A DNA stretch of 64,000 bases, taken from positions 1 to 64,000 of the forward strand of contig KV919079.1 of assembly GCA_002049455.2 (NCBI GenBank), in the 5' to 3' direction. A program made the position numbers and the translations under genes. Each line of letters opens with the position of its first letter. Positions within the stretch are counted from its first letter, which is position 1. Positions 1 to 64,000 of the stretch are shown piece by piece. The notes under the pieces were generated by a model that saw nothing but the letters and a program-made list of their open reading frames with translations, was not told where the DNA came from and did not search any database. Source of the DNA: Porphyra umbilicalis (Eukaryota; Rhodophyta; Bangiophyceae; Bangiales; Bangiaceae).

Positions 1-1248
1 GGATGGTGAGTACTGCCTTCGCCAGCCCGTCACGGATGGCAAGCTCTGGTTGGTGAGTACCAGACAGGACCGGCCACGGCAATACAGTGGGCAACAGTCA
101 ACTGCCGCCCATGCTCATCTGGCACCGAGCAGGGTGATCGTGAGTCGTACGTTTCGGTCGTCATCAGTCCAATCGCGATCCAGGGTCTCACGTTTCGGCC
201 ACCTGCAGCCTGCTCGCGTCAGGACAGAGGGCATGAGACAATGTCCATGTTTCTACGATATCCTTTCGCGTCAGGACCCAGGGCCTGTGACGGTGCTCTT
301 GTTTCTACGTTTCAATTTTGTGTCAGGACCCCGGGGCATTCGACGGTGCTCATGTTTCTACAGTAGTACGTTACGAATTCGCGTCGGGACGCAGGGCTTT
401 CCACCCCGCCCCCGCCATCCCCCGACTCTGCCACGCGCCGTCGTCTCTATCCTTGCGTTTCCCAGTCGTGGCGCGCCGCTCCCCTGCGCCGATTGGGGCA
501 CTTTTCTTTCCTTTTTTTTGTTGGTACTCTGGGTGCTTGGAGCCGCGGCCGCCGCCCCTTTGGTCCGGAGAGAACGTCTAACCGTGGTAGACTCGTCTGC
601 GCCACCCACGTTGAAAAAAGCACTACGTCATGGGCTCTTTGTGGGCATTGGAGCGGCGAAACACGGCCCGCGACGGTGGCAGGCCGTTTGGCGGCGTGAC
701 CCCGTGGCGCCCCCCCAAAGGAGAGCACCTACTGCGAGCCGGTGGTATGTACTGTACAGAAGGTCCCCTCATGCCAGCAGTGGCGCTCGTAGGCGTGGGC
801 GCCACCGGGCCCCGTTCTCGACCCCCGCCCAGTGACGGCCCGCCGCGGTGGCCCTGCGCCGCGTCCCCTTTGAAACCGGCGCCGCGCGGCGATCGCCGCG
901 CGACGGTCCACCGGCCCGTCAGACCTTGTGCGTGGAACGGATTCGAAAGTTTCGTTCTGGTTGTGGTTTGTGCACCAACCGTTCACACACCCGTTTCATT
1001 TTGTGGATCACGGTTGGATCTCGGACACATCTCGGGTGCCAGCGTGGCGGCCTGTGGCCCCCAACGTGGCTCTGGCCCGCCACACGGCCGTGCCGCCGCT
1101 GGCCCGCCCACCGGCACTCCTTCGTCGGCCCGGGCGAGCGCGGCGCCGCTGCTCCCCCCCCGCCCCCCCCCCCGCGGCGTTCCCCCCCCCCCCCCCCCCC
1201 CGCCCCCCCTGCGTCACTGGCTCGTGCACGCCCCCCCCCTCTGCCACC
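1..1248. other. Upstream spacer, no gene seen
   Basis: No reading frame here looks like a protein. The first 400 bases hold a tandem repeat (separate entry). The rest is GC-rich and ends in C runs just before the DUF1995 start, which is probably its 5' leader. Confidence 0.5.
215..400. repeat. Short tandem repeat, unit about 52-61 bp
   Basis: Four imperfect units begin near 215, 267, 319 and 380. Each opens with a version of CGCGTCAGGAC followed by an AGGGC-like block; the first three also carry a TGTTTCTAC block about 35 bases in. The fourth unit is partial. It has no coding appearance. Confidence 0.7.
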
Positions 1249-2450
1249 ATGGACAGCGGCGTTGCGGCGGCGCGGCCGCCCCCCGGCGGCGGCGGCGCGG
1301 CCGCCGCCCCCCCCCCGCCGCCGCCTTTGCGCCCGTCGCCGCGGCGGCGGCGGCCGCCGGCCGCGGCGCCCGCCGGCGGCGCGTGCGTCGGCGGCCGCTG
1401 GCGGCGGTCGCGGTGGGGGCGCACCCCCCCCCCCCCGGCGGCGGTGGCGGGCGGGGCACCCCCCCCCGACGCGGCGGCGGCGGGTGCGGGTGCGGGTGCG
1501 GCGACCGCGTCGGCGCCCCCCCCCGACGGCGGCAACGGCGGGCGCCCCGCCGTGGCGCCCGACGGCGCCACCCTCCCCGCCATGTACGGGGCGTGGTTTG
1601 CGCCCGCCGGCGCCCCCCCCGTGGTGGGTGGGGAGCTCGCCTCGCGCGCGCGGGCGGCCATCCGCCGCGCGCGGGGCGCGGGCGTGCACCGCCTGGAAGT
1701 GTGCTTCCCGTGCGTGCCAAACGTGGAGGAGCTCGCCTACGGGACGGCGCTGAACCAAGCGTTTGGCGTGCAGGTCGCCGCGGCGCTCGGGATGCGCGGG
1801 GAGCGGCGGGCGTATCAGCTCGTCAAAACCTACTTGCAACCGTTTGCCAATGTGTATTGGGCGCTCGCGCTGGCGCCCGCCCTCCTCGACCGGGGGGACG
1901 GCGGGGGGGCGGGGGGGGCGGGGGGTGGCGGCACCCTCCACGCCATCTCCACCGACTCGGTGGTCAAGGAGCGGGCGGTGGCGGCGGCCGCCGCCGCCGG
2001 CGTGCGCCTCTCCTCCCTCCGCTCGCGCGCGGCGCTGGCGGTCGGCCCCGCCGACGCGGTCGCCGTCCTCGACCCGCGGGCGACAGACACGTGGCGCACG
2101 GCCGCGGCGCTGGTGCCGGCGGCGCTGCCGACCACCCCGCTCGTCGCCCTCAACGCGTCCTTTACGGAAACGTACGGCCTGGGCGGGCCCCTCCCCGACG
2201 TCTTTGAGCCGGCCTTTTACCTCAAGCGCGTCTCCAAGGGCTGGGTCCTCCGCGAGTACCCGGGGCCGTGGCAGGTGTGGCTCGAGACGCCGCCGACGGC
2301 GGCGGCGCCGGGGGGGGGGTGGAGCTCCTCCAAGAGACGGCCGCCAAGCCGCGGCTGGGGGATGTGTCTAAGCTCCTCCGGGGGGTCAGCCTCAACCGCT
2401 TTGGCATCTTTAATGACCGGTGGGCGCCGGGCTTTGGGGGGCGCCTCTGA
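1249..2450 (+). CDS. DUF1995 domain protein, probably plastid-targeted (one homopolymer frameshift)
   Basis: The product would be about 400 residues. The ATG at 1249 sits in a strong context (GCCACCATGG) directly after a C-rich leader. The first ~125 residues are rich in Ala, Arg, Pro and Gly with few acidic residues, as in a transit peptide. From about residue 128 the protein is well ordered and resembles DUF1995 proteins of algae and plants, whose characterised relatives (LPA3 type) act in photosystem II accumulation. Family-like blocks include LEVCFP, YLQPFANVYW, LNASFTETYG and a C-terminal FEPAFYLKRVSKGW stretch followed by a Trp-rich segment. The frame breaks in the G run at 2311-2319 and continues one frame over to the TGA at 2450 (SLNRFGIFNDRW near the end). 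I read that as a run-length error. The biochemical role is not known. Confidence 0.75.
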
Positions 2451-3524
2451 AGGGGGGGGGGGGGGGCGGGGGGCGTCTTGTCGGCCGTGAAACACGGTAG
2501 GGGATGGCAAGAGGCCGGGGGTGCGGCGCTCGCGGTGGCGAGCGCGCTGTTTTTTTTTTGGTTTTCTGCAGCCTCCCCGACGAGGAATCGACGCGTTGCG
2601 GTGGCGGTTGACGAGGCGGGCGCGTCGCGCCGAGGCGGCAGACCCCGAACCGTGCGGCGCGCGTTTGCGCTGCGCGGCGCCCAACCCCGTGTGCGCGTCT
2701 CGCTGCGGCTGCGGTTGCGCGCTCTCGCTGCCCCCGCCGTCCCCCTCCCACGCGCCGACCCCATCAGCCGCCGCGCCGCCACCCACACCCGACGTGAACC
2801 GCGTGTGCCCGCTGCGGGGCGTGTCCCCCCAGCCACGCCGGCGGCGCGCGGCGGCCGTCGCGCCGCTCCCGCGTGCCGTTGACCGCGAGCGCCGACGACG
2901 GGGGCGTCCATGTCCTTTGCGCCACGGGCGGTGGCGGGGGCACGCCCTGCGGCGGTGCGCCGCCGACAGGGTCTGGTGCGGTGCACGCACCGCGGGTGCC
3001 ACGACCGTCGACGTTGCCGTGCGGCCCTTTCCCCCGGGGGGGTGCCGTCGCCGGTCGGCAGTCGACACGTCCAAGCGCGACGGGGTCGGGGGTGACGCCC
3101 GGCGGCGCAGGGCCGGGGCCCGGCCAAGCGTGTTTGGCCATCCGCGGTGGCCGCCGCGGGCACCGTCCGCCCCGGGGCGCCACGCGGGGACGCTCACCAA
3201 CGGCCTGCGGCGGCGGTGGCGCCACGCTTGGGCGGTCTCGGCTGTCGGACGCCCCGTGCTCGTGCGGATGGCGGCTACGTGCTTTGTGTGCGTGCCGTGC
3301 GGGGGGCCAGGGGGGGGGCGCGGGATTGGAGGGGTTGGCGATGGTGGCGCGGCGTGGAGATGCGTGGAGCGTGCACCCTGCTCGGTGCCTCCGTGGAGTG
3401 TGTCGCGGGGTGCAGAGCAGGGGGCAGCATTCGCAGCGAGCAGGTTGTAGGAGAGCACGGACAGCAAGACCCAACAGAGGGGGTGAGCAAACGTCCCATC
3501 CCGAGGCCGGCGTGGCGTCGTGTA

Positions 3525-3564
3525 GTCGGGCTAGCGGGCACGCAGCTGCACCCGCTAGCCCGAC
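3525..3564. repeat. Perfect 14-bp inverted repeat
   Basis: GTCGGGCTAGCGGG at 3525-3538 pairs with its exact complement at 3551-3564 around a 12-base loop. Further bases outside the arms (TGTA against TACACT-like sequence) extend it imperfectly. It lies about 1 kb past the DUF1995 stop, so a terminator role is unlikely. Confidence 0.75.
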
Positions 3565-3576
3565 CACACTACGCCA

Positions 3577-3598
3577 CGCACCCGCTGCAGCGGGTGCG
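3577..3598. repeat. Perfect 22-bp palindrome
   Basis: CGCACCCGCTG is followed directly by its reverse complement CAGCGGGTGCG. It lies 12 bases beyond the preceding 14-bp inverted repeat. It could be a dimeric protein site or a cruciform; the sequence alone does not say. Confidence 0.75.
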
Positions 3599-4176
3599 GT
3601 CTCGGTATTCAGAGAAGGCAACAGGGAGGGTGCACAGGAATCAGGGGGAAGATGACCAGACCAGGCTCTCGGTGTCCCGGGTCTGAGCGCAAGCATCGGC
3701 GCCGTGTCGTCCTAAAACTGTGTGACTCAAAAGGGAGCAAACAAGTAAGCGGCCGTGGCTGTGATGGGCCTCGACCTCCTCTGACATCCGCCCTTGCGTG
3801 AGAGACAAGCCGTACTGTATCTGAAGTGCCAACCCATCCCGTTGCCTCGGCATCTCCCGCGAGTCGGGCAGGGACGCTACGAAAGTCCTGATTGTGACAC
3901 CCAGGTATCCGGCGTTGCACAGCGCCGGATGAGGGTGTCAGCATCAGGACTGGTCCAGGTGGGTGGACCAGCAACGGCTGCCTCCGGGCCCACCAGCAGG
4001 GGTCCTTTCTTGAAGCGCTGCTGGTCAGCACATCAAGTCAGTGGGGGTTCTCATTTGGCCCGACATGTCGCACATGGCGGACAGGTCTCACTGGGCCTGT
4101 CAACCACAGCGCCCGTGTCGCGCATGTCAAGAAGCCGATGGGGTCGAGGGTGGGAGCCCGAGCGTTTGTCGACGCC

Positions 4177-4184
4177 TATAAATA
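4177..4184 (+). promoter_or_regulatory. TATA box of the 4377 gene
   Basis: TATAAATA lies in otherwise GC-rich DNA 193 bases before the ATG at 4377. Transcription would start near 4210 and leave a leader of about 165 bases that is pyrimidine-rich (C runs at 4325-4350). Confidence 0.6.
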
Positions 4185-4376
4185 CCCTCTCCGATTTCAC
4201 CGGTCCCCTACCCTTTTCCTCTCCGCTTGTCCCCTCACCCATCGGCGGCGCCTCCCCCTCCTTCCTCCTTCGCGCGCCTCCATCGTTGTTGCGCCGCTTC
4301 GTGGCGAGCGGCGCTGGTTGCCCACCCCCCCCCCTCCCCCCCCCCCCCTCCCCTCCACCGCTGTCCCGCCACCACC

Positions 4377-5084
4377 ATGTGCCTTGCCCAAGTTCGTCAG
4401 CCCATCTCGCTCGACTGGGATGTTCTCGAGGAGACGTACCCCACCGCCCAGCCGATGGTCAATGACGCCGGCATTGCGACGTACGCCACCCACTTTACCG
4501 ACGGATGGGGCGGGGAGCTGCCCGCCGGCGTGGCCGCTGACGTGGCCTTCCTCCGCTCCTGGGCGCTCCCCGACGAGTGCCACTACGGGAATCCCCAAGT
4601 CGGGATGAGCCCCTTCATCGCCGAGCCGGCAGTCCGTCCACACTCTGTGGGGCTCCCGACCGCGGCAGAAGTGCTGGCGGATTTGCTCGTCGACAACTTT
4701 GCGGGTCTCCCGGGCGTCGCGCTCGACACCGTCGACCCCCCGTTCGTGCCCAAAGCCGACCCGATGGTGACGGGTGCTGACCAGATCCACACAAATGGCA
4801 TCAAGCAATACATGTTTTGCACCGAGCCCGTGGAGGTTGTGCCTTACGGGGTGCAGGAGGAGGACCTGCCAGGCATGCAGGCGTCCATTGACGCGCTGGA
4901 TGCGCTGCGGTCCTACGTCGTCGACCGGCACGTCTACTTTGTGGTCGTCCACACCCCGCTGGTGGGGCAGGAGGAGTTTCCATTTCCCAACTTGGTGCTG
5001 CTGTGGGCTGTCGGCGTGTCGCCAGCGTCGGGAAACCTCGTCGGTGCCTGGGGGGTGCAGTTTTGCCACAACTTGTGTGATTAG
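4377..5084 (+). CDS. Unrecognised 235-residue protein
   Basis: Single-exon gene. The ATG at 4377 follows a pyrimidine leader (CCACCACCATG), and an upstream TATA box supports the start. The protein is acidic to neutral, with balanced composition and no long homopolymer-encoded runs, unlike most frames nearby. It has no signal peptide and no clear membrane span, although the C-terminal third is hydrophobic (HVYFVVVHTPL, then LVLLWAVGV). It contains four cysteines, two of them in the final six residues (CHNLC). I recognise no family. The ordered composition, intact frame and promoter make it a convincing real gene, possibly restricted to this lineage. Confidence 0.7.
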   Translation: MCLAQVRQPISLDWDVLEETYPTAQPMVNDAGIATYATHFTDGWGGELPAGVAADVAFLRSWALPDECHYGNPQVGMSPFIAEPAVRPHSVGLPTAAEVLADLLVDNFAGLPGVALDTVDPPFVPKADPMVTGADQIHTNGIKQYMFCTEPVEVVPYGVQEEDLPGMQASIDALDALRSYVVDRHVYFVVVHTPLVGQEEFPFPNLVLLWAVGVSPASGNLVGAWGVQFCHNLCD

Positions 5085-6384
5085 CGGGGCGTGGGGGGGG
5101 GAGAGCGAATGTACATGTGGCCGAGGATAGAGGCCGGTGGGGCGCCGTCCTCGGCGGCTGTGGGGGGCGGCTCCGCCAGTGGCTGTCGGGCGCTGTGCAA
5201 GTGCCGGCGAGCATTCGGTGTCGTGCCTTGTCGCATTGTTGTGCATACCAAGAATGGGCTTGATTGGTAGCCTCAGGGGCTGTGTGTGTTCCCGCTCAGA
5301 AACAGGCACACTATCCACGGTGTCTTGCACACGGTGGTCGGTCATCGTCATCATCGTGACGAGATGCGCGCGGACAATGCCGGAAAAGGGTAACCGCAGG
5401 GGCGGCGCCGGCGGCGGCGTGTCGCCCGCCGCCACCGTCGCCGCCACCGTCGGTGCCACTACCACCGCCGGGGGACCCGCCGCCGCGTCGCCAAAAGCCA
5501 GCGGCCGGCGGCCGCCCCTTGCGGGTGGAGGAGCTGGGGGTGGGCGAGCGGTAGAGGGCGGAGCGGGGGTAGGTGGCCGGAGGGGCGGCAGCTACCGGCG
5601 GCAGAGAATTCGGGCGGCGTCCTCTTTGCGGTGACGGCAGTGGGGCCCTGGACGCCATGCCCGCGGGCGGCGCCCCCGCCGCGCCGCACCGGGAAGCGCC
5701 TATCATTTGCCCCAGCGGCCACCTGGGCAAGCGCAGAGCTGACCAGCCACCGCGGGAGCACCGACCACGCCCCTGGCGAGGGGGGGGGTTGGGGGGGAAG
5801 CCCACCGCGGCCCCGGGCTTGACGTCGCGGCGTACAGAAGGGGGCTTTGTTCGGCCGGCGCAAGAGCAAGACTGGGGACAAGTCGCTCTGAGCCAGGGAG
5901 ACGAGCGATTTGATCAACATCCAGGATTGGGACTTGTGGTGCACCACCCCCCTCAGACAGGCTACAACTGTACTGCGCGTGGCTCGCATTTGCGTCGAGA
6001 CGCAAATCGCCATGCACCACCCATGATTTGGCACCTTGCTCCCAGGTTTTCAATGCGTCGCTGTCATGCTTGGACACAGAAGAGCCGGCTGGACGTAGGG
6101 TGTGGGCGTGCGCGTCCCTGCCGATCGGCGCCACCACCGCCCACGACCGGTGCCTGCCCACCCGTCCGCCTCGGCCGACCACCACCCCTGTGTCGCCCGC
6201 CCGCCGCTGTTGCAGTACCTCCTCGGGTGTGAAGCCCTCCCGCCAGGCGACTGGCTTGGCCGTTGCTCCTTCCCTGCGCCCACGGCCACCACACGGACCG
6301 GCGGTCGCGCCTGCCCCGCCCTTCTCACCCGAGTCTGCCGTCTCCCCCTCCCCCACCCTCCCCCCCCCCCCCCCCCCCGGCGCG
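5085..6384. other. Spacer between the 4377 gene and VTI1
   Basis: No convincing gene. A minus-strand frame from about 5658 down to 5311 (starting MASRAPLPSPQRG) is open for some 115 codons but resembles nothing and has Gly/Pro-rich bias. The last 100 bases are C-rich, with a run of about 19 C at 6361-6379, probably the VTI1 leader. Confidence 0.4.
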
Positions 6385-7801
6385 ATGGCCTACCCCGCCC
6401 ACTCGGTGGTGCCCATTGGCGACGCCGACGATGGGGACTCGGTGTTTACCCACACGGAGCGCACCTTCCACGCTGCCGTCGCGGCCGCGTCGCGCGCGCT
6501 CGCCGCCTGCCGGTCCGAGGCGGACGCGGCGGAGCGGAGCCGGCTGCTGACCGCCGCCGCCGCGGAAGCGGCGGAAGCCGAGGAGTGCGTCGCGTCCATG
6601 CGGTTGGACGCCCGCTCCAGTGGGGGGGGGGGGGGGGGGGGGGGGGGTTGACCCGCCGCGTCGACGCGGCCGCGGCGGACCTCGCGCGCCTCAAGGGGGA
6701 GCTCCGCACCGGCCGCGCCGCAGCGTCCGAGTCGGCCTACGCGTCGGGGCGGGAGGAGCTGGTGGGGGGGGGGGGGGGGGGGGGGACGATCCGAGTAGGT
6801 TGGCGTGGCGCGGGGGGTCGCGGCGCGCACCGCGGCGGCGGGCGGGGTGGGGGAACGCTGCGGTCACTGGCGGCGGCGGGCTGCTGCCGGTCGTCCAGGG
6901 ACGTGGTGTGGGCTCGCGCACGTGTGTGGCGACCGTGTGGTACCCGTGGGCGGGAATGTGGCAACGGCGTTGCGCCGGGACCTTTTGGGCAGGCGTCTCG
7001 ATTGGCGGTATGGGTGAGACGCTGACGCTCTGCTGTGGCTCTCCCGATGGCGCCGTGCCTGTTGGTGCGCTTTGGCGTGCTCACGACCCCCTTGACGCGG
7101 TTGTCGCCCCCCCCCCCCACGCCCAACCGTGGGCCGTCTGCTGTTTCTGATGGTGCGCGTGTAGGCTCCATGGACCAGCGGGCGGCGCTGCTGGCGACGA
7201 CCGACATCCTCGCCGCCTCCTCTGCGCGCATTGCGGATAGCCGCGCGCGGATGGCCGAGACGGAAACCGTCGGCGTCGGCATCCTGGCGGACCTCGCCTC
7301 CCAGCGGCGCACGCTCGGCAATGCGCGGGACAATGTACGTGGGTGGGTGGGGCGGGGATGACGGTGGGGTGGGTGTGCCCACGGGGTGGGCGTGGCAGCC
7401 ACACAGATGGTCGGGCGGGGGTGGCCCTTGCGTGGACGGTGGCGCGCTTGTGGGTTGCTGCTCTGCGCCTGGGATGCTTCGTGGGTGCTGGCAAGTACGG
7501 GCACACGTCTACCTTGCGCGTCTTGCGTACGTGGCCAGCTTCTGACCCCCGCCCCGTTCCCTGTGTGCTTGTTGCCTGGCGCCCCGCTCCGCTTCCCTGT
7601 CCTCGACGCTCACAGCTGACAGGCGTGGACGACGGGCTCACGCAGTCGCGGGGCCTCCTCGCCACCATGAGCCGCACCGCCCTCATCAACCGGCTGGCAC
7701 TCTACGCCGTCGGCGGCATCATTGGCCTGGTCCTCCTCTTTATCATTTACGTGCGGCTGTTTGGGGGGCGCTCGGCGCCCCCACCCGGGGTGACCCCATA
7801 G
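6385..7801 (+). CDS. VTI1: VTI1-type Qb-SNARE, three exons
   Basis: Vesicle fusion SNARE of Golgi, endosome and vacuole traffic. Exon 1 (6385 to about 6761) encodes the N-terminal helical domain, with AEAEECVASMRLDAR matching the conserved EAxE...M.LEAR block of VTI1. Exon 2 (7165-7334) starts GSMDQRAALLATTDIL and carries most of the SNARE helix. Exon 3 (7616-7801) carries the rest and a C-terminal membrane anchor (LALYAVGGIIGLVLLFIIY). Splicing AAT|GTACGT to CACAG|CTG keeps the frame and gives exactly the 29-residue spacing from the QR to the LxxM motif seen in human VTI1B. The exon 1 donor lies in or beside a G run at 6761-6785 and cannot be fixed to the base. A 29-base G run (6619-6647) also shifts the frame inside exon 1, most likely a run-length error. 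Confidence 0.88.
6762..7164 (+). other. VTI1 intron 1 (approximate donor)
   Basis: The acceptor is GTGTAG|GCTCC at 7164. Donor candidates are CTG|GTGGGG at 6762 and CGA|GTAGGT at 6795. Neither gives the right phase with the run lengths as written, so the donor is unresolved. Confidence 0.5.
7335..7615 (+). other. VTI1 intron 2
   Basis: GTACGT at the 5' end and CACAG at the 3' end, phase 0. Joining the exons restores the heptad register of the SNARE helix. Confidence 0.75.
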
Positions 7802-8116
7802 GCGCGGGATAGGGGCGTAGACGCGTGACCCAAAACAACCTTTTTTTTTTCGCTATCACGCGGCAGACGGTGTGTGTGTACATGGACGGGTTCCCCCGCC
7901 TCGTGGGGGCCCTCGTGCACGACGCGGCGCGGGTTGGGCAGCGCAGCGAGGCCAAAGCAGGCCATGAAGATCACAGCCCCCCCCCCCCCCCCCTTGCCGT
8001 GACCGACAGCTGCCGTCCAACCCGTGGGCAACGGCTCACGGCACTCGCCCCATCCCCCTCCCCCCCTCCCTCCCCCCCCCCCTCCTCCCCCCTCCCCCCC
8101 CTCCCCCCCCACCCCC

Positions 8117-8944
8117 TCACGCCGCCGGCGCGGCGCCCTCGGGCCCAAACAGCACCTCCATCCGCCGCCACATTTCCGCAAAGCTCAGCAGCGACGCGAG
8201 CTCCACCGCCCCCACCGGCGACGCGGCCGCGACGAGGCGCTCGACGACCCCCCCCCCGCACGCGCTCCATCCCCCCCGCCGACGCGCGCACGACGGCGCG
8301 GGCGGCGGCGAGGCGCGCCGCCGCCGCGTCGTCGGGCCCCCCCCCCCGTCGGGGGCGGCGGCCCAGGCGGCAGCGTCGGCGGCCACGGCCGCCTCGGGGC
8401 GCCCCCCCCCCGACCGGGCGCCGAGGGCCACCGCCGCCGCCGTCAGCGGCGCCGACCCCGTCGCCACCCCAAACGCGTAGAGCAGCAGCGACCGCTCCGG
8501 GGCGGACCAGGCGCGCGCCCACGGGCCCCCCGTGGCCGTGGCCGGCGCGTCGGCCGCCGCCGCCGCCGCCGACGGGCCCGCCGGGGCGCCCGCCTCCCCC
8601 ACCCCCGCCGTCACGTTTTCGCGGAGGCCAAAACAAAAGGCGCGCGCGAGGGGCACCCCCGACAGGTTGGCGAGGAAGGGGCACGCGCCCGCCCCGAGGC
8701 GCGCGTCGACCCACGCCCGCAGCCCCGGGGCCGTCGTTGGGATGCCCGCGTACAGGCGCGCTTCCAGCACCTGGCCCCGCGCCGCCGCGGGGAGGGTGCC
8801 GAGCATGCCCCCAATGTTGGCGAGCGCCGCGCCAATGCGGGCGAAAAGGCCGCCGAGGCCGCCGGGGGGGGGGCGGCCGTCGCGCCAACGAGCACGCCCG
8901 CCTCGGGGGCGGCGTTAAAGTGGTGGTGGCCGGGCACCCACCCG

Positions 8945-8989
<45 letters not shown>

Positions 8990-9724
8990 TTGCCGGCAGC
9001 CGACGGTTTGCCACCGGCCGCCCCCGCCGCCGGCAGCACCTCCATCGCAAAGCGCTGCGAGTCGGCCTCCAGCGTCACCCCCATACAATCCATAACCGTG
9101 TTGAGGGCCCCCGCAAACGCAATGACGCCCGCGAGCACCTGCGCGGCGGGCGCGCTCAGCCCCGCCGCCCGCACGCCGGCCGCCGCGGCGCGCAGCGCCG
9201 CCGCCGCGTCGGGCGTCAGTGGCCGCACGACCGCCGCGCGGGCGTAGGCCACGACGGCGGCGTCGGTGGGGGAAACCCCCCCCCCCGCCCCCCCGGCGGC
9301 GCGACGGTGCCGAGCGCCGCCGCGTCGGCGGCGGCGCGGGCCCCCCCCGCCCCCCCCCGGGGGCGGCGCCGCGGAGCATGTCCCCAAAGCCCGCCGCGTG
9401 GGCGGTGCAGTAGGAGCAGTCAAAGGCGGCCGAGGCGGCGAGGAAGGCGAGCCGCCGCGCCGCCGGGGACGGGTGCCCCGGCAGCCGCATGTCCACGGCG
9501 GGGACGCCAAAGCAGCGCGCAAAGAGGCCGACGTGGGTGGAGAGGCCGGGGCGCGGCGCAATGCCGAGCGTCGGGTAAAAGGAGGGGGGGTGCCCGAGGA
9601 AGCGCGCGGTCATCGTTTGGTAGGGCGCAAAGTCGGCATACGCAGAGGGGGGGGCCGCAGCGTCGGCGACGGCGGCGGTGAGGGTCACCTCGTCGGGCGA
9701 CGGCGGGCGGCGGCACGACGCCAT
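8117..9724 (-). CDS. AhpD-like (carboxymuconolactone decarboxylase fold) protein, frameshifted at homopolymers
   Basis: Start ATG is at 9724 (protein begins MASCRRPPSPDEV); stop is at 8117. Near residue 102 the sequence FDCSYCTAHAAGFG gives a CxxC followed by His three residues on, as in peroxidase-related AhpD-like enzymes, where the cysteine pair is redox-active. A later block, ALNTVMDCMGVTLE, also fits this family. The C-terminal half contains a second ordered helical segment (LYAGIPTTAPGLRAWVDARLG). The frame changes at C or G runs near 9283, 8865, 8340 and 8265; on both sides the reading is protein-like, so I treat it as one gene of about 530 residues. A GCC/CCG tract at 8941-8988 encodes a poly-glycine linker. 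The 3' end converges on VTI1, 316 bases away. The substrate is unknown. Confidence 0.65.
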
Positions 9725-11102
9725 GGCGACGGCGGGGGAGTGGTGGGGGGGGGGGGCGGGGGGGGGGGGGGGGGGGGAGGTCGTCGCCGTACCTCCAGTT
9801 GCCGCCGTCGGCACGGGGGACGGCAGCGGGGGGAGCGGGGCCGGCACGGACCGGTGGGGCGGATGACGGCGGCACGACGCACACCACCGTCGGGCGCTCG
9901 TCGATCGAGAGGGCACCGAGGTGCGTGCGCGCGGGTGCGCGGTTGGCCGACGCGGCACGCGATAACGGCTGCCGTCAAGTGGGGCGGCGGGGGGGCGCTT
10001 CTATGCACGCGCTAGCCCGCTGCCGCGAGGCCCAGCCACAGGGGGGGTGCTGCGCGACCGCGCCAGACACCGGTACCCCCGCAGCTCCCATCCTCACGCA
10101 CACGCACCGCAGATCAGGGAGCCCACGTGGTACTGTACTCGCAGAGTCACCCAGAATCATGGCTCGACGAAATGCGGTGAGTTCCCGCAACAAGATCGAG
10201 GGTGATTTAACATGGCCTTTGTAGTTTTCTATATTGACCCCCCTCCAGGAGGCGGAGATGCAGCTCACTCTGAAAATGACCTTACACCAGGCGATCGTTT
10301 ACGGGAAATCACTACATTCTTAAGGAAGCATCACAATATGTATAGTGCTCACAATATCATTGTGAAGATTGCATGAATACCTCATTTGACTATTAAAAAA
10401 GGCAACGTCGTTGACAGCTGTCCAAGAGTCTCTACGAATGTTACGGCTGTCGGCACGCGCCACTGCCAATGGCTCAAGTGTGGCCCGCTTCGGTGGCCAC
10501 CCACTTCGTTGCCGCTGTGGTCTTCATGCTCTGTTGTTGCCCAGCCCATCACACTGCAGAGGATGATGCCCGTTTGCGCGCCAGCCATGGTCGCTGTGCT
10601 TCGACTCTGTACACAACTTGATTCATATTCGGACTGACGCGGTGGCGGGCAAGGCCGGTGCACACCTTGGGCCGATGGCTTGTCGGTCAGGCGCACGAGC
10701 TTGGCACATGTAAATGGGCGTGCAGTAGTGCTACAGCATCATGGCTAAAGGCCCCCTCTTCTCCGCATGCTGCCGCATTTCTACGGAACAAGGTGACCAT
10801 GAGATTGCCTGACACACGGGGCTCTCTCCCGGGACCGTGCAGAAGAGCCTGGTTTCGTTTCTACCGCTAATTCGTGTTAGGGATCTCTATTATCGCAAAC
10901 CGGGTGTTCCTAAACAGTTGGGTTTCCCTTGTGATCCACCCTGGCCGACGTGGCCATCATCCTTTGGCCGCCGGCCGCGGCGGCAAGAGCGCTCGTCCGC
11001 GCCCCCCCCGCATCCCCTTCCCACCCCCCCCCCCCCCCACCCCCACCCCTGCCCCACGGCGCGGCCGCACCCCGCCCCTGCCTCTGCCAACCCCCCCTCG
11101 GC
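9725..11102. other. Divergent spacer, no gene seen
   Basis: It separates the 5' ends of the AhpD-like gene (-) and the RPC7-like gene (+). The stretch 10180-10420 is noticeably AT-richer. No frame resembles a protein. Sequence before 11103 is a C-rich leader. Confidence 0.45.
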
Positions 11103-12580
11103 ATGCCGCCCCGCCGCGGCGGCCGCTTCCGCGGCCGCACCGCGTCGCCGATCCGCAACCAGCTCGCGGCGCTCGCCGCCTCCTCCGTCGAGGAGCTCAA
11201 CGCGTCGCGCACCGCCGCGCGCGCGCGGACGCCCTCCTCCACGTCGGGCGGCGCGGCGGGCAGCGCCGGCGGCGGCGGCGGCGGCGGCGCGCCCGGCAGC
11301 GGGCGGTCGCGCCCCCTCGTGTGCGACGAGTCGTCCCGCCGCGCGCTCTTCCCCGACCGCACGGTGCGGTTGGAGCCGTTTGAGGCGGCCATCCGGGGGG
11401 AGCCGGGCATGATTGCCGTCCTCCAACGCCAGCTCGCCGTCATGCGCGCGGCTGCCACGTGGAGTGGGGGGGGGGGTAGGGGCGCCCGCGGGCGGGGGGG
11501 GGGGGGGTGGGGGTCGGGTCCTCCGTCCGCGCCACGGGGACGAGCGACTGCGGGGGGGGCGGGGGGGCGCCCAATGGGCGGGCGCCCCCCGCCGCGGGCG
11601 CCGCCCCCGCGCCCCCGCCGCCGTCGGGGTCGACGGCGGCGGCGGGGCCGCGGCGCGCGGGCGCCCCCCCCCCCGACCTGTGGTCCCTCGCGCCCGACGC
11701 GTGGATCACCCCCGTGCTCATCCCCGACGAGCTCGCGCCGGGGGCGGTGGTGGCGGCCAAGGTCGCCACCTGGGGCGCCACCGCCACCGCCCGCTGGGCC
11801 CCCGTCGACGGCGGCCGCTACGGCACGCCCCCGTCGCCGGCGGCGGGGGCGGCCGGCGGCGGCGGCGGCAGCAGCGGCCGCGCGTCGCTGACGCCCGTCG
11901 GGGGCTCCCGCCCCCCGCGCGGCAGCGTCGACGCGGCGGGCGGCGTCGGCAGCGGCGGCGGCGGCGGCGGCGGGCGGCCGCGCAAGCGCCCGCGCGTCAG
12001 CGACGGGGGCGTCGACGGGGGCCTCGGCGGCGACGGGGAGGAGGAGGAGGAGGAGGACGCGGACGAGGACGGGGACCAGTTTTTGGCGGCGGCGCTCGCG
12101 GAAGCGGCCGCCACCGACGGCGGCGTCGGCGGGCGCGGCGGACGCGACGATGGGGACAGCGACGGCGGGTCCGACGACGACTTGGCGGGCGGCGGCGGCG
12201 ACGGGCTGGCGGGGGAGACGGGGCCCGCGTCGCGGCGCGTCGCGGCCGCCGCCGCCGCCGCCGGGCGTGAGCGCGTGCGGGCGGTCGGCGGCGGGGCCGG
12301 CGGCGGCAATGATGGCGGGGCGGGCGCCGGCGGCGGCGCGGGGGGGGCGGGCGGTGGCCCCGGCGGGCGCGACGGCCCCGGCGGTGCGGGGGGGGGCGCC
12401 GCCGCGGGGGCGGCGGCCGACGCCGACGGGGACGATGATGGGAATGAGGATGTGGACGCGCGGCTGGCGGTGGCGGACGAGGAGGAGGACCTGGAGGGGG
12501 ATTACGATACGGGCTTCCACGTGGACGATGACGAGGGGTACGTGGAGAATGATAGTGGGAATGATGAGGCGACGTACTAG
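11103..12580 (+). CDS. Probable RNA polymerase III subunit RPC7/C31-like, acidic C-terminus
   Basis: Starts MPPRRGGRFRGR, the Gly/Arg start common to RPC7. A block at about residues 80-115 (ALFPDRTVRLEPFE, then VLQRQLAVMR) fits the conserved LFPD and helix region of that subunit. The long C-terminal part has a basic nuclear-localisation-like patch (RPRKRPR), then becomes extremely acidic and ends in YVENDSGNDEATY, like the acidic tail and aromatic end of C31/RPC7. RPC7 works in the RPC3-RPC6-RPC7 initiation subcomplex of Pol III. The frame shifts in the G-rich stretch 11466-11513 and continues open from there to the TAG at 12580. At roughly 490 residues it is about twice the usual length, from Gly/Ala/Asp low-complexity insertions. 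Another acidic nuclear protein remains possible. Confidence 0.5.
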
Positions 12581-13125
12581 GGTGGGGGGGGGGGGGGGGT
12601 GGGGGGCGGCGGAGGGGCGGGTGGGAGGTAGGTAGAGACCCAAAGCGCAGCAGCTGCTGCACGTATTTTCTCCATGGCCTCTTTGGTCAAGGGATGGCGC
12701 TCCCCGTGTCGGCCCCGCGGCCCGTTGACCAGACGGCCGGTGGCCGCGCGGCGGCAGCGCCCTGCCGCGGCGGCTGCGGCGCGGCGCGGCGCACGGCGGC
12801 CACCGCCGTTGGGCCGCGGCGGCCGCCCGCCCGCAACGCGCGCGCGGGCGCCCCGACCGCTCCGTCCCGCGCCCCCGTCGGCGGCGCGGCGCGCCGGCGG
12901 CGACGGGGCACCCCCGCCCCCGCCGCCACACCGCCGCCGGCCCCGCCGGCGGCACGGCGGCGGCGGCGGCAGGCAGACCGCAGCCGACTACAGGCGGCGG
13001 CCACCCTGACGGGGGGGCCGCGCGCGCCCGCAGGCGGGCGGCGGGGGACGCGCCGCGGCCCCGTCGGCGCGCCCTCCCCCCCCAGCCGGCGGCGGCCGCC
13101 GCCGCCTCCCTCCCCGCCCCCCCCC
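12581..13125. other. Convergent 3' spacer
   Basis: Lies between the RPC7-like stop and the COQ4 stop. Highly GC-rich; no supported gene. Long open frames are composition artefacts. Confidence 0.4.
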
Positions 13126-13861
13126 TCACCGCCGCCGCCGCCGCGGCGACACGGCGGCGACCAGCTCCGCGGGGGGCAGCTCGACCCCCCACGCGGCGCG
13201 GCACTCGTCGAGGCCCACCCCCACCCACGCCTCATACGGGATCCCAACGCCGACGGCGGCGCGGCGGCCCGCGGCCACGGCCCACGGGACGAGCCCCCCC
13301 ACAGGGCCACGCGCTGGTCGGGGGTCAGGCGCACCCCCCCCGCGACGACCGCCGCGGCGGCCGCCGGGAGCCCCGTCTGCGCCGCCTCCCACGCCTTGAC
13401 GCCGAGCTCCCCCCCGACGCTCGTCGGGAGCCCCGTCACCACGTGCGCCACGTCGTGCGTGTCCACGTGCCGCTGCATGAGCCACGTCAGGCGCGCCCGC
13501 TCCGCGCCGTCGGCGCCCGCCACCCACACGACCGCCGGGCGGGCGTCGGCGGAAAAGCGGCGGGCGCCCATAAAGTCGGCGTAGGCGCGGCCGAGGGTGC
13601 CCCGCGGGAGGCCCCCCCACGCCGCCACGTCCGCGTCGCCGCGGGGGGGGAAGCGCGGGGGGGCCGCGCCGAGGAGGGCCGCCGCCGACGGGGTGGCCGC
13701 GAGGCGGCCGTGGAGCGCCCGCAGCGCGGGGGTGCCCGTCAGTTGGGCGGCGGCGGCGACGAGGTCGGCGCGGGCGGGGTCCGCGACGGCCGTGAGGGCG
13801 GCGGCGGCGGCGAGCGCGGCGCGCCCGAGGGGCGACAGGGGGGGGAGGGGGGGGGGGGCAT
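13126..13861 (-). CDS. COQ4: COQ4, ubiquinone biosynthesis protein
   Basis: COQ4 is a mitochondrial scaffold and hydrolase-like protein of the coenzyme Q complex. The core is clear: LPRGTLGRAYADFM, then an HDxxH(x11)E metal motif within THDVAHVVTG, followed by GLPTSVGGELGVKAWE and an AAQTGLP block. After the C run near 13294 the frame moves by one and continues as GGLVPWAVAAG, a Tyr/Glu/Trp stretch and VELPPAEL, which match the COQ4 C-terminus; stop at 13126. The ATG at 13861 is the most likely start (CACGATGCC context), but it lies next to C runs that also need a frame correction. The protein would be about 245 residues, normal for the family. No strong mitochondrial presequence is visible beyond the Ala/Pro-rich start. 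Confidence 0.85.
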
Positions 13862-14762
13862 CGTGGCAGGGTGGGGGGGGGGGGGGGGTTATTGAGAGGA
13901 GCAAGGGGGAAAGGGGGGGGGGAAGGAGGGGGGGGGGGGGAACTTCCCCTCCTTGAAGGAGCACCGACGGAAGCGGTGCGTGGCCGCGCACGGGTGGCTG
14001 TGGCGGCCGCGCGCGGGGCGGCGGCGGCGCCACGGGCGGGGTCGACCAGTTCCAGAGGTGACTACTGGTCTCCTGATGTGTCTCTTGCGCAAAGACGGTC
14101 TTGTTTACAACTCGAGGACGACTGGACAGGCGGCACTAAGCACAGGGATTCAGGCACACACGAGGTATTTAGTTAGGCACACTCCCGATTTTTTTTGTCC
14201 TCCTCACCACGTTAAATCCGGGCGACGGAGGCCATCGACCCCTCGCCCCGTTCGTGGCGGTTATCCCACCTCGTGCCGGCCCCCCATTGGTCGGCAGCGT
14301 CGGCCAACCACAAAAGTATCCGCGGCTGGCGTTTCTCCGCGGACCCGACCCCACCCCCGCCCCATGCGTGCCTTTGGGGGGAGCGGAGAAAGGGCACCTC
14401 CCATCATCACGGAGATGCGCCGCGCGAGTCGTGTCCGCCCCGTCCACCCTGTCGCGGTGTGGGTGTCTGTCGCGCCGACGCCCCCCACCACGGCCGGCGG
14501 CGTGTGGGGTTTTGAGCCCGCCGACCGCGCCAGTGCCAGCGGTCGGCGCGACGCGCAGCGGCGGTCGTGCCGTGCCTCGGTGAGTGGCGCCTGTGTTGTG
14601 CCAAGCACTCCCGGCTCGCCCGACATCGACGCTGCTGCTCCTCCCCCGCCATCGCCTTGTCCCGCAACCGCCCTTGACCGAGTCACGGTTGCTGCCTGCT
14701 CGGCGCCCCCCCCCCCCCCCCCTCCCCCGCCCACCTCGTCCACGCTCACGCCCCCATCGACC
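13862..14762. other. Divergent promoter spacer (COQ4 / DUF547)
   Basis: About 900 bases between two outward-facing starts, with G runs at 13862-13940. An open frame extends upstream of the DUF547 ATG through part of this region but is not protein-like, so I treat it as leader. Confidence 0.4.
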
Positions 14763-15860
14763 ATGGTCGCACTGACAGCCTTTTCCACCCCCATCGCCTT
14801 CTCCCTCGGCGCCCGCCTCGGCAGCCGGCAGCTGACGTCCCCAGTCTCTACCGCCGTCGGCCTCGGCGGGCGGCGTGCGGTGCTCCGCGCGCGCCTCTTT
14901 TGGTCTGCCCCCGCCCTCCTCCTCCCCGCCGCCGTGACGATGGGCCTCCCGCGCCTCTTCACCACCATCTACCGCGCGCTCGTCGGCTCGCGGGTGCTCA
15001 ACGAGCCGGTCGTGGGGCCGACGCCGCCGCGGCCGGGCGCAGACGCGGAGGATGTGGAGGACGCGGCGGGGGCGGCGGCGACGGCCGCCGCCGCCGCGGG
15101 CGCCCTGCGCGGGGACATCCTCGCCCTCCACACCCGCTTCCTGTCGGACGATGGCACGTCGGTCGACTATGAGGGCCTCCGCGCCAGCGACGCTTTTGCG
15201 TCGTATGTCGAGCGCACCCGCACGCTCGGCGCGCTGTCGCCGGCGCTGCTGACGGAGCGGCAGCGGCTGGTGCTCTTCATCAACATTTACAACATGCTCA
15301 CCATCCACGCGCTGTGCGTGACGGGCGCCCCGTCCACGTCGCTCGGGCGGCTAGTGTGGACGACACGGATGAGCTACCGCGTCGGCGACCACGTGTACGG
15401 CTTGTCGGATATTGAGAATGGGGTGCTGCGCGGCAACGCCCCCTTTTACGTTTTTGCGCCCCCGTTTGGGCCCAACGATCCGCGGCGGGAGGTGGCGCTG
15501 CCCGAGGCGCAGCCGCTCATCCACATGGCGCTCAACTGTGGGGCGACGTCGTGCCCGCCCGTGCGCTACTTTGAGGAAGACAATGTGGAGGACGCCCTCG
15601 AGGCCGCCGCCGCCAGCTTCCTCAACGACGACGCCAACTGTGCGGTGGATGTGGGCGGCCGGACGGTGTGGCTGTCGGCCATCTTTTCGTGGTACGCGAC
15701 GGACTTTGGCGACGGCACGGACGTGGGGGTGCTGGGGTGGGTGCGCGACCGCCTGCCAGAGGCGTCCAAGAAGCGGGCGGCGCTGGACGAGCTCCTCACC
15801 TCGGCGGGGGGGCCCGTCGCCATCAAGATCATCAAGTACGATTGGTCGCTCAACACCTAA
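14763..15860 (+). CDS. DUF547 domain protein
   Basis: 365 residues, single exon, uninterrupted. The ATG at 14763 has a good context (GACCATGG), although the frame is open further upstream. The first ~80 residues are hydrophobic and positively charged (RRAVLRARLFWSAPALLLP), suggesting an organelle transit peptide or signal anchor. DUF547 spans about residues 150-320, with the signature blocks FINIYNMLTIHAL, YGLSDIENGVLRGN, PLIHMALNCGATSCPP and FSWYATDFGDG. The conserved Asn, His, Cys-Gly-Ala-x-Ser-Cys and Trp-Tyr positions of the family are all present. The biochemical role of DUF547 is unknown; in plants it often follows a leucine-zipper or glutaredoxin domain, neither of which is seen here. 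Confidence 0.85.
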   Translation: MVALTAFSTPIAFSLGARLGSRQLTSPVSTAVGLGGRRAVLRARLFWSAPALLLPAAVTMGLPRLFTTIYRALVGSRVLNEPVVGPTPPRPGADAEDVEDAAGAAATAAAAAGALRGDILALHTRFLSDDGTSVDYEGLRASDAFASYVERTRTLGALSPALLTERQRLVLFINIYNMLTIHALCVTGAPSTSLGRLVWTTRMSYRVGDHVYGLSDIENGVLRGNAPFYVFAPPFGPNDPRREVALPEAQPLIHMALNCGATSCPPVRYFEEDNVEDALEAAAASFLNDDANCAVDVGGRTVWLSAIFSWYATDFGDGTDVGVLGWVRDRLPEASKKRAALDELLTSAGGPVAIKIIKYDWSLNT

Positions 15861-16913
15861 GGGGGGGGTGACACGGCGGCTGCGGCCGCCGCCGCGGGGC
15901 GCCGGGGGCTGGTGGGCGGGCGCCACGGGGGCGGCGGGGCACGCGGCCTCTGGTACGCACCTGCGTGGGGGGGGGGGGGCTGGCGGCAAGAGTTGGGGTG
16001 GGGGGGGTGCTCGCGGCTCGGCCGCCACGGCGGCGGCCGCGACGGCGGCAGCGTCTGGCCGTGATGGCCGCGCCGCCGGCTGCGTGTCTGGCGGCGCACC
16101 GCGGGGCTGGGCGGCGGTGACTCGGTGGCTGCGTTCCCGTTTGGGCGCCGCGCCGGCCACGCGGGCGCCCCGTGCGGATGGTGTGGCCGAGCTGCTCGCG
16201 GCAGCGGCCGACGCGCACGGGCGGTGGTTGCGGCGCAGACGTTGCGAGGGCGCACCCCCGGCCGCCGACCGCAGCGTCGACCGGGGTGGGTCGGTCGCGC
16301 GGGGAGGGGGGCTGCCCGCCGCCGCCGCGGGTGGCGTCGGTGGGCACCGCGGCCGTGTGGGGGCTCGAGGGCCCACACACCATTTTTGGCGTCTTGTTTC
16401 GATGGGCGCGATGCCATTGCGCGCACGCGCGCGCGCACGCTGCCCACCCGTGCGGCGGTGATCACGGTGGACGCGCACAGCGTGGCGGGACGAGGCCGCT
16501 GTAGCGCCGAGTGCCGACGGAGTTTGACCCTGCGCCGCTGCCGCCGTCGCTGCGAGGGTTTGGCAACGTGTGGATCGAACTTTGCTGGAAAGTGTAAATA
16601 TCTATGTGTATATGGTCGGATGTTGGGTCGAAGGCCGTGTCTACTAAAAAATGGCTGGTCGGAATCGCTGACAGTGGGGTCGTCACTGCCCTCAGAGCCG
16701 CCGCCTTGCGCCGAGTGAAACGCACGGACCGCCCGACATGGCGACGATGGGTGCCGCCCCAAACGATGCGGCAGGGTTTGGGCACTCGGCCCCAGATGTG
16801 TCGCCGCGTCCGCTCCGTCCGACCCGACGGCCTCGTCGCTCGTCGTCTGCTCATTGCGTGCTGGTGGGGAGCCCCCCCCTCTGCTTCCCCGCCGGCCCGG
16901 CTTGTGTGGCGCC
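15861..16913. other. Spacer before ALG7
   Basis: No supported gene. The AT-rich stretch 16588-16620 (TAAATATCTATGTGTATATGG) stands out from its surroundings about 300 bases before the ALG7 start and may be promoter sequence. Confidence 0.4.
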
Positions 16914-18125
16914 ATGGGCGCGGGCCCGACCGTGGCGGCCAGCCTCGGCGCCGCCGCCGCCGTGGGCGTGACGCTCCGGTCCGCCGCGGCGGTCGGCGTG
17001 CTCCCCCGCCTGCTCAGCACGGTCGTCCTGTCTGCCGCCGGCTTTGCCGCCACCCACCACTTTATTCCGCGGCTGGCGCCGCTGTTGGCCAAGGCCGGCC
17101 TCGTCGGCAAGGACATTAACAAGAAGGGCACCCCCGCGGGCGACACGCCCGTCCCCGAGGCGCTCGGCTTGGTCGCCGCCACCATCTACCTCATCGTCCT
17201 GTGCTTGTTGCACGGCGCGCGGGGGGGCGGCTCGCGGGCGGTGACAGACTTGGAGGCGGCCGTCCGGCCGGCGGCGGTCGTTGGCATTGAGTTGTACACG
17301 GCGGCCTTGTCGTCCGTGACGTTTATGATTTTGCTCGGCTTTGCGGACGACGTGCTCGACCTCAAGTGGCGGTACAAGCTGGCCCTCCCGCTCGTCGCCG
17401 CCCTGCCGCTGCTCGTCTACTATGACGGGCCGACCACAATTGTGATCCCGCGGCCGGTACGCGAGGCGCTCGGCGTCGGCCGGCTGTTGCCCCTCGGCGT
17501 GCTCTACCACGTGTACATGGCGCTGCTCTCCATCTTTTGCACCAACGCCATCAACATTTACGCGGGCATCAATGGGCTGGAGGCGGGGCAGAGCGTCATC
17601 ATTGCCGCGTTTGTGCTCGCCCACAACGCCATGAACGTGGACCCGACGGGCCCTGTGGACGACGCGCTCGGTCTGCGCGCCAACCACCTCTTCTCCATCG
17701 ACCTCGTCATGCCGTTTGCGGCTTGCACGCTCGGGCTCCTCGCCCACAACTGGTTCCCATCGGCGGTGTTTGTGGGCGACACCTTTTGTTACTTTGCGGG
17801 CATGACGTTTGCCATGGCGGCCATCCTCGGCCACTACTCAGAGACGCTGCTGCTGCTCTTCATCCCGCAGCTGATCAATTTTGTCTACTCGCTGCCGCAG
17901 CTGGTCGGCATCGTGCCATGCCCGCGGCACCGGCTGCCGCGGTACAACCGGGAGACCAAGAAACTCGAGGGCATTGCCAGCCACCTCAACCTCGTCAACC
18001 TGGTACTGCTCATGACGGGGCCCATGACCGAGCAGCACCTGTGTGTGTTGTTGTTGGCCTTCCAGGTGGTGTGCTGCACCGCGGGGCTGCTGTTGCGCCG
18101 GTTTGCCATATTGTACATATTGTGA
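16914..18125 (+). CDS. ALG7: ALG7/DPAGT1: UDP-GlcNAc dolichyl-phosphate GlcNAc-1-P transferase
   Basis: 403 residues, single exon, intact. This ER membrane enzyme transfers GlcNAc-1-phosphate from UDP-GlcNAc to dolichyl phosphate, the first step of N-glycan precursor assembly. About ten hydrophobic segments are visible. Family motifs appear in order: KKGTPAGDTPVPEALG (about residue 75), the Asp-rich GFADDVLDLKWRYK (142), NAINIYAGINGLEAG (211), FVGDTFCYFAGM (286) and the cytosolic-loop CPRHRLPRYN (336). The start at 16914 (GCGCCATGGG) gives a short Ala-rich N-terminus before the first span. It converges on the NT-C2 gene, 306 bases downstream. Identification is firm. Confidence 0.95.
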   Translation: MGAGPTVAASLGAAAAVGVTLRSAAAVGVLPRLLSTVVLSAAGFAATHHFIPRLAPLLAKAGLVGKDINKKGTPAGDTPVPEALGLVAATIYLIVLCLLHGARGGGSRAVTDLEAAVRPAAVVGIELYTAALSSVTFMILLGFADDVLDLKWRYKLALPLVAALPLLVYYDGPTTIVIPRPVREALGVGRLLPLGVLYHVYMALLSIFCTNAINIYAGINGLEAGQSVIIAAFVLAHNAMNVDPTGPVDDALGLRANHLFSIDLVMPFAACTLGLLAHNWFPSAVFVGDTFCYFAGMTFAMAAILGHYSETLLLLFIPQLINFVYSLPQLVGIVPCPRHRLPRYNRETKKLEGIASHLNLVNLVLLMTGPMTEQHLCVLLLAFQVVCCTAGLLLRRFAILYIL

Positions 18126-18431
18126 GGGCCACCGCGGCGGGTGTTGTGGTCTAGAGATGGAAACGACATGGACACACACCCACTCCAATCGAGTCTGGTC
18201 GAGGCGGTGCAGGCAGACTCACTGGCAGGCATCGCCTGCAGCGAGAGCGACGGAAAACGGCAACAATGGAAAAGTCGTCACGTACGCAACGCGCACAGGC
18301 AGCCCAAACATCGCGCAACGTCAGACACCTACCACCACCATTGTCCCGCCAACAAGCGGCGGTCAAACCGTTGGCCGAGGGAAAGAAGAAGAGAAGGGGC
18401 TGGCCGACGCCACGCCCGCCGCCCCGCGCGC
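18126..18431. other. Convergent 3' spacer
   Basis: 306 bases shared as downstream sequence by ALG7 (+) and the NT-C2 gene (-). It is less GC-rich than the coding sequence; no gene or clear poly(A) hexamer seen. Confidence 0.4.
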
Positions 18432-19565
18432 CTATTTCTTAAAGCGGCCGCCGCCGGCGCTCTTGGGTGGCGAAATCTCCCCCCGGTGGTACCGCATCAA
18501 CTCCAGTTGCGTCTGCTCATTCTCCAGGTGCAGCATCGCGAGCGCCATTTTGGCCTCCTTCAAGTCTTGGACCACGTCCACATAGACGGGCTCCCGCGCC
18601 AGCGCCGACTTCAAATCCGTCACCTCTGACCGCAGCCGCTCGGCCTCCCCCGCGTCGCCGCCGCCGCCGCCGCCGCCGCCGGCCGAGCCCTCGAGCTTCT
18701 CGTTTCTTCTCTCCAGCTCGTCCAGCTGCCGCCGCAACCGCGCATTCTCCTTCAGTAACCGCTCGACTTCGGCGTTGCCGCCGCCGGCCCCATCGTCGCC
18801 AAGGGAGGAGGAGGAAGCGGTGGCCCCCGCCGTCCGCTTGATCGTGCGCTTGGACGACGCCTTTTGGAGGTTGCCCCGAATCTTGTTGCGCAAAAAGCCC
18901 GACGGCGTCGCGTCCGAGTCGGTCCCGCTCGCCGCCGGCCCGGCGCCGGCGCCGCCGCCCGCGCCGCCGCCGCCGCCGCCGCCACCGCCGCCATCCGTGT
19001 CTAGGTCGTCCAAGTCCGTGTCGAGGTCCAAGTCGCTCTCCGCCGACGACAGCGCGTCGGAGCGGCTGGCGCGGGAGCCGGTGGTGGTGCTCTTGCCCAT
19101 CGACAGGAAGGTCGATTGGATGGTGGCGATGAGGGAGGCGCCGTTGGACAGCTCGGCCGAGATGCGCTTGGAGCCCGACGGCACCTCGGCATAGTCGGCG
19201 AGGTTGAGGTGGATCTTCCCCACCGTCGCCGGCTTGGTGCCCGCCTTGGTGTCGCCCACCGCGCGGATGGCAATCTTAAATACCTTGTCCACAAACTTCT
19301 TGTCCGACGGGTTGTTTTTGAAGAGGGTCACCTCCTGGGAGAGGCGCTCCCCCCCAAAGTTGGCCTTGCGCGACGCGCGGTCGACCTTGACGGGCTTGGT
19401 GAGCTCCTGTTTGCCATTGCGCTCCCACACAATGCACACGTCGCTGGTGGTGGTGAGCTTGTCCACCGACTCGGCGGTGATGGCAAAGGAAAAGCGAAAG
19501 GGGGTTTTGCCAACGTGCCGCACCGACCGGGCGCGGGTGATGAGCTTGGACGACGACCGCTTCAT
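18432..19565 (-). CDS. NT-C2 (EEIG1/EHBP1-type N-terminal C2) coiled-coil protein
   Basis: 377 residues, single exon, intact; start MKRSSSKLITRAR. Residues about 15-155 form an NT-C2 domain: PFRFSFAITAESVDKL, a DVCIVWERNGK strand, a KVFKIAIRAV strand and the late IHLNLADYAEVP block, all typical of EEIG1/EHBP1-family C2 domains that bind membranes. A Ser/Asp stretch and a poly-Gly linker (GCC repeats at 18957-18985) follow. Two coiled-coil stretches come next, from about residues 260-290 (NARLRRQLDELERR) and 305-360 (MALAMLHLENEQTQLELM). In plants and animals such proteins link membranes to cytoskeleton or organelle movement. The precise role is not predictable. Confidence 0.8.
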   Translation of the reverse strand: MKRSSSKLITRARSVRHVGKTPFRFSFAITAESVDKLTTTSDVCIVWERNGKQELTKPVKVDRASRKANFGGERLSQEVTLFKNNPSDKKFVDKVFKIAIRAVGDTKAGTKPATVGKIHLNLADYAEVPSGSKRISAELSNGASLIATIQSTFLSMGKSTTTGSRASRSDALSSAESDLDLDTDLDDLDTDGGGGGGGGGGAGGGAGAGPAASGTDSDATPSGFLRNKIRGNLQKASSKRTIKRTAGATASSSSLGDDGAGGGNAEVERLLKENARLRRQLDELERRNEKLEGSAGGGGGGGGDAGEAERLRSEVTDLKSALAREPVYVDVVQDLKEAKMALAMLHLENEQTQLELMRYHRGEISPPKSAGGGRFKK

Positions 19566-21756
19566 GGTGACGCCCCGCCCTCACCGGCACACCGTCGCGC
19601 GGGGGGCCACACGCACGGGGGGGGGGGATACCGCTCGCGTCGCCACGGCAGACCGACGGGAGGGCGCGCGCACGAGCGGCGAGCCGCCCCGGCCGCGGGC
19701 GCGGCGACCGGCGGGCCCGTCGACAAACGGCAACGACGCGTCCAGCGCGGCACCGCGCACGTGTGGCGCACCGCCGGCGCGCGTCGACCGCAACCACCAC
19801 GCCGGTCGCAGACGCGACACACGGGCGAGCGGGTGCCGCGGGCGCCGCCAGCGACCGCCCCGTCAAAAAAGGCCGACGAGCGGCGGCCGCGCGCTCCACC
19901 GACCGCCCGACCGACGCGAACCCCCCCCCCCCGGCCGTCGGCGCCACGCCCACGACCACGCGGCGGCGGCAAACCGCAGCGCCGACAGAGCAGCACAGCC
20001 GCAGCGGCGGTCCACAACCGCGTCGCACACCGTGCACGGCACGACGGCAGCGGGCGGGCGGGCACGGCGGGGTAGGGGGGGGGGACACACAAAACACGGC
20101 GGCACGGTGGCGACCACTGGCGGCGGGTGGCGGGCGCCCACCGGCGGCACGTCCCACCCCCACCTCGTATGGGGCGCCGGTGCAGCGCGGGCACGTGACC
20201 CCCGCCCCCCACTCGCCGCCCGCGCCACAGGCGCCGCCCGTCCCGCCGTGGCGACACACCCGCCCGCGGGCGCCCGCGTCGGCCGGCTGCGCGGCCGACG
20301 ACCGCCCCCCCCCCCCCCCCCCCCCCCCCCCCTGGGAGAGGGGCCAAAAGCACCCCCGCCGCACGGCGCGGCGCGGCGCCGCCCGAGCGGCGCCCGTCGG
20401 GAGCAAGAACCCCTGCACGACGCGCGCGCGCGCGCGCGTGCGCCGCGGCGGCGCCCAAACGCACGCATGCAGCGTCGCCGCCGCCGCTGGGGCGCTCCCC
20501 GTCTTGGTTCCTTGAGGAGCGCCGCCGCCGACACCCGCCCGTCGCGACCGTCCCCGGCCGGGACGGCTGCACTCGGGCGCGGGCGGCGGGGGGCGGGGCG
20601 GGCCGCGCGGCGGTGCGGCGCACCGCCGCTGCGGGCGGCGCGCCCGCCGCCGGGGGGGGGGGGGGGCGCGGTCGGTCGGTCCACCAACAAAAAAGATTCA
20701 GAAGTACACGGACGGTGGGGGAGAGCACAGGGGGGGTGGGGGGGGGGGGGGGGGGCGGGAGCGCCGCAAGGCCCCACCCCCAACGACCTGGTGCGCCGTG
20801 GGAGGCGGCGGCCGCGGCCGCGGCGGCGGCAGCCGCGCCCGTGGCGGCGGCAGCCGCGCCCGTGGCGGCGGCAGCCGCGCCGCCGGGTCGACGCGCGGTC
20901 CGGGCGGCGCGGCGCATAAATATTTGGGCGGCGCCGCCGCGCGGCCGCGGGGCGGCGTTAGAGGCGGCGGCGGGGCGGCCGCGGGTGGGGGGGAGCGGGC
21001 GGGAAGCGCCCGCCGCATCGCGGGCAGCGGGACGGCAGAGAGGCGCGGCGGAGGCCGTAGCGCGTGCGGGTGTGTGCCGCACGGGCTCGACGCCGCCTGC
21101 GCGGGGTTCTGCACGAAGCGGCCAGGGTGGCGACCGCCACGTGTGCAATGAATTGGCGTGGCATCTGTGCCTGCCCGCGAGGCACAATAATATTTTAATA
21201 ACGGTAATATACCACAAAATTTTGTACAAACTGTGGTGCAAACCAGACGTTGCAAGCACGACATTCGCCCATTGTATTTCTTGCCACAGGCCGCGACTTG
21301 TGCGCGTGCCGCCATCGCGAAGCGTTGTGGAGGCGCGCGCGAGGCCGCGGCCGGCCGGCGCGAGCGAGGTCGGCCGCTTTGCCACACCTCGTCAAGAGCC
21401 CCCGAAAGCGGACATGGTGTTTCCAGCCAGCTGGTTGGCTGCCGATCTCGCTGGCAGAGCACTCTGTGCTCCCATTGGCAGGATGTGAGACTGTCGGCCA
21501 AAAGCCATATCCTTTGGCTGACACACACGGCCCTGGGAGAGCGTCGGAGAGGGGGCTACATGGGGCACGAATACACCATGTCCGCCCTTAAAAGTAGGTG
21601 TGCCTGCAATGCAGACACGCGCCGGCTCGTTCCACGCCGCCGCGGCGCCGCTGCCGACGTCGCCGCCGCCGGCCGCGCGGGCCGTACGCGCGGACCACAC
21701 CATCGCCCCGCCGCGCCGCGGCCCCGCGCGCCGCGGCGGCCGCGGACGCCATAACG
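19566..21756. other. Large divergent GC-rich spacer
   Basis: Holds long but meaningless open frames, C and G runs (around 20308-20331, 20653-20664 and 20728-20755), a 21-bp tandem repeat and an abrupt AT-rich patch at 21186-21228. The patch and TTAAAAG at 21587-21593 could belong to the promoter of the PsbP-like gene. Confidence 0.45.
20823..20884. repeat. 21-bp tandem repeat, about three units
   Basis: The unit GGCGGCGGCAGCCGCGCCCGT is repeated nearly perfectly, with the last copy truncated. It lies in non-coding spacer. Confidence 0.7.
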
Positions 21757-22946
21757 ATGGTGGCGGCCTTCCTCCCCTTGCCCCCGGGCGCGCCGCCACG
21801 GCGCCGCGCGTGCGCGCCCCGGCGCGCGCGTCGTCGGCCCATCCCCACCGCGGTCGGCGGTCGGCCGGCCCCCCCCGCAGCCGCCCCCCGCCACCCCCCC
21901 GCCACCCCCGCCACCCCCGCTCCCCGCCGTCGCCACGCTACTCCCGCGGCGCGCCCTCTTCTCCGCCGCCGCCGCCGCCGTCGCCGCCGCCGCCGCCGCC
22001 GCCATTGTGGCGGACGGTGGCGCGCCGCGCGCGGCGACCGCCGCCGAGGCCGCCGCTCCGGCAACGACGGCCACGACGGTCGCCCACCCCGGCGCGGCGG
22101 CGGCGGCGGCGGCGACGGCGGGCGCCGCCGACGCCCCCCCCGGGGGGTACGCGCCCCCCCCCCCCCCCCCAAGCGGGACCCCCCCCCCCGCCCGCGCCTC
22201 CGCCCCGCCCTCCCCGTCGCGCACGAGGCGGGGGCGGGGGGGTATGGGTGCCGCCTCCCCGCCGGCTGGTTCCGCTCCCCCAAATCCCCCACCACCTTTG
22301 TCGCGGGGGACCTCCGCACCCTCGTCGTCGCGTCGTTGGTGTACACGCCCGCGGCGGGGGGGGCGGGTACGGCCGGCGGCGGCAGCGGCGGCGACGGCGG
22401 CGGCGGCGGCGGTGGTGCCGGTGGTGGTGCCGGTGGCGGTGGCGGCGGGCCGTCGGGCACGCCCGCCGCCGCGTCGGGCACCCCGGCGGGGTCGGCGCCC
22501 CAGCCGTGCCGCCTGTACGCGGCGCTCGGGGTGGGGGTGGGGACCCCCACCGACGCGGCGGCGGTCGTTGCGCGCCGCCGCGACGCCGAGGCGGGGTCGC
22601 TCACGTTTGTGAAATCCGCCGCCGCCGTGCGCGTGCGCGTTGGGGCGGCGGGGGGGGGGGCGCCCGGGGGGGGCCCCCCCCCCTCGACGGCGGCGCCGGG
22701 GGTGGGGGTGGGGGTGGCGGTGGGGCCGACGGCGGACGCGGTGCGGCCGACGGCGTCGCCTACACCTTTGAGTCGGACGTGACGCTGCCCCGGGGGGAGA
22801 CGGTCAAGCGGTACGGCGTCGGGCGGGTGGCGCTCGCCGCCGATGGGCGGGGCGTCGTCACCCTGACCGTGAGCGTGCCCGAGGGGGGGCAGGGGGGGGA
22901 GGATTGGGCGCTCGCCCTGGCGGTGGTGGAGAGCCTCCACGTGTGA
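21757..22946 (+). CDS. PsbP-domain protein, probably thylakoid lumen (frameshifted at homopolymers)
   Basis: The best start is the ATG at 21757 (MVAAFLPLPPGAPPRRR), opening an Arg/Pro/Ala-rich transit peptide. A second targeting signal near 21945-22005 reads LLPRRALFS, then an Ala-rich hydrophobic stretch ending VADGGAPRA: the twin-arginine pattern used by many lumenal PsbP proteins. The PsbP domain starts near GYGCRLPAGWFRSPKSPTTF and continues as LRTLVVASLVYTP. After a Gly-rich insertion it reads AGSLTFVKSAAAV and ends YTFESDVTLPRGETVKRY, VALAADGRGVVTLTVSVPE and the terminal VVESLHV. PsbP relatives are extrinsic factors of photosystem II or NDH. The reading changes frame at C/G runs at least three times (about 21890-21920, 22145-22175 and 22650-22685). 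Which PsbP subfamily it belongs to is unclear. Confidence 0.65.
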
Positions 22947-23456
22947 GCAGACGTTTGGGGGGGGGGGGGGGGGGGGGTCCCGCGGTCGCGCCGCGCGTGG
23001 GTGGGGACGTGGGTGGGTGGCCGTGTGGGGTCCGCCGCGTCGCACGCATCGCCCCGTGGGCCGCGCGGACGTGGGACTACGGTGGGGGGGGGTTGCGGTG
23101 CGCGGGAAAAAGGGCGACAGGTCCCAGGACGGGGGTGCCTCCATTGTGCGGTTGCATGACCGTGGATGTGGCCACGGCCGAGCGTGCCGCGCGGGGTGCG
23201 CCCGACGGCAGTGGGGAAGACACGGCAAAGACGGGGTGTATGACAGCGTCCCAAAAATAGGTTTGTGGATGGATTGAGGCGCCCGCCGTCTACGCAGTCT
23301 CTCCCCCACTCCAAACACACGCACCGCACGCTCTGCTCGGCCGGCCAGTGCCATCACTGGATCGTCAGTCTGTACACACGTTGGCACTCGCCCGCCCGCG
23401 CCGCTGCCGCCGCTCGTGCCCCGCACGCGACACGAGCCGCGGCCGCACCCCCCGCC
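22947..23456. other. Convergent 3' spacer
   Basis: Lies between the stops of the PsbP-like gene and the DUF1838 gene. It starts with a G run at 22957-22976. No gene seen. Confidence 0.4.
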
Positions 23457-25147
23457 TCACACGAGCGTCCCCACGACCGGGTACGTCTTGGTCATAAAGG
23501 CGACCCAGCCCGCCAAGTCGACCTCCTGCGCGGCGCTGAGCGGTGGCCCCCCCCCCGCCGGCCACTCGACGCCGCTCAACTCCCCCGTCACGAGCGCGCG
23601 CGTCGCGTCGCGCCCCGTCAGCGCCGCGTACGGCTCGCCCGGCCCGTAGTGCCGCCGCGCCGTGGACACGTCAAACACCAAGCCGCGGAGGCCGACGAGC
23701 AGCGGCGCCGACGGGGAGCCCCCACTCCCCGCCCGCAGCTGCGACCGCGTGTACGTGCGCGCCGCGTCGGCCGAGACGGGGGGCGGGCGGCCGCCGGCGG
23801 CCGCCACCGACCCGGGCGTCGGCGCGGCCGGCGACGCGGTCGCCGCGGCCGCCGCCGACGGCGTCGACGACGCGCCACCGCCGTCGCCGTCGGCGGCGGC
23901 GGCGGTGGTGGTGGCGGCGGCACCGACGGCCACCGCCGCCCGCGCCTCGGCCGGCGGCGCGTCGTTGAGGGAGCCCGTCACGGCCGCCACGGCCGGCTCG
24001 GGCCCCGCGACGGTGCCGTCGACGCGGCCCCCCCCCTTTTGGGCGAGCCACTTGCGAAAGTAGGTCCACGACGTCTCGTTGGGGCTGCTAAACGCCGTCG
24101 GTGCCGACGCATACTTGACGTCGTGCGCCTCGACGAGCGCCCGGAGGTCGGGGGCGAGGTCGGCATAGCCGCCCGCGAGCCGCCGCCCGCGCGTGTGGTA
24201 CACAATGCGCCCGGGGGCGTCGCCCATGCGCATAAAGGGGAGCCACTGGCCGAGGCGCACCCAGCTAATCTGCACGTCGGGCGCGGCGGGGACGGTCGCG
24301 TCGGCGAGGTGCGCCTCCTTGCCGAAAAACTGAAACATCTCGAGCGACGAGTATACGTCCGACTGGGCAGCGTCGGGGTAGTCGGCACGCGGCAGCGGCG
24401 ACGGGTAGTTCAAAAAGATCTCGGCGGACCAGTACACGTCCCCGCCGCCGACGGTCGTCGGGATGCCAAAGGCGCCCCGCCGCGGGTGGTGCGCCAAAAA
24501 CTCTTGGTTGACCGGATCATTGTAGACGGGCACGCACTCGCACGTCTGCCCCGTAAAGGGGTTAACCCACGACGTCAGCAGCGCCTTGGTTTTTGCGTCC
24601 CGATACACCCCCACCTCCCGCGTCAGGAGGCGCCACCCCCCCTCCACGGGGACCATGCGGCCAATGTTGTACCCCTCAAATGCAAACAGGTGCTTGGCCG
24701 CCCCGCCGCCGCCGCCGCCGTGGGGCGAGTCGGGCACCCCGTAAATGTCGCCCGCCCACCAAAAGACAAACTCCTCGCCGGGCACCAGGGAACCCCGCGT
24801 CTTGATAAAGCCTTTGAGGTTCTCCTCGGGGGAGGAGGACAGGCGCCCCACATCCACACCCCAGCCGGGCGACGCCGCGTCCGTGGGTGGGGGGGGGGCG
24901 GGGGGTTGGGGGCGCCCTCGGCGGGCGCCGACGGTGTCGGCGCGTCGGCCTCGTCGGGCGCGCGGAAGCGCGCCGACGGCAACCGCCGGGGGGGGGTGCC
25001 CCCGCCAGACACGCTGCGGCGGGCGCGGCGCAACACGGGCGCGGCGGCGGGCGTAAAGGCCGACGTGCGGGGGGGGCACCGCGCCGCGGCGGCGGCCGAC
25101 GGCCGTCGGGCGACGGCGGCAGCGGTGGCGCCGACAAAGGCGGTCAT
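23457..25147 (-). CDS. DUF1838 protein fused to a MAPR/cytochrome-b5-like domain
   Basis: About 560 residues. Start ATG at 25147 opens a transit-peptide-like sequence (MTAFVGATAAAVARRPS, few acids, many Ala/Arg). The frame shifts once in the G run at 24888-24905. DUF1838 follows: FVFWWAGDIYGVPDSP, FAFEGYNIGRMVPVEGG, LLTREVGVYRDAKT and a WVNPFTGQTCECVPVYNDPVN block, the repeated heart of this mainly cyanobacterial and algal family. After an Ala/Gly-rich linker, the last ~100 residues form a membrane-associated-progesterone-receptor type haem/steroid domain: TYTRSQL, LVFDVSTARRHYGPGEPY, TGRDATRALVTG and a final VAFMTKTYPVVG. The fusion suggests a haem- or lipid-linked role, possibly in plastids. 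The function of DUF1838 is unknown. Confidence 0.75.
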
Positions 25148-26204
25148 GGTGGGGAGTGGAGGGGGGGAGGGTGGCAGCGGCCGCACGTGGGGGGGACGTT
25201 GCCGCCGTCCGCAAGAGGATGTGCGAGGTGGTGCGATGGACGAGGTGGGGGGGGGGGAGGTGCGCGGTAAGGGAGGCAGTGTCCGTGGGGAGGGAGTGGC
25301 AAGTGTCGGTTGGCAACGCTAGGACGGTGGGGTTTCACAGACGGCCGACCGGTTGGGGCGGCCGCGTCCCAAATGCGCCGCGGGCAAAGAGGGACAACGC
25401 ATGCACGCGCCACAACCGAAGCGCCGCCAACAGCCGCCTACGGGTGCACTCCACGCCGTCGTCGACGGCGACTGTTCCGACGCCGACCCCCGCGGCGCAC
25501 GCAGTGTCACAGCGTCGTCCCCGCGACGCGGCCGCCCCGTTTCCGAGCGTCGGGCGCCGTCACAGGGCGGCTCGGAGAGTGGAAGCTGCGTGCGGCGCAC
25601 CCGCGCGCTCGGCGGGGCGCAAAAACCAGGGAGAATCTCCTTCCACCAAGGAGTGGCCCGCGTGGCCCCACACGGCTCCCGCACCGCCGCCGCGTCAGCG
25701 TGTCGCTGGCCACTGTGCGGTCGACGGGGGCCGCGGCGGGAATGGCGCGGGTCAACGGTCGGGAGCCAACGGCCCCCAGATTGTCAGAAAGCAGATACGC
25801 CACACGGTTCGCGAGGACAGCAACAACAAGGAGAAGAAAAAAAAGGAGAAAAAACAGCCCTCCGTGACGCGCTGCCGGCGGGTGCGACCGTGGCGGGCCG
25901 AGCGGGCGCGTTGCGGGTGACGGGGCGGGACCGTGGCGGCCGCCATTGGCGGTGCGGCGGGTGCCCAGCTTCCAGCCGGCGCGACGGCAGTGGCCAATTT
26001 GGCGGCCGCGCCGTTCGGCTGCCACGACTGCGGCGCCTCGTGGAAGGAGGGCGGCGAGTGCTGTCCGGGCGTTCGATTTTGCAGAGGGCCAATCGTTGGG
26101 CGTTGGGACCCACCTGACGCACGCCGGTGTCAAAAGGCCTCCTTCTGGCACTCGCTCGATATCCGAGGCGTGACCCAGTTCCAGACCGTGTGAGATAGGG
26201 TTGC

Positions 26205-26565
26205 ACACGACGCCCCTATTTCGGGGGCGTCAGGGGCGCGCGACGGATATGACGCCTTACTGACGCCCCATTAGGCAGCCAAAACGCCCTCACGACGCCC
26301 CAAGTAGCACCCTCAATATTCGCCGTATCATTCAAGTAGCACCCATATCGTGCTCTCATATCCCTTTTTTGTGTCCAGACTGGGTGCCTGTCCCCAACCA
26401 AGGTGCACAGCCGCCACCTGCTGAATCATGTGGACCCCCATGAAAACATCCTCTTCGCGACGCCTTGTTGACGCCCTTTTGAGTTGGGGCGTTAGGGGCG
26501 CACGACGCCCAAATGACGCCCTGGTGACGCCCTTAACGACGCCCTTAACGACGCCCCGGGCGTTC
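26205..26565. repeat. GACGCC motif array in two clusters
   Basis: GACGCC or its complement GGCGTC recurs about a dozen times in 360 bases, clustered at 26209-26310 and 26458-26560 with a motif-free centre. The first cluster begins with a hairpin: GACGCCCC at 26209-26216 against GGGGCGTC at 26224-26231. It resembles subterminal motif clusters of a non-autonomous DNA transposon or a protein-binding array. Confidence 0.6.
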
Positions 26566-26691
26566 TGATTCAACACGAAGTCTGAGCATCCTCGAGTTGG
26601 CAACCACCAGACTTCATACGGGACTGGAGTATGATCAGTTTCTTTTCTGAGAAAAAGAATAAGAAGGGTACGACAAGGGGTATATCAAGAT

Positions 26692-26936
26692 CATTCATCG
26701 TTGCTGTCCGACGGGTTCTCACTCGCTTCCGTGTCGGACCCATTACGACCCCCGCCGTCCGAGCCGTCACTCCCCTCGCCGTCCAAGTCGGCACTGTCCC
26801 CGCCGTCCGCCCGTTTACATCCTTCATCGTCCGACGCGCCATTCCTCCCGCCGTCCGAGTCGTCGCTCTCCCAGCCGTACGAGGCGTCACTCCCGCCGCC
26901 TTCAGTGGCATGGCCTCCCTCGCCCTCGTCTTACCC
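26692..26936 (-). other. Degenerate repeat with an acidic Ser/Asp/Gly-rich frame on the minus strand
   Basis: On the minus strand one frame is open between a TAA near 26936 and a TGA near 26692 and encodes an acidic, Gly/Ser/Asp-rich tail (for example ESDDSDGGRNGASDDEG, ending NPSDSNDE). It has no Met of its own. It could be the last exon of a small gene driven by the TATA element at 27199, or simply a GTCCGA-type degenerate repeat. I cannot join it to an upstream exon with confidence. Confidence 0.25.
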
Positions 26937-27198
26937 AGTCTGATCCTACGTGGCTGGACAACCGCTGTGGGGAAGAAGACGGTGGAGTCGATGACGGTGG
27001 GGTCGGCTACGGTAGGGCCCAGGACGATTGTCAGCACCGTCGGTGGTAGGACGGATGACGGTATGTTCACTTCGATGGGTGCAGTGTGCGACAAATCCGT
27101 CACGTTTTCCCAATTTGCTCTGTCTGGGTTGCATTCCAGAAGACGATCGCGAGATCTGTCGATGGTTCCCGTGGAAGTTGTCGATCGCGATCCTCCCG

Positions 27199-27213
27199 CT
27201 TATATAGCACGTG
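27199..27213 (-). promoter_or_regulatory. Possible TATA box with adjacent CACGTG
   Basis: Read on the minus strand, CACGTG (27208-27213) is followed one base later by TATATAAG (27199-27206), close to consensus and unusual in this GC-rich DNA. It would drive transcription leftward from about 27175 toward the acidic frame at 26936-26692. A first ATG downstream on that strand (MQPRQSKLGKRD) opens only a 62-codon frame. Confidence 0.4.
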
Positions 27214-27645
27214 ACATATAACTGGAGCGCATATAACAGGATATTGACTGTACATGCCTTAGATCTGCCCACAGGCACTGCAACAGACTTTTGTGGTCCA
27301 AACCCGCAATGTGGACGACAATCCCACAATGTGGGAACGCCCCACATCGCCTTTCCACAGGACAAACTGGGTTTGCGGTCCTACCCCGGTTGAGGAGCAC
27401 AGCGCGGGATCCCGACACGCGCGGCGCGCGGCGTCGGGGCTACGCGAGGCGAAACAAGAGCGGGAGGTCACAATAATGGGACTCGCAGGCACAGCCCGCC
27501 TGCCGCAGACTGCTTTCTACCTCTCGCCATAAACAAACAGACAGTGCCTATCCTTGCACTTGCCGTCGACGCTAGCGCCCAGCGGCAACGTCGCCCCCCT
27601 CCCCCCTCCGCCCCCCCAAAGACACCGGGGGCTCTCCCCCCCGCC

Positions 27646-28173
27646 TCATCGGTAGGGCAAGTTGGGCAGCAGGTCGACCATGCCCTTGACAAACGCCTCA
27701 ATCTCATCCCGCACGCGGCGGTACACGTCGAGCTCCGCCTCACCCTCCAGATCGGCGGCCAGCTCGGGCGGGTCGTCAAAGCCGACGTGCACGATGCGGG
27801 TCTTGCCATACACGCCGTCCGGGTCGCCCTTGTGGAACATTGGGCAATCCCCATCGGCATTGCCACAGACGGTCACCACATAGTCAAGGGGCACCATTTT
27901 GGACGTAAACGACTCGACGAGGTGCCGCGACTGGTGCGACGACACGTCGATGCCCTTCTCCAACATGACCGCCGCGGCGTTGGGGTTGACCTTGCCGGAC
28001 GGCCGCATGCCGGCCGACGAGAAGGTGCCGTTGGTGTGGTGGTGCCGCGCCCACGCCTCGGCCATGTGCGAGCGGCACGAGTTGCCGGTGCAGAGAAAGA
28101 GGACATGCAGGCCGCCGGCGTCCTTGTCGAGGGAGGGGGGGGGGGCGACCGCGGTCGCCGCGGGGGCCGCCAT
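27646..28173 (-). CDS. ArsC-type arsenate reductase (low-molecular-weight phosphatase fold)
   Basis: 175 residues, single exon, intact; start MAAPAATAVAPPPSLD. The P-loop is VLFLCTGNSCRS, with the nucleophile Cys28 and Arg34 of the CX5R signature. The redox relay cysteines of thioredoxin-coupled ArsC follow in VTVCGNADGDCP (Cys103 and Cys110, seven residues apart, as Cys82/Cys89 of plasmid pI258 ArsC). Other family blocks are SAGMRPSGKVNPNAAAVM and SRHLVESF. It reduces arsenate to arsenite through a Cys cascade; low-molecular-weight tyrosine phosphatases lack the two later cysteines. The family is mainly bacterial, so descent from a bacterial or organelle source is plausible. The short N-terminal extension is not a clear targeting signal. 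Confidence 0.9.
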   Translation of the reverse strand: MAAPAATAVAPPPSLDKDAGGLHVLFLCTGNSCRSHMAEAWARHHHTNGTFSSAGMRPSGKVNPNAAAVMLEKGIDVSSHQSRHLVESFTSKMVPLDYVVTVCGNADGDCPMFHKGDPDGVYGKTRIVHVGFDDPPELAADLEGEAELDVYRRVRDEIEAFVKGMVDLLPNLPYR

Positions 28174-29764
28174 GATAGTCGCCGAGGGGGGGGGGCGGAG
28201 GGGTCCCCCGGGAAAGGCGACGAGGGACGCAGCGGGGCGTCAATGGGACGGCAGCACCGAGGCGAGGGAACACGCAGTGGGTGGGAGCGCGGTCGGCCAG
28301 GGGATGTCAAGAAGCGGGATGACGCGTCGACGCAACGGAGGCGGCGCCAAGTGTGCAACTGCAACGGCCGAGGTCGATGAGCAGGGGGCGGAGATGGGGA
28401 AGGAGTCTGGGCGCTCGAGCGTACCGCGCGGCAACCTGATGCTGGCCAGGCTCGGACGGCTGTCCAGGTCTGTCGGATCACCGGATCACGGTGCTCACAA
28501 GCCGGCTAGTATGGCGCGTCGCCAAAGAATGATCGGATCTGAGAAACGCTCACAGCAAGTCACAGCAGTTCACAGCTGCTCACAGCACAGAATTTAAAAT
28601 TGCTGTGATCGCCCTTGCCTCCCACAGAGCCATCCAGGAGCCCTCAGCATGGAATTTTATTTCAAAGCACAGTCACAGCACGGTCACAGCATGCTGTAAC
28701 TTGCTGTGGAGCTTGTTCAGATCCGACCATTCTTTGGCGACGCGCCATATCCTACAGTCAATCCCGGACCTTGTCACCCCCTCGAAAGCCCCAGGTGGGC
28801 CGTTAACGAGTCGACCGACGATCGCCCCCAGAGAGGTGATCAAGGCACATTCTCATGTCGCGCAAGGCTCAGAGCACCATTTCAGAGACCGACCTGCATT
28901 GATCGCATCAGGAGAGCAGCTTCTGAACGATTCATGATCAAGTAGCCTTCAAAATCTGGCGGTGGCAATAGTGCCGTCAGGTGCAATTCGTGCCGTAGAG
29001 GTGGGCCATCATCGAGGATTGACTGTAGGCTGTCGCCAGACAATAGGATTTTCGCCTGCTAGTTTGTAAGGCAAAGCTTTTTGGCGAACCGACCGCTCTG
29101 GATTGGCCATGAGCAGTGTCAGCAAATCCATCTCTGTACTTGTGTGGGAGCATCCGACCGCACGAAAACGGTTTTCGTAAAGCACGATTGAATCCTTATC
29201 AATTTTTGACATACGAAAAAAAATCGCCCCACACTGTGCGTACAAACAACACCAATACGTTTATCCCACAATTGTATTGTCCTATTTTATTTGCATCACA
29301 TTTATTGTAACTCTACAATCCATCACATATATTTGTGGATTTTACATGCGTGATCACCAGTGACGACAGGACCTCGCTGCGTCTTGTGCTGGACGTTGCC
29401 GGTTTTTGCATTGTCATCCACCCCCCTTCCACAACGCGCCGCTGACCACACTGCGCTTTGCAGTTGCCGACGCTGCGGCAGCGGCGCCCCCGCATGCGGC
29501 GTGGGAGGCGCGGAGCGGTGCGCCCTTTCCAGCGGCACGCCGCTGCCAGCGGCGGCGGCGTGCCCCCGCCGCCGCAGCCGTCACGGCCACGGTCGCCCGC
29601 GTGGCGCCGAGCGCCCCCCGCCCGCGGGCGTGCCGGCATCCCCCCCGCGACGGCCGCCCGTCTTCCCCCCCCCCCGCCACGCCCGCACGGCGCGCTGCCA
29701 CTCCTTGCATCGAGCGTCTCGGGCGTGCCCCCCCCCCCCCCCCCCCCCCCCGACGACGCACGCC
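28174..29764. other. Spacer with a hairpin element and AT-rich stretch
   Basis: Contains the inverted-repeat element at 28510-28749 (own entry). 28920-29350 is clearly AT-rich for this window. No coding sequence was recognised. The last 50 bases are a C run and leader of the next gene. Confidence 0.45.
28510..28749. mobile_element. MITE-like element with ~50-bp terminal inverted repeats
   Basis: The left arm, 28510-28559, opens TATGGCGCGTCGCCAAAGAA. The right arm, 28700-28749, is its inverse and keeps about 41 of 50 positions. The 140-base centre is AT-rich and carries many CACAGC / GCTGTG motifs in both orientations. The ends are compatible with a TA target duplication flanking TGGCGCG...CGCGCCA, as for Tc1/mariner-derived MITEs, but TA is part of the palindrome so this is ambiguous. 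It encodes nothing. Confidence 0.75.
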
Positions 29765-30771
29765 ATGACCGCCCACCTGTGCTCCCCGGCCGCCGCGCCG
29801 ACGCGCGTCGCCGCCGACGCCCTCACCGCCACCGTCGAGCCGGTGCGGCGGGCGGCCGTCGCCGCCGCCGACAGCCTCGACGCGGCGGCCGCGTCGGCCG
29901 ACGCGGCGCTCACCCCCGCCCTCCGCCGGTACGCCCCGCGCCGTCGGTGCGCTTGATGGGGGGGGTGTGTGTGTGTGTGTGTGTGTGTTGCGCGACGTGG
30001 ACCTCCGCGTCTGCCGCGTGCGCCCGGGCCGCACGTGGGGTCATGCGGTGAGCCTCCACGACAGGGGCGGAGGGAGGGAGGACCAGCGACGCGGCGTGGC
30101 CGACAGCGCGCCGCCCAACCCGGCGGGCGCGACGGACGTGTGGACGGCTGGGACTGACGCCCCCCCGCGCCCCCGCTTGACCCCCCCCCTGACCACGTTG
30201 CACGCTGTCGACCGTGGGGCCGCCGCCCTCTGCCCCCACTCGCTCGGACCTCCCCCACCCCCCACCCACCCGCAGCGCCGCCGCCGTCAAGGCGGCGGCG
30301 GTCGAGGAGATGGGATCCCCCCCCCTGGCCGCCGTCGGCACGACCGCGTGCGCCTTTGCGGCGGCCGTGGGGGAGCTGGCCACCGCCACCGCCGTGCGCG
30401 CGGCGCGCGCCTACCGCGACGCGGAAGTCGGGCGGGGCGGCACGCCGCTCGGCGCCCTCCTCGCGGCCGTGCGGCTGGCCGCGTGGGCGGGTGCCGCCGC
30501 CGCCGCCGCCGCCGCGCGGTCCATTGCGTGGCGCGCCCCCCACCCGTCGTCGTCGCGCGTCGGGACCGCCGTCGCCGCCTGCCTCGGCTGCTCGGGCGCG
30601 GCGGCGGCGGCGCGCGCCGTCCTTGCCGCCATTGGCTGGGCCGACCGCGTGCGGTCGCGGGTGGCCGTCGACGGCGGCGGCGGCGCCGCCGCCGACGGTG
30701 CCGCCGCCGCCGCCGCTGCGCCGCACGCGGGGGGGACAAGCACCGCCCCGCCCGGCGCGGCAGCCCCGTGA
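29765..30771 (+). CDS. Hypothetical Ala-rich protein, two exons
   Basis: Exon 1 (29765-29928) starts MTAHLCSPAAAPTR. The donor is CGCCG|GTACGC, the acceptor CCCGCAG|CGCC at 30275, and phase 2 splicing keeps the frame. Exon 2 (30276-30771) gives a total of 219 residues. The protein is alanine-rich with two hydrophobic stretches (LAAVRLAAWAGAAAAA and VAACLGCSGAAAAARAVL), which may be membrane segments or helices. After the G run at 30729-30735, another frame stays protein-like (GGRLAAVLAKYEGPDAARAW) to about 31040, so the true protein may be longer. I recognise no family. Confidence 0.45.
29929..30275 (+). other. Intron of the 29765 gene
   Basis: GTACGC to CCCGCAG, 347 bases, phase 2. It contains a (GT)n microsatellite at about 29964-29989 and a pyrimidine-rich 3' end. 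Confidence 0.5.
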
Positions 30772-32520
30772 GCGTGCGCGGCGCGGGCGGCGCGCCTTTG
30801 CCATCGGCGGCGGCGGCGCCGCCGCCCGCGGCGGCCGCGACGGGCCCGCCGCTGCCGTCAGTGGCGGCGGGGGGGGGTGCCGCCGCCGCCGCCGCTGCGG
30901 CAGCGGGCGCGGCGTCCACGGGCACGGCGGTGGACGCGGAGGGCGCAGGCGCCGTCGACGGCGGGCGCCTCGCGGCGGTGCTCGCCAAGTATGAGGGCCC
31001 CGACGCGGCGCGCGCCTGGGCGCGCCGCTGTGAAACGTGTGCGGGGGGGGTGGGGGGGGGGGGGGGGCGCCCCCGCCGCGGCAGCGGGCGGACATGTGTG
31101 GGTGCCGCTGAGCGCGGCGGGCGGCCGTCGGGGTGTCGCACGTGGCGCCGGCGGGCGGGCGGGGGGGGGGGGGGCTGACCCCGCGGGCGGGCTCGGCGGA
31201 ACGCGCGGGGTGCGACGGCCGGCCCTTTTTCGATCGGGCGGTGTGTATATAGATGGTGGGCGTGAATCGACGGGGGTGCACGTGTGGGGGTGGTCGGTAG
31301 CGGTCACGCGTGACGGGTGTTTTTGTTTCTTTGACGGTCTCGGCTCTGCGGGATTGTCGGGCACCTCCCCGTCGCACGCGCAGCGGCCATGATGCGGAGC
31401 ACCCGACGGCAGAGGTGATCCAGCTCCGAAAGTGGGGCACACGTGTCATACATTCGCAGGGAGCACCATCAGAGAGAGGATGTCAAAGAGTACAGTATCA
31501 GGCGTTTTTGTCCTCTTGCAAACTCGTCAAGCCTCCCAAGGTGAGATTTCTAAAAATAAAGCGCCACACTTGGGACCCGGCAACGCGCATCCCGCAACAT
31601 CCAAAGAGGCACGAGACACCCTCCATGGAGGGCTGTGGATCCACAGCCCATCCAAAAGGCGTTTGGATGGGGATTCTGGGAGCTGACGATTGCGTGGTCG
31701 CCCATCCTCCCATCTGGTTCAGGGCGCAGACGGCTGACGAGCGCGCACGTCGACTCTCACGCAGCGCCGTCAGCTGACGGCCTGACGGTGCCCCAATCGG
31801 GCATGATGGCGCGGTTAGCGTTGCAGTCTTTGGCATCCCGCCGCTCGCGCGGGCGCCCCACCTCCGCGCGAGGTCGCGTCCGCCGCCCCACCCACGCAAC
31901 TTGCGTGACAGGCTTGAAGCCTGTCGCGACGGCTCCATCTTCATCCAGACGACGCGGGCCCCGCTTGATGGAAGAATGGCAAAAGGAGGGGGACGCGTCG
32001 CGATTGTGTCAGGGCCGAGGTGCGGCCCCAGCCGCTGTTCAGCTGTTGGAGCCGGGTGCGGGCGTCGTAATTCACCGCCGTTGGTATGCGCCATGCGGTG
32101 GTCACGCCCTGCCTCGTCGCCGGAGGTGCACGCCCGGCAACTGCAGGCACTGCCCCAAAGCAGGGGCGGACGAGGGCCCAGGCGCACGCGGATGGACGAT
32201 ACGCAGCTGTTCTTCGCGCGGCGCCTCGAGCGGGGCGTCGGCCCCAGCCGCCCCACGGAGTGCAATGGCCGATGTGATTGCGTGGGCACCCAACCAGCGG
32301 ATCGGGGGCCCTGTTTGGGGTACAAAAAGTGCCTGCGTCTCTGCTTGACTACCGTCCCCCGATTAGAACAGCCACGTGCGTCTTCTGGTCATTGCCGGCC
32401 CGCCTTGCACTCCCGCACGCGTCCGTCGTCTCGACGGTGGGTGCGGCGCGCTTCCTGCCCGGTGGCGCCGACCTGCCCCCCCCCCCGGTGGGTGGTGCCG
32501 TCCTCTTACCTACGGTCACC
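30772..32520. other. Spacer before the amine oxidase
   Basis: 30772-31040 may still belong to the preceding gene. A TATATAG at 31246-31252 has no gene behind it. 31628-31720 resembles part of the foldback repeat of 35.3 kb (CCATCC / GGATGGG motifs). Two adjacent near-perfect palindromes lie at 31894-31925. No further gene seen. Confidence 0.4.
31894..31925. repeat. Two adjacent short palindromes
   Basis: ACGCAA-C-TTGCGT (31894-31906) is followed at once by GACAGGCTT-G-AAGCCTGTC (31907-31925), each with a single central base. Their side-by-side arrangement is unusual; no function can be assigned. Confidence 0.65.
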
Positions 32521-34467
32521 ATGCGTGGCGTCTACCTCGTGGCAGCGAAGGCCGCTGCAGCAGCGGCCGTGTCAATCGCCGCCGCCGCCGCCGTCGCCGC
32601 GGCGGAACCAGGCGACGCCGTCCGCTGCGCGGTGACGATTGTTGGTGGCGGCATCGGTGGCGCCTACACTGCGTGGCGGCTGGCCGTTGACGCCCGGGTC
32701 GTGCGCCCCTCGGACATATGCGTCTTTGAGGCAACTAAGCGCTTTGGCGGCAGAATCTTCTCTGTCGGAGACGTGCCCGGCTATGAAGGCTACGTGGTCG
32801 ATGTGGGCGCGTACAGGTTCCACCGCACGAACCACCCCATCATTCGTTCGCTCGTGGAGGAGCGCCTCCAGATGGAGACGGGCTGCTACACCGACTCGAC
32901 GGTGCAGCTGCCGATGAACGTCACCGAGTGCCCGTCGTCTAACTCCCTCTGGGCCACCACCCGCACGCGCTCCTACATTGGCAACTTGACGGCGCAAAAC
33001 GCATACGACTTGGGGGCCTACAACGAGGACTTGCCCTACTTTCTCACCGACGATCAAAAGTGGGGGCCGGGCATGAACCGCACCCAGCGGCGGACAGTCG
33101 CCAGTATCCTCTACGGTAACAACAGCCTCATCCCTGAGTTGGCGACCCGCTGGGACGCACTGCACGACAAGACCGCCACGTATGAGGCGACCATGGCGCT
33201 CGCCGACGAGGCGATCGCGGCGCTACGCACGGGCGCGTACAAGGGCATCCCGTACGCGGAGATTTCGGCAGTGCAAATCGCGCGCGACGCCGGCTTGAGC
33301 CCCGAGGAGCTCGCGCTCGACTCCTCCCTCGGCTTTACGCCCTTTTTCCAAAGCAACGCGCTCGGCGATTTGATCGTGGCCGCGCGGGAGGCGGCGACGG
33401 CCCGCATGCCGCTGCCGCCTACCGGGCCCGCGGCGACCATGGTGCTCCCAGTCGTCGGCGCGGGCGCCGGCCGCAAGCGCGCGGGCATGGTCACCATCAT
33501 TGAGAAGATGATGAACGAGGCCAAGGCCGCGGGCGTGCGCGTCTACATGGGCCACCGCGCCGTCGGCGTGCGCCGCGTCACCGAGTGCGACGAGGATGAG
33601 TACGAAACGGGCTCCGCGCCTCTGCTCGTCTCGTTCGACAATGGGGTCAAGGTCGCGACCGGGCGGCTGTTTTTGAATATGGGGAAGCCTGACTTGGTCG
33701 CCCTCGGCTCCTCCTCCGAGCCGCTCACGTCGGGCAGCGCCGATTTTAAGCGCCGCGTCGACGCGGCGTTTGTGTTGGGCGGCTCCAAAACCTACTGCTT
33801 CTGGCCGCGCGCCTGGTGGTTGACGGACCTCCAGCTAACCGCCGGCCGCGGCCGCGCGGAAACAGCAGCGGTCGTCGGCCCCCGCTACCACGACGGCCCC
33901 GTGCAGTGCACCGACCCGTCCGACGTGGAGACGTGCAGCGGGGGCCTCCTCGTCTCCTACTCGTTTGGGGACCCGACCGGCACCGCGTCGGGCTTTTACG
34001 CGGCGAGCTTTGGGGATGCGCCCAACTCGCCCCGCTCCGGCGCCGAACCGACGACCGTCCTCCGCGCCAATAGCACGGTGCCGCGGCACCGGCTGGCGCT
34101 GTCGGCCATTGTCAGCGACCTTCGCGTCGCCCACAAGCCGGTGCTCGACGCGCTCAACTTGACTCCTGCGGTCATCCCCGACCCGGACGTGTGCATTGTC
34201 GCCGCGTGGTACGACGTGGGTCTCCACATCCACCGCCCAGTGCCCCGCCTGTCACCCGCGTCGCCTGAGGAGCTCTTTGCCCAGCCCGCCGCGGGGCTCC
34301 CCATTCACCTCGTCAACGAGGCGTGGGGGGGGATCCACGGGTGGGCAGAGAGCAGCCTGCTGTCAGCCGAGCGCGCGCTCGGCGTGCACATGCGCGTGCC
34401 GCGGCCGCAGTGGCTTGACAAGCTCGTGTACGACGCGGCGATTACCAAGTTCAACAAGGGGTCGTGA
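32521..34467 (+). CDS. Secreted FAD-dependent amine oxidase, L-amino-acid-oxidase-like
   Basis: 648 residues, single exon, intact. Start MRGVYLVAAK leads an Ala-rich hydrophobic signal peptide with a likely cut near residue 28-35. The dinucleotide fold is VTIVGGGIGGAYTAWRL (GxGxxG), then FEATKRFGGRI, where Glu binds the FAD ribose and GGR contacts the phosphates. The C-terminal flavin-binding block is NEAWGGIHGWAESSLLSAER. Several Asn-x-Ser/Thr sites (PMNVTEC, YIGNLTAQ, GMNRTQ) fit secretion. Such enzymes deaminate amines or L-amino acids and release H2O2 and ammonia; red algae are known to make L-amino-acid oxidases of this type. Codon use is GC-rich but without homopolymer breaks. The substrate cannot be read from sequence. 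An AATAAA at about 34694 could serve the transcript. Confidence 0.85.
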   Translation: MRGVYLVAAKAAAAAAVSIAAAAAVAAAEPGDAVRCAVTIVGGGIGGAYTAWRLAVDARVVRPSDICVFEATKRFGGRIFSVGDVPGYEGYVVDVGAYRFHRTNHPIIRSLVEERLQMETGCYTDSTVQLPMNVTECPSSNSLWATTRTRSYIGNLTAQNAYDLGAYNEDLPYFLTDDQKWGPGMNRTQRRTVASILYGNNSLIPELATRWDALHDKTATYEATMALADEAIAALRTGAYKGIPYAEISAVQIARDAGLSPEELALDSSLGFTPFFQSNALGDLIVAAREAATARMPLPPTGPAATMVLPVVGAGAGRKRAGMVTIIEKMMNEAKAAGVRVYMGHRAVGVRRVTECDEDEYETGSAPLLVSFDNGVKVATGRLFLNMGKPDLVALGSSSEPLTSGSADFKRRVDAAFVLGGSKTYCFWPRAWWLTDLQLTAGRGRAETAAVVGPRYHDGPVQCTDPSDVETCSGGLLVSYSFGDPTGTASGFYAASFGDAPNSPRSGAEPTTVLRANSTVPRHRLALSAIVSDLRVAHKPVLDALNLTPAVIPDPDVCIVAAWYDVGLHIHRPVPRLSPASPEELFAQPAAGLPIHLVNEAWGGIHGWAESSLLSAERALGVHMRVPRPQWLDKLVYDAAITKFNKGS

Positions 34468-34547
34468 GGCGTCGCCGGCGGGCGACACGTCCGACCGCCT
34501 TGGCCGCGGCGTCGACGCGGCGGTGTAGGGTCGAGGCTAGGTATCAT

Positions 34548-34570
34548 ACATGCGCTATGATAGCGCATGT
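34548..34570. repeat. Perfect 11-bp hairpin after the amine oxidase
   Basis: ACATGCGCTAT, one central G, then ATAGCGCATGT. It lies 80 bases past the stop, within the probable 3' untranslated region, and could form an RNA stem or be a palindromic DNA site. Confidence 0.7.
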
Positions 34571-34693
34571 GCCCGCCGTGCATCGCGCAGCGTTGCTGTT
34601 ATGCATTTCGCACTGCTTTGTTCTGCCCAGCGGTAGCGCCGCCAGGGACGCCCCTGCACCCCTCACTAGCACGCGAGTCCTCGACTGATCAGC

Positions 34694-34699
34694 CAATAA
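34694..34699 (+). promoter_or_regulatory. AATAAA, possible poly(A) signal
   Basis: CCAATAAACG lies 227 bases past the amine oxidase stop. AATAAA is rare in this GC-rich half of the window, so it may end that transcript. Confidence 0.3.
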
Positions 34700-35327
34700 A
34701 CGAAAATGTCTTGTGTACGGTGCGCCAGAAGGGGCGCTCCACCGCCACGTGCCACCTCGCGCCGCTGAGGCGGCCGCCACGCCCGCCGTCTCGGCAGAGG
34801 TCGCCCGCCGCGGTTGGCGGCCAGGCAAGGCCAACGGGCGCGCACGGTGTGGCCGGCGGGGTGGCCGCGGCCCGGGAGCACGCCGAAGCGGGATCCCCGG
34901 TGGACGCCACCGCGGCACCGTACAGCACACCCCCGCCCCCGTCGCATCGTCAGCCATTGGGCGCGGGCGTATACAATAGGGAGTTTTTGATTGATACATA
35001 CTGTTGTTAGTGGATGGGTGGGAAGAGCCAAGTGAGGTACAGTAATGGCAGCCTACTGTACATTGAAGGCGGTACGTCACCCACTCATTGCGATTTTCAA
35101 GGCCCAGTCATTTTCTGTCGCTGTCTGTCGGCGTGAACAAGACGACCGTCGGTCTGGTCGTGACGTCGACGGGGTGGACACAATGTACAAGATTTGAATC
35201 TCAAGTACTGAGAAATATGGGAGTTGTATCGCAGAAAAGCAAGGGTCGACCTCGTGCCGCGGACGCCTCTGAGCAGACGGACCAGATGGGAGCCGTACGG
35301 GGGCTACAGTTAGCAAGGGTCCGGCTC

Positions 35328-35935
35328 AAGAGTAGAAATGATGCTGGCCCAATGAGATGGCGTGATTTTTCCGCGGACGTGACGAGGGCCGGAAAGAAAC
35401 GGCTGTGCTGCACAAGAGTGCAGTGACTTTTGACTGGCCTCGGTTGAGGAAGCCCATCCCAGTAACTCTTTGGATGGGGAATCGGGGGGCGCTCACAGAC
35501 GTCAAAAACACCCATCCATCAGAGTTTTGGATACGGATAGGCTTTGGATGGGGGCGGATGGGGATTCTGCCGGCCGTGACGATGGATGGATGCATGCTTT
35601 ATCGCATGGCGACAATTGACTGCTTCTCGCTGCAGAACGCTTGGATTGCGGGCAAAGGTGCCTGGAGACCTTTATGGAATGTGATCCATCGTCACGGCCG
35701 GACGCACAGCCCATCCATTCCCATCCAAGCCCATCCACCATCCAAACATGTTTTGGATGGGCGTTTTTGGGCGCTGTGGTCGCCGTCCGGTTTGCCATCC
35801 AAGAGGGCTTTGGATGGGCTTTTGGGCCTGACCCGAGGCTGAGCCTCGCACCCGTAATGAGCCGCAGAACCGTTCCTTTCCCTGCTCGCCCGAGACCACG
35901 GAGCAGAAACGCCGTTTGATTGGGCCAGCATCGAT
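35328..35935. mobile_element. Foldback element, arms of about 255 bp
   Basis: The left arm (about 35328-35590) and the right arm (about 35682-35935) are inverted copies. The outer ends share GATGCTGGCCCAAT. Inside, both arms carry GGAAAG blocks, repeated CCCATCC / TTGGATGGG motifs and a common inner end, CCGGCCGTGACGATGGAT. Identity looks like about 70-75 percent by eye with small gaps. The 90-base centre is unique. Nothing is encoded. A third, single arm lies at 61576-61836, so this is a dispersed family. Confidence 0.7.
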
Positions 35936-36706
35936 TCTTTGCCTTTCGCAAGCCCTGCGAACTGTAGCCCCCGTTCTTGTCAAAATGGTTCCAAATCGGC
36001 TCCTGCGGCGTCGTAGAGGCCGATTTGACACTCTTTTGCAACTGTTGGAGTGCGGGATTTTTGGGAGAACGGCTGTACGTACCGGCATCAAGGCAGCGCT
36101 GGCAGTTGGATGCCTTCGCTGACGGCGCCACGCTGAGCGAGCGACACGGACGGGTGATCAGCGGTTCGAGGCACGGTGGACCTCCACCCAGGCTCCAGAG
36201 AGGGCCCCGCGACGCGACCTTCGGAGAGCCGTCCTGGGCGGTGGTTGACGGGCCTGATGAGGCCTGATGGAGCCTGCATTCGCACACCAAACGGCCGAGG
36301 TATATACGCGACTCGCGTAGCCTGATGCTCGCGCGGGAGCTGGGCTTCTGACGCAAGTCTTGCCGCAGACGTGCGCACAACAACGCCGTTGCGGGCTCTG
36401 TGGGGAGGTCCAGATTGTCGGCGACCGCATCCAGATGATTGGCACTCTTGGTTGGCAGGAGCGAAGATGTCCAGCAGCAGGATAAAGCCAGTCGTGCCGT
36501 CTCGCACCCAGCTAGAATCAAGCCACGCGACATCACCTCCGCCCACAACCTCCGCTTGCGCTCCCGCGACTACCATCGTGGAGTCGACCACGTTCCCTGG
36601 CACGCGCCCGCCCGCTGTAGCAACGTGCCAGCCTCCTTGTCCCCTCTCCAAGTGCGACACACTGGCGCGCAGCTGGCCTACTCATTTTCCCTGCCGTCTC
36701 CTGAAG

Positions 36707-36970
36707 ATGGCCGCCGTCCGTTTCACCCTACTCGTGGCCCTCTTGTTGAGCTTGATGTTCTTCGCCACCCCGCTCAACGCCGCCGCCGCCCGCTCCCTAG
36801 GCTGTTTTGGGAAGTGGGTGTCGTGCGTCGGGTTCAAGCACGAGCAGTGCAACGAGTGCGTTGAGTACTGCACTTTTGCTGCGGTGGCTGCTACTGAGAA
36901 GTATCGCCCCGGATCTGTCTTGATGCTCAAGGATTGCAAACACATCCAGGCAAGAGCGGGCACTCGGTGA
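36707..36970 (+). CDS. Small secreted six-cysteine protein
   Basis: 87 residues, starting at the ATG at 36707 (GAAGATGGCC). Residues 1-28 form a textbook signal peptide: MAAVRFTLLVALLLSLMFF, then TPLNAAAA. The mature part of about 58 residues has six cysteines (33, 40, 48, 51, 55, 77), including a QCNECVEYC cluster, and is basic, suggesting a disulfide-stabilised extracellular peptide. A possible TATA (TATATA) is at 36301-36306, which would leave a ~370-base leader. The frame is open upstream of this ATG, so a longer start cannot be excluded, but the signal peptide argues for this one. The cysteine pattern does not let me name a family; defence peptide or cell-surface factor are guesses. Confidence 0.6.
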   Translation: MAAVRFTLLVALLLSLMFFATPLNAAAARSLGCFGKWVSCVGFKHEQCNECVEYCTFAAVAATEKYRPGSVLMLKDCKHIQARAGTR

Positions 36971-39627
36971 AGCGGGAAGATGAGCGAGCTGGCGCTTCCT
37001 CTTGCTGAAAGTGATGGTGGTGGTGGGACGAGCGTCGTCGAATGTTAGCATCGTGCATGTGACCCGCGCGCGAGTCGTGTGGTGGTCTTTGTTCTGTAGT
37101 ATGGGCGCATGTAATGATGGAGAGGCGCGCACTCGTCAGGTGGGCTAGCTCTTGAGTGAGGCTGCGTGCTGATTGCTTGGGCGGCATGTGCGCAAGCGCC
37201 AACCTTGTATTGCGATAGAACTCTCTCGTTCTCCATTGAAGGTAACCATATGCATTCGGAGGTGGCAGCACGAAAGTGGCGACTGTGACCTGCTCGACGT
37301 GGGGTGCTCAGGGAAATATGTTCACGGGTCACGCCGCGGCCGGGCCCGAGAGCTTCTGACCTACGACCAGCGGCTTGTCCGGCTCCGCTGCGCCGCGGAA
37401 GGGATCTATGAGAAATGAGACGTTCTCTTGTTCAATAGTGGTGTCCGCTCCCCTGGGCCTCTGCCTCCACTCTACGTGTGCCTTCAGACACCCCTCCCGT
37501 CTGCTTGGGGCGTCCCTCCTCCCGCACAGGTCTTGCCCGCGCGTACGGCACAGCCGTGCGGCAGGTCCCTCCGTCCCCCCTCCCAGCACGGCTCTTGCAG
37601 CATCGTCCGCGCGACAGACCCATCCTCTCGCGCAGCGCCGTCGATGCAGCGTCGACTGTCCTTGCTTCTCCACGCACCCTCGAGCGACAGACGCACCCCC
37701 CATTCCCCGCCGTTTCCACTGTAGCGGAGGAGTGGGCGTGACCGCTCCCGACGCACGGAACGTGACAGTCCGTGTCGGTCATCCGTCCGGACGATCAGCA
37801 CTACTGTCGACATGCACGCGGGCAGCAGGCGGCTACCCAAACCCTACCTTCCCCGCGCAGTCACGCCGACGCGCCGTGTGCCGCACGTTGGTTGGCGCCA
37901 AACAACGCCGCTCCCTGCCGCTGCCAGCTTGAAGGTTGAAAGTGGGTCTTTCGGGCCCCCTTGGCGCGGCCAAAGCCCGCAGCGGAGCCTCGTCCGCGGC
38001 CCATCGGGGGCGCTGGCGGGGTTCTTCCAAGTGCGGCGAGGGAAGCTGACCCCCGCCACTGGCTGCAACACCTCGCAACAGGCGGCGCGGGCCCCCTGCG
38101 CACCGCTGCGCGAGCGTCACTGCGGCCGTGGCGGCGGCGGCGGTGGCTGTGACGCCGTCGACCACCCAAGGGTGCGGCCGCTGGGCGGCCGCTGCTGTCA
38201 GCATGGGGGCGGGGAGGAGCACAGGGAGAGTGGGAAGCGTGTTGAAGGTCACCACCGCCGGCTGCGCGGCGCCCGGGTGCGTGCAAGCACCACGCCCCAG
38301 TGCTCCCGATGTCATTGGCGACGCGGCAGCCACGCGCGTCGACGAAGCGACGGCCCCCTCCCCCTCGCGGCGCACAGCCGCATCTAGCGCTCACAACGAG
38401 CCATCATACTGATTCCATCGCCGGCGGGCGACGATCACGGCGACCGGAACGAGCAGCCGTCTGCGCCCGTGGCCGTGGCAGTCCCTCCCACAAGCGCGCG
38501 CCGACGTCACGCCGGTACTAGCGTCGGCAAGCCTACCAGCACACGCGCGGGCGTGGACCCCATCTCCCACTCCCGCTTGCGCGCCCCCTCGATGCCCGCC
38601 GAACAGCGTTGCCCGAAATCATGCCACCAACACCGCCCACGGCGGCCTCTCAGCCGCGAAGACGTTGGTAGCGGACGCCGAGGTTTGACGGTGGCCGCGG
38701 AGGCGGCCGCCGGACAAGGCGGCCACGTAGGAGTAGCTCCGCTCGGGGCACGGCCTGTGCCGCTGCCGCTGAAGTGGCTAGAGAAGGTCGAGATACAGCG
38801 CTGGAGCAGCGCGCTGGGCCGCTCAACCCGCCGCACTGTGGCGTGACGCTGGCCGAGGCGGACAAGACCACATCACGTGACCCACCCGCTGCAATGTTGT
38901 GGTCCAATACGTAATTTCGTGACGTCGCCGCTGTGGGTGACGGCCGGCACAGACACGCTGAGTCGCCATGTGCCTCCAGCCCAGGCTTCGGAGGCGGCGC
39001 CCTGAAAAATGACCGAGAGCCAGTGCTTTGTCCTTTTTCTGGCGGTCACCGAAATCTATGCCAACGACACAAGCAAAATCTGCCAACCTGACTGATGCAG
39101 CGGACGCGCAGGAGAACGACGAACCAGGATCAATGGGTCGAGTTATGCAGCTGTGCCACACGCCCCACGAGCCTGCTCCCAGTGTCGCAACCCATGAGAA
39201 GAAACAGGCGCGTCAGCATCAATCTGCTGGGCGCGACGGGTACACCGCTGGCGGGTCTCCTACGTCAACTACTCGAGAGGGGCCGCTGGATGGCGCACGC
39301 CACGCGCGTCGTTTCGTACGCGCTGAGTGACACGGCCATCTGTACGCGGGCCAGCCTCAGCGACCCTGGCCCGCTTCTGCCGTGCGGGGGCAGCCTTCTG
39401 GAAGGCGACGCACGACTCAGAGACGGACCAAAAACCGCATGTCTTCAGCACTGACCTCCGACTCACGGCCAATGACGGTTCTTTCCGTCAACGGCGCCAC
39501 CAACTACGTTGCACTTTTCCGTACCCTCGCCTTCGTTCTCCGCCTGGCCAGTCGGGCGGCCACGGTTACGCTTTCCCATTTCACCCCCTCCGCCCCGTGC
39601 CACTGAGAGCGGCGGCGCTTGCGGACT
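36971..39627. other. 2.7-kb spacer without recognised genes
   Basis: GC is moderate and homopolymers are few. Open frames exist (for example around 37.8-38.4 kb) but are not protein-like. No repeats stood out. Confidence 0.4.
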
Positions 39628-42186
39628 ATGGCTACCGCGACCGCGGCCAGACACCCCTACTCGTGTCGCGAAGGCATTCGCCGCTGGTCGCTGCGTATCG
39701 CATGTGCGGCCGCCATCAGCATCGTAGTCGCTGCGGCAGCAGCCCATGCACGTGGCTTGGCGGATGCACCCACCGATGCCGATGATGCAGAAGATCCTCG
39801 ACAGACGCCTTCGGCGGTGAGCTCGGTCGCCGCTCGCTCACCGACTTCCGTGATCGCTTTCCCTGCTGGCAACAGCACGATCGAAGGGCGCTGGTCGTCG
39901 GCATGCTCCTTGACCTGCATCCTCCCAGGCGCAAACGTCACACGGAAAGTCTTGGACGAGCCGTTTCAATTTGGGGCGGACGTGTGCGTCTCGCACGTCG
40001 GCGAGGCGGCTGCAACCATGGGGGCAGGCAACGCCACACGTGTTGAGCACGAGGTCCTCTTTTTTGCTTTGATGACCATGGTCAATGAGCGGGGCAGTGG
40101 TGCCAATCGCTGGCCGGCTCCTGTCGTCACGTACGAACCCCATGCGGCACAAGAAGGAGCGCAGCCGCATTGTCCGGCGGGAAGCCGCCTCGTGGATGGG
40201 CAACCTTGGTGGCCGGGGCGCCCTCACCTCCTCCCCGTCGCCAAAGACGATGCGGTCGACCGGGGTCGGCAACTAATGGAGGATGAAGCGATGGTTTTCG
40301 GGGCACTAGCAATGGGCCGTAATGTGCTAGGCGGACGCCTGCAGCGCCAAGTTGGCGCGTATGACCTGGTGGCCGCCACTGTTCATCGACTGGGCGTTTG
40401 CGTCGATTCGCGGTGCGCCTCTGTTGTGGCAGTGGACACTACCCGGCCGTCGGTTCCGGTCACTCAGTGCGCTAACGGCTTGCCGGCGGACGAGGACAGT
40501 AGTAGTGAAAACCGCAGCACCAGCTCACTGGGCGGGTGCCCGACAATCGACGTCAACTTGCCGATCATCACTCACTTGGCCCGCGACGGTATCGAGCGGC
40601 CAGTGAGCATGGTGAGCTCAGACTTGCTGGCGCTCGGCCGGGGAATGCTGGGCTCCTCCAAGTGGTTCGCGAACGCAACGAAGTCCTTCCACTTGGGAGG
40701 CCAGCTGATAATGCGCGGCCCGACGCCTGACGTGCCCAGAGAGTCCAAGACGGGTATGCTCTCCAAGCAGGATGGCATCGAGATCGCGACTTGGGACCTC
40801 AACGGCACATCGCTGGAGAGGCACTACCATCCGGACAGCACGAACGACTTCGTTCACGCGACACCCACAAGCACCCCGTTCCTCTCGCATATTGCGACGA
40901 TCCTCTGCGCCGGGAAGCTGCGCTCCTTCATTGCCTCGTCATCGGCCTGCGCCGGTGTCCGTCCATGGGGTCGCGTCCGACGACGATCAGCCTCCGCTGA
41001 TATCCAAGGGAACATCATGGACGCTGGCGTATGGGCGGGAGCTGGCAAAGTGGATTGGTGGATCGGGCCGAAGAGCTCAACACCCGCTGCGGCTGACAGC
41101 GCTATGGCGACGCATCATTCCGCACCGTACCAGAAACCCGGCTGGACGTCGCAGGAAATGATGTTCTTCCAGGACACAGCAGCTGCTTTAGAGGGCGCTG
41201 AACCAGTACAAGTAACACCACCGGAGCTGGTCGGTCGAGCCACCCGGGAGGTGAACCCGACATCGGCCGTGGAAGCAGAGCTTGCCACGTCTCTCTTTCA
41301 GCGTCAACTGCTGCTGCCTGCAGCTGCTGGTGCAGGGCATACATCCACTGTGAACATCAACGCGGATGCCGTTGGTTCACTCTTATCAGCCGTGAGACCC
41401 GGGCTTGACCGCGCGCTCGACCGCTTCTCCCACGCGTATGACCGCCGCGTGTTCCAGGCAGAACATCCCGTGCCGCCTGTATCGTTGGCGGACCTCGTCC
41501 TTGCCATCATCGTCGTCGTCGCCGAGTTGGGCGCCCTCCTTGTTTTCCTGTTGACAACCAAGCGGTGGGGCCGCACCGCGGTCCTCGGCTTTTGGACCAT
41601 CGTCCTTATCGGCGCAGTCTCCATCTCAGGCGTCGTCGCACTGGTGTCACAAGAGGCGGCGGGCGCTGAGTGGCGGGCACGAAGCACCCGCACGGCCACC
41701 CACGCTCTCTTCCCCGCTGGTGACCCCGTCGATGAGTTTGGAGTGCCCAGCCTGGTTGGCACACTAGTGGTCGTGGAGCAGTCTTTCCTGCTGCTTGCTC
41801 CGACCATGTATCGACCGGCTTGGGTACACCTAGTTGCAGCTGGCACGTGCGGCGCGTACGTGGTTGCAGTGGCAGCGATGGCCTCCCGGGTGCTCTTTGT
41901 CGCCCGGCGACAACGGCGTCCCCGGAGCGCTCGTGCTGAGGCGCCGCCGCCCACAGATACGGAGGAAGCGAGACCAGGGGCGCGGCGGTCGAGGCGGCGA
42001 CCCCATGCCTGCGCCAGCTGTATGGGCCGCAGCGGGAGCAGCGGCAGCGAGCACGACATCGAAAACTGTGGTCAGTCGGCGTCGGCTGGGACATGTCGCG
42101 GCAGAGGGGTTGACGCCGCTGTTCCTGAGGTGCGCGCCTGGCCTTGGCCCGCGTCCGCGGGAGGAGTATACTACCTGCCGCGGTGA
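39628..42186 (+). CDS. Large membrane protein with N-terminal ectodomain, unknown family
   Basis: 852 residues, single exon, intact. The ATG at 39628 gives MATATAARHPYSCREG, then a hydrophobic signal or anchor (RIACAAAISIVVAAAAAHA, residues about 25-45). A long ectodomain of some 570 residues follows, with several Asn-x-Ser/Thr sites (AGNSTIEG, GANVTRK, GAGNATRVE) and scattered cysteines. Four membrane spans come near the C-terminus: about 619-643 (LVLAIIVVVAELGALLVFLL), 651-675 (LGFWTIVLIGAVSISGVVAL), 704-727 and 731-757 (LVAAGTCGAYVVAVAAMA). The cytoplasmic tail is Arg-rich. I recognise no domain. The layout suggests a surface receptor-like or structural protein. Base composition is milder than in the left half of the window. 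Confidence 0.75.
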   Translation: MATATAARHPYSCREGIRRWSLRIACAAAISIVVAAAAAHARGLADAPTDADDAEDPRQTPSAVSSVAARSPTSVIAFPAGNSTIEGRWSSACSLTCILPGANVTRKVLDEPFQFGADVCVSHVGEAAATMGAGNATRVEHEVLFFALMTMVNERGSGANRWPAPVVTYEPHAAQEGAQPHCPAGSRLVDGQPWWPGRPHLLPVAKDDAVDRGRQLMEDEAMVFGALAMGRNVLGGRLQRQVGAYDLVAATVHRLGVCVDSRCASVVAVDTTRPSVPVTQCANGLPADEDSSSENRSTSSLGGCPTIDVNLPIITHLARDGIERPVSMVSSDLLALGRGMLGSSKWFANATKSFHLGGQLIMRGPTPDVPRESKTGMLSKQDGIEIATWDLNGTSLERHYHPDSTNDFVHATPTSTPFLSHIATILCAGKLRSFIASSSACAGVRPWGRVRRRSASADIQGNIMDAGVWAGAGKVDWWIGPKSSTPAAADSAMATHHSAPYQKPGWTSQEMMFFQDTAAALEGAEPVQVTPPELVGRATREVNPTSAVEAELATSLFQRQLLLPAAAGAGHTSTVNINADAVGSLLSAVRPGLDRALDRFSHAYDRRVFQAEHPVPPVSLADLVLAIIVVVAELGALLVFLLTTKRWGRTAVLGFWTIVLIGAVSISGVVALVSQEAAGAEWRARSTRTATHALFPAGDPVDEFGVPSLVGTLVVVEQSFLLLAPTMYRPAWVHLVAAGTCGAYVVAVAAMASRVLFVARRQRRPRSARAEAPPPTDTEEARPGARRSRRRPHACASCMGRSGSSGSEHDIENCGQSASAGTCRGRGVDAAVPEVRAWPWPASAGGVYYLPR

Positions 42187-42354
42187 GGAGTCGACAGAGG
42201 GGGTGGCTGGGCATGATAGGCGGGGGCTGGACTGCAACGCCTCGGAGGGTTTGTGTTGGTATCCTTGTGACGTATGGACGCAGGAGTGTCCAACCCACAG
42301 GGTTGAGCAGTCACAGTTCGGTTCTGTGTGGATCCTTCAAAATTGAAACGGGCA

Positions 42355-42910
42355 CAGCGCAGTGGGGCTTAGACCGTGTACCTTACGGATCTGCTGATTC
42401 CGTGTTGCAGGCTGTTGCAGGATCTCCACAGTCTGCCAAATGGCTGCAGGTCGGGCCATTTTGTGCTGGCAGCCTGCTGGCTCAACAGATATCTGGCAGA
42501 TCGGCACGCATGTTTTCTGCTCTTTCGCTGCTTGTCTGGATCATCCAAATGCTGAGACGATGCTCAGCTCGTGCTGTTCTTCTGCTGTACGCTAGTATAA
42601 CTCCTAGGAGGCGCGGATTTATCTCGCTTCCACCAATAGGAAGCCGTTATCGTCATTCTGCAGCAGACTTGATGCTGAAGACATGCGCTGCAAGTGCAGC
42701 CCAGTTGCAGGTTTCCACAGACCCGGCACAGAAAATGTGCGCTGCAGCAGAGGTCCGGCAGCGACTTGCAACATTTTACCAGCAGATTTCCTGCAGGTCA
42801 AAAACAATAAAGGCTTATCGTGGGCAGAAAAAAACAGGGGATCACGCTGGAACTTTTTGGCACAAGATCCTCGCACCGTCAGGGCGGTTCCAACAACAGC
42901 GGTACGAACC
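42355..42910 (+). repeat. Dispersed repeat, copy A
   Basis: The left end, GCGCAGTGGGGCTTAGACCG, and the following ~70 bases recur inverted at 46500-46580. The right end, GGGCGGTTCCAACA, then GGTACGAACC, recurs inverted at 46336-46370. The centre is rich in CTGCAG / TTGCAGG motifs and includes AATAAA. It is longer than copy B, which has lost part of the middle. It may be a solo LTR or non-autonomous element. Confidence 0.65.
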
Positions 42911-43747
42911 CTTAAAATATTCCCAATTGGCTTGCGCGTGGCGGCCGCTGATTGGGTCCGGGTGGCGTCCCGATAGCGCCGCTGAAACGAGCGTGGACTT
43001 ACGCCCGAGGGGGGGCTACAGTGGGCTACTGTTGAAGATATATGCGGACAGGATCCGGACAGTCTCCGGCGTGACCTGATCTGGTGTGAAAGCGCCAGCT
43101 TCAAGAGTAGCGCGTCATCGTGGGCTACTCTGACGCAAAAGTGGGCGAGCAACGGGTTGGGGTGCGATTGTCGCTACGATCGTCGTCGATCATTTTTCGA
43201 AATGTGCCACGTAGCATATTTGAATGCCCATTTCAGCCGCAATACAGCTGTCTGGCCCGAAATCTGGTCTCAGTCGGCCCCAATCGGAGTGCCACGACAG
43301 CTCCACAGAGCCAGAATATTGTGTGCGGCGTGTCACTTGGGCCTCGAAGTTGAGGCCGACGCTTTCTCGAGGTGAGCTCCTCCGCAGCGCAGTTTTCTCG
43401 TCGCTGGCGGGCCCTTACGTAGAGGCCCGGATCAGTGACTGGTCCGTGGATGGCTGAGCGCGGTCGAGATGCGAGCCTGTCCTGGCCACAGGATGGATTC
43501 GATGTTGGCCTCGGTGGCATGGTGTGGTGCAGCGAGCATCCAGCGTCCTGGGCGGACTCTTTGGGGGTCTGAGGGTCACACTGGCGGCTGCGACGCCACC
43601 ACGCGGTGTGGTGTTTGTGGCGGCCACCGTCTGCACAGGCGAGAGGCCGGGAGCGCATTCCTGGTGGTGGACGGGACGTCTGGCGCACACATTCGCCTCT
43701 ACAGGTGTGCGGTCGCGGCCACCGGCCCAGTCCCTGTCGTCGCCTTA

Positions 43748-43984
43748 ATGGTGACCGTGGCAGTACTCCCAGCAGCAAACGCGGCCGCGGCGTGCGACCG
43801 CGGCCGTAACCTCACCTGCAAACGCGGCCGCGGCGGACTCCCGCCCACCGGCAACGCCTCCGTGACCGCCCCAGGCGCAGCGGAGGTACCTCTGCGACCC
43901 CCGCCGCGCTGTGCTGGCACCGTTGCAGGCACGTTTTTTGGAATCTCGAGGGCAGCCAATGCGGCCCGCAAAGAACGGCAGTGA
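43748..43984 (+). CDS. Weak candidate short secreted peptide
   Basis: 78 codons from MVTVAVLPAANAAAAC. The frame is open upstream and adds a hydrophobic stretch that would make a fair signal peptide (VPVVALMVTVAVLPAANA). The rest is Arg/Pro-rich with three cysteines and one N-glycosylation site. No family and no promoter seen; it may be chance. Confidence 0.2.
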   Translation: MVTVAVLPAANAAAACDRGRNLTCKRGRGGLPPTGNASVTAPGAAEVPLRPPPRCAGTVAGTFFGISRAANAARKERQ

Positions 43985-44278
43985 GGTCTGATGTCACGGA
44001 GTAGGGGTCTCAAGCGACAGAGCCCTGTGGGAGGTCATCAGGGTTCAGTTGAGGAGTGGATATGAGCGAGCTGCAAGTAGCTGGTTAAGCGCTCTGGCCA
44101 CAACGCTGCACAATCTCGAAGCACGCAAGTGCCGCTGTCGGCCACCGCGCTGAAGCGGGCGAGGAGAGCGACGAGAGGGGCAACCGAAACCCACGGGGAC
44201 TTGCAAAAAAAAAGGAAATGTGCGAGAGGTGGCTTTCACTGTACCGGCCGACCGTGTCCGCCGTCAGGCGGGCGCGCG

Positions 44279-44372
44279 GCCGGGCGCAAGGACGGGCGTG
44301 AGGCCGAGCGCAAGGACGAGCGCGAGGCCGAGCGCGAGGACGCGCGCGAGGACGCGCGCGAGGACGACCGCC
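44279..44372. repeat. 12-bp minisatellite
   Basis: Around eight imperfect units of GCGCGAGGACGA / GCGCGAGGCCGA follow each other. All frames give Arg/Ala/Glu repeats, so an ORF through it means little. Confidence 0.75.
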
Positions 44373-44455
44373 GGTGGTGTTGTCCGTGATTGGACGGATG
44401 CCAGACAGCGGGGCGCGCCCGGGATGGGGCGTACCGCTGGGTTTTACAAGGAGAG

Positions 44456-44486
44456 GGGCTTGGCTGGGAATAGCCCGGCCAAGCCC
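44456..44486. repeat. 13-bp hairpin
   Basis: GGGCTTGGCTGGG, loop AATAG, then CCCGGCCAAGCCC; one G-T pair if RNA. Confidence 0.6.
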
Positions 44487-46335
44487 AGCATCAAGACAAC
44501 GAACTCTTCTCACAGAAGGAACATGGGCAACGAACAGCCTAGGAGAATGCCATTCGAAAAACTGCGACCAGGAGAGCGCTACGGCGGAGAAAGAATGACC
44601 TCAAAAAAGCACAACCCCCCCCCTCCGAGTGTGTCTCGTCTATGCTGGTGTCGAGCACACACACGCACTAGACCCGAGAGGAACCCCCCCCTCGCATCCT
44701 CATGTCATCGCCGCCTGCGCTCTTGTCTCTAGCCACGCGGAGCAGGGCCCCCCACCAGCTTCATCCCCTTAGTGCGTCCCCCCCCACCGACCACGCACGT
44801 TCTTTCCCGCAACGCCCGCGCTCTGTCGGTCGACGGCGCACGAAGCGGCCCACCGTGGCCGCCGCTCACAGGCCGTGCACGCCGACCTTAGGCCGCACAC
44901 GGGCGTGCCGCTGCGCGCCCGCCCACCCATCCGCCCTCGACTACTACGGCCCAAGAGGCTGTGACGCCCCACAACGCCTCGCCCGTCAACCCACACCCCA
45001 CCATCTCATACCGCTGCCGGGTGCCACGCGCGTGGGACGGCGGCCGCACGGCAGCCGCCTCCTCTCGCCGCCACGGGGGTGCCGCGACGCGTCGTCGCGC
45101 GCCGGCCTACGGGCTTCTGCCGGTACGCAAAAGCGCACAAATGCCACGGCGGCAGCGACGCGACGCCGATGAGGCGGCCGCGGCGCGGCGGCTGCTCCTT
45201 TCGAAGTGCTGCCGCCACCGCTTCCACAAGGCTGGCAGAAGCACCTGTGTGGAAAGGGAACCGTAAGAATGCAACAGTGCAATCCATTCAAAGCGTGGAA
45301 AGTTGATCAGCAACCTGCCCCTGCCGTAAAGAGTTGTAGAAGCTGTCTCCCCGTTCTTTGAGTACCTCACAATCAGTGGTAATAATCGTCCATACGAAGC
45401 TTCCTCGCTTCAGAGACAGAACCCTGCCATACGTACCGCGAAGCGGGAGTCCTTAAGAGCGGTCAGTCGTGCACAGGTCGAAGATGCACGTGGTGTGCAC
45501 ACTGACAAAAAAGGTAGTGATACAACTCTCGATATCGTGCGGCATGAAGACGGCGATCACGAAGCGTCGACAAAAAGGACGTCGCCGACAGCGACGCCGG
45601 CGACGGCGCCCTACCGGCCCAGCCGACCGATCTGGAACGGGGGGAGGTGACAGCACCTCGCCAGTCCTCCCGCCCGACCCCCCGATCGATCCCCCACCCC
45701 CCCACTTTCTGACGCTTTCTTCCACTGTTGCACCCACACACTGGCGTTTCAGACGGCTCCAGGCCACCTCCTTGTCGGCATCGCGACGAGGGCCCACCCA
45801 TCAAATCCACCACCTCTCGCACTGTCGGAGCGACGAACCCTGCTTTTTTGTGTCAACCGACCACATGGTCGGCGCCCGGACCACCTCGCCAGCCGCAACC
45901 CCTGCTTCTGGCGAGCTGGGCCAGTATCAGAGAGGCCAGCGCATCGTGTGGGCCTAGCGCACAAGAATCTTGCGGCTCGCGAGACATCGCGTCATCCGCC
46001 ACCGCTCCTCTTGATTCCGGACCACACGTGGCCACCCCTGCGATCGTCCTTTCACGGGTTCGAGAGTGCCAGAGGCCCACATTCGATGCCGAAACGGCCG
46101 AACTGGGCCAATCTCAATCCGAAGCGGCGCCAGACGTCCGGAAAAAGGGCCGTTTTTTCGGACGCAGAGTTGGTATCGGGATTCTTATTCGTTCCATTCA
46201 AGATGTACTTACCCTGGAAATCTAAGTGGCTGGAGGGGCGTTTCCGGACCGGACAGCCTCGTACTGTTGGTGGAACGTCATTTCCGGACACGTAGGGCCA
46301 TATGAGACACGTTTCTGCAACGTGGCGCATATCTT

Positions 46336-46588
46336 GGTTCGTACCGGTACTGTTGGAACCGCCCTCACGGTGCTTTCCATGAAAGAAAAGCACCGGTCCT
46401 CCGTTTTTTTTGCATAAATGCACGACAATGAGCTGCTCCGCAGATCTCTGCTGCAGGAAATCATGCTGCTCGTGGCTCACGCGGCCACTTTTCCAGACCT
46501 GCAAGCAGTCTGCAACACGCCATTGCAGAGGATTCGCAGATCTGTAAGGTACACGGTCTAAGCCCCACTGCGCAGAGAGCGACGAACA
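46336..46588 (-). repeat. Dispersed repeat, copy B (inverted, shortened)
   Basis: Inverted relative to the copy at 42355-42910. The first ~75 and last ~75 bases of the element are shared; about 300 bases of the middle are missing or unalignable by eye. Confidence 0.65.
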
Positions 46589-46699
46589 GCCTCGGCGCGT
46601 GCCACCCCAAAAATCGGGGACAGATCATCTGTCCCCCTGGACCTGGACCTTTGTAAAGGAGGCCACGGAACGACGGAAGACACATAAAAAAAAACAAAA

Positions 46700-49440
46700 A
46701 ACCATTTAGCTCAACTCGCCGGGACCCCCCCTCCTGCCAGACTCATCAGGACCCCCTCCCCCCCCAGCCGCACCGCCACCGTCGCTTGCGCCGGCGGGGT
46801 CCACCGCGCTGGGCGGCGGCTCCCTCCTCCGCAGAGGTGTGTCCGCTCTGTGACCGGCGAGCGCCCCCCCGGCCGCACACCCCATTCCGCCCCACGCCAG
46901 CGGCCGAGCCACGGGCGCGCCACGGCCCGGCGGTCGGTGCACCGCCGCAGCCGCCGCGCCGCGTGGCGCCCCGCTCGGTCCGCGGCGGCGGTGACACCAG
47001 ACGGCCGTCGGCGCGGCCGCCAACGCGGCCAGCGCGGCCGCCCGTTTTGCGGCGCCCGCGTGCAGCAGGCGCGCCGGCGCACTGGCGGCGGCGCGGGCCG
47101 CTACGTTCCACTACGGTGGTGGCGGCGCCGGCCCCCCGCTCCTGCCACCCAGCCCCCCCCCTCACCCCGGCGTAACAGGCCTCGCATGCACGACGTCGCG
47201 AGCAGCGTGATGTGCCGGGTGCCGTCTGCGCTGGGGCCGCGACCTGTAGCCTCCGCGTTCCTTTGGCGAGACGTCCACGTGCCACCGCTGTGAGAGGAGC
47301 CACCGCCGAAGGGGGAGCCGCCGACGAGGGGGAAAGCCGCACCCGCGCGGCGGCGCAACGTCCCCCCGCCGGACGGCGGCGGCGGCGGCAGCCGCGGCAG
47401 CGGCACGGCGGCCGCTGCTCCCAGACGACGCCCCCCGCCGCGGCCGCCGCGCGGCGCGACACGCGGTGCCGTGGCGACCCAACCGCCTGTGTTGCGACGC
47501 GCCGCCGTGCGCACGGGTGCCGCCGCCGAGGACGGCTGCCGCGCCCGCCGCTGCCGCCGCCGCGCCTGCCCGTCGGGCCGCTACCGGCCGCGGCCGCCAT
47601 CCGTCGGCGGCGGCGGCGGCGGCGGCGCACCCGCTGCGACATCCTCGGCAGCGGCGGCGGCGGCGGCGCCATCTCACCGCGTCCGACTTCCAGCGCCGCC
47701 CGCCTCCGCCCACGGGCGCGGGGGTGGGGTGTGCACCAGCGCCGCACGCCGGCGCCGCGCCGCAACGCGCCACCGCCGCGCTGCCGGTCGGTGGCGGTGG
47801 CGGCGCCGTCGCGGCCACGGCAGCGGTTCCTCGGCGTCTGCCCCCGCCGGTCGAGCCGCCCGACGGCCGGCGCGTCGCCATGCGCCGCCGCCGTGTGCAC
47901 GTCGCCGCTGCCACCACGGCGGACACCGCACCCGTGACGGCGGCGACGACCTCGTGGCACGGCCGCGAGGCGGCCGCCGTTGTTGCATCGAAAGGGCGGG
48001 GCGGAGTAGGGGGAGGGAGGGGGGAGGGGGAAGCCCCGCCACCGTCGGACATGCGGCGCCCGCGCGCGGTCGAGCGCCACGACCCGGTCGACCCGCCGCC
48101 GATGGTGGCGCTACCGCCGTCGCGTTGACAAGGCGGGCGCCCCCCCCCCCCCCCCCTTTCCCCCCCCGCCTCGCCAAGACCATCGGTCGTCACCACCCCG
48201 CCACGCGCGACGGGGCCGCCTGCCGTATCGTCTCGGCGCCGAGCCGCAGCCGGCCGTGGCGACGGCGGGGGCGGAGCTCATTTCCGGCCGCACAGGCGCC
48301 AGCGGTCACCGACGGCGGCGGCTGCCACCACTTCAAAATGGTCTGCGCCCGTAGCCATGTCACGCCTTCCCCGTGCACGCCCCCACGTCGCACGCGCGCG
48401 CCCGGCGGTGTGGGCACAGCGGGCGTGGAGGGGGCCGAGCGATAGCTGGCGCCGCGCATGCAGCTGACAGTATATCCTTTTGCTTGGCAGCCGCACTTTG
48501 CGCCACCACCGACGCACGTCCAGGAGCAGCGTCCCGCCCGGCACTTCCCGACACCACCAGTGGAGCAGGCGCTCGACGAAGGCGTCCGAGTGGGCGCCCG
48601 CCGCCGCCTGCGCGTCGTTGACGAGCGCCGTCCAGCGGGCGGCGGCCGCCGCCGCCGCAGCTGCCTCGACGGCCGCCTCGACCGAGCCGCCGCCATTGGC
48701 GGTGGTGGCGGCGGCGGGGACGACCGCGCCGACTGGCGGCGCCGTCGCGGACGGCGGCGGCGGCGCCTGCGCTGTGCTGCTTCAGTGGGGTCAGAGCACA
48801 TTGGCCTTTTTCCCGATGCGGAACACACATTCTGGTGTGTAGACCCCCCCACACGTGGTGGTGGGTGCAGGTATTCAACACATTTGGTTGTTAACAAAAG
48901 TTGGGGTCACCGTTGATTTGCCCACTTTACACCAACAGTTGCGTGTGATCATGATGAGTACAGATATACAGAGTCCGCATGCCAATGATGAGCCCATCAG
49001 CGCTTCTCAGCAGAATGAGTAAAAAGGGCGAATGCCGCCATATTGCAAAGGTCCCGATGTGGCAGCGTCTGCGTCCTGATGTGATACTCTGCGCGGCGTA
49101 CTACGCATTCTGCGGGAAAATCTCCCCACAGTAAGCACAGCAGTAGCGGAGGACGAGTGACCCAACTGCTGTACACGACCACCGCGTGGAAGGCACAGGA
49201 GCATCTCCGTTACTCCCACTGACATGCCAGCCAGAAAAACATTCCTAATGCAATCCACCGACAGAGACACTCAGAAGCCGCACAGGCAAGAAGAAAGTAC
49301 CACTGAGCTCAATGGGCATCCCCTCAAGCTGGACCATCGCACGTACACATGCACGTCCACGCGGAGAACAATGTCAGGCTGTGACGTAACCGCAGTCTTC
49401 ATCTTTATCCACATCAGGGGCAACTATCTTGAGTAGGAGA
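46700..49440. other. GC-rich island without an assignable gene
   Basis: 46.7-48.45 kb returns to very high GC, with overlapping open frames on both strands and none recognisable. One minus-strand segment (48278-48790) reads like protein and is listed separately. 48.8-49.44 kb is AT-richer and empty. Confidence 0.4.
48278..48790 (-). CDS. Possible exon of an unidentified minus-strand gene
   Basis: The frame has no Met before its upstream stop near 48795, but after an Ala/Pro-rich start it reads as a believable helical segment: ARWTALVNDAQAAAGAHSDA, FVERLLHWWCREVPGGTLLL, then a Trp/Arg-rich stretch. A CAG just inside the frame could be a splice acceptor. Matching exons were not found. It may be a partial gene or chance. 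Confidence 0.25.
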
Positions 49441-50500
49441 GTGTGATAGCGTCGCTGCCGCCACCCGATCGGCGGGCGGCGACGCTGGCGGCGATGCCGA
49501 CCGACGGCGTGGCCGCCACGCCACCCCCGACTACCCGCCCCTTGGCGGCGACGGCGAAGCTGACAAAGGCGACCCCACGGCGGGGAGCGTCCCGTCGGTG
49601 GCGGGCGGCAGCGACAGCAGCGACAAGGTGGCGACCGACGGCTCCCCCCCCCGTCGGCAATGGGGGGGTGCACCGGCAACTCGGCGGCGGCGTGGAATGC
49701 GACGCCTATCGCGCCGGCTGGCGAGCCCGACGAGGCGGCGGATTCGCTGGGCGAGAGCAGCTCGATGGCGGTTCCCGCCGCCGTCAGCCATAGGGGGGGG
49801 GAAGGGGGGCGTCCGCGGGGTTGGCGGCAGGCGGCCGCCCAAGAGCTTCAGCTCCCCCCCGCAGCCAAAATCACGGTCTGCGCGGCGGCGGCATCAACAC
49901 TGCCGCGTGCCCACCGGCACGGCCCCCGACCGTCGCCCCGTAGGCGGGGTGCGCCGACGGCACGACGGGTGGTGGCGGCCTGAGACGGCAGCGGAGGGGC
50001 AGTCTGGACGGCCCACAGAAAGCAGGAGACGGACGAGGCGGTCGGCGATGCCGACGACGAGCCGCGCAGCGCCGACGCCGGTCGCCGCGTCCGCGCCGGC
50101 GGGCCGCCGCCCGCAAGGCATGTCGCACCGGTCGCGCCGACGGAGGCGGCTGGGGTGGGGGTGGGAGCACGGCGATAGAGGTGGTAGCGCTCGGCCGCAG
50201 GGCGAGGGGGGGGCGTAGTGATGCCACCCCCCGCCCCGCCGGACGGCGTTCCGCCGCCGCTGCCAGTCCCGCCCGCCCCGGACCGCACAAGCGGCCTAGA
50301 CCGGCCCGCTGCGCCCCTCAACTGCCTGGCGGCGCTTTCGTCGGGGAGCGGCGGTCGGCAGAGGCGCGGGAGGCCGATTGGCGGCGAGCCAGCGCCGCCG
50401 CCGGCTCCCCGCGTCTCGGTGCTCCTCCCCATTTGCAATGGGGGGCACCGTCCGCGGCCCTTGGCGAAAAGCGGCACGGCGCGGGGGCGATCTAGTCGAG
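49441..50500. other. GC-rich spacer
   Basis: Open frames on both strands are Arg/Pro/Ala-rich and contradictory. No gene supported. Confidence 0.4.
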
Positions 50501-50825
50501 CGATGATGTGTGCCGTCGCCGCCGCCGCAGCCGACGACGACGTGCTCGTCGAGCCGCGTGGGCCCTGATGGTGCGCGTCGTCGTCGCCGCTGCCGCCGAC
50601 GACGCGCCCGTCGAGCCGCGTGAGCCCTGACGATGCACGTCGTCGTCGACGACGCGCCCGTCGAGCCGCGTGGGCCCTGACGGTGCGCGTCACCGTCGTT
50701 ACCGCCGCTGCAGACGACGCGCCCATCGAGCCGCGTGGGCCCTGACGGTGCGAGTCGTCATCGCCGCTGCCGCCGACGACGACGCGCCCGTCGAGCCGCG
50801 CGGGCCCTGACGGTGCGCGACGGCG
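50500..50825. repeat. Minisatellite, about five units of ~62 bp
   Basis: Each unit contains GACGACGCGCCCGTCGAGCC, followed by GCGTGGGCCCTGACGGTGCG and a GTCGTC-rich stretch. Units begin near 50536, 50615, 50650, 50713 and 50775 and differ by small indels. An open frame runs through on the minus strand (repeating LDGRVVGGSGDDD) but is a consequence of the repeat. Confidence 0.75.
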
Positions 50826-52278
50826 CGGACGTACAAGGTCGTCCGCCATGGGACTGAAGGTGGTCTGTTAGTGCCGCAGGGGGTATGGAAGACAGCGAGA
50901 GGGAAGGGGAGGCACGGCACCTGCCTCATGAGCAGTGGCGGAGCAGCATGCGCGACGGTGCCTGTGCGTCAGAGGGCGTAGGAGAGGCGTTGAGATGGCC
51001 GGCGCGGGAGGGGAAGCGGGGGGGCGTGTGTGACGTGGCCTTCGCATGAGTGGGCGCGGGAGAGGCGGTGTGAGGGCGGGCGTGGGGAGGGTGCGGAGGC
51101 GTGCGTGACGGGTCCTGTGCTCGCGTGGGAGTGACAGAGCCGGTTTGGGGGTTAGTGCAGGGCGGACTGCGTCCTGGGCGCGCGAATGATGGTTTGCTGC
51201 ACGGGCGGCGGAAGGTGAGGGAGAAATATTTTCCGGTCATCTCGGCTCGTCGGTGCGAGAGCATGCAACTCATGACATCGCTGTAAGCCGTATTCTCAAC
51301 TTTCCGGCTGAAGGTAAAGCTAGAATTTGACCCTCGTCGGACATTACATCGGATCGGTCTGCCACCACACAGCGTTTTGTCCCCGATTCCTTAAAACTGA
51401 GAACTGCCAGATTCGAACACGCCCACCGACGGTTCGCAGAACTGTCGCACATTGATCATGCGATCAAATTATGCCCACTTTTTCTTGATCTTGGAGACAG
51501 AGCCTGCAGTGGAGTTCAGAAGTGCTCGAAGACCATCTGCACCGATATTCAGTGGGAATCATCCTCACACCAGCACCTGCAGATTCGGCAAATGTCCGGC
51601 GAAGTTGCTGCCACAGGCTGACGAAGGATCATTCCGATTCGCTGGTTCTGATCGTTCTGCGTATCGTGCTGAGAGCTGTCCTGAAGAGGGAGTAAGATGA
51701 TCCTGGGGATCGTGCTCAGGACTGTCCTGGCGTCGGACTACAATCATCCTGAGGATCGTCGTCATAGATTGAGTGAACGAGTGCGCAAGATTGATCTAGA
51801 TTCCTGCCTCAAGGACTCGATCGTAGATGATAGCCTGGACTACTTCGAGTGACGTCGTGAGGAGGGTCTGCCGAAACCGATCAGAGAGCAAGACCTGCCC
51901 ATGGGGCGTCGCTCCTGGGCCACGAAACGTGTGTAGAGGGAGCCTCAATCTGACTTGGTAGTCGTGCGACCGACACGCTGTTTCCCGGCGCAGAGGGGAT
52001 GGGAACCGGGTAAACATGCGTCGGCTCGCACATCGAGAATACCGTCAAGTCCCGGACGCACCCACTCCCGATTTATGAATGATTGGGTCCCTTACACGCG
52101 CAGTAAATTCGTTCTCAGCTCAGTGGCAATCTTGTCCCCTAACAGCACGTCCCGAACTCGCAGTCCCCCGGTTCAAAACATGTCAGAAGCACTCGCACCG
52201 GAACACACAAGCGCATGAGTGATGTCAGATTCCACGATGGGCTTTAGTTTGAACGGAGAGAGTGTCAAAATGTTTTCG
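50826..52278. other. Spacer before the large foldback
   Basis: No gene recognised. 51630-51760 holds two direct copies of a ~45-bp sequence containing ATCGTGCT, then CTGTCCTG, and several GATCCT/GATCAT motifs also seen in the foldback centre (53.08-53.3 kb). Confidence 0.4.
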
Positions 52279-54067
52279 CTGGCCTTTAGGACAGGGTGCT
52301 CTCAGAGTGTAGTGATGCACACATGTACTTAGATCAAGGGACTTGATCTTCGTTTCAGCGGTGGCAGGTTGCATTCGTGTCCTCAGGGATCTGAGGGCGT
52401 GTTAGTGTTGGAAGGGTCGCGATGACGCTAAAAGCGAATGGAGTTACGTTGCTGAGAAGGACTGTCCTGCCACAGGGGTCACAGAGCGCGGACGGCGCCT
52501 GCCCCCCAGCCCCCCCCCCACCGCGCCGAGTTGCGCGCGGCGACCGCGCGCAGCGACTTCCGGGGTTCAACGCGCCCACGATGACCCGCGGGTGATCGCG
52601 CCTGCGCGCGGCTTTTGTTGCGGCGGCTCGTCGGCGAGATTAGAAGCCATCTAGCGGCGCGGTTAGAGGCGCCCCGTCGCGCGGCGGTCGGTCCCACCCG
52701 CCCGCCCGTGCGCCGTGTCGGCCTCCCCGCCCGCCCTGCGCAGGTGCGCTGCGCGGCGGAGTGACGGTCCCTCCCGTGGGCGTCTCGCGACGCCGGCGCT
52801 GCCGTGCTGCGGTGGCGGCGGCGGCACCCTTTTCCCGTCCCACGCCCCCCCCGCCACGGAAACGTGGCTGTACGCGCCCCCATGCGCGCTCGCGGCTATG
52901 GAGCCGGCCTGCGTGCCAGGTGTCAGTGCGTCGCGGAGCGCGCCACTGCCCTGATGGCCAGGGTATTGCACGCACGTGCCTGGAACTTGTTCATTCTGTT
53001 GACGGAATATGCAGACATTTTGCTTGCGGACGAGGCAGTCAGACGATCAGTTGAACAAGTCCTCACATTTTTTCGAATGATAGTCCCCGAGATGATCTGA
53101 CGGTCAGGATGACACTGCTTCTGGAACGATCCCAGAATCAGTCCCGAAGATGATCCGTTGATCGAGTCCAGAAACTGTAGTGATGAACTGCCGAATCAAA
53201 GAGGTCACTCGAGAATCAGGCTATCTGAAATGTAAGATTTACGCTGATCCACGGACCTGTTGTGCACATGATCCTCCGAATCATGCTGAGGCCATCTCAC
53301 AGGAGCTTCGCATGGCCGTCTCAAAACATTCTTTCGCGTCTACTCGTTATAGATTCCAGGCACGTGCGTGCAACACCCCGGCCTTCAGGGCGGTAGCGCG
53401 CTCGGCGATGCATCGACAACGGGCACGCCGGCTGGCTCCATGGCCGCGAGCACGCCCGGGGGCACGTACAGCCACGTTGCCGTGGCGGGGGGGGCGTGGG
53501 GCGGGGAAAGGGGGGCCGCCGCCGCTACCGCAGCGGCGGCGGCCCGCCGGCGTGGCGCAACGCCCACGGGCAGGACCGTCACCCCGACGCGCAGCGCATC
53601 TGCGCACGGTGGGCGGGGCAGCCGACACGGTGCACGGGTGGGCGGGTGGAATCGACCGCCGCGCGAAGGGGCGCTTCTAACCGTGACGGTAGATGGCGTC
53701 AGCAACCGCCGACGCGCCGCCGCAACAGAAGCCGGCGCGCAGGCACGATCATCCGCGGGTTATCGTGAGCGCTCCGAACCCCGGAAGACGCTGCGCGTGG
53801 TCGCCGCGTGCAACTCGGGGCGGTGGGGGGGGGCAGGGGGGCACGCGCCGTCCGGGCCCTGTGACCCCTGCGGCGGGGCAGTCCTTCTCAGCAACGTAAC
53901 TCCATTCGCTTTTAGCGTCATCGCGACCCTTCCAACGCTGACACGCCTTCAGATCCCTGAGGACACAAATGCAAACTGCCACCTCTGAAACGGAGAGCAA
54001 GTCCCGTGATCTAAGTCTATGTGTGCATCACTACACTCTGAGAGCACCCTGTCCTAAAGGCCAGGGA
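52279..54067. mobile_element. Large foldback element with ~710-bp inverted arms
   Basis: Left arm about 52279-52990, right arm about 53355-54067. The outer ends (CTGGCCTTTAGGACAGGGTG) and inner ends (GCACGTGCCTGGAA) match in inverted orientation, and intermediate blocks match throughout, such as GCGCTAAAAGC-type sequence and ACGTTGCTGAGAAGGACTG. I estimate 80-85 percent identity by eye, with small gaps at C/G runs. The ~365-base centre is unique and AT-richer, with repeated GATC-containing motifs. No protein is encoded; the Arg/Pro-rich frames in the arms mirror each other. No clear target duplication was found at the flanks. Confidence 0.8.
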
Positions 54068-54581
54068 ATTTACAAGCCGGCAAGTTTAGAACTATTTCGG
54101 CGATGAAATACCGACCCGCAGTGCATCGGATCTCAGCTTCCGATGGCGGGTCCGGTGACCGCAATCCGATGGCGATTTGACCATTGGATTCATCCGATGG
54201 CGGGTGTCCCCGGAGGACGCTTGTGTTCTCTCTAAACGGGGATTTGCGAATATTTGATGAATGTCCAGCCCAGTAATATTATACCCACGAAACGTTGTGA
54301 AGATGATCAGGTATGTCCCCTTGACGGCACTTGAGTGGGGCTTCTGTCAATGTCCAGGGGTAACTTGGTGTGGCCAACGTTTGCATGGATGCTTTTGTGG
54401 CGGTCTCGATGGCCAATCTGATTGTGGCTGCCCGCCTGCACTGGTGTTCGTAGCTACGACTGGGGACCCACATTGCGCCCCTCTCTCCCCACTGTCATGC
54501 GATTGCTCGCCCCCTCCCACATTCGTGGCTTCCCTCTCCCACCGCCGTCGCCGCGGGCTGTGCACGGGGAGGCTCGTGGGC
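54068..54581. other. Spacer with short direct repeats
   Basis: TCCGATGGCGGGT occurs at 54139-54151 and 54193-54205, with TCCGATGGCG also at 54165. Otherwise no feature; possibly the 5' end of the element that carries the helicase. Confidence 0.4.
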
Positions 54582-56034
54582 ATGCCCGCTCGAGTTTTCC
54601 TGGACTCTCAGCAGAGCCCGGCGGTCCGCCTCGTGCTCGCGGGGACCATTGTGGCCTAGGTTGGGCCGGCCGGCTGCGGCAAGAGCGTTGTGCTCCGGTC
54701 TTTGGTGGACGCGGGGCGGCGGCGCTTCGGCCGTGATGGCGTATTGGTGCTAGCGTGGGCGGGCTCGGCCGCACAGCTGGTGGATGGCGTGACGGTATCC
54801 TCTGTGCTTCGCACAACGGTGGGCGACCCGTCGAAAGAGACGATCCTGTGGCGGATTTTGGGGAACCCGGCGGCGCGCGACGAGCTGCGGGCCGTGCGGA
54901 AGATTGCGATTGATGAGGCCCCCACCATTCAAGGGCGGTGGATGGACCGCCTGGAGTTTATGCTGCGCAAAGTATCCCCGTCGCCTGCCCTTGAGGTCTT
55001 GCCCTTTGGTGGTCGCCGTGTTCTTGGTACGTCGCGTCTCATTCCCTCCTGCCTTGCGGCGTCATGCTGGTGCGTTGTTGGTCCCGCTCGTCACTGGTGT
55101 CTGACTCTTGCCACCCCGCTGTCTTTAGCTTCCTCCGTGATTCTGTCTTGGGGTTGGTTCTGCAGCCGCAGGGGATCCGTTGCAGCTCCCGGCTTTCGGG
55201 GTGCGCGGTGACTCGGTGGAGGTGTGTGCCTACCAGACGCGGTCGTGGTATGACACGTTTGTCTCTCACTTTTTCGTGGCGGTGCAGCTCTCGACCCTGC
55301 ACCGCCAGAACCCGGACGACCTGCTCTACCCCATCCTGATGCGGCTGCGCGTCGGCGCACCCACGGACGATGACATCAACCTGCTCAACTCGACGTGGGG
55401 GGTGGAGGGCGAGGACGAGTGGCCCAACCAATAGCACCTGCGCGCCAAAAACTGCGACGTGGAAACCGTCAACGATCGGCGCCTCGTCGAGTTGATGGGC
55501 GTGCCGGTGACGTTCACGTGTGTGGACACTATCAACGTGGAGCAACCTGACCGTCAGGCCTCTGTGTATGCCAAGCTGAGAATGCTTGCTCGCGGCGTGT
55601 TGCAAGTCAAGCCCGGGGCGGGGGTGGTGCTGACGCGTTCGGTGGGTCAGGTGATGACGGAGGCTCGGGGGCGCGTCATCGGGGCGAGTTCTCATTCTGT
55701 GCGTTGTTCTTTCGTTGGACATGAGGAGGCTGTGGAAGTGGGGGTTGCGGAGTTTGCTGAGTTTGTGGTGAAGGATGCCCTGGAGAAGATGTTGGGGAAG
55801 CGATTTCAAGTACCCCTGCTTCTAGCTTGGGCCATGACCATCACTCGTGCCCAGGGCATGACTTGGCCGGCTGTGGCCATTGACTTCGGTTGCACGACGT
55901 GGTCGCCTGAAGGTATGGTCTACTCGGGGTGCTCCCGCTCTGTTTCTTTCTCTACTTTGCGTGTGCTGGGGCTGACCCGAGATCACGTGCGCGCCATCCC
56001 ACACGGTTTGCAGTACTATCAAGGCCTGGAGTGA
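54582..56034 (+). pseudogene. Pif1-like helicase, two in-frame TAG codons
   Basis: Exon 1 (54582-55026) and exon 2 (55172-56034), joined by a GTACGT...CCGCAG intron (phase 1), give 435 codons. Superfamily 1 helicase motifs are in order: the Q-motif region (VFLDSQQSPAVRLVLAGT), Walker A (VGPAGCGKSVV), DExx box (KIAIDEAPTI), motif III straddling the intron (GDPLQLPAF), and a late AWAMTITRAQGMTWPAVAIDF, which fits motif VI of Pif1. TAG codons interrupt it at 54657-54659, just before Walker A, and at 55432-55434. Both could be CAG/CAA decay products. The protein is reduced compared with full Pif1 helicases and has no Helitron Rep domain in the visible upstream sequence. It most likely belongs to a mobile element. 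It ends 27 bases from the end of the opposing ORF. Confidence 0.75.
55027..55171 (+). other. Intron of the helicase pseudogene
   Basis: 145 bases, GTACGT to TGCAGCCGCAG, phase 1. Splicing restores the GDPLQLP motif exactly, which supports the call. Confidence 0.8.
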
Positions 56035-56060
56035 GAGTAGAAAAAAAGAGTACGTTCTTA

Positions 56061-58163
56061 TTATTCGACAGGAGCCATGTACTGGGACATCCACAATACC
56101 ACTTGCCGAGTAAGGGGGGCGCCTGGCTCGCATGCGCCAACGCCTTGCACCCTGTTTGGAACTAAAAGGTCGGGGAAGTGCTCCACTACACAGTGCTTGA
56201 AGTGGTTCGACTGGTAGAGCAGGTTGGAGAAGAGATACCGCGTCGACGCGCGCCCCGGGTCGACGCGCACAGCAAACACCTCGGCTGTCAGCGCCTCGGT
56301 CAGCGCCTGCTGCCATGGTGTTGGGGCGGCGGGATCCCGTGGCGGCTCTCCGACGCAATGCTCGGTGGGGAGCACATGCGGGCGGGCACGGCGCCAAACA
56401 ACGGCTGTGCCAAGTCGCCGAGCCCCTGCCAAGTTCCGGGGACGGTCCCACAGAGCAACCCGAGGTCTGCAACGAAGAACGGAAAGGCCGACAACTGAGG
56501 TCAGGGAGTGAACGCAACGAAAAAAAAAGACCCAGTCACCGCCACGGCAGACAGCAATGCAGCCTCGCAGCAAGCGCCGTGCACGTACCCGACCCAGGAC
56601 ACATTCCACACCAACGGATGGTCGCAAACGGCCAGCAAAGGTGGACCGGTGCCCGTGGGCGAGGGCGTGGTGCCGCTCTCGGCCTCCCTGTACGGGTAGA
56701 TGGAGTTGCGGTGCCCCTCAACGACAGACATCTCGTTGACGAAAACAAAAGAGGCGTCCAAGCGGCGGCCACCCCCCACTGCCGCCATAGGGTCACAGTG
56801 GCCTTAAGCCACCAAACCAAGCTGCGGCAAAACGAGCGCGCAAATGTACGTCGTCGACGAAGAGGGCGTATCCGAACAGATGGAGCGAGCTGACGCGGCG
56901 GCGGCAGCCGTCGCTTCGCCAGCCGAGCATGTTTTCGGGAGAACGCGGGTGCGGGGGGGAGATGGGGGCTGGCCACCAGTGGTGGCGTCGGCGGCGACGC
57001 CCGTCGCGTCGGCTAGGATTGAATCACGGCGGTCACTGGCCGTTACGTCACCGCCGACAGGGGGGGGGGTGCGTTGGGGGGGGGGGGTCAGCGGCAGGGC
57101 CGGGGGCGCCGCCAGTTTGCGCGACGGCGTTGGTCGTCCGCAGCCGACGGCCACGACGCGGTGTCTCCGTCCTTGCGGCGACGTCGCCGTCTGGCGCCTT
57201 GCGCTTCCTTTGCGCCTCCGCAGTTACGCCCGACTGGAACTGGTCGACGAGCCACAGATAGAGGGGCTGCCGCTGGTAGACCATACAGCAGATGATCGCA
57301 AAGACCACCTCGTGCGTCACCCTGCCCGTGTTGTTCAAAACGGGGTTGGTGACGGGAACGTGCCGCTTGCCGTCCCAGTACTTGACCACCTTGTTGACCA
57401 CGACTTTGGGGGTCAGCGACTGGTATGTCGGCGACCTTCGGGACTGCACCGAGTCGGCGGGGAGACGGAGGAGGAGGGCATGAGTGCTCTGCTTGAGCAG
57501 CACGAGCTACGCCCGCACCAGCTGCTGGCCGTTCTTGTAGTAGGTCCTCAGGGAGGTGAGAACCGTCTGGCAAAGCTCCTGTGGCACGTTGACCTCGGGT
57601 AGCGCAGCGGTCGCTGTCGCGGCGTGCTCCGCTCCCGCCGCGTCCCCGCCCTCCGCGTCCACATCCCCCTGAGAGACATCACCAGCGCCTGCGCCGCCAC
57701 CGGCCGCCCTGTCACCGGCCACCTCGTCACCGTCCGCCCCTGTGGACGCTTTTGAGCTGCCCTGCATCTCAGGCAAATCAACCATGCTTGGCACATCCGG
57801 AAGCATGTGCCGGCCGGGTGGCACGATGGGAACGGCGCTGCCTTCTTCGGCAAGTCGGGGGCGGTCGCAAGCGTTGATGGACCGTGCGCTGCCGCCAGCC
57901 AGGCCGCTCAAGTCATGAGCTCCGGCCAACGCCAGCGCAGTCGCCGCCGGCACCCGCTCCAAGCTGGTGGTCACAGACGCCTCACCTCCCCCCTGTTGTA
58001 GCCCCAGGGACGCTACCCGATGAACAACACCAGCCCCCTGCCTCCTTCTCGCCCCCCCTCCGTGCGCCACAGCCGGCAAGGCATCCCCCTCTGCGGCTCC
58101 AGCCCCTGCCTCGCCCGCTCGTCCGGCTCTGGCCGCCTTTTCGCTCGCTCCTCCTCCAGCCAC
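56061..58163 (-). pseudogene. Broken ORF of unknown family, tail to tail with the helicase
   Basis: Starting near 58163 (MAGGGASEKAARAG) and reading left, one frame is protein-like to 57050, interrupted by a TAG at 57507-57509. It contains SMVDLPEMQGSSKAS, SLRTYYKNGQQLVRA, and after the TAG KVVVNKVVKYWDGKRHVPVT and VFAIICCMVYQRQPLYLWLV, followed by a basic patch (QRKRKAPDG). Past C runs at 57060-57090 it resumes in another frame, with a TAA at 56804 and a TGA at 56501, then LDASFVFVNEMSVVEGHRN and DLGLLCGTVPGTWQGLG. It ends in a third frame with ALTEALTAEVFAVRVDPGR and VVLWMSQYMAPVE. About 650-700 residues in all. No family recognised. The pairing with a Pif1 helicase suggests a second element-encoded protein. 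Confidence 0.5.
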
Positions 58164-58309
58164 AGCGCCCCCGGCCTCACCACTGTGGTTGCTCTACGCG
58201 GAGGCGCCCGAGCCTAACCGTTGGGCACCCGATGAGGCCTGTCTTCCCGCACCGCCCCGCACAGCGCCCGCGACAAGAAGAGAGCGCAAGGCAGAGAATA
58301 TCAGCTTCA

Positions 58310-58461
58310 TAGGCGATATTTGCCAAGTTGCATACTTTGACTAAGAAGGGTTCGTCGGGCTTTTCGATGGCCAGGCCGCGGGCGACCGCCATTGACTTAT
58401 GTCGGCATAACCGAGCGTTCTGTGTGATGGTAACCATACCAGGGGTGTCACATGTGGCCAT
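58310..58461 (-). pseudogene. Start of the pol linker, truncated
   Basis: Reads MATCDTPGMVTITQNARLCR, then HKSMAVARGLAIEK and LVKVCNLANI. It resembles the segment between protease and reverse transcriptase in gypsy polyproteins. The similarity ends near 58310, which marks the truncation or insertion point. Confidence 0.45.
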
Positions 58462-58494
58462 GATCCACTCCTCTTGTTGTCCGTCGACACCTAC

Positions 58495-58929
58495 CTATTT
58501 ACAGGCTCTCACCCTTGCGGGTTTGTCTTGCCAATGGCGGTTCCAGGCAGTGTCATTAAGACAAGCCAATATCGGCGTTGGCCGAGGAAGCTCCTCCGTG
58601 CAGCGCACGTGCTCCTGACAGACGATCTCACGCACACGCGGCAAGATCGCCTCAATGTTTTGTTCAATGAACTCGGTGCCAAAGATGCACGGGACTGACA
58701 AGTTGTCGGAAACGAGGAATCGGTCAAATAGACGTTCACCTCTGGTGTCTGCATACAGACGTATGGCATACTTCGTCACGAAACGACTGTTGTTTGCATC
58801 TCGGATGCGCGGAAGCGTGGTCAACTCCTTAGCGTAAGCCATCCAGTTCCCAGTGAGAACACTAGGTCGCACTATGTTCACCCCGGCACCCGTGTCAAGT
58901 ACAGGGCGGCAGCTCCGCATCACCCGCAC
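58495..58929 (-). pseudogene. Retropepsin-like aspartic protease of the retrotransposon
   Basis: 144-codon frame. The active-site loop is PVLDTGAGVNIV (DTGA). A later FLVSDNLSVPCIFGTEFIEQ gives the second hydrophobic-Gly element of the fold (CIFGTEFI). Its ending, ARVRACK, is followed by a stop. It lies in a different frame from gag. Confidence 0.7.
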
Positions 58930-59059
58930 GCACGGGCCAAGCGTTGCGGCGATCTCTTAGTGCCGTAAGGCACGGCGCAACAATCTTGTTACCGTACGCT
59001 TTCGTATTCCGCCGGGCAACCCCCAATCGGGCACCCGGCCTAAGCGTTTTTCGAGTCCT

Positions 59060-60939
59060 TCACGGCGTCGGCCGGGGGCTCGATCTCGTCGATTTCGACG
59101 TTACCGTCGGCAATGGCATGAACGCCGATCGGAGACGCTCGCGAGGGCGATATGGCTCGGCACACTGTGCGGCGGAGTGCCCGGGCATGTTACAATTGTA
59201 ACAAATGTCAGCCCGAATGGCTTGAGGGACGGCGGCCCGCGGGGGCGGCGGGGTGCGAACCGGGGTGAACGGTCGTTCCGTCATCGTCCACTGGTCCTGT
59301 GTCGCGTAACAGACTTGGATTGCCGTTGGGCGGGTCATCTTGAGCTGCAAGCGCAGCTTGTTGGTGCCGTCCCAGTACATCTGGGCGGTAGCAACAGTCT
59401 CGGAGAGAGTCCGATCCGGGAATTGGTCATTCAAGACCCGCACGTGCACTTGCACAAGGTCCGAAAGACCAGTGATGAAGACGCCCTTAACGTCTTGGAT
59501 GTCGAACAGACCGTTCAGGAGGTCGCATTTCCTTTCCACGCGGTGACCAAAGGCCGTGGGCGCCTCGTTGTCTTGTTGCTTCATCGTCTTGATGACTTGG
59601 TACGCTTTAGCCATAGTTGCGTGTGTCGCATACTTCGAGAGAAGCCAGCTGACGGCGTATCCGTATGTACGGATGGCAAAACGCTTACGTCCGAGGGTTC
59701 TATTGAGCGTGCCGGAGAAGGCCATCATGGAGTTTCCGGCTAGTCGAAAGACCATGAGTGGAAGGGCTTGACCGTGCGTCAGCCCAGCCGCGTCGCACGC
59801 GCGTCAAAAGGTCATTAAGAACGTGAGGATGCTCAAGGGCAGGGCTCCCGTAAATGGCTGTTGCCCATGGAACGCTCCGTATAAACGTTTGTTGAAACAA
59901 TGCGACCGTCGTGCCTCCTCAGGCGTATACGTCAGTTGACGGCGGATCAGGAAGTACGTCCTGTATTCCAGAAGTGTCGTGAAGCGGCTATTAGCCGGGC
60001 GGATCACTTTGATCCTATCGGCTTTTTCAAGTCGCTCCTTCCGTTTGATGGTGGTGGGGGAAGCGGGGCGCTTGCGCGCGGCTGCGTCCGACTCGCTTGA
60101 GCTGTCGCTCGGCGAGGACCCACTTGCGGGCGACGGCGGGCCTGGCGGCCCGTGGCCGTAGTCCGAAGAGGACGTGTCCGTCGCGTTGGAGGTGTCTTCG
60201 TCTGACGACGTCGGGCTTGACCCAGAGGCAGAATCATCGGAGATGAGAAAGGCGCGGCGTTTGCCGGATCGTCATTGCGGACGGACTTGTCTTCAGTCAC
60301 CTTTCTTGTCTTCTTGACATTCTTTGTCTTGTAGCCCGACTGGCGGCGAGACTTAGCCACACGGCGTTCCTCCTCGTGGGAGTCGACCTTGCGCAGGGCC
60401 TCGACGTCGTCGACCAACTTGTCGGTGGCTCGCGCCAGAGACTCATTAGTCTGCTCTTGGGCCGTTAGACGTCGCTGAAGTGCTTCAACAGCCGCCTCCA
60501 GACTCTCCACCACCTGCATCTGCCCGAAGGCGGCTTGATCCGCAGGGATGGGAGGACTAGGAGCACCGTCCGTGGGGGCGTCAGAAGCGGCAGGAGTGCC
60601 TTTTCCCCCGCCCGGCGGCCGGTAGCCAGCTGGCAACATGCCGTCTCTGGCGCGCCGAGTGTCGCTGGTACCGCCAGCAGACATACTGGGACCTGAACAA
60701 AGTGTTCCGACTTGGCTAGCGCCCTGCGCGCCAGCGTCGAAGATCTCAACCGTAATGCCCCCGGCGCCACGCGCCCAAGTCAATGGCTTACGCCCCGCGC
60801 GCCAAGCGACCATATCGACACCGTCACAATGCCAGGAGGCAGCGAGAAAATTCTGGGGAACACAGTGCCACGAGGCACGATGAAAACAAGGGTATCCCCT
60901 GCTGCTCCACCAAATGTGGTAATAGTAACGTTGGCGCAA
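59060..60939 (-). pseudogene. Gag of the retrotransposon, broken
   Basis: The N-terminal part has a coiled-coil-like stretch (VVESLEAAVEALQRRLTAQE) and a basic region. A frame change lies between about 60250 and 60007, and a TGA at 59804-59806 interrupts the capsid part. The capsid-like core then reads MVFRLAGNSMMAFSG, LSKYATHATMAKAYQVIKTM and a LFDIQDVKGVFITGL segment typical of the gag C-terminal domain. The end has one CCHC zinc knuckle (CYNCNMPGHSAAQC). At least one frameshift and one stop make it non-functional. Confidence 0.75.
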
Positions 60940-61575
60940 TTACCAGTGTACTGAGACCGACCGTAGCCAAGCAATACAGCGAGTTCCATCGCCGTCGCGG
61001 CAAGGAAGAAATACATTTCGTTGATAGGTATCCGATGGGGAGCCGGGTGGTGCCCACGACGGCGACCCCGGACCCATAGTGATTTAATATAACGAGGGCA
61101 CTGGTCGATCGACCGTCCGATCACAAGCGATCGTAATGAGTGCCAGCAGACAAATAATGCAGGCAAGCAAGCAAACAATAAAAAATGAACAATGCAGAAG
61201 TAACCCCCCGAAGAGCGTGCCACAGGCCAATTCCCGTAATACATGGGCTTTGGCCCGTCAAGGAGGCTACTTGTTGCCAATTCCCAATTGGGAGCAGAAA
61301 TATGCTACACGATGGTGTGTCCCTTCCTTTCTTTGAGTGAGGAACATGAGCCTTGAGTGTGGCCCGAAGCCCTACCCAGCGTACGCCCAAAGGGGGCGTT
61401 TCGCACCGCTCCCTCTGGGGGGCGCTACGTGGGTGCCCACGGACCCTCCCCCGGCCCATACCGGGGGGTCGCGTCATCGGAGGGAAGGGGGTTGCCCCCG
61501 CAGTGCAGTCGACGCCGCCAAGCACAAAGGAGCAGATGGGGCAGGAATTAGGGCAACATTCAGCAAGGGCCAGCT
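60940..61575. other. Sequence upstream of the retrotransposon
   Basis: Might include the 5' leader of the retroelement. A frame on the minus strand (MELAVLLGYGRSQ, then NVTITTFGGAAGDTLVFIVP) looks protein-like near 60800-61010 and could be more of gag. 61340-61500 is GC-rich with small inverted repeats. No LTR pair seen. Confidence 0.35.
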
Positions 61576-61836
61576 ATAAAAGCAGATATGATGCTTGTCA
61601 AATGAGATGGTGTCATTGTTCCGCGCAGGTAACGAGCGCCGGAAAGAAACAGCTGTGCAGCACAACAGTGCGATAAAATTCTGTCTGGCCTCGGTCGAGA
61701 ATGCCCATTTACATAAGTCTTTGAATGGGCAATCATGGGGCGCTGACAGACTTCAACAACGACCATCCATCAGAGTCTTGAATTTGGATCGGCTTTGGAT
61801 GAGAGCGCATGCGGATTTTGCCGGCGGTGACGATTT
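61576..61836 (+). repeat. Single arm of the 35.3-kb foldback family
   Basis: Aligns along its whole length with the left arm at 35328-35590. Shared landmarks in order: GATGCT, CAATGAGATGG-like sequence, CGCCGGAAAGAAAC, CTGGCCTCGGT, GCCCAT, TGGGGCGCT, CCATCCATCAGAGT, GGATCGGCTTTGGATG and GCCGGCGGTGACGAT. Identity is about 75 percent by eye. No inverted partner follows. Confidence 0.7.
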
Positions 61837-62429
61837 CGCAGCATTGCTTGACAGGCGTTCTGAATGGGCAGATGATTGGTCAGGCTCCGGTAGACCCGAA
61901 TCAGGACTGGTAGGACTGGGTGGGCGCGGTGGCTCGGCAGGGGTGGCAGTAGGGAGACGATGGGACGCACCAGCGGCAGTATTTAATCCGGCCAAGGAGC
62001 TGGCGAGCAAGGCAATCTTCACAATTGCAGCTTTTCGGACCAGCGGTCCTTGCTGCCTCTGCCGGCCACCCCAGGATCGTCTCTCGTTCGGGCAACTTTT
62101 TTAATGCGATTGTCGCTCTCAAATCCTCAAGAGTCACCTTAACTAGGTGTGGAACTGTCCTGATTGTGCGTGACTATTTCCAATGCGTTGTTAGCTTCTT
62201 CGACCGAACACCGGTGACCAGCGGCACGAGGGCAGCAACAGAGCACGCCTGTTCACGGTGGCTCTTTTTGATATGAAAGCTCCGCTTGCATTACACGAAT
62301 TGGATGAATGCGTCCCGACTCCTGCAGTAGTCTCAGGCCCTTTCTTAGCTGTGGCTTGGTTCGTTTGACGGTTCATGTGACGATGTGGGGCGGCCAGCTA
62401 TTGGCTGCAACGCGAAACAATGTGATCAC

Positions 62430-62490
62430 ATGTGATCACACGAAGCAACGTCGGAAAAGACCTTTCCGACGCTGCTTCATGTGATCACAT
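62430..62490. repeat. 28-bp hairpin, 26 of 28 paired
   Basis: ATGTGATCACACGAAGCAAC, then GTCGGAAA (62430-62457), pairs with 62463-62490 around a five-base loop. TGTGATCACA is itself a palindrome and occurs twice in a row at 62421-62440. It could be a remnant of a small inverted-repeat element. Confidence 0.75.
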
Positions 62491-62965
62491 CGACCTTGCG
62501 GCGTGCTGGTCTTGTGGAACGGCTTCAAGTGCGAATTTGAAAACATCAATTCCAAATCGACTGGTGTGATGGACATTCAAGACCATCAGCTCCTACTGGC
62601 TGCAGCCAAAAGCGACGCCACGGTTGAGTAGGGCCACGTCATGCCCCTTCGTCGGCGACGCCCCACGCCCCCCATCCGTGTCGCAATGACCAGCTGGCCC
62701 CCTACGCTGCCCTGTGGCAGATGGCCGCCTCTACGTCGCCGCTTCTGTACGACAGCACACATTCGAGAATTCCTAAGTTCGCCCGCAACGCGATACGAGC
62801 GTACGCTGCGGGTATCATGGTGGGTCCAAGCTGCTTCCCCGAATGGACTTCTTCCTCGGCTGTGCACAACCTGCTGCATGGACCATCCAGGGAGGCCATC
62901 CTGGTTCGGCGAACGTGGCTCCAAGGGTTCAGTTCCAGGCTGTCTGGCTCGGCAACGACGCGCCG

Positions 62966-63020
62966 GCAACGAGAGGAGGGCGACAAAGGCGTGGCAACGA
63001 GAGGAGGGCGACAAAGGCGT
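62966..63020. repeat. 28-bp direct repeat, two copies
   Basis: GCAACGAGAGGAGGGCGACA, then AAGGCGTG, at 62966-62993; repeated at 62994-63020. Confidence 0.75.
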
Positions 63021-64000
63021 CGCCCTCGTGGCATATGTTCAACCACGGTGATTTACAGCATCGGTGTGCGCCCGTGCCGAGCCCAGCAACCAAGCTCTCG
63101 AAGTCAGCCCTTTGACCTACAATCACTTACGTTAAATTCATCAAAAAAAAATCCGCCTCACACTGTCACACGAGGGGACAACCCACTTCGACCTTTCTAA
63201 GCTGAGAGCTCGTCACGCGAAGCGTCACATGAACGAAGAAACAGCTGAGAAAGGGCCTCAGTGGCTCTGGCGGACGCTGGCCGTGAAAACATCAATTGGG
63301 ACGCCCGTCTTCATCGACAACAGGTTCGTGCGTTGCAAGATCGCCTACACCGTTGTGTTCGGTGTGTCATCGTGGTCCCCGCTCCGAGCTGTCTCAGGCT
63401 GCGCCAAAAGTATCGTTTAAGCCGCTATTGGTTTCGTCATCGGATGGCATCAAACCTTACCATCGACTTTGTTTCTCCAGGCCCACAATGTGCCCACATC
63501 AGCCCTGCTCCTAGCAGCTTATTCCCGTAGAGTGTGTGCCGTCTTTTGCCCCCTGTGTCACCGACATTTCCTCACCCATACTCATGAGGCACTCGCGTGG
63601 TAAGCAGTGTACAGCAAGAAGGTAGACGGCAAGAAGTCGGCAACGGCCGTGGGGGCGGCGGCAGCCCTGCCGTTTCAAAGGAGCAAGGGCGGCTCGTACA
63701 CAGATGCTGACGAAATTCCGCACCGAGATTGCGCCCCGTGCCACGCTGCTGCAGTCTGTCGTCAGCGGGCTGTGGCGCCGGCACGGCCGGCGACACAGGC
63801 GGGCAGACGATTTCGCCCTCCCCCCACATCTGTGCCTCTTACGAGCTACTGACACGTTAGCTGACCGGTCCTGCTCGGTCGGTGCAGCTATTGCCGGGGC
63901 AGCGGTAGTCGGGGCTGTCGTAGCCGCGTGTGCGACAGCTGAGACCCGATTGGTCGCGCCGGCAGGCGTGCTTTGTGCGAACGCGGCCCTTTACCCCCCA
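63021..64000. other. End of window, nothing recognised
   Basis: Moderate GC; short open frames only. No gene or repeat supported. Confidence 0.4.

Follow-up and report, generated by a model that had tools for sequence, protein, structure and literature searches.

The stretch of DNA analysed here (hereafter "the window") comprises 64,000 nucleotides of Porphyra umbilicalis with a G+C content of 68% (contig KV919079.1, positions 1 to 64,000), and it is part of contig C319 in an assembly of 83.8 Mb and 665 contigs. Positions 54582-56034 of its plus strand hold the relic of a Pif1-type helicase with one intron and two in-frame stops. Exon 1 (54582-55026) starts with an ATG at 54582 and carries the Walker A and DEAP motifs, whilst exon 2 (55166-56034) carries GDPLQLP and TITRAQGMTW; between them lies a predicted GT...AG intron of 139 bp (55027-55165). 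The exon limits were set by eye, and the exon 1 and exon 2 matches of relatives stop and start, respectively, at this intron. The Pfam PIF1 domain (PF05970) matches the window at 54642-55022 (E = 5.7e-9), and helicase relatives align with it over 54681-55076 and 55162-56037, the exon 2 alignments reaching E = 3.9e-70 and 1.5e-53 in tblastn. Apart from TAG stops at 54657 (exon 1) and 55432 (exon 2) the frame is intact across the relic and reads as a short, separate two-exon gene of 437 codons. A related copy on contig C291 matches PF05970 more strongly (E = 1.3e-13) and also matches solved PIF1 chains (E = 8.8e-11); with both the PIF1 domain and the helicase motifs present, the gene is a member of the Pif1-type (SF1) helicases. 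The spliced helicase relic that a first-pass annotation of this DNA had read from its motifs is thus borne out by homology.

The closest copy of the relic is a sister at C99:96699-101227 (L013, L010, L050, L051), 83-86% identical over window positions 54747-57085; its helicase carries a 245-bp insert, and a copia-like frame follows downstream, as judged by eye. One helicase codon is a stop in both copies (TAG and TAA), and because this position is common to the two they may descend from a copy that was already broken. Between them pN/pS is 0.52 and 0.40 in two stretches of helicase exon 2.

On the minus strand, a second and likewise broken gene extends from 56061 to about 58193 and meets the helicase tail to tail, its frame ending 26 bp from the helicase stop; the annotation had this spacing right in kind, with a figure of 27 bases that was one too many. 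Comparison with fuller copies elsewhere in the genome resolves the product of this third gene of the element (see below) into four domains, N, MID, CT and C2, linked by long Gly/Ala-rich stretches, and the MID, CT and C2 domains of relatives match the window in that order. The C-terminal exon with C2 occupies 56061-56462 (tblastn E = 6e-15 over 56462-56073; alignment A4) and is probably preceded by an intron. CT, at the end of the long exon, lies at 56582-56791, where one of the two relatives tried gave E = 1.3e-4 and the second E = 1.3 only, and MID, with an interrupting stop, lies at 57228-57593 (tblastn E = 3e-15 and 4e-10; alignment A2). An open frame running into MID makes 57594-58193 a probable low-complexity part of the same gene. 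A tblastn search of the window did not recover the N-terminal domain, the best match (E = 0.024) lying elsewhere and being judged a chance one. The earlier view that both genes have decayed is correct.

Equally, within Pfam-A, and among PDB sequences as far as profiles were tried, the reading of this ORF of ~2.1 kb as matching no family holds. No credible Pfam-A match was obtained when MID, CT and C2 profiles were scanned at E up to 10 and the N domain was scanned within whole proteins, and against PDB sequences the MID profile gave no match and C2 a single one at E = 1.1. Two candidate domains, a BEN-like domain and the plant CACTA-associated C-terminal domain, gained no support, with no credible Pfam match for MID, CT or C2. 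Single-sequence structure prediction for two window pieces reached mean pLDDT values of 39.9 and 42.4, too poor for use, and the nuclease or recombinase fold that the annotation had asked about gained no support.

Other repeats flank the pair. Upstream of the helicase, a palindromic repeat of about 1.8 kb (52275-54068) has arms that are 81-92% complementary around a 368-bp loop, and about 124 bp of it are 90% identical to L068:7255-7378 on C167. Downstream, at 58495-59803 on the minus strand, frames with a protease-like DTGA and a CxxC...zinc-knuckle-like motif resemble an LTR element by eye.

Seen in the window alone, with both genes decayed and lying among other repeats, the arrangement could be taken for two unrelated genes, host or mobile, that came to lie tail to tail by accident. 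Genome-wide searches speak strongly against this. Two window pieces of the third protein gave 10 and 15 matches at E up to 0.001, and the C2 exon of the C167 copy gave 26 at E up to 0.01; all 51 matches, the window's own included, have a helicase of the same family as their tail-to-tail neighbour. Many matches share loci, so that the total comes to 26 loci, one of which is the window. The pairing tests took 40 of 76 helicase matches, and the 3 kb around these 40 make up about 0.3% of the genome. The gap between the two genes is at most about 400 bp for 25 of the 26 C2-exon matches and 2.6 kb at C104. Two of the three C9 loci stand in tandem beside a run of N, possibly as an effect of assembly: C9:422500-438000 (L069) holds two tandem element copies 7.7 kb apart with the run of N inside. 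Since the pairing holds genome-wide, chance juxtaposition is excluded, and we rejected the accidental reading, which we regard as extremely improbable, on this pairing together with the equal synonymous divergence of the genes described below. The adjacency of the pair that the annotation had proposed to check is therefore constant, and its suggestion that the two genes belong to one mobile element is upheld.

In fuller copies a long open frame lies upstream of the helicase, with 1,520 codons at C167 (L073), where the start codon is undefined. It carries the motifs CxC...CxH, a cysteine cluster, DG..LG, VYDFACG...FHIVNH and HEQRN, and we regard it as the transposase of the element; the CxC...CxH motif, which no tool matched, presumably resembles a SWIM finger. 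A 372-aa piece of this frame has 110 matches in the genome. Linkage was counted over all 110 transposase and all 76 helicase matches with a limit of 15 kb: at 17 of the 26 paired loci a transposase match lies upstream within this distance on the helicase strand, at two it lies upstream but on the opposite strand, and at seven, including the window, no listed transposase is found within 15 kb. In a subfamily found at C168, C56 and C77 the transposase is oriented opposite to the helicase, at a distance of about 9 kb on its upstream side; gene order therefore varies across the clade. Counted from the transposase side, and with the PIF1 matches of the genome added to the 76 helicase matches, a listed helicase lies within 15 kb of 21 of the 36 closest matches and 31 of all 110, leaving 15/36 and 79/110, respectively, with no listed helicase in that range; these matches may represent elements without this helicase, elements whose helicase has diverged too far for it to be listed, or broken copies. 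The transposase was not found in the window copy, which has lost it, and the gene was for that reason invisible to the annotation. Among viral contigs, 136 stretches matched the search patterns, none of which encodes a relative of the transposase.

By a chain of homology the transposase can probably be placed in the KDZ (Kyakuja-Dileera-Zisupton) superfamily. Pfam scans gave no direct match between the element transposase and the KDZ family PF18758, which has 28 matches in the genome, three of them also matched by the element transposase. One PF18758 protein, L091 on C172 (E = 4.3e-9), is 29% identical to the element transposase (BLASTP E = 3e-10), and hhalign aligned the two with a probability of 94% over 106 columns, a span that takes in the C...GF, YD.AC and D..H...H.CS residues. 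For the KDZ-associated cysteine cluster CxC4, the 1,504-codon frame that encodes the C150 transposase gives a match with E = 0.0033 and 23.0 bits, below the curated cut-off of 26.9, and a slice of the C167 transposase gives one with E = 0.062; nine of the 12 CxC4 sites over the cut-off lie, as judged by eye, 1.2-1.5 kb upstream of an element-transposase match on the same strand. The PF18758 sites themselves are often followed by a helicase: at 17 of the 28 (C51, C541, C223, C162 and others) the same strand carries a PIF1 match 4.5-6.0 kb further downstream, whilst five have a PIF1 match in some other arrangement within 12 kb and six have none. Because so many PF18758 sites precede a PIF1 match, the genome seems to contain a second helicase-bearing KDZ clade.

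The limits of the element were obtained from three related copies that end at an identical sequence. A 20-base pattern from this end, searched with up to 3 mismatches, gave 27 matches in the genome versus two for the reversed control. Twelve of the 27 pair up by eye, at C6, C2, C150, C181, C481 and C274; one, 78 bp inside C2, is a second copy of the right end, and the remaining 14 have no partner. At C6 (12.7 kb) and C2 (15.5 kb) the third gene, the helicase and the transposase all lie inside the inverted repeats, whereas the other four pairs span 2.6-3.6 kb and are too short for three genes. The paired termini read GAACC[T/C]CGGTA... and GCAAGACGGGTAATCG..., and the terminal inverted repeats (GGTAATCGTAG..TTGACGG) are inversely oriented at all six loci. 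Once the flanks had been read, the termini were set by eye at one position common to all pairs; with these termini, exact 6-bp target duplications are present in 6/6 paired ends versus 0/30 mispaired ones. Because the base before is C in all six, a 7-bp duplication (CNNNNNN, invariant C) fits as well as 6 bp; 8 bp are duplicated in 3/6. An initial automatic test that placed the ends 6 bases more to the inside showed no duplication. The left end was recovered by the 20-base pattern, not by long DNA queries taken from the right end. The element ends were not found in the window, where a single match to the pattern, with 5 mismatches at 54443, was judged to be chance. Both the bounding ends and the target duplications that the annotation had asked after are thus present in the paired copies.

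These ends also bear on a Helitron origin, in which the helicase would represent the Hel portion of a RepHel protein, with the other ORF as cargo. Pif1-type helicases are best known from Helitrons, with RepHel members of which our element shares this gene, and the genome has at least 125 PIF1 matches. To our knowledge, however, Helitrons have neither a target duplication nor terminal inverted repeats, whereas this element has both, and it encodes its helicase as a short separate gene with a DDE transposase alongside. Scanned against Pfam, none of the three proteins of the element showed a HUH/Rep domain, in keeping with the lack of a visible Rep domain remarked on earlier; nor was the helicase seen beside a RepHel Helitron, or the third gene found to be a host gene or gypsy pol, outcomes that had been named beforehand as refuting a single element. 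We therefore rejected a Helitron identity and consider it highly unlikely. The element explains part of the PIF1 matches of this genome, which cautions against taking every Pif1-bearing repeat for a Helitron.

To compare the three genes we used one pair of loci, C167 and C463, between which pS is 0.53-0.57 in all three. Within this pair dN/dS is 0.14 for the transposase (277 codons), 0.16 for helicase exon 2, and 0.19, 0.16, 0.22 and 0.16 for the N, MID, CT and C2 domains of the third protein, respectively. The equal pS and similar dN/dS indicate that the three genes diverged together, as a unit, and have been retained about equally well. In the group of C291, C6 and C2 the compared parts have dN/dS values of 0.09-0.29 where dS is unsaturated, whilst more distant pairs of copies are near saturation. 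The youngest pair, C463 and C9, compared for the helicase only, gives 0.62 at a pS of 0.04.

Taken together, the three genes are co-located, share terminal inverted repeats and 6-7 bp target duplications and, in one pair of copies, have diverged equally under purifying selection. The pairing, repeats, duplications and equal divergence point to one element that is not a Helitron, and the pair in the window is very probably what truncation has left of a KDZ-superfamily cut-and-paste transposon with a transposase, a Pif1-type helicase and a third gene. A full element spans 12.7-15.5 kb and encodes, in an open frame of about 1,500 codons, a predicted DDE transposase; the helicase follows on that strand and meets, tail to tail, the gene of the four-domain third protein. 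The transposase would cut at the inverted repeats by DDE chemistry, and the helicase might unwind the ends or the gap in excision or repair, or couple transposition to replication. Our guess for the third protein is that it binds DNA, perhaps at the TTGACG-rich subterminal repeats, or assists the transposase. The window copy, without the transposase and both ends, would be unable to move by itself, and the palindrome and the LTR-like stretch may have removed its missing parts.

In cut-and-paste transposition by DDE elements, separating the strands and repairing the gap are usually regarded as tasks of the host. In the C167-C463 comparison the Pif1 helicase is under selection about as strong as that on the transposase, and it is accompanied by a partner family for which no relative was found in Pfam-A or, with the profiles tried, among PDB sequences. 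Since the helicase is kept like the transposase, it becomes testable whether some DDE transposons supply their own helicase to excision, repair or replication. A bolder form of this idea, that the helicase and its partner of unassigned fold are working parts of DDE transposition, which would be helicase-dependent, perhaps replication-coupled, and ancestral to a large KDZ clade in this genome, we put forward tentatively and think unlikely; it is weakened by the many transposase matches with no listed helicase nearby. The same observation, with 15 of the 36 closest transposase matches lacking a listed helicase within 15 kb, favours instead a KDZ element that needs its transposase alone and carries the helicase and third gene as passengers or dispensable accessories, and accessory genes are known from fungal KDZ elements (PMC12477816, PMC12730594). 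Against this stand the dN/dS values of the helicase and third protein, as low as that of the transposase between C167 and C463, and the PIF1 matches downstream of most PF18758 sites; moreover, diverged helicases near the remaining transposases may have been missed. We regard dispensable passengers as a serious possibility, although a somewhat improbable one.

The annotation had presented the locus as a candidate for an undescribed element type. This part gained no support, as the fuller copies have inverted repeats, target duplications and a transposase assignable to KDZ; what we did not find in the literature searched is such an element that also has a Pif1 helicase gene and the new third protein. 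In the accessible portions of the sources consulted (PMC12730594, PMC12477816, PMC8226300, PMC9297572, PMC7473861, PMC6431247) we found no KDZ element with a Pif1 gene, and an earlier description is possible. KDZ transposases exceed 1,300 aa and their elements reach 30.3 kb (PMC12477816), a long transposase and large size that our element shares along with a homologous predicted DDE transposase, KDZ-type motifs and a putative CxC4-like cysteine cluster; the Pif1 helicase and the tail-to-tail third gene set it apart from the known members. Zisupton and Dileera make 8-bp duplications and Kyakuja 7-bp ones, the described Kyakuja families having 5'-CA..TG-3' termini without inverted repeats (PMC12730594). 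With duplications of 6-7 bp our element thus differs from both Zisupton, with which it has inverted repeats in common, and Dileera, and could match Kyakuja in a 7-bp duplication but not in its inverted repeats. Enlarged En/Spm (CACTA) elements of the red alga Chondrus crispus measure 16-20 kb and have 4-5 ORFs (PMC6431247); they resemble ours as large multi-gene DDE elements of a possibly related host, and differ in the transposase superfamily as reported.

Short copies, presumably non-autonomous, with inverted repeats and duplications are found at C150:76423-79956, C181:130811-134372, C481:4241-7777 and C274:35687-38333. A frame resembling ornithine carbamoyltransferase by eye, with a possible plastid leader, adjoins the C150 copy. 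When the flanks of the C181 copy are joined, they match each arm of the window palindrome, with local scores of 35 and 32 compared to at most 16 for 200 shuffles, and the arms contain a single CCGGAC or its one-mismatch form; they hold the empty site of the C181 copy.
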